Assembly (NCBI GenBank): GCA_022749935.1
Contig: JAKIWQ010000013.1
Location: 1 to 32,734 of the forward strand
Origin: Thermoplasmata archaeon
GTDB taxonomy: Archaea; Thermoplasmatota; Thermoplasmata; Lutacidiplasmatales; UBA184
Length of the DNA: 32,734 bases
Direction of reading: 5' to 3'
A program made the position numbers and the translations under genes. Positions 1-32,734 of the stretch are shown piece after piece. The notes beneath the pieces were generated by a model. It was not told where the DNA came from and did no database searches. It worked only from the letters and a program-made list of their open reading frames with translations. The first letter of the stretch is position 1. Each line of letters begins with the position of its first letter.

Positions 1-1
1 G

Positions 2-673
2 TTCAAGGGTCCGACCCTGCTCCAGGCGCTCGACAACCTGAAGGTACCGGAGAAACCCACCGACAAGCCGCTCCGCCTGCCGGTCCAGGACGTCTACACC
101 ATCACGGGTATCGGCACGGTGCCGGTCGGTCGCGTCGAGACCGGCAAGCTGCAGGTCGGTGCCAAGATCATCTTCATGCCCGGTGGGAAGGTCGGGGAGG
201 TCAAGACCATCGAGATGCACCACGAGACGGTCGCCGAGGCGATTCCCGGCGATAACGTTGGGTTCAACGTCCGCGGCATCGACAAGAACGACATCCGCCG
301 CGGTGAGGTCGCGGGTCCAGCGTCCGACCCCCCGACCGTGGTCGAGAGCTTCACCGCGAACATCCAGGTGCTCAACCACCCGAGCGTCATCACGGTCGGG
401 TACACGCCCGTGTTCCACTGCCACACCGCGCAGGTCGCGTGCGAGTTCACGGAGCTGTTGAAGCGCCTCGACCCGAAGACCGGCCAGACCGCCGAGGAGA
501 ACCCTCAGACGCTCAAGACCGGCGACGCGGCGGTCGTGCGAATCACGCCGAAGCGCCCGCTCGTCATCGAGAAGTACAAAGAGTTCCCCCAGCTCGGCCG
601 CTTCGCGGTGCGCGACATGGGTCAGACCGTCGCGGCCGGGGTCGTCATCGACCTCAAGAAGCGCGAAGCATAG
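2..673 (+). CDS. tuf: Translation elongation factor aEF1A (EF-Tu/EF-1alpha), C-terminal part, 5' truncated by window edge
   Basis: Frame 2 open from window start; domain 2/3 sequence [34 protein letters not shown] and [18 protein letters not shown]...[16 protein letters not shown] typical of EF-1A. Confidence 0.97.
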
Positions 674-710
674 GCCTCGGCGAACGTCGGGTACGGGGGA
701 GGGGCTATCG

Positions 711-1019
711 ATGCAGAAAGCTCGGATCTCCCTCTCCGGAACCGACGCGGGGAAGGTCGACTCGATCTGTCGTCAGATCAAGGAGATCTCCTCGAAGACC
801 GGCGTCGAGATCTCGGGACCCATCCCGCTCCCGACCAAGCGCCTCAAGGTACCGGTCCGTAAGGGCCCCGACGGCGGCGGCACCAGCACGATCGACCACT
901 GGGAGATGCGGATCCACAAGCGCCTCATCGACCTCGCGGCCGACGAGCGGGCGCTCCGTCAGGTGATGCGGATCCAGGTCCCGGACGGCGTCAATATCGA
1001 GATCGTCCTGACCGGGTAG
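711..1019 (+). CDS. rpsJ: 30S ribosomal protein uS10
   Basis: 102 aa, [58 protein letters not shown]; archaeal S10 follows EF1A as usual. Confidence 0.97.
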
Positions 1020-1023
1020 GCGC

Positions 1024-1650
1024 GTGTTCGCGCCGGGCGCAGGGCGCCCCTTGGGGATCACGGCCGGCTTTCTCGTTCTGGGGGCGGTGCTCGCGGCGCT
1101 CCGCGTGCTCCCTCCCTCGTTCGCCTTCCTCGCCCTCTACTTCATGGCGCTCGGATTCTGGGCGTTCTTCGCGTGGTTCTTCCGCGATCCCGAGCGTCCC
1201 GTCGGGGAGGGGATCGTCTCCCCCGCGGACGGGCGGGTCCGAGCGATCACCGTGGAGGGCGACCGCACCCGCATCTCGGTGTTCATGAACGTCACCGACG
1301 TCCACGTGAACCGGATGCCGTTGGACGGGACGTTCTCCCAGATCGGGACGGCGGGTTCCGGGTACCGACCCGCGTACCAGCCCGACGCCGACCACAACGT
1401 CGCGCGGACGTACGATCTCGACACGGCCTATGGCCCGGTTCGGGTCGTTCAGGTCACCGGCATCCTGGCTCGCCGACTCGTCTCGTTCGTCGGGGTCGGT
1501 GACCGTCGTCGCCGGGGGGACCGTTTCGGCATGATCGTCCTCGGTTCGCGGGTCGACCTCGTCCTCCCGAACCGCCAACTGGCCCCCGTCGTTCGGGAAG
1601 GGGACCGCGTGCAGGCGGGCCGTACCACCGTCGCCCAGGAGCGGGCATGA
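1024..1650 (+). CDS. asd: Phosphatidylserine (archaetidylserine) decarboxylase proenzyme
   Basis: GTG start; FFRDPERPVGEGIVSPADGRV, FMNVTDVHVNRMPLDG, and C-terminal GMIVLGSRVDLVLP containing the GS self-cleavage site. Confidence 0.93.
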   Translation: MFAPGAGRPLGITAGFLVLGAVLAALRVLPPSFAFLALYFMALGFWAFFAWFFRDPERPVGEGIVSPADGRVRAITVEGDRTRISVFMNVTDVHVNRMPLDGTFSQIGTAGSGYRPAYQPDADHNVARTYDLDTAYGPVRVVQVTGILARRLVSFVGVGDRRRRGDRFGMIVLGSRVDLVLPNRQLAPVVREGDRVQAGRTTVAQERA

Positions 1651-2393
1651 CCGACCGGTGGCGGGTCTTCGCGAATCTGGCGACCCTCGCGAACGCCCTG
1701 CTCGGGGTCGGCGCCATCCTCTACGTCCTGGCCGGCAACAAACTGTGGGCGATGCTCCTCATCGTCTCCGCCATCGGGTTCGACGGACTGGACGGCATCT
1801 TCTCCCGACGGAGCCGGACCTCGGGTTCGTCGTTCGGTCGCGTCGCCGACTCGATCGCGGACGCGATCACCTTTGGTCTCGCGCCGGCGTTCCTGATCGC
1901 GGTCCACACATCGGACTCCTCGGCGTGGGATCCGGTCGAGACGTTCGCCCTCGTCGTCGCCGCGGCGTACTTCGCCGCCGCGGTCGCGCGTCTGGTGTAC
2001 TTCACCGCGAGGGCGTACCATCGGTCCGACTTTCTCGGGGTTCCGACGCCGCAGGCGGCCCTCGCGGTGGTGGTCGCCTTGCTCTTTCACGACACGCCGG
2101 CGCTCCAGGGAGTCCAGCCGGTGGGAGTGTTCGTCGGGGTCGCGGTCCTCGCCCTGCTCATGGTGGTCCCCATCCCGTACCCCAAGATTCGTCGTGCCTC
2201 CCCGCTCCGGGTGCCGATGATCCTCACCGGGATCTTCGCCGGCCTCGGCCTGCTGCTCTTCCAATTCCACCCCTCGGCCGGCACGGGACCCTACGACGTC
2301 GCTCTCATCGCCTCGTATGGCCTGCTCATCGGCGTGGCCAGCTACCTCGTCCTGGGACCCTTCACGGTTCGACCGAAACCGAAGGAAGGTTGA
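1647..2393 (+). CDS. CDP-alcohol phosphatidyltransferase, probable archaetidylserine synthase
   Basis: DGLDGIFSRRSRTSGSSFGRVADSIADAITFGLAPAFL resembles the CDP-alcohol transferase motif; multiple TM segments; overlaps the decarboxylase stop. Confidence 0.9.
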   Translation: MTDRWRVFANLATLANALLGVGAILYVLAGNKLWAMLLIVSAIGFDGLDGIFSRRSRTSGSSFGRVADSIADAITFGLAPAFLIAVHTSDSSAWDPVETFALVVAAAYFAAAVARLVYFTARAYHRSDFLGVPTPQAALAVVVALLFHDTPALQGVQPVGVFVGVAVLALLMVVPIPYPKIRRASPLRVPMILTGIFAGLGLLLFQFHPSAGTGPYDVALIASYGLLIGVASYLVLGPFTVRPKPKEG

Positions 2394-2400
2394 TCCTACG

Positions 2401-2814
2401 ATGACAGCCCGGTCCATCCACCAGGTCCCGCTCACGGCCCGAGAGGCGCTCCTGTTCGAGGCCGGAGTGAAACTCGGAGGCGTGTTCCACCAGTACGTGG
2501 GCACCCCCGTCTCCTCTCGGACCGCCGCCGGCCTCGCCCGGACCATCGAGGCGGCGGTCGGGCTCCAACCCTTCGTGGTGGGCGTGCGGGTGACGATCCA
2601 CCCGAAACGGGGAACGCCCGTGGGGAAGGGAAGATTCGCCTACGGCTACCTCGTGCCCCAGATGTTGGACGTTCGGGTCCGTCTCTCCGACGGGCACGTC
2701 GAAGTCGAGGCCCACCTCGCCCATCGCGCCGACCTTCACTATCCGTTGATGAACGTCGTCCGCGTACGGGCCGTCGGCCGAATCGCCCATCGGCGGGCCG
2801 CGGCGACGCGCTAG
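2401..2814 (+). CDS. mptD: Archaeal dihydroneopterin aldolase-like protein (MptD family)
   Basis: ATG at 2401; LLFEAGVKLGGVFHQYVGTPVSSRTAAGLARTIEAAVGLQPFV...GYLVPQMLDVRV resembles the archaeal MptD family. Confidence 0.7.
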   Translation: MTARSIHQVPLTAREALLFEAGVKLGGVFHQYVGTPVSSRTAAGLARTIEAAVGLQPFVVGVRVTIHPKRGTPVGKGRFAYGYLVPQMLDVRVRLSDGHVEVEAHLAHRADLHYPLMNVVRVRAVGRIAHRRAAATR

Positions 2815-3944
2815 GCCCGGTTCGCGATCGGTACGTACGGCAGGTCCGTCGGCCCGATGTACTTCGCCATCGGACGGATGAGGCGGAGGTCCTGGTACTC
2901 TTCGAGGACGTGGGCGGTCCAACCGGCGACCCGGCTCGCGGCGAAGACGGGCGTGAAGAGGTCGTGCGGAATGCCCATGTGCGAGTAGACCGACCCCGAG
3001 TAGAGGTCGACGTTGGGGTAGAGCCCCTTCTCGCGGTGGACGACGCCTTCGACCTTCAAGAGGAGCTCGTAATACCGCAGATCTCCCTTGGCCTCCCCGA
3101 TTTTCCGGGACCACTCGCGGAGGATCGTCGCCCTCGGATCTTCGACCTTGTACACCCGGTGGCCGAACCCCATGATCCGCTCGTGGCGAGCGAGCTTGGC
3201 CCGGACGACCTCCTCGACCCGGTCCGCCGTCCCGATCTCGTCCAGGAGTTCCATGACGCGCTCGTTCGCGCCGCCATGGAGGGGGCCCTTCAGGGTGCCC
3301 ACCGCGCTCGTCACCGCGCTGTAGAGGTCGCTCAGGGTCGAGGCGGTGACCCGGGCCGCAAAGGTCGAGGCGTTGAGCTCGTGGTCCGCATGCAAGATGA
3401 GGGCCACATCGAGGGCCCGCTCCTCAAGTTCGGTCGGCACCCGGTTCACGAGGGCGTAGAGCAGGTAGGCGGCGTGCGAGAGGTCCGGCCGCGGCTCGAG
3501 GCGGGGCAAACGGGCCCGTCGCCGGTGGAACTGCGCGAGGATCGAGGGAAGCACCGCGGTCAGCCGCTGGGCTCCCCCGATCGAGCTCGGCCCTGGACGG
3601 GTCTCCTCCGGTTCGAAGAGCGCGAGCTCGCTCACCGCCGTTCGCAATACGTCCATCGGCGTCGCCGTCTCCGGCACCGAATCGATCCGGGCGGCGAGCG
3701 AGGGCGGCAGCTCCCTCAGCTGGGAGAGCCGGTGACGGAGGACGGCGAGCTGGTCGGTCGTCGGGAGACGACCGTACCACAACAGGTACGCGACCTCCTC
3801 GAAGGTGGACCGGGCGGCCAGGTCGCGGATGTCGTATCCTTCGTAGATCAGGCGACCTTCCTTGCCGTCGATAAAGCAGATCCGGGATTCGAGCGCGACG
3901 ACGTCCTGGAGCCCATGTTGGACCTCGTCCGACGACTCGACCAT
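2811..3944 (-). CDS. gltA: Citrate synthase
   Basis: 377 aa; RICFIDGKEGRLIYEGYDIRDLA, HADHELNASTFAARV, GPLHGGANERVM, MGFGHRVYKVEDPRA, GLYPNVDLYSGSVYSHMGIP. Confidence 0.97.
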   Translation of the reverse strand: MVESSDEVQHGLQDVVALESRICFIDGKEGRLIYEGYDIRDLAARSTFEEVAYLLWYGRLPTTDQLAVLRHRLSQLRELPPSLAARIDSVPETATPMDVLRTAVSELALFEPEETRPGPSSIGGAQRLTAVLPSILAQFHRRRARLPRLEPRPDLSHAAYLLYALVNRVPTELEERALDVALILHADHELNASTFAARVTASTLSDLYSAVTSAVGTLKGPLHGGANERVMELLDEIGTADRVEEVVRAKLARHERIMGFGHRVYKVEDPRATILREWSRKIGEAKGDLRYYELLLKVEGVVHREKGLYPNVDLYSGSVYSHMGIPHDLFTPVFAASRVAGWTAHVLEEYQDLRLIRPMAKYIGPTDLPYVPIANRA

Positions 3945-3980
3945 CCGGTGCGGCCCTCGGGCCGCGAGACGGCCCTTCCC

Positions 3981-5384
3981 TTAATTGGGTTTCGCGACCG
4001 CCGATGCCTCGCTCGCGCGCTGGGGGCCGGGCAAGGGCGGTGCGGGCGGTGTTCCGCGGCCATACTTCCGTCGAACGTAGGCGACCGACGCGGCGGTCCA
4101 GAGGGGGAGCGACACGAGCAACGAGCCCGCCGCGACCAGGAACACGAGGCGGAAGCTGCCGAATTCGGCCAACACGGCCGACAAACCCGCCCCCGCGACG
4201 GCCGCCACGCCCCCGAGGGCGCTGTTCACCCCGAGGAGACTCCCGGCGTCCCGCCCCTCGAGGCCCCGGAAGAGCATGAGCGAACTCGCGGTGGTGTACA
4301 CCGCGATCGCCCCTCCGAGTACCCCGAACAAGACGAGATTCTCGGCGAATGCCCCGCTACGGGCCACCACGAAGAAGGTGAACCCGGCCGTCGCCAGATA
4401 CCCGAGGGCGCGCACGTACGTCGCACGTTGCACCAGCCGGTCCGAACCGAACCGAGTCGCGAGGCCCCCCGAGAGGGGAAAGAGCAGCGTCTGGACGAAA
4501 TTGTTCGAGAAGTTGACGAGGAAGATGGACGACGCTGCCAAGCCCACCGAGACGAGGTAGGGAGTGTAGGAGATGTTGAACAGGTTTCCCGAGAGGCTGA
4601 AGAGGAACGACGCGGCGAAGACGAGAGGGAGCTCGTGGTGCAACTCCTCGCGGGCCCAGACGCGGAAGCGCCGGATGGGGCCTCCCCGGAGACTGGGACG
4701 CCGGGGAAAGAAGGGGATGGCGATGTGGAACGACGCAGAGATTCGGATCCGGGAGAACAGGCTCTCCGGGTGCCGGGCCACCTGGGCGGTCGTGAGGGAC
4801 CGGGTCGGGTCTTTGACCCCGAACCAGATCGCGACCGCGCTGACGGCGGCCATCGCCGCGAGCACGTAGAGGAGCGACAGCAGCGCATCGTTCGCCAGGG
4901 TCCAGAAGTACCCGACGAGAAGACCCACGACCGAACCGATCATGCTCATCTCTTGGAACGACGCGAAAGCGGTCGCCCGCTCGGCTTCGGTGAACTTCTC
5001 GAGGATGAGCAGATTGGACGCGCTCGCTCCGGCGGGCGCGATGAGACCGATGACCGTGTAGATCGCGTAGAGGGCGAGCAGCGAGTGGATCTGGCCGAGG
5101 AGGAGGTAGAGCAGCGCGTACCCGCCGAAGTTGACCACGAGAAACAGGCGACGCAGTGGGTACCGGTCCGAGAGGTGACCCCAGGCTACGGAGGACAGGA
5201 TGACGGCGGCGTTGAACAGCGTGGCCGCGATGGCGACGTCGGTCCAGCTCCCGTGCAGGACGATAAGGATGAGGAGCGGGAGGGCGACCCCGAAACCGGA
5301 CGTCGCCGCATTGATGGGGACGAATCCGAGGAGCCAGGGGCGCGCGACGAGCCGGCGCGGCCAGGTCCGCACGGTGAGTACCAT
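3981..5384 (-). CDS. MFS transporter
   Basis: 467 aa with about 12 hydrophobic segments; GHLSDRYPLRRLFLVVNFGGY is an MFS loop 2-3 motif. Confidence 0.88.
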   Translation of the reverse strand: MVLTVRTWPRRLVARPWLLGFVPINAATSGFGVALPLLILIVLHGSWTDVAIAATLFNAAVILSSVAWGHLSDRYPLRRLFLVVNFGGYALLYLLLGQIHSLLALYAIYTVIGLIAPAGASASNLLILEKFTEAERATAFASFQEMSMIGSVVGLLVGYFWTLANDALLSLLYVLAAMAAVSAVAIWFGVKDPTRSLTTAQVARHPESLFSRIRISASFHIAIPFFPRRPSLRGGPIRRFRVWAREELHHELPLVFAASFLFSLSGNLFNISYTPYLVSVGLAASSIFLVNFSNNFVQTLLFPLSGGLATRFGSDRLVQRATYVRALGYLATAGFTFFVVARSGAFAENLVLFGVLGGAIAVYTTASSLMLFRGLEGRDAGSLLGVNSALGGVAAVAGAGLSAVLAEFGSFRLVFLVAAGSLLVSLPLWTAASVAYVRRKYGRGTPPAPPLPGPQRASEASAVAKPN

Positions 5385-5498
5385 CGTTCGACCGCTCGTT
5401 GAGTGGGTGGGGATTAAAATGGGGTAGCGTCGACTGGCGGTCTTCGGGAGCGGCGTCCACGCGCCGGCGCTATTGCGTCGCCCTCGTGTCCGACAACG

Positions 5499-5506
5499 CT
5501 TATAAG
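5499..5506 (+). promoter_or_regulatory. Putative TATA box (CTTATAAG) upstream of the RAM-domain gene
   Basis: AACGCTTATAAGGG about 45 nt before GTG at 5548; AT-rich core in GC-rich DNA. Confidence 0.55.
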
Positions 5507-5547
5507 GGAAGGTAGTTCATCCGCTCTCTCGAGAGGCGACTCCTCGC

Positions 5548-5781
5548 GTGGCGATCGGTTTTGTCCTAATCAGCACAGCCCCCGCGAAGGAGCACGAAGT
5601 GTACACCGAGCTCCTCCGGGTGAAGGGGATCGTCGAGTTGCACCCCCTGTTCGGCGAGTACGACCTGATCGCCAAGGTCGAGGCCGAGGACTTCAACGCG
5701 CTCGGCCAACTGGTGGTCGACAAGATCCGCTCCGTCCCTGGCGTCATCGATACGAAGACGCTCACGGGAATCAAGTTCTGA
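5548..5781 (+). CDS. Lrp/AsnC ligand-binding (RAM) domain protein lacking a helix-turn-helix
   Basis: 77 aa; AIGFVLISTAPAKEHEVYTELLRVKGIVELHPLFGEYDLIAKVEAEDFNALGQLVVDKIRSVPGVIDTKTLTGIKF. Confidence 0.9.
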   Translation: MAIGFVLISTAPAKEHEVYTELLRVKGIVELHPLFGEYDLIAKVEAEDFNALGQLVVDKIRSVPGVIDTKTLTGIKF

Positions 5782-5791
5782 AAGGTCACCT

Positions 5792-6121
5792 ATGTTCGAT
5801 CTGGTGGGTACGGCGGTGGACATCGGCCTCTGGCAATTCTTGGCGATCCTGCTCCTGGTCTTCGGCCTCTTCCTCATCCTGGCCGGGATCTTCACGGCCT
5901 ATTTCGGAAGCGGGAAGAGCCGCACCATCGGCGTCGCCCTCCTCGTCGTGGGCCTCGTGGTCGGCCTGCTCGTGGGGTACCTCTACCACAACGGCAGCTT
6001 CTACGCGCCCAAGGACCAGCTCGGGGACCTCATCCTCGGCTCGTTCCTGGTCATCTTGGCAGCCGTCATCGGGGCCTTGATCGCCATCGGGATCTTCCTG
6101 GTCGCGATCATGAAGTCCTAG
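5792..6121 (+). CDS. Small membrane protein, about 3 TM segments
   Basis: ATG 11 nt after the RAM gene; strongly hydrophobic 109 aa. Confidence 0.75.
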   Translation: MFDLVGTAVDIGLWQFLAILLLVFGLFLILAGIFTAYFGSGKSRTIGVALLVVGLVVGLLVGYLYHNGSFYAPKDQLGDLILGSFLVILAAVIGALIAIGIFLVAIMKS

Positions 6122-6140
6122 ACCTCCCCGTCGGCGGGCC

Positions 6141-7019
6141 GTGGCGCCTCCGCGTGCGGGGCGCCGCCGACCTCCCGGGTTGGTGACCCTGACCTCCGAC
6201 TTGGGATGGGCGTACGCCGCCCAGGTGAAGGGGGCTCTCCTCCGCACCGCTCCCCGAATCCCCTTGGTGGACCTCGCCCACGACCTTCCCCGGCACCAGA
6301 TCTCGGAAGCGGCGTTCGTATTCCGGGCGATGGCCTCCAGTTTCCCGGCGGGGACGATCCACGTCGCCGTGGTCGACCCCGGGGTCGGAGGGGCGAGGTT
6401 CCCGGTCGCGATCCGTTGCGGCGAGGGGAGCGTGCTGATCGGGCCCGACAACGGGGTCCTCTCGCCCCTCGCGAGCGCCCTCGGCCGACCGCAGGCGTTC
6501 CGGCTCGATCCAGAACGCGTAGCGACGGGCCCTCGCGTCGGCACCACGTTCGACGGACGCGACCTGTTCGCTCCGGCGGCCGGCCGGATCGCCAACGGGG
6601 AGTCCCTCTCAAGTCTCGGAACGAAGGCCGAGTTCCAGGAGCTACGGCTCCCGGTAGCCACCCGGATCTCCGGGGGCGTCAGCGGGGAGGTCGTCCACGT
6701 CGATCACTTCGGCAACCTCATCACCAACGTCCCCACCCCCTGGATCCCTCGGGGCGTCCCCCGACTTTCGGTCGCGATCGGTCCGCGTCGCTCGACCTCC
6801 GTCCCTTGGGTGGCTTCGTACGAGACCCTGGGACGGGGACGCGCAGGGAGCCTCGGGTCGAGCTTCGGGACCGTTGAGGTCGCGGTGGCCGATGGCAGCG
6901 CCTCGGCCCGCTTTCGCGGTCGTACAGGCACGCCCGTCGTCTTCCGCTGGGGTCGGAGTGGTGCGGGGGCGACTGCTACGGTAAATACCGGCCGTCGTCT
7001 TCGAGCGAGACGCCGGTAG
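6141..7019 (+). CDS. SAM hydrolase / SAM hydroxide adenosyltransferase (DUF62 family)
   Basis: LVTLTSDLGWAYAAQVKGAL, HVAVVDPGVGG, LIGPDNGVLSPL, FDGRDLFAPAAGRIANG, VHVDHFGNLITNV. Confidence 0.93.
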   Translation: MAPPRAGRRRPPGLVTLTSDLGWAYAAQVKGALLRTAPRIPLVDLAHDLPRHQISEAAFVFRAMASSFPAGTIHVAVVDPGVGGARFPVAIRCGEGSVLIGPDNGVLSPLASALGRPQAFRLDPERVATGPRVGTTFDGRDLFAPAAGRIANGESLSSLGTKAEFQELRLPVATRISGGVSGEVVHVDHFGNLITNVPTPWIPRGVPRLSVAIGPRRSTSVPWVASYETLGRGRAGSLGSSFGTVEVAVADGSASARFRGRTGTPVVFRWGRSGAGATATVNTGRRLRARRR

Positions 7020-7044
7020 CGGCCCGCGATCGGTCGTCCCCTCC

Positions 7045-8196
7045 ATGGCGAAGAAAGACTACTACGAGGTGCTCGGTATTCCGCGCACCGCCTCCGCGGA
7101 CGACGTGAAGGGGGCCTACCGAAAGTTGGCCCGCCAGTATCACCCGGATGTGGCGAAGGAGAACCCGAAGGTCGCCGAGGAGCGATTCAAGGAGATCTCC
7201 GAGGCCTACGAGGTGCTCGCCAACCCCGAGACCCGAACCCGGTACGACCAGAAGGGGTTCGAGGCAGTCGAGCCGAATTTTGGCCCGGGGGGTTTCGAAT
7301 GGCAGAACTTCACGCACGCGTCCGACCTCGAAGACCTCCTCGGGTCGAACCCGTTCTTCCAGCAACTGTTCGGCGGGCTGGGAGGATCGTTCGGGGGCGG
7401 CGGCCGACGGGCCGTATCTTCCCGCGGACGGGACGTCGAGGTCACGGTTCGCCTCCCGCTCGTCGCCGCCGTCCACGGCGCGGAACCGATGGTCAACGTA
7501 CCTCATACCGAGCCGTGTCCGGACTGCCGGGGGACCGGTGCCAAGGACGGCACGGCGCTCGAGACGTGCTCCGAGTGTCACGGGACCGGCCAGGTCCGTC
7601 GGGTCCAGACCCGAGGTCACAGCCAGTTGATCACGATCGGGGAGTGCCCGAGGTGCCACGGCGCCGGCCAACGGATCCTCGAGCGGTGCCCGGAGTGCCG
7701 TGGGGTCGGGATCCGCAGCTCGGTCGAACGGATCCAGATCACCGTTCCCCCCGGGATGGAGGACGGAAGCGTGCTCCGGGTCGCCGGACACGGGCTCAGC
7801 TCCGACGGGGGAGGGCGGTCGGGAGACCTGTATGTGCACGTCCTGTTCGAGACCTCGGACCATATCCGTCGAGAAGGGGAGGACGCGTTCGGGGAGGCGA
7901 CCGTCCCGCTCGCGGTCGCCCTCCTGGGCGGAGAGGTGACGGTGGCGACCATCGACGGTCACGCCGCGCTCAAGATCCCGCCCGGCACCCAGCCGGAGAC
8001 CCAGTTCCGCCTCCGAGGCAACGGGTTCCCCCGACTCCGCGGTTCCGTCCGCGGAGACCTCATCATCACCGTTCACGTCGAGATCCCCCGTTCGCTCAGC
8101 AGCCACGAGAAGGAGACGCTGCGGGAGCTCCTTCTCCCCGCAGCGGCCCCCGGGGCGCCGCGACGCGAATCGATCTTCCGACGGCGGAACTCGTGA
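7045..8196 (+). CDS. dnaJ: Chaperone DnaJ
   Basis: J domain with YHPDVAKEN; four zinc repeats CPDCRGTG, CSECHGTG, CPRCHGAG, CPECRGVG. Confidence 0.97.
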   Translation: MAKKDYYEVLGIPRTASADDVKGAYRKLARQYHPDVAKENPKVAEERFKEISEAYEVLANPETRTRYDQKGFEAVEPNFGPGGFEWQNFTHASDLEDLLGSNPFFQQLFGGLGGSFGGGGRRAVSSRGRDVEVTVRLPLVAAVHGAEPMVNVPHTEPCPDCRGTGAKDGTALETCSECHGTGQVRRVQTRGHSQLITIGECPRCHGAGQRILERCPECRGVGIRSSVERIQITVPPGMEDGSVLRVAGHGLSSDGGGRSGDLYVHVLFETSDHIRREGEDAFGEATVPLAVALLGGEVTVATIDGHAALKIPPGTQPETQFRLRGNGFPRLRGSVRGDLIITVHVEIPRSLSSHEKETLRELLLPAAAPGAPRRESIFRRRNS

Positions 8197-8843
8197 ACGT
8201 CGACGAACCGGACGACCCGCCCTCCCCCGACCAGTACTTCGCGGAGCGTCCCCGCTCGGCCTCCCTGCGTTCCCAGCACCGCTTCCTCTACCGGGGGGAG
8301 CTGCTGACCTTCGACGTCGACCGGGGCGTGTTCGCATCCCACGGCCTCGACCCCGGCACCTCCCTGCTCATCGAAAATCTCGCGGTCGAAAAGGACGACC
8401 GGGTCCTCGACCTCGGATGCGGATGGGGTCCGGTCGGCATCGCCGCCGCCCGGTCGGCGCGCGACGGCCACGTGGTGCTCACCGAGGTGAACCGGCGCGC
8501 CGCCCGCCTCGCCCGCTCGAACCTCGAACGCAACCAAGTGCGCAATGCGGAGGTGCGGGTCGGTCCCCTGTTCGAACCCGTAGCGGGGGAACAGTTCGAT
8601 GTGATCGCGACCAACCCGCCCTACCGGGCCGGGCGACCTCTCATCCTCGACTTGCTGGCCGAAGCCTCCGCGTACCTCACCGCCGGGGGCCGATTCCTCA
8701 TCGTAGGGAAAGGGACCCAAGGGATTCGCTTCTACCAGGAGTGGCTCGAGAGCCACTGGTCCGGCCCGATCGCCGTGCTCGGACGCAGGTCCGGCTACCG
8801 GGTCCTGGAAGCACGACTCGGGCCGAACAATCGGAAACCGTAG
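8193..8843 (+). CDS. Class I SAM methyltransferase, RsmC-like
   Basis: GTG at 8193 overlaps the dnaJ stop; VLDLGCGWGPVGIAAA, NRRAARLARSNLERN, FDVIATNPPYRAG. Confidence 0.85.
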   Translation: MNVDEPDDPPSPDQYFAERPRSASLRSQHRFLYRGELLTFDVDRGVFASHGLDPGTSLLIENLAVEKDDRVLDLGCGWGPVGIAAARSARDGHVVLTEVNRRAARLARSNLERNQVRNAEVRVGPLFEPVAGEQFDVIATNPPYRAGRPLILDLLAEASAYLTAGGRFLIVGKGTQGIRFYQEWLESHWSGPIAVLGRRSGYRVLEARLGPNNRKP

Positions 8844-9517
8844 AGCCGGCCCACATGCCGGAGGTAGTGGCCGACCTCTCCGCGACCGAGCTTGCTCTCC
8901 CCCGCCCTTCGTGGGCGGAACGAGATCGGCACTTCCGCGATCGGCGAGGGGTGGCATCGGACCATGATCTCCAGCCCGATCTTGTACCCGAGCGGAGAGA
9001 GCGGGGCCCGGTCGAGGATCCGGCGACGGAAGGCGAAGAAACCGGACATCGGGTCCGCGACCGCGACCAGGGGCCGCGCGAGTCCGGTAGCGATGCCCGA
9101 CATGAGCCGACGTCCGAGCGAGAACCCCGACGCGCTACCCCCGGGGACCCATCGGCTCCCGAGCGCGAATTCGGCCCCTCCGCTCGTCACGGCCTCGACC
9201 AGGGCCGGGATCGCTGCCGGTGGGTGACTCCCGTCCGCATCCATGACGACCAGGACCTCGCCCTTAGACCTCGCGAACCCGTTTTCGACCGCCGAGGCGA
9301 GGCCGAGCTTTCGTCCCCGGTCGAGGACCGTGCAGCCGATCGCCCCGGACAGGGTTCTCGCGTACGCGGCCGTACCGTCCGGAGATCCATCGTCGACGAC
9401 CACAAGCTCACTCGCATACCGCGTGAGGGCGGCGCAGAGTTCCGGATACAGGCTCGTGAGCGAGTCCCGCTCGTTGAAGGTCGGTATGATGACCGAAAGG
9501 AACGGGGCCGGAGACAC
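8795..9517 (-). CDS. Dolichol/polyprenol-phosphate mannosyltransferase-like GT2
   Basis: SVIIPTFNERDSLTSL, ELVVVDDGSPDGTA, VLVVMDADGSHPP, ADPMSGFFAFRR, GYKIGLEIMVR. Confidence 0.92.
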   Translation of the reverse strand: MSPAPFLSVIIPTFNERDSLTSLYPELCAALTRYASELVVVDDGSPDGTAAYARTLSGAIGCTVLDRGRKLGLASAVENGFARSKGEVLVVMDADGSHPPAAIPALVEAVTSGGAEFALGSRWVPGGSASGFSLGRRLMSGIATGLARPLVAVADPMSGFFAFRRRILDRAPLSPLGYKIGLEIMVRCHPSPIAEVPISFRPRRAGESKLGRGEVGHYLRHVGRLYGFRLFGPSRASRTR

Positions 9518-9646
9518 TAGGGAGGGAGACAGGCTCGATTACATACTCCTTGGCGCACGCGTTCGCAACGGTTTCTCCCCACCGGGGCCCCGCCCCGACG
9601 CGGAATCGTCCGGCCCGACGGCTCCGAAGTCTAGAGTTGCGAAGCG

Positions 9647-9652
9647 CTTAAG
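9647..9652 (+). promoter_or_regulatory. Putative TATA core (GCGCTTAAGAG) of the uS13 operon
   Basis: AT-rich core in the intergenic region about 100 nt before the uS13 GTG. Confidence 0.45.
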
Positions 9653-9698
9653 AGGGGCGGTTTTCTCGGCGCCCGCACCCTCGGTCCGGGGGAACGAA

Positions 9699-9718
9699 GG
9701 ACGGCCGCGAGGCCGTTC
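9699..9718 (+). promoter_or_regulatory. mRNA leader hairpin with GNRA-type tetraloop upstream of uS13
   Basis: GGACGGCC-GCGA-GGCCGTTC: 8-bp stem including one G-U pair, closing a GCGA loop. Confidence 0.5.
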
Positions 9719-9747
9719 GGGTACCCGGTCCCGGTACATCCAGGAGA

Positions 9748-10521
9748 GTGAGTCCCGCGCCCAAGGAATCGAAGGACGCCAAGGCCCCCGCGGCTGCTCC
9801 CGCCCCGCCCGCCGAGGCCGAGCCCTCGACCGAGAAAACCCCGAAGAAGGAGAAGGGTGCGAAGGGGAAGGATTCGAAGGAGTCCAAGGACGGCAAGGAA
9901 GGGAAGGAGGGCAAGTCGAAGGGCAAGGGGCCGGGCGCCAAGACACCCAAGTTCGTTTCCGATAATCCCAATTTCCGATACATCGTCCGAGTCGTCAACA
10001 CCGACCTGGACGGGACCCGACCGACCGCGCTCGCGCTTACGGGTGTGAGCGGTGTCGGACTTCGCCTCGCGGAGGTCGCCTGCCTCCTCGCCAACGTTCC
10101 CTCGGGGGAGCGGCTCGGCAACCTTTCCGAGCAGACCGTCGAAGGGATCGAGGCCACCCTCGCTGCCCTCCCGACCAAAGTCCCACTCTGGATGGTCAAC
10201 CACCGCCGGGAGCCCATGATGGGCGAGACGCTCCACTACATCGGTCCCGAGCTCATGACCCGCCGCCGGGACGACATCAACCAAATGCGAATGGTCCGCA
10301 GCTACCGCGGAGTGCGGCACGAGAGGGGCCAGAAGGTCCGCGGCCAACGCACCCGCTCCAACGGGAGGACGGGGATGGCAGCCGGCGTCCTGAAGAAGGA
10401 TGCGAAGGCGGCCGCCGCCGCGGCGGGCAAGGAAGAGTCCGGGTCCCCCGGCGCACCCGCGGCGGCACCGGCCGCCGCCGCCGCGACGGCCCCCGCGGCT
10501 ACACCGGCCAAGAAGAGCTGA
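9748..10521 (+). CDS. rpsM: 30S ribosomal protein uS13 with long N- and C-terminal low-complexity extensions
   Basis: Core FRYIVRVVNTDLDGTRPTALALTGVSGVGLRLAEVACLL...HYIGPELMTRRRDDINQMRMVRSYRGVRHERGQKVRGQRTRSNGRTG; GTG is the only standard start before the core. Confidence 0.93.
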   Translation: MSPAPKESKDAKAPAAAPAPPAEAEPSTEKTPKKEKGAKGKDSKESKDGKEGKEGKSKGKGPGAKTPKFVSDNPNFRYIVRVVNTDLDGTRPTALALTGVSGVGLRLAEVACLLANVPSGERLGNLSEQTVEGIEATLAALPTKVPLWMVNHRREPMMGETLHYIGPELMTRRRDDINQMRMVRSYRGVRHERGQKVRGQRTRSNGRTGMAAGVLKKDAKAAAAAAGKEESGSPGAPAAAPAAAAATAPAATPAKKS

Positions 10522-10525
10522 ACCG

Positions 10526-11113
10526 ATGGGCGATCCAAAATTCCTGCGCCGTACCTACGATACCCCGAAGCACCCCTGGGAAGCCGGCCGGATGGACGAG
10601 GAGCGGAAGCTGCTCGAAAAGTACGGCCTCAAGAACAAGCGCGAACTCTGGAAGGCGCAGTCGATCCTTCGTGGATTCCGACGGCAGGCCCGTGACCTCC
10701 AAGCCCGTCTACGGGCCGGCGAGCCGCAGGCCGAGCGGGAAACGGCGGGTCTCCTCGGGCGCCTGAGCCGGCTCGGCGTCCTCTCCCAAAGTACGCCCTC
10801 CATCGACGATGTGCTCGCGCTCACGACCGAAGATGTACTCCGACGCCGGTTCGAGTGGGTCGTGTTCCATCGTGAGCTCGCCCCGACGCCCCGCGGGGCT
10901 CGTCAGTGGATCGTCCACGGGCACTTCTCGATCGGCGACCATCGCGTGACCCGCCCGGGGTATCTCGTCCCCTCGGCGGACGAGACCCGGATCAGCTACA
11001 CCCCTACGAGCCCGCTCTCGGACGACGACCACTCCCAGCGCTCCGCCCTCCGCGAGCGCCTCACGGCCCGTTCAGCGCCCCAGGAAGCCCCGCCCCCGCC
11101 GCAGGAGGCCTAG
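10526..11113 (+). CDS. rpsD: 30S ribosomal protein uS4
   Basis: MGDPKFLRRTYDTPKHPWEAGRMDEERKLLEKYGLKNKRELWKAQSILRGFRRQARDL; VHGHFSIGDHRVTRPGYLV. Confidence 0.96.
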   Translation: MGDPKFLRRTYDTPKHPWEAGRMDEERKLLEKYGLKNKRELWKAQSILRGFRRQARDLQARLRAGEPQAERETAGLLGRLSRLGVLSQSTPSIDDVLALTTEDVLRRRFEWVVFHRELAPTPRGARQWIVHGHFSIGDHRVTRPGYLVPSADETRISYTPTSPLSDDDHSQRSALRERLTARSAPQEAPPPPQEA

Positions 11114-11116
11114 GCC

Positions 11117-11500
11117 ATGGCGAAGATCGGTATCGCCCACATCTACGCCAGCTACAACAACATCCACATCACGGTCACCGACATCACGGGAGCCGAGACG
11201 CTCGCGAAGGCGACCGGTGGGATGGTCGTGAAGGCGGCGCGCGACGAGTCGAGTCCCTACGCGGCGATGAAGGCCGCCGACCAGATCGCCGCGGCGATTA
11301 AGGAAAAGGGGTACGACACGCTCCACGTCCGGGTGCGGGCGCCCGGAGGGAACCGGTCGCGATCTCCCGGACCGGGAGCTCAGGCGGCCATCCGGGCCCT
11401 CGCCCGGGCCGGGGTCAAGATCCAGCGGATCGAGGACGTCACTCCCGTTCCGCACGACGGAACGAAGCCGAAGGGCGGCCGACGCGGTCGGCGGGTGTAG
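11117..11500 (+). CDS. rpsK: 30S ribosomal protein uS11
   Basis: [49 protein letters not shown]-terminal [21 protein letters not shown]. Confidence 0.97.
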
Positions 11501-11504
11501 TCCG

Positions 11505-12350
11505 ATGCCCGTCATGCTCCAGGAGTTGAAGCCCCGCTCCGCGGTCGTCGAAGTGGCGGACGCGACGGCGTCGCAGGTGAACGCGATCCGGCGCACGCTC
11601 CTCGCCGACCTTCCGAAGCTCGCGATCGAGGATGTCGAGTTTCACCTCGGCCCCATCCGGGACGAGGCGACCGGCAAGGACTACGACTCCTCGACCAGCA
11701 TGTTCGACGAGGCGATCGCGCTTCGTCTCGGACTCCTCCCCATCCCGACCGACCTCTCCGAGTTCCGTCGCAAGTCCGAGTGCACCTGCGCGGGGGCCGG
11801 GTGTCCCCACTGCCAGGTGATGTTCTCCATCGACCGGAAGGGCCCTTGCACCGTCTATGCTCGGGACGTGGTCCCGCTCGGCGATGCGACGCTGGCCATC
11901 CTCGAACCCGAGATCCCGATCGTCCGCCTCGGCGCCCGGCAGGCGCTGCTCGCCTACGCGACGGCGGTGGTCGGCACGGCCCGGGAACACGCCAAGTGGC
12001 AGGTCGCCCAGGGCGTCGGGATGTTCCCCCGTCCCCACGTCAAGATCGCCAAGAAACCGGACTGCACCGACGCGTGCCTCAAGCGCACGGCGGGTTCGTG
12101 CCCGGTCAACATCCTCGAGTTCGCCGGCGGAAAACTCTCCGTCACGGACGAGTTGAAGTGCATCGACTGCGGCGCGTGCGAGAAGACGTGCGAACACGGG
12201 TCGATCAAGATCGTCCCGGATACGGCGGACTTCTTCCTCCGCTTCGAGACGGACGGCTCGCTTACGCCCCGCGAGGCGCTGCGGTTCGCGCTCAAGGACC
12301 TCAAGCGCCGCTTCGAGGAGCTCCGCGAAGCGATCCAGGCGATCCCGTAA
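11505..12350 (+). CDS. rpoD: DNA-directed RNA polymerase subunit D with ferredoxin-like Fe-S domain
   Basis: ASQVNAIRRTLLADLPKLAIEDVEFH; inserted CTDACLKRTAGSCP and CIDCGACEKTCEH cysteine motifs. Confidence 0.95.
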   Translation: MPVMLQELKPRSAVVEVADATASQVNAIRRTLLADLPKLAIEDVEFHLGPIRDEATGKDYDSSTSMFDEAIALRLGLLPIPTDLSEFRRKSECTCAGAGCPHCQVMFSIDRKGPCTVYARDVVPLGDATLAILEPEIPIVRLGARQALLAYATAVVGTAREHAKWQVAQGVGMFPRPHVKIAKKPDCTDACLKRTAGSCPVNILEFAGGKLSVTDELKCIDCGACEKTCEHGSIKIVPDTADFFLRFETDGSLTPREALRFALKDLKRRFEELREAIQAIP

Positions 12351-13410
12351 GTCGCCCGGCGCTCGTCCAGTCGTACCGAAGGATCGCGGCGATCCCCCCG
12401 AGCCCGTCCAGCTTGGCTCCGTTCTCTCCCTCGTCCCGTACCACGAACAGTCTCGCCCGGGCGCTCCGAGCGCGGTCCAGGATCGGGATCACGACCGGGT
12501 CGGTGAGGAGCCGCTCCGACACCAAGAGGGTCTCGATGGCTCCGGCGTCGACCGCTTCGCTCACCTCCGCCTGCCCCACCGCCGCCCGTGTGCCGGTCGC
12601 CAGGGAGCGGACGAGTCGCTCCACGACGTGGGCCTCCTCGGCGGCGACGCTTCCCCGGAGCACCTCGGTGGCCTTGCCCGACTTGAGGAGCTCGTCGATC
12701 CCGACGCGTCCGGACTCGGCGGTCGCGTAGACCTTCAGTTTCAACGAGACGACGGGGTCCTCCTCGTGCAGGCGGCGGGCGAGCTCCTCTTTGAGAAACC
12801 CGGGTCCGGCGATGAGGACGGCGTGCGCCGGGGCTCCCTCCCGGCGGAGGAGGGCGATGAGCTCGTCGGCGTACGTCGTCCGGTCCTTCTCACTCTGGCC
12901 GCCCTCGTACCGCTTGCCGGCGATCGTCCGCTTCACGTCGGCCACGGGCTCGATGGCCCGCCCGCGGAGTCGCACGATGGAGGAATCCCCCCAATCGACC
13001 GCCGCGAGCAGGATGGTCGGCTCGCCCGTTCCCGCGAGCCCCTCCTCGAGGAGCACGCGGTCCCCGGCCGAGGTAGAATTCTTCAGGACCGTCACTTCGT
13101 CGCCCTCGGCGAGGTCGAGCGTGTGGTGGCGACCGATGTCGAAGGGCCCCTCCCGGATCGGACCCGTGATCCGTACGTGCTTCGTGAACCCGTGGAACTC
13201 GACCTGTTCGACGGCGACGACGATCCATACCCGCCGGCGCGTGCGCTCCGCGCCCGGCACGTCGGCCGGTGCCTCCGGGTCCCTTCGAGTGGTCGACCCG
13301 CCGGCGATGTCCCCCGGCCGAACGAACCGCGCGATCCGCCACAGGTCGCTCGGGCTCTCGAGCCGGAGCCGGAGGAGCCCCGTCACCCGGTCTTGGTGGA
13401 GGAGGCGCAC
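12301..13410 (-). CDS. pelA: mRNA surveillance protein pelota (aPelota)
   Basis: ESPSDLWRIARFVRPGDIAGGSTTR, HGFTKHVRITGPIREGP, AVDWGDSSIVRLRG, IAGPGFLKEEL, LGGIAAILRYDW. Confidence 0.95.
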   Translation of the reverse strand: MRLLHQDRVTGLLRLRLESPSDLWRIARFVRPGDIAGGSTTRRDPEAPADVPGAERTRRRVWIVVAVEQVEFHGFTKHVRITGPIREGPFDIGRHHTLDLAEGDEVTVLKNSTSAGDRVLLEEGLAGTGEPTILLAAVDWGDSSIVRLRGRAIEPVADVKRTIAGKRYEGGQSEKDRTTYADELIALLRREGAPAHAVLIAGPGFLKEELARRLHEEDPVVSLKLKVYATAESGRVGIDELLKSGKATEVLRGSVAAEEAHVVERLVRSLATGTRAAVGQAEVSEAVDAGAIETLLVSERLLTDPVVIPILDRARSARARLFVVRDEGENGAKLDGLGGIAAILRYDWTSAGRLTGSPGSLRGAPRSGA

Positions 13411-13520
13411 GATCGACTCCGGAGCCCTCCCGACGAGCCCGGCCCATAAGCGGCTTTCGCTCTCGAGAGGTCGCCGTCGATAGGCTTAATGCGGAGGGCC
13501 TGGTCCCGCCGCCATCGGGA

Positions 13521-13534
13521 GGAGGTACCCCCTG
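13521..13534 (+). promoter_or_regulatory. Shine-Dalgarno (GGAGGT) positioned for a CTG start codon
   Basis: GGAGGTACCCCCTG; 5-nt spacing to CTG at 13532. Confidence 0.6.
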
Positions 13535-14845
13535 AACGGTCGGTATGCCGAGCTGTTCCGCCAACGCTCGTTCGCTTCCTTCCTGACGGCCGGGGCGCTC
13601 CAATTCGCGGCACCGGGCACCGCCTCGGTCATCCTTTTTTTCTCGGTCGCGGTCGCCTATCCCGCCGACCACCGGGTAGCGTACGCGGCGCTCGCCCTCG
13701 CCCTCCTCGGCCTCTCCTCCACGGTCCCGACGCTGATCGCCGCCTTCTATTCCGGGGCCCTCGCGGACCGGCACGACCGAGGGACGTTGATGCGCCTGGT
13801 CAACCTCATCGGTCTGGTCGCGATCGCCGGGCTCGCCGCCGTGTTCGTCCTCCCGCCCGGAGGGCAGATCCACCTCCCCGGACCGCCGGGGTTCTATCTG
13901 CCCACCTGGATCCTGTTCGTCTACCCGTTGTGGGCGGCGGTCATCGTTTCCTCGACCATCTTCCGGCCCGCGTTCAACACGTCCGTCCCCCGCGTCGTCC
14001 GGCGGGAGTTCCTCGGTCGAGCGAACGGGGCCATCTACGCCATCGCCGGCGGAGTGAGCGCGGCGGGCACCATCGGGGTCGGCATCCTGCTCACCGTCGC
14101 ACCGGCCGCCTACGCCTTCGCCGTCCCGTTCGCCCTGTTCTTCGTCACGCAGGCGGCGCTGCGGGGAGTGGACGTCGACCTCTCGGTGACGCGGACGGGT
14201 CCGACCCGTTCCCTCCTTCGGGACGCCCGCAACGGGTTCACCTACCTCGGACGCCATCGGGCGATCCTCCAGATCACGGTCGCCGGGCTCGTGATCAACT
14301 TCCTGGTCGCCCTCGCGACGGTAGAGCTCGCGCTCTACGTGACGACCTGGCTCGGCCTGACGCAGGGGATCTGGTACGGAGCGATGGTCGCCGCCGCCAC
14401 GGTGGGAGCGTCCGTCGGGTTCGTCCTCGTGGCCAACGTGCGGTTCGAGCCCTGGGCCGGGCGTGCGCTCATCGGACTCACCTGCGCCCTCGGGCTCACC
14501 CTCTTCGCACTCGCGCTCGTCCACACCATCTGGCTCGCGCTCCCGATCATCTTCCTCTTCGGTACCATCCCCGGGATGTTCACGACGATCTTCCTCTCCA
14601 CCATCCAGTCGACCGTCCCGGACGAGATGATGGGACGCGTCTTTTCGGCCGACGAGGTGGGCAGCTACGCCCTCGTACCGGTGGGCCAGTACGCCGGAGG
14701 CGAGCTCACGGTCGCCGCCGGGGTCGAGGGGACGTATCTGTTCGCGGGGGCGACGATCCTCGTTTTCGGTGTGTTCATGTTCGCTGCGTTCGGGGCGCTG
14801 CGGAACCTGTCGTATCCGGGCTCGTCGGCGGCTCCGACGTCCTGA
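13532..14845 (+). CDS. MFS transporter (probable CTG start)
   Basis: In-frame translation LNGRYAELFRQRSFASFLTAGALQFAAPGTASVILFFSVAVAY... continuous with the 352-aa tabulated ORF; ALADRHDRGTLMRLVNLIGL MFS motif. Confidence 0.85.
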   Translation: MNGRYAELFRQRSFASFLTAGALQFAAPGTASVILFFSVAVAYPADHRVAYAALALALLGLSSTVPTLIAAFYSGALADRHDRGTLMRLVNLIGLVAIAGLAAVFVLPPGGQIHLPGPPGFYLPTWILFVYPLWAAVIVSSTIFRPAFNTSVPRVVRREFLGRANGAIYAIAGGVSAAGTIGVGILLTVAPAAYAFAVPFALFFVTQAALRGVDVDLSVTRTGPTRSLLRDARNGFTYLGRHRAILQITVAGLVINFLVALATVELALYVTTWLGLTQGIWYGAMVAAATVGASVGFVLVANVRFEPWAGRALIGLTCALGLTLFALALVHTIWLALPIIFLFGTIPGMFTTIFLSTIQSTVPDEMMGRVFSADEVGSYALVPVGQYAGGELTVAAGVEGTYLFAGATILVFGVFMFAAFGALRNLSYPGSSAAPTS

Positions 14846-15821
14846 CGCCCTCGCCCCCCGGCCCGACCGGAACGGCGGACCGGGCGTACCACGCATGTTC
14901 CGGCCCGATGGTGCGAACGAACCCGAGGTGCTCGTAGAGGAGGACCGCACGTTCGTTCCCTTCCGTCACGTTGAGGGCGGCTACCGTCTCGCGCCGCCCC
15001 CGGAGGGCGTGAAGGTTCGCTACGACGAGGGCCCGGCCGACCCCGTGACCCTGGTCCGCGGGGTCGACCATGACACTGATCAGCAGGGGGCCGTAGGGCG
15101 CGCGTACCGCCAGCGACGCTCCCACGGCGCGACCGTTGAGAGAGGCCAAGGCGGACGCCCAGCCGAGGAACTCCCCGTAGTGGCCGCCCAGCATCTCGCG
15201 TACCTCCCGGGCGGAATCGACGGCCGGATCGGGGTCGCCCAAGAAGAGATACTGGTCGAACTGGCGGTCGAAGGCCGCACGGTGGAGCTGAACGACCGTG
15301 GGCTCGTCCTCGGCGCCGAGGGGGCGGATCCGAATTCCCGGGGGGATGCGGACCTCCGGGAGGGGAGCCCCGGGAGGGAACCGCATCTCGGATCGAGCGT
15401 ATCGACCGAACCCCCGCCGGTGCATGAGGGCGGTTTCCTCATCTGGAGAGAGTCCGACGAGTCCTCCGGGGGAGAGGACCGGAGCGGCTACCTCGGCGGA
15501 GAGGAGACTGAGAAAACGATCGTACGCTTCGGTTCCACCCTCGCCGGGCGCCAGGTAGAGGGTCTGCACCACGATCCCGGAGGGATGCCCGGTCTCCCAG
15601 AGCGCGATCCCTACGGCCTTCCCCTCCCGTCGGTAGAGGCGGCCCTCGGTCATCGCACCCGACCGGATCCGGTCGCTGACCGACGCGATGCGGGGCTCGG
15701 CGTCCGGGGCGTTGCCGGTCCGGGCGAAGGCCGCCGTGATCGCCGGTCGACTGAGCGCGAGGGCGGCGGAGACGTCGGAGGCGAGCGGTACGAGCTCGAC
15801 GTCCGGAGGGTCGGTCGTCAT
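14775..15821 (-). CDS. GNAT family N-acetyltransferase, probably two GNAT domains
   Basis: ATG at 15821 (MTTDPPDVELVPLASDVS...); C-terminal LLISVMVDPADQGHGVGRALVVANLHALR...NVTEGNERAVLLYEHLGF. Confidence 0.87.
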   Translation of the reverse strand: MTTDPPDVELVPLASDVSAALALSRPAITAAFARTGNAPDAEPRIASVSDRIRSGAMTEGRLYRREGKAVGIALWETGHPSGIVVQTLYLAPGEGGTEAYDRFLSLLSAEVAAPVLSPGGLVGLSPDEETALMHRRGFGRYARSEMRFPPGAPLPEVRIPPGIRIRPLGAEDEPTVVQLHRAAFDRQFDQYLFLGDPDPAVDSAREVREMLGGHYGEFLGWASALASLNGRAVGASLAVRAPYGPLLISVMVDPADQGHGVGRALVVANLHALRGRRETVAALNVTEGNERAVLLYEHLGFVRTIGPEHAWYARSAVPVGPGGEGVRTSEPPTSPDTTGSAAPRTQRT

Positions 15822-15943
15822 CGCTCCGGCACGTGGGTCCGGTTCATGGGTTCGTCGCAGGTCTCTCTGGGGGCGAGAAGAACCGCCGGGGCCGGCCGCC
15901 CTTACGATGGCGGGGTGGGGGTGTACCCTGGGTTCCTGCCGAC

Positions 15944-16516
15944 TCAGAGAGTACGAGACGAGGGTTGAACGGCTCCCGATCGCATCGGGCGGGCTCCGGG
16001 TCGGCGCGTCGACCTCCGCGCCAGGGTCCGGCTGAGGAGCGAGTCCAACGAGAGGCGGGGTGCCTCGTAACCGAGGAACAAGGCCGCGTACATGGCGAGG
16101 TAGAGTGGCTGAGCGCCCACGTCGGTCGCCCCGGGAAGGGTCGTGATTTGGGCCCACTGGGTCACGAACAGCGCCAGGTTGAACGCTCCGCCGATGAGGC
16201 ACGCCGCGCGCGTACTCAGCCCTAGCAGGAACGCGAGGGCCAGGTAGAGCGTCACACCGGCGATGGCGAGCGCAAAGAAGGTGGAGTGGGCCGCAACGAA
16301 GACCGCGAACCCATTCCCTCCGAGGGTCAGTCCCCCGTACGCCTGGGCCGTCGACCGGAACGTGGACCAGTACTGATTGGCCGGATCGAAGATGTACACC
16401 AGATTGAACGACCAGAGGACTCCGAGCCCGAGGCGAAGGGCCAACATCCCTCGGCGGGAGAGGTCCGTCGGCCGACGGAGACCCGGCCCCGCGATCTCCT
16501 CCGGATTCGCGCTCAT
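15944..16516 (-). CDS. DoxX-like membrane protein
   Basis: ATG at 16516; ALRLGLGVLWSFNLVYIFDPANQYWSTFR with 4 TM-like segments. Confidence 0.65.
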   Translation of the reverse strand: MSANPEEIAGPGLRRPTDLSRRGMLALRLGLGVLWSFNLVYIFDPANQYWSTFRSTAQAYGGLTLGGNGFAVFVAAHSTFFALAIAGVTLYLALAFLLGLSTRAACLIGGAFNLALFVTQWAQITTLPGATDVGAQPLYLAMYAALFLGYEAPRLSLDSLLSRTLARRSTRRPGARPMRSGAVQPSSRTL

Positions 16517-16561
16517 CGTGCGACCGAGGGAGGTCCGTCCACTTGAACGGGTGTGGTAACC

Positions 16562-16614
16562 CCGTGAGACCACCGGGCGGACCGAGCCCCCGCGGGGTCA
16601 CGGAGGTCTCACGG
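16562..16614. repeat. Inverted repeat CCGTGAGACC / GGTCTCACGG in a divergent intergenic region
   Basis: Perfect 10-bp arms at 16562-16571 and 16605-16614; further CCCCGCGGGG palindrome inside the spacer. Confidence 0.6.
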
Positions 16615-16726
16615 CGAGCCAACCCCCTCGGGCCCTCGGTCGGCCCGGAGGATCCGCTCACCCCGAACGTTTTTCCCCCAGACGCGATGGGCCGGGGACC
16701 TGGCCCCCTCTAGGAGCATCGCGGGA

Positions 16727-18289
16727 ATGTCGGATTCCGAGGGGTCGCACCGCGTCGACCATATTGTCGTGGCGATGTTCGAGAACCGGTCGTTCGACAA
16801 CCTGCTCGGGTACCTGTACCGACCCGGCGAAGTGCCGGCCTTCGAAGGCGTGGTCGGGAGGAATCTCTCGAACCCGATCCCCGAATACGCCCTGCTCGCG
16901 GACCGACACCAAGTTCCGGTCCACCCCACCGAGAAGATGGGTACTCCAGATCCTGACCCCGGCGAAGAGTACCCCCACGTCAACACCCAGATCTACGGAG
17001 GCGTCACGCCCGAGGCGAATCGGCTCAAGGGGTCCGAGGAGATGGAGCCACCGTTCAACGCCCCCTCCGATCCGCGCGTCCCCCCCACGATGGATGGGTT
17101 CGTCGCGGACTACATCAACACCCTACAGGTCACGCGGGGGCGGCCCCCGCGATTCGACGAGTACTCCCAGATCATGGGGTGCTACACCCCGGCGCAGCTT
17201 CCGGTGACCTCGACGTTGGCGAAGGGGTTTGCCTGCTTCGACCACTGGTTCTGCGAGGTTCCGTCCCAGACGTACGCGAACCGTTCGTTCTTCCACGCCG
17301 CCTCGTCCTCCGGGTTTGTTCTCAACGGGCCGATCGGCAATTTCCCGCTCCACAACGACGCCGAGACGATCTTCGAGCGCCTGGAAGCGGCCGGCGTCAG
17401 CTGGCGGGTCTACTTCCATCCGCTGCAGTGCGTGTCGGCCACCGGCCTCATCCACGCACCCCGACTCGCCCGGTACTTCGCGACCCACTTCTTCTCGATT
17501 GACGATTTCATCGTCGACGCCGCTCGCGGGAAGCTGCCGGCGTACGCGTTCATCGAGCCCAGCCTCATCCCGCCCCACACCGACATGCACCCGCCCGGCG
17601 ATACCCGCCTGCGTCGACTCCTCTCCTTTCTCCCCAAGCCCACGTCGGTGCACGGTGGCGAGTCGCTCTTCGCGAGAATCTACGAGGCCATCCGGACTTC
17701 CGCGTCGGCCACCGGCTCGAACTTCGAGAACACGCTCCTGCTCGCCACCTTCGACGAACACGGGGGGACGTACGACCATGTCCCCCCGCCGCGTGTCCCG
17801 CCTCCGGATCCGAAGGCGACGGCGGGCCAGATGGGATTCCGATTCGACCGCTCGGGAGTTCGTGTCCCGACGATCGCGATCTCGGCCTGGATCGACCCGC
17901 GCACGGTCGTAAACGCCGAGTACCGGGCCACGTCGGTCATCCGGACGCTGCGGGAGCGTTGGTCGCTCGGACCCCCTCTCACGGGGCGCGATGCGGTGGC
18001 CGCCGACATCGCTCCGCTGCTCACCCGCTCGACCCCGCGACCCCCCGCGGAGTGGCCCCGGGTGGCCGTACCTCCTCTCCCACGCTTGGGCCTCCTGGAG
18101 GCCGTCTTCACCCCGCTCCCGGCGCTCGGTCGAGATCTCTTCGGGGCGGCGTTGTCCTACGAGTCGCAGAAGACCGGCCGGGCGACGCGCTTGAACCTCG
18201 GACGGGCCTCGCACTGGAGGGCCCGTCGGTATGTACGACGGCTTCGTTCCGTCTCCTTCGTGCGGGCCCACACCCGGTCGAGGCGCTAG
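16727..18289 (+). CDS. Phosphoesterase family protein (acid phosphatase / phospholipase C-like)
   Basis: VDHIVVAMFENRSFDNLLGYL, CFDHWFCEVPSQTYANRSFFHAASSSG, LLATFDEHGGTYDHVPPP; no obvious signal peptide. Confidence 0.88.
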   Translation: MSDSEGSHRVDHIVVAMFENRSFDNLLGYLYRPGEVPAFEGVVGRNLSNPIPEYALLADRHQVPVHPTEKMGTPDPDPGEEYPHVNTQIYGGVTPEANRLKGSEEMEPPFNAPSDPRVPPTMDGFVADYINTLQVTRGRPPRFDEYSQIMGCYTPAQLPVTSTLAKGFACFDHWFCEVPSQTYANRSFFHAASSSGFVLNGPIGNFPLHNDAETIFERLEAAGVSWRVYFHPLQCVSATGLIHAPRLARYFATHFFSIDDFIVDAARGKLPAYAFIEPSLIPPHTDMHPPGDTRLRRLLSFLPKPTSVHGGESLFARIYEAIRTSASATGSNFENTLLLATFDEHGGTYDHVPPPRVPPPDPKATAGQMGFRFDRSGVRVPTIAISAWIDPRTVVNAEYRATSVIRTLRERWSLGPPLTGRDAVAADIAPLLTRSTPRPPAEWPRVAVPPLPRLGLLEAVFTPLPALGRDLFGAALSYESQKTGRATRLNLGRASHWRARRYVRRLRSVSFVRAHTRSRR

Positions 18290-18426
18290 ACCCCCGGCGC
18301 ATCGGGCTAGGGGAACCGGCGGGGCCCATGTCCGACGGTTCGACCGGAGGTGGAAATAATTCCCGGACTCCCGACCTCCCTCCACCACCCACGGGATTCA
18401 AATAGAAGCAAGACGATATGTCAATC

Positions 18427-18455
18427 GTCAGACAAAGATAGGGGTATTGTCTGAC
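18427..18455. promoter_or_regulatory. Putative RHH operator: perfect inverted repeat GTCAGACAA-N11-TTGTCTGAC
   Basis: 9-bp perfect arms, 20-bp centre spacing, ending 4 nt before the ATG at 18460 of an RHH gene. Confidence 0.75.
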
Positions 18456-18459
18456 AGAC

Positions 18460-18822
18460 ATGGTCGACACTTCCGAGCGGGTTACCGTGCGCATCCCGCA
18501 GGAACTCATCGAGAAGCTGAAGCAGATCCAGGACGTGCGAGGGTCTCCCACGATCTCCGACACGATCCGAGAGGGACTCGAGCAGTACATCGAGCTCCAT
18601 CTCCCACCGCAGAACGTCCGCAAGGTCGTGGTCGAACTCTCCCGCCAGGACAACAATCGCCTCGAGGCGTTCGTGCGGGAAGGGAACTCCGTGAGCGTCG
18701 ACGACGCGGTCCGCTCGGCCGTCCGAGAGTACATCCGCGGTCGTCTCGAGCAGGTCGGCGCCCTCCGCGCGCACCGACGAGAGGGGGAGGCGCTCGCCAC
18801 CGAGGGCTCCCCGCCGCCCTGA
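18460..18822 (+). CDS. Tandem ribbon-helix-helix transcriptional regulator (CdrS-like context)
   Basis: Two RHH-like repeats: ERVTVRIPQELIEKLKQIQD..SPTISDTIREGLEQYIE and RKVVVELSRQDNNRLEAFVREGNSVSVDDAVRSAVREYIRGRLE. Confidence 0.87.
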   Translation: MVDTSERVTVRIPQELIEKLKQIQDVRGSPTISDTIREGLEQYIELHLPPQNVRKVVVELSRQDNNRLEAFVREGNSVSVDDAVRSAVREYIRGRLEQVGALRAHRREGEALATEGSPPP

Positions 18823-18838
18823 GGGCGGAGGCGAGCCG

Positions 18839-19867
18839 ATGACGAACGCATCCGACGTTGCCTCGTGGGCGTCGCTCGCGAACAACCCCTCGATCGCGGT
18901 CGTAGGGCTCGGCGGCGCCGGATGCGAGTCGGTCTCGGACCTGCTCGCGCTCGGGATCCCAGGGGTTCGTGCCTTCGCCGTGAACACGGACGCGGCCCAC
19001 CTGCTTCGGATGGGCATCGAGGAACGGATCCTCCTCGGCCACCGGGAACTGAAGGGCCGAGGCAGTGGCGGAGACCGGGACGCGGTCCTTCGAGGCGCCG
19101 AGGAGGGGAAGGAGGAGCTCCTGCGACGCTTGCGACCGTTCGAGATCGTCTTCCTCCTCGCCGGGCTCGGAGGGGGGACCGGCAGCGCGCTCCTTCCCTT
19201 CCTCTCCCGGGAGCTCCGCGAGACCGAGACCCTCCCCATCCCGGTGGCGTTCCTTCCGTTCCAGATCGAGCTCGAGACCAACACCGGCCGGCGCGACAAC
19301 GTCGAGGCGACGGTCGCGGACCTGGAGGGGATGGGCGGGTTCCTCCTCGCGCTCGCGAACGAGAAGCTCCGCCGGTTCGAGTCCCTCCCGATCCATCGGG
19401 TGTTCCAAGTCCGGAACGCCTACGTCCATTCCCTGGTGACCAGCCTGGTCGACATGGTGGAGAACCCCTCCCAGATCTCGGTGGACTTCGCGAGCCTGAA
19501 GAACCATCTGAGGGCGTCCGACCTCTCCACCCTCGTGGTCGGGGAGTACCACATCTCCGAACCCGAACGTCTCGTGCACGAGGCGCTGAACGAGACCCTG
19601 CTGGACTACCGGATCTCGGAGAAACCCTCGGTCCTCGTCCATCTGGACGGGGGCTCGAACATGACCCTGGACACGCTCGACCGGGTCCTCCAGGCGCTTC
19701 GTCACCGCCTCGGCGACCCGGACCGCCTGGTCCTCGGGACCCGGGTCCGCTCGGAGCCGAGCGAGGTCGTGCGCCTCACGGCGGTCGTCGGGGGCCTCCG
19801 ACCCCGGACCGTCCGGGATGCTCTCACGCGGAAGTCGGCGGCGACCCACCCGATGCCGGCCCGATAG
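18839..19867 (+). CDS. Divergent FtsZ-like tubulin-superfamily GTPase
   Basis: SIAVVGLGGAGCESVSDLLALGIPGVRAFAVNTDAAHLL, GLGGGTGSALLPFLSREL, LANEKLRRF, T7-like SVDFASLKN. Confidence 0.92.
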   Translation: MTNASDVASWASLANNPSIAVVGLGGAGCESVSDLLALGIPGVRAFAVNTDAAHLLRMGIEERILLGHRELKGRGSGGDRDAVLRGAEEGKEELLRRLRPFEIVFLLAGLGGGTGSALLPFLSRELRETETLPIPVAFLPFQIELETNTGRRDNVEATVADLEGMGGFLLALANEKLRRFESLPIHRVFQVRNAYVHSLVTSLVDMVENPSQISVDFASLKNHLRASDLSTLVVGEYHISEPERLVHEALNETLLDYRISEKPSVLVHLDGGSNMTLDTLDRVLQALRHRLGDPDRLVLGTRVRSEPSEVVRLTAVVGGLRPRTVRDALTRKSAATHPMPAR

Positions 19868-20486
19868 CGGGCGTCGGAGGTACGGGCCGGGGCTCCCGGC
19901 CGTCGAGGGCAGCATGCACGAGGTCGATGACCTGGGACGTGCGTAGACTCCGGGGCCCCACCGAGAGCTGGGGGACCCCCGAGCCCCGAAGGATCTCGAG
20001 CTCCGCTTCGTTCGGCTCATACGGGTCGGAGACGACCGCCGCGATCGCCCCCTCGGGAGAGTCCCATCCGGCGAACGGACTCCCGGCTTCCGTGAGCCAG
20101 ACGGCGCCCGGCGAGCGAAGGAACTCCGCGAGAGCGGTCGCCGGGTCGACCGGACCCACCCGGAGGCCCGGCGACGACTCGAGCTCCCGAGGGTACCCGG
20201 CCGAACGGACGAGGGCGTTCTTGAGGAGCGCCGCGGTCGACCGCTCGTCCGGATTCAAGTACCGGACCCGGGCCCCGACCACATCGATCCGTCGGGCCAC
20301 GGGCGGGGGCTCCGCCACGAACAGGATCGAGACCTCGGTGTCCCTCCGCAGGTCGTTCGAGAGGGTGAAGGCGGTCGAGACGGCCCGAGCGACCTCGTCC
20401 ATCCGTCCCGCCCCGCCGGCGAGGTCGTTGAGGGTGAACGCGCCGTTCGGAGGGACCCGATGGGCCAGGAGAAGGAAGCGACGCAC
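19824..20486 (-). CDS. trmY: tRNA (pseudouridine(54)-N(1))-methyltransferase
   Basis: MRRFLLLAHRVPPNGAFTLNDLAGGAGRMDEVARAVSTAFTLSNDLRRDTEVSILFV...VRYLNPDERSTAALLKNAL. Confidence 0.93.
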   Translation of the reverse strand: MRRFLLLAHRVPPNGAFTLNDLAGGAGRMDEVARAVSTAFTLSNDLRRDTEVSILFVAEPPPVARRIDVVGARVRYLNPDERSTAALLKNALVRSAGYPRELESSPGLRVGPVDPATALAEFLRSPGAVWLTEAGSPFAGWDSPEGAIAAVVSDPYEPNEAELEILRGSGVPQLSVGPRSLRTSQVIDLVHAALDGREPRPVPPTPAIGPASGGSPPTSA

Positions 20487-20528
20487 GCGCGGACGAGGCG
20501 TCCGCCCGCTAAAGGTCTCGGACCCGAC

Positions 20529-21194
20529 TCAGGGCGTGCGGGGGGGTCGGCGGGGCTTGGGGACTGCGGCGGGGGTGGGGCCCGGGATCGGGTGCTGCTT
20601 CCGCTCGAGCCAGACTTCGTCCCCCAGCTCGTGGTAGACGGCGTGGGCGGCGAGGCCCGTTCCCCGCTCCCCATGAGGGAGGAGGAAGGCGCCCGACCGG
20701 TTGGCGTTGGACGAGTAGACGACCTCCTGCTCCCCCGCGGCGGCCATCGCGGCCGACTCCTCGCGGGCGAGGTCGAAGATACGGTCCTTGCGGAACATCC
20801 AGTAGTGGATCCGCCACTCCCGGCCGTCGTAGAGGGTGGTCTCGTCCCGCTCGGTCTCCAGGATGCCCGTGTCCTCGAGCATGTAGAACGTGTCCCGGTC
20901 GTCCGGTTCGAGCACGTTGTCGATGATCCGCTCGTTGAACCCGAAGAAATTGAGGACGTGGGCGGCGATCGAGCGGGCGTCCTCGGGGCGCATCCCCTCA
21001 TGGCCCACCGACCGACGGATCGCCTTGGCCAGGGAGTCGAAGTCGACCGGGCCGGCGATGTCGGAGAGGATCGAGTCGGTCGGAATCCCCGACCGGGTCG
21101 TCGTGATATCGGCGGCGGTACGCAGGGGGACCGGGTTCCGCAGCGTGTACTGCTTCACCGGGCTCTTGGGCTGCGTGCCCGCACCGTCCCGCAT
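20529..21194 (-). CDS. Conserved hypothetical protein
   Basis: ATG at 21194, 27 nt from a TTATTTATAC TATA box (leaderless placement); AIRRSVGHEGMRPEDARSIAAHVLNFFGFNERIIDNVLEPDDRDTFYMLEDTGILETERDET. Confidence 0.78.
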   Translation of the reverse strand: MRDGAGTQPKSPVKQYTLRNPVPLRTAADITTTRSGIPTDSILSDIAGPVDFDSLAKAIRRSVGHEGMRPEDARSIAAHVLNFFGFNERIIDNVLEPDDRDTFYMLEDTGILETERDETTLYDGREWRIHYWMFRKDRIFDLAREESAAMAAAGEQEVVYSSNANRSGAFLLPHGERGTGLAAHAVYHELGDEVWLERKQHPIPGPTPAAVPKPRRPPRTP

Positions 21195-21215
21195 GGGATT
21201 CAATTCGAGGGTATC

Positions 21216-21225
21216 GTATAAATAA
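21216..21225 (-). promoter_or_regulatory. Putative TATA box TTATTTATAC for the hypothetical gene at 20529-21194
   Basis: AT-rich island in a GC-rich intergenic region at leaderless spacing. Confidence 0.6.
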
Positions 21226-21348
21226 CTTCGGAAAGCGGCAGGTTGGGAATTCTCCCCGCGGGGCCGGAACCGGGGTCCGGCGTGGTCCTCTCAGGTCGTA
21301 TAGCAGCGCTCCGGTAGATGGTTCCTTCGGTCCGGCCTCGAGGGGGCG

Positions 21349-21936
21349 CTAGGAGGTCCCGTCGCGGCGGCCCCGGCCGATCACCCGCTGCACCATGCGG
21401 ACCGCCGGGCGCCACTCGTTCTCCTCGATCTCCTTCTCCCGCTCGGGCAGCTCGGCGAGGCCGCGGGGGAAGGGGTAGAGGGCGTTGGTCACGTAGACCG
21501 AGCCGAACGGCCCGTTCGAGGGCTGGGAGTACGGCTTTCCCTCGGCCGTCAGCGACCGGAATTCGTAGAACTCCGGGGCCGGGGCGAACCAGACGAGCCC
21601 ATCGTCCGTGCCCCGGTGGGCCCGGGGCCCCCGTTGGAGCACGCGCACGCCGAGGTGGTCGAGGAGGGCCCCCGGCAGGGTGAAGATCCTTCGGTCGCCC
21701 GGCCGGGCCGACGCGATGAGCCGCCCCCGAACGGTCTCGATCGCGAGGACCTCCCGGGCGGGGCGGGTCGCGACCACACGGGCGATCCGGGGACCCCGAG
21801 CCAGGAACGAGATCGTCCGGCTCGCATCGCGCTCGCTCCCCTCCTCCGGACGGTACCCGATCAGCTCGGCGACGTCCTTGGGCAGCTGGAGGGTCAGCCA
21901 GGAGGGGTGGGAGGCCCAAACGATGACGAATTCCAT
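21349..21936 (-). CDS. Hypothetical protein
   Basis: ATG at 21936; MEFVIVWASHPSWLTLQLPKDVAELIGYRPEEGSERDASRT; ORF in the same strand run as its neighbours. Confidence 0.65.
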   Translation of the reverse strand: MEFVIVWASHPSWLTLQLPKDVAELIGYRPEEGSERDASRTISFLARGPRIARVVATRPAREVLAIETVRGRLIASARPGDRRIFTLPGALLDHLGVRVLQRGPRAHRGTDDGLVWFAPAPEFYEFRSLTAEGKPYSQPSNGPFGSVYVTNALYPFPRGLAELPEREKEIEENEWRPAVRMVQRVIGRGRRDGTS

Positions 21937-21967
21937 GGCACCGAGCGGCCGGGGTAAGGCGGTCCCA

Positions 21968-22651
21968 TTAGAATACTGCTGCTCGGCCGGGGGCACCGTT
22001 CACCCTGCGACGAGGGAGATGGAGGATCCCGACCACGACGTCGAGGAAGTCCGTCGTCCGGAGGGCGAGGTCGGCGTCGGACTCGAGTTCTGGGGGTTTC
22101 GCGTTGACCAGGACGCCGGCCCCGACGCGGGGAAAGACGGCCACGTCGGGGCGGGCGTCGCCCACGTGGACGGTGTCCTCCGCACGAACGTCCTGGCGGC
22201 CGAGGAGTTCGGCGAGCCCGGTCGCCTTGTCGGCCCGCAGGCCGACCGGGGGCCCGATGACCGGTTCGGTCGCCTGAGTCCCTCCCAGGCCGGCCGCGTC
22301 GTCGAACCCGCCGAAACGGCGGTACCACGCGGTCACGTACGGCGGGTTGTGGGTCAGCAGCGCCGCCACGATCCCCTCCTCGTGGAGCCGTCGGACTCCC
22401 TCGGGGATGTGGGCGAGTTTCGGGGTCTGGGCGAGCACCGTCTCGACCTCCGCGATGGTTCGACCCATCGCGATCTCGACGAGCGAAGCGATGGTCTCGT
22501 CCTCTCCGGCCGCCCGGGACCGGATCCGGGCCATCGTCCGCTCGTAGTGCTCCGTACGGCCGAACCGCTCGGCCAGCGCGCGCCACCCATGAACCAGCGT
22601 GAGCGTCCCGTCGATGTCGACCGTCACGAGGCGCCAGGGAGGCCGAGCCAT
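21968..22651 (-). CDS. HAD superfamily phosphatase (phosphoserine phosphatase-like)
   Basis: VTVDIDGTLTLVHGW (DxDGT), LLTHNPPYVTAWYRR, KATGLAELLG, VHVGDARPDVAVFPRVGAGVLVNA. Confidence 0.88.
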   Translation of the reverse strand: MARPPWRLVTVDIDGTLTLVHGWRALAERFGRTEHYERTMARIRSRAAGEDETIASLVEIAMGRTIAEVETVLAQTPKLAHIPEGVRRLHEEGIVAALLTHNPPYVTAWYRRFGGFDDAAGLGGTQATEPVIGPPVGLRADKATGLAELLGRQDVRAEDTVHVGDARPDVAVFPRVGAGVLVNAKPPELESDADLALRTTDFLDVVVGILHLPRRRVNGAPGRAAVF

Positions 22652-22657
22652 CGATGC

Positions 22658-22876
22658 CTACGACCGACTGCCGACGCCCATCCAGATGCCTCCGAGCCAC
22701 AGGAGCAGCATCCCGGCTCCCGCGACCGGTAGGACCGCTCCGAAACGCCCCGGGGCGGTGGGGAGCAGGATCGAGAGCAGGAACAGGCCGAGGAAGGTGA
22801 GCACGAGGCCGAGCCCGATCTTGGCCGACTTGGAGAGCGGTCGACGACCCCCTCGTGGGGGGGAGGGAACGTCCAT
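22658..22876 (-). CDS. Small membrane protein, 2 TM segments
   Basis: 72 aa; KIGLGLVLTFLGLFLLSILLP and FGAVLPVAGAGMLLLWLGGIWMG. Confidence 0.65.
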   Translation of the reverse strand: MDVPSPPRGGRRPLSKSAKIGLGLVLTFLGLFLLSILLPTAPGRFGAVLPVAGAGMLLLWLGGIWMGVGSRS

Positions 22877-22918
22877 CGGGGCCGGCGAGGGACCCCGGAA
22901 GATAACGTGCCGGGACCC

Positions 22919-24250
22919 TCAGAGGATCGCGCGCTCTTCGTCCGGCAGGAGCGAGCGGGGCGGGAGGGCCGACCCGACCGGAGGCTGGTGGCCCGCTTCC
23001 TCCCGGACGAGACGCTCCATCGTGAGCCCCCGGACGAACGGGCGGGCCCCGATCGGGGAGAGGCACGTGGTGACCAGACCGACTCCGGCGACGATCGTGA
23101 AGATCGGCTGGGTGAAGATGTGGAGGCCGAGCAGGATGGTCGCCATCGCGAGCTCGACGGCGCCCCGGCTGGTCAGGAGCCAACCGGCGGCCAGCGACTC
23201 CTGGCGGGACCAGCGAAGGCTCCGCGTGACCAGGGCGCCCATCGCGATCTTGGACATGAGGGCGAAGAGGCAGAGGGAGGCGAAGAGGACGACGGCGAGC
23301 GGGGTCGAAAAAAGAGTTCGGAAGTCGGTGTTGAACCCGACTAAGGCAAAGAAGAGGGGAATGAAGAACCCCCAGGTGACGGCTTCGAAGAGGAAGCTGA
23401 TCGACCGGTGCTCCCGTGCCCCGGCGCTCTCGGGCGTGACGAGGAGTCCGGAGTAGAACGCCCCCACGACGAACGTGAGCCCGAGGAATTGGGAGTAGAG
23501 GGCGGCGCCGAGACCCATCACGATGAGGAGCGCGAACCCGGCCTCCCGGGACCTCCAGGTCTCCCGGAACCGGTTCACCAGCCGGTCCCAGAGCCGCACG
23601 TGGCGGAGGGTCCGGAGCGCCATGTGGATGGACAGGACCGTCGTCAGGAACAGGGCCACGGTCGCGACCGAGATCGCGACGGCGTTGAACGAACTGTCCC
23701 CGCTGGTGGTGATGCTTAGGAGGACGGCGAACGCGGTGACGGCGGCGAGTTCGTTGATCACCGAGGAGTTGAGGAGGAACGTCCCGAACCGGGTCTTCAT
23801 CAGACCGAACTCTCGCAGCATGATGGCGAGGACCGGGAGGGCCGTGATCGAGATCGTGAGGGCGATGAAGAGGGAGGTCGTCGTACTGAGGTTGGGGTAG
23901 AGCACGTAGACCACGGCCGCCCCGCTCAAGAACGGGACGAGGAAGATCGCGATCCCGAGGAGGAGCGAGGAGATGCCGGTGTCCCAGATCTGCTCGGGAC
24001 TGACGGCGAGCCCCGCCATCAGGAGGATGAAGAACGTCGCGACCGTCAGCAAGCCGGAGAACGAGGCGCTCGTCCCCGAGATCCCGAGGAACGGTCCGAG
24101 GAGGGTCGGTCCGAGGACGACCCCGACCATCAGCTGGCCGACCAGGGCCACCTGCCCGATCCGGTTACAGAGCTCGCCGACCAGCACCGCGAGCGTGAGG
24201 AGAAGGAAGAGCGCGATGAGGAACGAAGTGGTCGCGTCCGCCACGGACAC
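22919..24250 (-). CDS. Cation/proton antiporter (CPA2-like)
   Basis: ELCNRIGQVALVGQLMVGVVLGPTLLGP, LLMAGLAVSPEQIW, GAFYSGLLVTPES, TSRGAVELAMATILL; alternative start GTG at 24244. Confidence 0.9.
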   Translation of the reverse strand: MSVADATTSFLIALFLLLTLAVLVGELCNRIGQVALVGQLMVGVVLGPTLLGPFLGISGTSASFSGLLTVATFFILLMAGLAVSPEQIWDTGISSLLLGIAIFLVPFLSGAAVVYVLYPNLSTTTSLFIALTISITALPVLAIMLREFGLMKTRFGTFLLNSSVINELAAVTAFAVLLSITTSGDSSFNAVAISVATVALFLTTVLSIHMALRTLRHVRLWDRLVNRFRETWRSREAGFALLIVMGLGAALYSQFLGLTFVVGAFYSGLLVTPESAGAREHRSISFLFEAVTWGFFIPLFFALVGFNTDFRTLFSTPLAVVLFASLCLFALMSKIAMGALVTRSLRWSRQESLAAGWLLTSRGAVELAMATILLGLHIFTQPIFTIVAGVGLVTTCLSPIGARPFVRGLTMERLVREEAGHQPPVGSALPPRSLLPDEERAIL

Positions 24251-24265
24251 CCCTTTGAAGGCTGG

Positions 24266-24273
24266 GTATATAC
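24266..24273. promoter_or_regulatory. Palindromic TATA element GTATATAC shared by divergent genes
   Basis: Centre 22.5 nt from the + ATG (24292) and 25.5 nt from the - GTG (24244). Confidence 0.6.
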
Positions 24274-24291
24274 GTGCCCGTTCGAACGAGA

Positions 24292-24834
24292 ATGCCCGAA
24301 CGCGAACACGCCCCCACCGAGCGAACGGGACCGACCGACGACCCGTGGGCGGTGGCCGAACGTCGGAGCCGGGCCATCGAAGAGCCGCTGGACGTGCGCT
24401 GTCTCCGGAACGAGCCGTTCCCCCTCCTCGAAGTCCGCAACCCGCTCCACCGGACCTCCTATCGGGTGATGCTACCGACCTTCCCGGACCGGTCGGTCGC
24501 CCTCTGCACGTGCACCGACTTTGCCCGTCGCGGTCTCGGGACCTGCAAGCACATCGAGGCGGGAGGGCGCTGGCTCGAGCGGCACCCGCAGGTCCCTCCG
24601 TCCGCGCCCGCTCCCCCCTTCGACCCGGCCCCCGTCTGGGAGGAGATCGACCAGCGGCTCGAGCGCCCCGTCCCGCCGGGGGTGCCGGACAGCCTTCGGT
24701 GGAGGGAGGCTGGCGCCGTGCTCTATGAGCGGGCGGGCCCGGCGTATCTACCGGACCCAGAGAAGAAGGAAGAGGTTGGTCGCGGGGGCGGGAAGGGTCG
24801 ATCTAGATCGACGCCATCCCGGGCGCGCCCTTGA
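24292..24834 (+). CDS. SWIM zinc-finger domain protein
   Basis: CTCTDFARRGLGTCKHI matches CxC..CxH; start set by TATA spacing. Confidence 0.8.
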   Translation: MPEREHAPTERTGPTDDPWAVAERRSRAIEEPLDVRCLRNEPFPLLEVRNPLHRTSYRVMLPTFPDRSVALCTCTDFARRGLGTCKHIEAGGRWLERHPQVPPSAPAPPFDPAPVWEEIDQRLERPVPPGVPDSLRWREAGAVLYERAGPAYLPDPEKKEEVGRGGGKGRSRSTPSRARP

Positions 24835-26515
24835 GGGCCCGCACGCGGTAGTACTCGGGGTCCACGACGACTTCCCCGTTGATTCCCATCGTCTCGATGG
24901 TCTTCAACTGGGCGCCGCCCTGGGACTTGGCCCGCTGCCAGTCGGGGATCGGGATCGAGAACTTCTTCTCGACTTCCGTCCGGTAGATGGGGCCCGAGTT
25001 GTACGAGCAGAACGGGATGATCCGTCCGTCCGGGACCGCGTAGTGGATATCGCAGCGCATGAGGCGCTGGATGTCGTAGTCGTACGCGTCCTGGAAGTGC
25101 ATGTTGCCGATGTAGAGCGTCCTCCAAGTGAACTTCGCGACGGCTTCCTTGTTCCCCTCGGTGAAGATCGAGGCGATGACCTTCACGCAGTTCTTCTCGG
25201 ACAGCCCTTCCGGTGCCTTGGAGAAGTCGAAATACTTCGACACGTCGTGGAGCAGGCGGGCGCCCGCCACGGCCGTCCGTACCCGCGCGAAGCGCGAGTC
25301 GCGGTACTTCTCGATCATCGACTCGACGTTCTCAAAGAACCCGTCGACGTCCATGAACCGGGGGAGCGGCGTGATCTTCTGTCCGTCCTTCGAGATGAAG
25401 GCGAACGTCGCGCAGCCGCAGCCCGGGTGGGTCGTGAGCGTCATCTTTTCCTCGCCGTGGATGATGCTGACGAGCTCGGAGATCGGGGCGACCGACGGCA
25501 CGGGGAAGAAGTCCGACTTCTCGAACGGTCCCTCCGTGCAGAGGATGCGCACGAGGTCCGACTGGGTGAACCGCATCTGGAAGCGGTCCTTGTCCGGGAT
25601 ACGGGCCGTGAGGGCGACGGGCTGGAAGTTGACCCCGCGGACGACGTCGATGTTGTCGATCGCGAACTTGACGGTGGGCCAGATCTCCTTCTCGTTGAAC
25701 CCGCCGACCAGGGTCGGGACGAGGACGACGGAGAGGGGTTTGTCCGGCTTACCGGCCGCCAGGTCCGAAGCCGGGGAGTGGGTCTCCCGCGCGGCCTGGA
25801 TGGCCTTCTGCTTGACCTTCAGGAGCGGGACGCCCCGCACCTTCCGGTAGATCTCGTCATCGAGACCGTCGAACTGGAGGTAGAGCGTGTGCAGCCCGGA
25901 GTCCCGCGCAGCCTGGGCGAAGCCGGGCTCGTTGGCGACCCGGATGCCGTTGGTCGCGACCTGGATCTGCTTGAAGCCGAGGTCACGGGCCATTCCGACC
26001 GCGTCCAGGAACAGCGGGGAGAGCGTCGGCTCGCCCCCCGAGAACTGGACGGCGACCGTACCCACCGGCTTCTGCTCCCGGAGGGTCTTCAGCATGAAGT
26101 GGATCTGCTCGCGGGTGGGCTCGAAGACGTACCCCGCCGCGTTCGCGTTGGCAAAGCAGACCGGGCACTTCAGATTGCACCGGTTCGTAAGGTCGATCAG
26201 GGCGAGTCCCGTGTGGGACTTGTGGTGGCTGCACATGCCGCAGGTCGTAGGGCAGCCGCGGAACTTGTCGTAGTACGGGTTCTCGTATCCGACCCCGTCG
26301 TGGGCGTAGACTTCCATCCGGAGATAGAAATCGACGTCGTTCGAGATGATGTCCCAGAAGTACCCGTGGGTTCGGCAGGTCTTCTCCATGATGACCCGCC
26401 CATCTTTTTCCCGTACGACGGCGGGAATGACCTTGATACATTCGGGGCAGACCGAGGCGGTCTTACGGGGAAGGCCCCGCGGGGCCTGGAACTCCTTCAT
26501 CACGCGTGCCGGCAT
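24803..26515 (-). CDS. tes: Radical SAM protein, tetraether lipid synthase (Tes, MJ0619-like) family
   Basis: 570 aa; N-terminal SVCPECIKVIPAVVREKDGRVIMEKTCRTHGYFWDI; NRCNLKCPVCFANAN radical SAM motif; C-terminal MRCDIHYAVPDGRIIPFCSYNSGPIYRTEVEKKF. Confidence 0.83.
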   Translation of the reverse strand: MPARVMKEFQAPRGLPRKTASVCPECIKVIPAVVREKDGRVIMEKTCRTHGYFWDIISNDVDFYLRMEVYAHDGVGYENPYYDKFRGCPTTCGMCSHHKSHTGLALIDLTNRCNLKCPVCFANANAAGYVFEPTREQIHFMLKTLREQKPVGTVAVQFSGGEPTLSPLFLDAVGMARDLGFKQIQVATNGIRVANEPGFAQAARDSGLHTLYLQFDGLDDEIYRKVRGVPLLKVKQKAIQAARETHSPASDLAAGKPDKPLSVVLVPTLVGGFNEKEIWPTVKFAIDNIDVVRGVNFQPVALTARIPDKDRFQMRFTQSDLVRILCTEGPFEKSDFFPVPSVAPISELVSIIHGEEKMTLTTHPGCGCATFAFISKDGQKITPLPRFMDVDGFFENVESMIEKYRDSRFARVRTAVAGARLLHDVSKYFDFSKAPEGLSEKNCVKVIASIFTEGNKEAVAKFTWRTLYIGNMHFQDAYDYDIQRLMRCDIHYAVPDGRIIPFCSYNSGPIYRTEVEKKFSIPIPDWQRAKSQGGAQLKTIETMGINGEVVVDPEYYRVRALKGAPGMASI

Positions 26516-26777
26516 TCTTCTACCTCATTGTGGGCCCACCTGCTCGGGTGGAGCCTCACTGGCCCCACCCACCCAGGCTTACTTAATCAAATTGTCGTCC
26601 AAGATGCGACATTTTCCCTCCCCCGTGAGGAGGATTCGCACGGTTAGAATCGCGACAAAGCGCCGGATAACCCGGTAAAGACGGTCGGGAGCGAGCCCCC
26701 TCGCCGTCGGGGAAGTTTCGGTCCGATTCGACCTCCGCCGGACAACTTATGGGGGCGTACGCCTCCTCCCGGTCCTC

Positions 26778-27323
26778 ATGGCCCGGAAGAAGAAACCCTC
26801 CCCTCGCCCGTCGCGACCCCGGTCGCCGCCGGCCCGGAAAGGGTTCGTCGGCCGGGACGCCTCCCCCGTGCTGGACAAGTACCCGCCCAAGGACCCCAAG
26901 CTCGCCCCGCGCGGCCCCCCCGGCGGTTCCAACGCCGGGACGCTCTCGCCCCCTGCCGCCTCCTCCAAATCGTCCGCGTCCCCCACGCCCCCGTCCATGT
27001 CCCCACCGGCGGCGGTCTCCCTCATCACCCTCGAACCCCAGTTCGACGTGGACGAGTTCGCGAGCCTCCTCGGCGAAACGTCGGTCCGAGTGACCGTCCC
27101 CATCGAGCACCTTGCCGAGGTGCTCCGTAGGGTGACCGAGTTCATGGGGTTCGGGATCTACGTCTACGCCATCACCGTCCGACCCGCCCCCTCGGAATTC
27201 CTGAAGGGGTTCATCGTCGACCTCGAACGGGTCGACTTCTCCCCGGGAGACCGGACCTGGGTTCCGTTCGTCGAGAAAGGCACGTCGGACTCCCCGTTCG
27301 GTCCCACCGGCACCCGGACGTAG
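26778..27323 (+). CDS. Hypothetical protein: Pro/Ser-rich disordered N-terminus and small conserved-looking C-terminal domain
   Basis: ATG 34 nt after AACTTATG; C-terminal VTVPIEHLAEVLRRVTEFMGFGIYVYAITVRPAPSEFLKGFIVDLERVDF. Confidence 0.65.
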   Translation: MARKKKPSPRPSRPRSPPARKGFVGRDASPVLDKYPPKDPKLAPRGPPGGSNAGTLSPPAASSKSSASPTPPSMSPPAAVSLITLEPQFDVDEFASLLGETSVRVTVPIEHLAEVLRRVTEFMGFGIYVYAITVRPAPSEFLKGFIVDLERVDFSPGDRTWVPFVEKGTSDSPFGPTGTRT

Positions 27324-27388
27324 GCGGCGCCGCGGTTCGGGCGAACCTAATCAAGGCGGCGGCCCTCGACCCTTCGCTGGGGAAGTAG

Positions 27389-27601
27389 GTGACCGACGGA
27401 CCGGGAAAGGACCACTGGGAAGCGGAGCTTCGGATGCTGCGGCAGGAACTCCAAGAGCTCCGGGCCGAGCAGAAGGAGATGGCGACGGCGATCAACCAGC
27501 TCGTCACTACGTTCCGGGCGCTCGCCACCCATCTCGGGATCGCCTCCGAGCCGTACTCCCGCAAGACCGCGAACGACCGCGACCTCCGCGGGTTCGCCTA
27601 G
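27389..27601 (+). CDS. Small coiled-coil protein
   Basis: 70 aa; EAELRMLRQELQELRAEQKEMATAINQLVTTFRALATHLGI heptad-like. Confidence 0.65.
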   Translation: MTDGPGKDHWEAELRMLRQELQELRAEQKEMATAINQLVTTFRALATHLGIASEPYSRKTANDRDLRGFA

Positions 27602-27613
27602 GCCGGGGTCGTC

Positions 27614-29422
27614 GTGCGCATCCAGTACCGGGTCGACGCCCTCGACCGGGTTGGTCACCGTGGCCGGGTGACCCTCGATCTCGAGGGCGTCGAGCAACCG
27701 ACGCTCGACCTGGTGCTCCCGTCCTGGGTTCCGGGGTCCTACAAGCTCGTCAACTACGTCCGGGGAATCCGCGACCTCGCCGCGCGTGGGGCCGAGGATG
27801 GCCCGGCCGTAGGCGTTCAACGGGTTGGGGCAGACCGGTGGAGATTGGCCACCGCGGGAATCCCGCGCGTCCGAGTACAGTACACGGTGTACGGCCACCA
27901 GATGGTGAATGAGGCGTTCGACCTGACCTCCGACCACATGTTCCTCAACGCCGCCCTCGCGCTCGTCTACGTGGACGGACACCTGGACGAACCGGTCACG
28001 GTCGAGCTCCACCTACCGCCCGAGTGGCGGGTCGTCACCGAGCTCGAGGAGGTCCTCACCCACCCTCCGACCTACCGGGCCCGGAACTACGACGAGCTGG
28101 TCGACAGTCCCATCGACGCCGGCCGGCCGCTCGTCCTGACCATCCGTCCCCTCGGGATCCCTCACCGGATCTCGATCTGCGGCGACGGGGGAAACTACGA
28201 GGCCCATCGCCTCGAGGAGGACCTGGGGAAGATCGTGGAGGCGGCGACCCGGCTCGTCGGAGAGTCCCCCCTGAAGGGGTACACCTTTTTCATCCACCTG
28301 AGCGACATCCCCGACGGGGCCCTCGAGCACGCGTCGTCCAATTCGTCGGTCTTCGTACGGACCGTCTTCGAGCCGCTGGAGCGCTACCAGCGCTTCCTAT
28401 CGACCCAGAGCCATGAGTACTTCCACCTCTGGAACGTGAAGCGGATCCGTCCGAAGGTCCTCGGGCCGTTCGACTACACGCAGGAGAACTACACGGGCCA
28501 GCTCTGGTGGATGGAGGGAACGACCGACTACTTTTCGGACCTCGTCCTCCGGCGCGCAGGACTCTACACCCCCGCCAAGTACCTCGAGGAGGCGGCCAAG
28601 ATTGCGCGCGCGGTCCTCCTGACGCCCGGTCGGAATTCCCTCTCGCTCGAAGAGCTCTCCCGAATCGCGTGGGTCGACCTCTACCAACCGTTCGAGGAGA
28701 CGCCGAACCAGTCGGTCTCCTACTACGCGAAAGGGTACCTCGTCTCCCTCTGCCTCGACCTCGAAATCCGACACCGGACCGAGACGAAGGCCTCGCTCGA
28801 GAGCGTGATCCGGCTCCTCTGGAACGAGTACGGCAAGACCGGCCGGGGGCTCGACGAGGACGAACTCCAGCCGGTGGCCGAACGGGCGACCGGACTCGAC
28901 CTGGCCGAGTGGTTCGACCGCTACGTTCGGGGGACCGCCGAGGTCGACGTCGACCGGTTCGCCGGGTTCGCGGGACTCACCTTCGGTCCGAAACCCAAGC
29001 CCGCCGACGACGACGCTCCGGAACCCGGGTACCTGGGGATCCGGTTCGAGGACGGGGGCGGGTCGGTCCGAATCAATCAGGTCCTGCTCGACACACCCGG
29101 GCATCGGGCGGGGCTCAGCCCCGGGGACGAGATCGTCGCGATCAACTCGACCCGGGTGTCGCATGCGAAGTTCGAGAAGGAACTCGAGTCCTACCCACCG
29201 GGGACCTCCGTGGACCTCGCGGTGTTTCGACGGGGGTACTTGCGCCACGTCGCGGTCACCACGGGGAAGGCCCCTCCCCAAAAGTACCGGTTCGCCCCCC
29301 TCGAGCGAGCGACAGACGTCGCCCGAAAGGTCCACGAAAGCTGGCTGGGGATCCCTTGGGAACCCTCCAAGCCGGCCGGAGAGGCGCGGAAAGACCCGGC
29401 GCCTCCCCCTCCTAGTACCTAG
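27614..29422 (+). CDS. M61 family peptidase with PDZ domain
   Basis: HEYFHLWNVKRIRPKVLGPFDYTQENYTGQLWWMEGTTDYFSDLVLRRAG; PDZ GYLGIRFEDGGGSVRINQVLLDTPGHRAGLSPGDEIVAIN. Confidence 0.94.
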   Translation: MRIQYRVDALDRVGHRGRVTLDLEGVEQPTLDLVLPSWVPGSYKLVNYVRGIRDLAARGAEDGPAVGVQRVGADRWRLATAGIPRVRVQYTVYGHQMVNEAFDLTSDHMFLNAALALVYVDGHLDEPVTVELHLPPEWRVVTELEEVLTHPPTYRARNYDELVDSPIDAGRPLVLTIRPLGIPHRISICGDGGNYEAHRLEEDLGKIVEAATRLVGESPLKGYTFFIHLSDIPDGALEHASSNSSVFVRTVFEPLERYQRFLSTQSHEYFHLWNVKRIRPKVLGPFDYTQENYTGQLWWMEGTTDYFSDLVLRRAGLYTPAKYLEEAAKIARAVLLTPGRNSLSLEELSRIAWVDLYQPFEETPNQSVSYYAKGYLVSLCLDLEIRHRTETKASLESVIRLLWNEYGKTGRGLDEDELQPVAERATGLDLAEWFDRYVRGTAEVDVDRFAGFAGLTFGPKPKPADDDAPEPGYLGIRFEDGGGSVRINQVLLDTPGHRAGLSPGDEIVAINSTRVSHAKFEKELESYPPGTSVDLAVFRRGYLRHVAVTTGKAPPQKYRFAPLERATDVARKVHESWLGIPWEPSKPAGEARKDPAPPPPST

Positions 29423-30387
29423 GTAGGTAGGGGGACCGCCTTGCGGCCATACCGCCACTCGCCTTCCATCGGATAGAGGCGGCGCAGCCTCGTCCCGACC
29501 TTCGAACCGAGTTGGATCTCGCCCGGAACCGCGTCGGTGACCTGCAGGGTCAGACGCACCCCCGGCGCGAGCTCGGCCAGGACCACCCCGTACGGCCCGA
29601 GTGCCTCCACTTGCGCGTCGAACTCGGTGGGTTGGCCTCCCTGGCCGATCACCGTCGCGGCGACCACCCGGCCCCCGTCGCGGGGGAGGGACTCCACCGA
29701 AAGGCGATCGCTCCGACCGCATCCGCGGCAGGTTCCGCGCCGAGGAAAGGTGAGGTGAGCGCAGTGGGCGCAACGGTCGGCCTCGAGTCGCCATCGGCTC
29801 GGGAGGTTTTCGAGGTACCGGGCCCTCGGGACATACGCCCCCTCGGAGACCTGACCGGTGGCGGTCCCCGCCCAACCTTCGGCCGCCTCAGGAGTCCAGG
29901 GGGGAGCGGTCGGGTGGCTTCCGACGGTCGTGACCGGAAGGATCGCCCGCGCGCGCGAGGCGGCATCCTCGGAGACTCCGCCAGCCGCCCAATCCGGCGG
30001 CGCGGACGCGGGGTGCGGACCCATTCGAAGGGCGAATGCCTCGGTCCCGCGGGGGCCGGTGGGAGGGACCACGATCACGTAGGAAGGCCCCTCCGCCGGC
30101 GCGGCGAGCGCATCCGTCACGGCGCTGGCGAGCGCGAGCGGGCCGTCCTCGAACCGCCTGAGATCGACCGGGCCCCCGAGGAGCGCCGCCAACCCCCACT
30201 CGGCGACGGGCGGGATGGCTCCGATCCAGCAAACGCGCGTGGAGGGACCCGCCGGGCCGGCCGGGCCGAGCGCCTCGAGTGCGGTCGCCGCGAGGGTGAA
30301 CGGGTCCTCGTCCGGCGCGGCGACATGCCGGCCCTGTACGACGAATCGCGGTAGGTAGACCGCGGCGTGTTCGAACCCTCGAACCAT
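29419..30387 (-). CDS. HMG-CoA synthase-like N-terminal region joined to DUF35 zinc-ribbon/OB domain
   Basis: VRGFEHAAVYLPRFVVQGRHV... then CAHCAHLTFPRRGTCRGCGRSDRLSVESLPRDGGRVVAATVI; ATG at 30387 follows the thiolase stop. Confidence 0.72.
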   Translation of the reverse strand: MVRGFEHAAVYLPRFVVQGRHVAAPDEDPFTLAATALEALGPAGPAGPSTRVCWIGAIPPVAEWGLAALLGGPVDLRRFEDGPLALASAVTDALAAPAEGPSYVIVVPPTGPRGTEAFALRMGPHPASAPPDWAAGGVSEDAASRARAILPVTTVGSHPTAPPWTPEAAEGWAGTATGQVSEGAYVPRARYLENLPSRWRLEADRCAHCAHLTFPRRGTCRGCGRSDRLSVESLPRDGGRVVAATVIGQGGQPTEFDAQVEALGPYGVVLAELAPGVRLTLQVTDAVPGEIQLGSKVGTRLRRLYPMEGEWRYGRKAVPLPT

Positions 30388-30388
30388 G

Positions 30389-31552
30389 CTAGCCTCGCGC
30401 AAAGAGTGCGACGGCGGCGGTGGCTCCGGCCCCTCCGACGTTGTGGGCGAGCGCCGTCTCCGCGTCCGGGATCTGCCGCGCGCCGGCCCCGCCCCGGAGT
30501 TGGAGGAAGATCTCGTAGACCTGGCTCACGCCGGTGGCGCCGATCGGATGTCCCTTGGCCTTCAGTCCGCCGTCCGGATTCACGGGGAGGCGGCCGGTGG
30601 GGCGGGTGGCCCCGGAGAGGGTGAGGTCTACGGCCCCACCGCGCGGTACGAAGCCGAGGTCCTCGAGGGCCAGGAGCTCGGCGATGGTGAAGCAGTCGTG
30701 GACCTCCAGAAAGTCGACCGCGGAACGGTCGATCCCCGCCATCGCGAACGCGGCGTCCCCGGCCCGGCGACTCGCGTCGAATCGGGTGAGCTCGGCCCGC
30801 TCCTGGACGGCGAGCCGATCGGAAGCCGCGCCCAGTCCTTCCACGAACACCGGGGTGTCGGTGTACTTCCGTGCGTGTTCCGCCGAGGCGAGCACGATCG
30901 CGGCGGCTCCGTCGCTGACGGGGCAACAGTCGTAGAGGCCGAGCGGGTCGGCGACCCGCGGCGCCCGCAGGACGTCCTCCCGGGCGACCCGTTTCTGGAA
31001 GTGGGCGTTGGGGTTGCGGGTGCCGTTCTCGTGGTTCTTCGAGGCGACCTCGGCGAGCGCGTCGCGCGCATGGGGGTACCGCGCCACGTACTCCGACGCG
31101 ATCAGGCCGTAGACCCCGGCGAACGTCAAGCCCGCGAGCCGCTCCCACTCGGTATCCCCGGAGACCCCGAGCCAGTACCGCCGGCGAGCGTTCAGGAGGT
31201 CGGTCATCTTTTCGAGTCCGGCGACGAGAACGAGGTCGGCCTCCCCTCGTTCGACCGCACGTACTCCCTCGCGCACGGCGAATCCTCCGGAGGCGCAGGC
31301 GTTCTCCACGCGCACCGTGGGGATCCCCGCGGGAGAGATCTCCTCGGCCAGTACGGCCGAAGAATTCCCGATCTGCCATCCCCCGAACCCGAGCGTCGCC
31401 AAGAACGCTTCCCCCAGGGACGAACGGTCGGCCCCACGGTCGATGCTCGCCAACGCGCCGTCGACCGCCGTCCGAAGGAGCGCCCGGGGTCCGTCCGCCA
31501 GCACTCCGAACCGGGTGTGGCCGGCGCCCACGACCGCCGCTCGATGAGTCAC
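30389..31552 (-). CDS. Thiolase (acetyl-CoA acetyltransferase family)
   Basis: VENACASGGFAVREGVRAV, CCPVSDGAAAIVLAS, LEVHDCFTIAELLALEDLG, NPDGGLKAKGHPIGATG; GTG start at 31552. Confidence 0.94.
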   Translation of the reverse strand: MTHRAAVVGAGHTRFGVLADGPRALLRTAVDGALASIDRGADRSSLGEAFLATLGFGGWQIGNSSAVLAEEISPAGIPTVRVENACASGGFAVREGVRAVERGEADLVLVAGLEKMTDLLNARRRYWLGVSGDTEWERLAGLTFAGVYGLIASEYVARYPHARDALAEVASKNHENGTRNPNAHFQKRVAREDVLRAPRVADPLGLYDCCPVSDGAAAIVLASAEHARKYTDTPVFVEGLGAASDRLAVQERAELTRFDASRRAGDAAFAMAGIDRSAVDFLEVHDCFTIAELLALEDLGFVPRGGAVDLTLSGATRPTGRLPVNPDGGLKAKGHPIGATGVSQVYEIFLQLRGGAGARQIPDAETALAHNVGGAGATAAVALFARG

Positions 31553-31616
31553 CGTGTCCCACCCACGAACCGTCTTATCGCCCGAGCCCCTCGAGCCTCT
31601 TAACGAGGGAGCCCCG

Positions 31617-32192
31617 GTGAGCGACGAACCGCCGATCGTAGTGGGAGTCTCCGGGGCGAGCGGCACGCCCATCGCGGTCCGGGTCCTCGAGGCGCTACGC
31701 ACCGCCCGCCGACCGGTCGCCCTCGTCGTCTCGGACGGAGCGCGCGCGGTCCTGCAGGAGGAGTGTGACCTCGCCCCCGACGCCCTGGCGGCGTACGCTA
31801 CCGTCGCCTACTCCGACCACGACCTCGGGGCGCCGATCGCGAGCGGCTCGCGCGCGACGGGTGGGATGGTCGTCGTCCCCTGTTCGGGGAACACCGCCGC
31901 GCGCATCGCCCTCGGCCTCGGGGACACGCTCCTGACCCGGGCGGCTCAGGTCCACTTGAAGGAGCGTCGTCGGTTGATCGTCGTGCCCCGGGAAACCCCC
32001 CTCCCGACGACGCTCTTGCGCCACCTCACGACCCTGAGCGAACTCGGGGTCGTGGTGCTGGACGCGGCCCCTCCCTACTACTTGCACCCGAAGTCGGTCG
32101 ACGACCAGACGTCGTACCTGGCGGGGAAGGTCCTCGACCACCTGGGCGTCCCCCACGAACTCTACCGGGGCTGGAGGTCGGAGCGGGCGTGA
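31617..32192 (+). CDS. ubiX: Flavin prenyltransferase UbiX
   Basis: VVGVSGASGTPIAVRVLEAL, VVPCSGNTAARIALGLGDTLLTRAAQVHLKERRRLIVVPRETPL; GTG start at 31617. Confidence 0.95.
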   Translation: MSDEPPIVVGVSGASGTPIAVRVLEALRTARRPVALVVSDGARAVLQEECDLAPDALAAYATVAYSDHDLGAPIASGSRATGGMVVVPCSGNTAARIALGLGDTLLTRAAQVHLKERRRLIVVPRETPLPTTLLRHLTTLSELGVVVLDAAPPYYLHPKSVDDQTSYLAGKVLDHLGVPHELYRGWRSERA

Positions 32193-32734
32193 ACCGTCGG
32201 GAGCTCTTCCAACGACTCTTGCCGGCCCCGCTCGTCGCGACGGCCCTGCTCCTGATCCTCCTCATCCTCCTGACGCCGGTCCTCGTACCGAACGGCCAGC
32301 CCGCGGCGGGCACGATCTTCACCCAGGCGGAGCTGATCGTCGACCGGGTCTCGACCTCCAACGTCACGAACTTCTACCTCCGGGCCCTCGGTTCCACCGT
32401 GCGGTACGCCGAGATCCAGGTCGGCGTCGCCTCCGGGTTCAACTGGACCGGCGGCTTCCCCAGTCCCCCGCTCGCGTGGTCGTCGCTCACGAACCAGAAC
32501 AACCTGCTCGCCTTCCAGTTCAATACGACCGCCAACCCCATCGTCCTCAACATCACCATCCTCTACTCCGTACCGGGAGGCAGCGCCTACTACGTCGGTG
32601 TCTTCGCGTTCTACGTGGGGATCCCCGGCGGCTCGTCCGTCCCGTCGTTGATGGCGGTCACGACCACCTCCGGGACCAGCCTCGGCTCGGGCGTGAACGT
32701 GGAAAGCCTCTCCTCCCTCCCGGCCACCATACTA
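32189..32734 (+). CDS. Membrane-anchored/secreted hypothetical protein, 3' truncated by window edge
   Basis: GTG overlaps the ubiX stop; MNRRELFQRLLPAPLVATALLLILLILLTPVLVPN then Ser/Thr/Asn-rich exported-type sequence. Confidence 0.7.
   Translation, partial: MNRRELFQRLLPAPLVATALLLILLILLTPVLVPNGQPAAGTIFTQAELIVDRVSTSNVTNFYLRALGSTVRYAEIQVGVASGFNWTGGFPSPPLAWSSLTNQNNLLAFQFNTTANPIVLNITILYSVPGGSAYYVGVFAFYVGIPGGSSVPSLMAVTTTSGTSLGSGVNVESLSSLPATIL

Follow-up and report, generated by a model that had tools for sequence, protein, structure and literature searches.

A probable Thermoplasmata version of archaeal cdrS-ftsZ2 with a tandem-RHH regulator, a candidate operator and a divergent FtsZ2

An RHH gene followed closely by a gene for a divergent FtsZ-like protein raises the question of whether this locus, from an archaeal MAG (1.79 Mb) affiliated with the high-GC soil order Lutacidiplasmatales (PMC9287336), is a counterpart of the haloarchaeal division operon cdrS-ftsZ2, and in what respects it departs from it. 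The pairing of an RHH_1 gene with ftsZ2 is already published (PMC7439475, PMC9871819, PMC8178401), and CdrS, studied in haloarchaea, has been presented as one of the few known archaeal regulators dedicated to division. In the window (the whole stretch of 32,734 nt that was analyzed), both open reading frames were confirmed where a sequence-only reading had placed them, on the same strand and separated by a 16-nt gap:

18460..18822, + strand: tandem-RHH regulator, CdrS-type, 120 aa (Pfam, profile-profile comparison, AlphaFold model, relatives)
18839..19867, + strand: divergent FtsZ2, 342 aa, with a GTP-binding tubulin/FtsZ fold (Pfam, trees, structure model)

Conservation of the gene pair and identity of the FtsZ protein

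An RHH gene lies immediately upstream of, and in the same direction as, 62 of the 64 FtsZ2-type matches in the genus, which argues against a chance adjacency; the distance between the two genes ranges from 18 to 98 nt across the 62 paired loci, and the remaining two matches are short and partial. The pair of a tandem-RHH gene and an FtsZ gene recurs in most other sampled families of the class Thermoplasmata and extends to a small number of other Thermoplasmatota classes. The neighborhood is thus kept in related genomes, and the earlier description of the module as a new form holds for its tandem RHH architecture but not as a peculiarity of this genome.

The FtsZ protein matches the Pfam families Tubulin (2.6e-20) and FtsZ_C (1.6e-10), and its structure model (pLDDT 89.8) has M. 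jannaschii FtsZ as its top PDB match. It shares only 24-30% identity with other archaeal FtsZ proteins and sits on a very long stem of 4-5 changes per site, in agreement with its initial description as a divergent tubulin-family protein. Phylogenetic analysis nested it within archaeal FtsZ2, together with the RHH-linked FtsZ2 proteins of haloarchaea and methanogens (bootstrap/SH-aLRT 100/98), and AU tests rejected trees that group it with FtsZ1 (p=0.0014) as well as trees that leave it outside FtsZ2 (p=0.006). The stem length leaves its exact position within FtsZ2 unsure, and for the same reason the tree is not meant to bear the FtsZ2 assignment alone; synteny and the operator described below concur with it. 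The low identity and long stem would also be expected if an unrelated RHH gene had captured as its neighbor an independent third paralog, of FtsZ or CetZ-like type. However, the AU tests and the occurrence of the same pair with a canonical FtsZ2 in other families make such a capture very unlikely, as does the fact that two other genera of the family encode a divergent FtsZ related to this one, in the same operon and behind the same operator. Since phylogeny and synteny agree, the locus is best assigned, as a predicted operon, to the Thermoplasmata form of archaeal cdrS-ftsZ2, homologous to the haloarchaeal one. This assignment, previously drawn from synteny and family membership, is now supported by the FtsZ2 placement, by the identity of the N-terminal ribbon of the regulator with that of CdrS, and by a shared operator word.

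The source genome encodes three FtsZ proteins and one further tubulin-family protein, and SepF is also present. One FtsZ (contig C12) is a canonical FtsZ1 adjoining Spt5 and ribosomal protein L11, and another (contig C34) is a second FtsZ1-type gene (ftsZ1b) adjoining an apparent large subunit of DNA polymerase D, all neighbor names having been assigned by eye. The C34 protein, with its canonical T7 loop and tail, had been considered as a candidate FtsZ2, which was rejected when the tree placed it with the FtsZ1-type proteins. A 308-aa tubulin/FtsZ-like protein with a GTPase-domain match (Pfam, 1.2e-13) lies beside pilin-like genes in the same genome (L071 4127-5053, contig G000:C19). A search of viral contigs with an approximate haloarchaeal FtsZ1-like query sequence gave no match. 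Among the loci collected, one contig of a 'Chloroflexi' MAG (L138) carries an archaeal FtsZ2, for which mis-binning is probable.

The tandem-RHH regulator and its candidate operator

The sequence-only reading had proposed that the regulator is one chain with two RHH-like halves, and that such a chain could bind DNA as a pseudo-dimer. The two halves are delimited as follows:

18472..18600, + strand: N-terminal RHH unit, aa 5-47, with ribbon residues R7, T9 and R11 (invariant in 46/46 sequences)
18613..18759, + strand: C-terminal RHH-like unit, aa 52-100, with equivalent ribbon residues K55, V57 and E59 (model, profiles, relatives)

When the window protein is searched alone, its Pfam RHH_1 match (E=2.4e-9) is confined to residues 7-45 and the second unit falls under the Pfam thresholds, and a phmmer search of the protein against the PDB returned chance-level matches only. 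Nevertheless, profile-profile comparison aligns the two halves to each other over 46 of 46 columns (E=1.2e-10), several relatives' regulators show two RHH_1 stretches in Pfam, and the AlphaFold monomer model places helices at residues 14-27, 32-47, 62-73 and 80-113, in the order of one RHH followed by another. These results bear out the two-part chain, including by the structure prediction that had been proposed as its check. The ribbon of the N-terminal half reads R-T-R in 46/46 sequences, identical to that of haloarchaeal CdrS, and that of the C-terminal half reads K-(T/V)-E. The predicted architecture of the regulator is that of a CdrS-type RHH protein to which another RHH-like unit has been joined. 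Single-RHH proteins of approximately 55-75 aa are encoded upstream of FtsZ2 in haloarchaea, Methanomicrobiales, Bathyarchaeota, Borrarchaeota and one other member of Thermoplasmatota, those of haloarchaea and Methanomicrobiales having an R/K-T-R ribbon; the 120-aa regulator with two RHH units differs in size from single-RHH CdrS (55-61 aa). In another family (f19), a tandem-RHH gene lies directly upstream of pheT with no adjacent FtsZ detected (L109 4360-6282 and L110 2557-4448), which suggests that the RHH protein has roles beyond ftsZ2.

Directly upstream of the regulator gene lie a predicted promoter and a pair of palindromic boxes:

18397..18405, + strand: TATA-like box TTCAAATAG, predicted archaeal promoter of the operon (read from the sequence)
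18427..18455, unstranded: candidate operator GTCAGAC-N15-GTCTGAC, a pair of palindromic boxes whose starts lie 22 bp, or two helical turns, apart
18427..18433, unstranded: operator box 1, GTCAGAC
18449..18455, unstranded: operator box 2, GTCTGAC

Other genus members carry TTCATATA or TATATA-like words at the TATA position. Because the TATA-like box lies about 26 nt upstream of the operator, the transcription start is predicted to fall on the first operator box. The operator ends 4 nt before the RHH start codon, a distance shared by 28 of the 40 genus matches listed. It occurs once in the window against 0.05 matches expected, and its first base, 18427, is the start coordinate of the earlier reading, in which the operator is not mentioned. 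The exact form GTCNGAC-N15-GTCNGAC was detected in 86 of 121 relatives and the reversed control in 2 of 121. At least one box is present in 47 of 61 RHH upstream regions (1.3 expected in shuffles), with paired boxes spaced by 22 (29 regions), 33 (3), 21 (2) or 44 bp (1); these spacings are multiples of approximately one helical turn. In the source genome, one exact double site has a clear gene context and a second (G000:C1:65569) lies without any. A scan of the ftsZ1a, cetZ-like and sepF loci of this genome for the N15 operator, allowing at most 2 mismatches, yielded weak matches only.

The boxes also bear on how the regulator would read DNA. A pseudo-dimer, in which one tandem chain forms a complete two-ribbon RHH unit and occupies one GTCNGAC box, is consistent with the homology of the halves and with the palindromic boxes, each of which could be read by one such unit, and F-plasmid TraY provides a precedent for an RHH dimer fold within one polypeptide (PMC12117103). 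However, TraY is a conjugation protein, whereas the Thermoplasmata halves are unlike at the DNA-contact positions, so that a symmetric box would face R-T-R on one side and K-T/V-E on the other. In addition, the ribbons are unpaired in the monomer model, although its low pTM (0.38) means that it does not fix the chain arrangement, and a single-RHH CdrS in one Methanomicrobiales genome (L163) uses the same box with the same 22-bp spacing. The proposed pseudo-dimer is therefore disfavored: we regard one chain per box as unlikely, and an equal pseudo-dimer is probably not formed.

The box at other division genes

Exact operators were identified 123-135 nt upstream of ftsZ1, before the TATA box, in three genera of family f9, and 93 nt upstream of smc in relatives. 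A second FtsZ2 gene in one genome (G087, L262 1501-2607), where an adjacent RHH gene is absent, has an operator 14 nt upstream. In the genus, the promoter element GTATGACGCTCGTCTGACAAA just downstream of the ftsZ1b TATA box is present in 63 of 78 genomes (none in the reversed control); it directly precedes ftsZ1b in 29 of 30 cases examined and varies chiefly at the box centers. Its first box is off consensus (GTATGAC) and overlaps another perfect palindrome, the leader palindrome GAGCGT-ATG-ACGCTC (G000:C34:32744-32764 and genus homologs), which could be the site of a second factor or an RNA hairpin.

All three haloarchaeal genomes scanned carry GTCNGAC-N4-GTCNGAC a short distance upstream of ftsZ1, and one of them also has it upstream of sepF; the element is likewise present at three of four further haloarchaeal ftsZ1 loci. 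The three scanned genomes contain 16 sites, most of them not near an identified division gene. In H. volcanii, CdrS binds upstream of ftsZ1 by ChIP-seq, SepF drops on CdrS depletion, and the table of CdrS sites omits CdrS's own operon (PMC8406309). Since haloarchaeal ftsZ1, a ChIP-seq target of CdrS, carries this element upstream, the GTCNGAC box is most likely the CdrS word. Taken as a predicted site, the box marks division genes besides cdrS-ftsZ2: in various relatives these are ftsZ1, sepF, smc or an additional ftsZ2, and in the genus of the window the gene concerned is ftsZ1b. These comparisons point to an autoregulated CdrS-type regulon as the best reading, which we consider probable. Two species of family f17 also have an exact operator in the promoter of a gene for a small proline-rich protein that is apparently exported (L241 4099-4127 and L242 3995-4023).

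The locus resembles cdrS-ftsZ2 of Halobacterium salinarum and Haloferax volcanii (PMC7439475, PMC8406309) in having an RHH_1 gene directly upstream of ftsZ2, an FtsZ2-clade protein, an R-T-R ribbon and the box word at division-gene promoters. However, haloarchaeal CdrS is a single RHH of 55-61 aa whereas the Thermoplasmata regulator has two RHH units, and in haloarchaea CdrL binds the operon, whose promoter has GTAAGAC and GTCTTAC boxes. These boxes are repeated at four haloarchaeal cdrS promoters (L133, L134, L149 and L179), partly as GTAAGAC-N4-GTCTTAC, and because CdrL is reported to bind only at the cdrS-ftsZ2 promoter (PMC7439475), they suggest a candidate CdrL operator. The available portions of two archaeal context surveys (PMC9871819, PMC8178401) likewise record that archaeal ftsZ2 genes widely have an RHH_1 (or 'parD') gene nearby, but describe no tandem form, operator, regulon or degenerate FtsZ2, and none of the papers searched reports the tandem architecture, the operator or a family lacking the T7 residue described below. 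The name parD, used for the ftsZ2 neighbor in one of these surveys (PMC8178401, in the portion available), would fit a ParD-like antitoxin and a toxin-antitoxin relic; given that no toxin gene was recognized next to the RHH gene, that the association with FtsZ2 is broadly conserved and that operators lie at division genes, we accord this almost no probability.

Divergence of FtsZ2 and a proposed mechanism

The FtsZ2 protein departs from its haloarchaeal counterparts, in which the T7 loop and tail are intact, at two of the following features:

19163..19186, + strand: T4 nucleotide-binding motif GLGGGTGS, conserved
19478..19495, + strand: T7 catalytic loop, S-V-D-F-A-S in place of N-x-D-x-x-D, with the second Asp replaced by Ser (aa 219)
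19790..19867, + strand: C-terminal tail without the IxxVR-type end that is present in relatives and in the FtsZ1 proteins of this genome

The GTP-binding motifs T1 (GGAG) and T4, the first T7 Asp (D216) and the overall fold are retained in the alignment and model. Every aligned genus member and two other genera of the family lack the second T7 Asp, its substitutes in the family sample being Ser, Thr, Asn or Leu, whereas most other families have N-x-D-x-x-D; T7 decay is also found in other lineages (families f3, f4 and f8). In E. coli FtsZ, substitution at the same T7 place (D212G) lowers GTPase activity approximately tenfold and gives static rings (PMC7320174). Owing to the loss of this catalytic residue, the FtsZ2 of the family probably still binds GTP but hydrolyzes it poorly. 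The IxxVR-type end is missing throughout FtsZ2 of the genus, while the FtsZ1 proteins of the source genome have it, and the genus FtsZ2 thereby lacks a tail that is likely needed for SepF tethering. Conversely, D216, the GTP-binding motifs and the intact fold would allow a normal GTPase in which another residue replaces the T7 Asp, with the module working as in haloarchaea; the replacement of this Asp across the family sample, together with the loss of the tail in the genus, makes this somewhat unlikely.

Taken as a whole, the favored explanation, a Thermoplasmata cdrS-ftsZ2 with a tandem RHH, a box-marked regulon and a degenerate FtsZ2, is likely. Because each box is symmetric and the ribbons of one chain are unequal, a box is unlikely to be read by a single chain; the DNA-reading dimer on each box would instead consist of two N-terminal RHH units from different chains, with the C-terminal RHH-like unit bridging dimers on boxes one or more turns apart. 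In NikR, a C-terminal domain joins RHH units that sit on the operator at a distance of two helical turns. NikR is among the nearest fold matches of one regulator half, but the regulator lacks the nickel domain, and its joining domain would be RHH-like itself. At its own promoter, where the predicted start of transcription coincides with the boxes, binding would repress the operon, and such self-repression may hold FtsZ2 and the regulator at a set level. At ftsZ1 of family f9, where the boxes lie upstream of the TATA box, binding would activate; CdrS reportedly activates ftsZ1 in Haloferax volcanii. In filaments driven by the two FtsZ1-type proteins, FtsZ2 may then act as a partner with slow turnover, and the RHH protein, by setting how much FtsZ2 is present, would tune the dynamics of the ring.

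More tentatively, and with slightly less than even confidence, FtsZ2 of this family may be a hydrolysis-defective filament modulator (in the genus also without the tether tail), dosed by a tandem-RHH CdrS that reads GTCNGAC at 11-bp multiples, a grammar common to division-gene promoters from haloarchaea to Thermoplasmata. If so, the box grammar would represent an ancient, conserved division regulon. With a box word common to the promoters of cdrS-ftsZ2, ftsZ1, sepF and smc across two phyla, an ancestral division regulon becomes directly testable, and a family-wide FtsZ2 without the second catalytic Asp offers a natural case for asking whether division requires GTP hydrolysis by both FtsZ proteins of archaea.

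Elsewhere in the window, a convergent gene of the Methyltrn_RNA_2 family (PF04013; 19824-20486) shares approximately 44 bp with the 3' end of the FtsZ2 gene, and a radical SAM protein with an HMPTM N-terminal zinc ribbon (Pfam PF23545) is encoded at 24803-26515.
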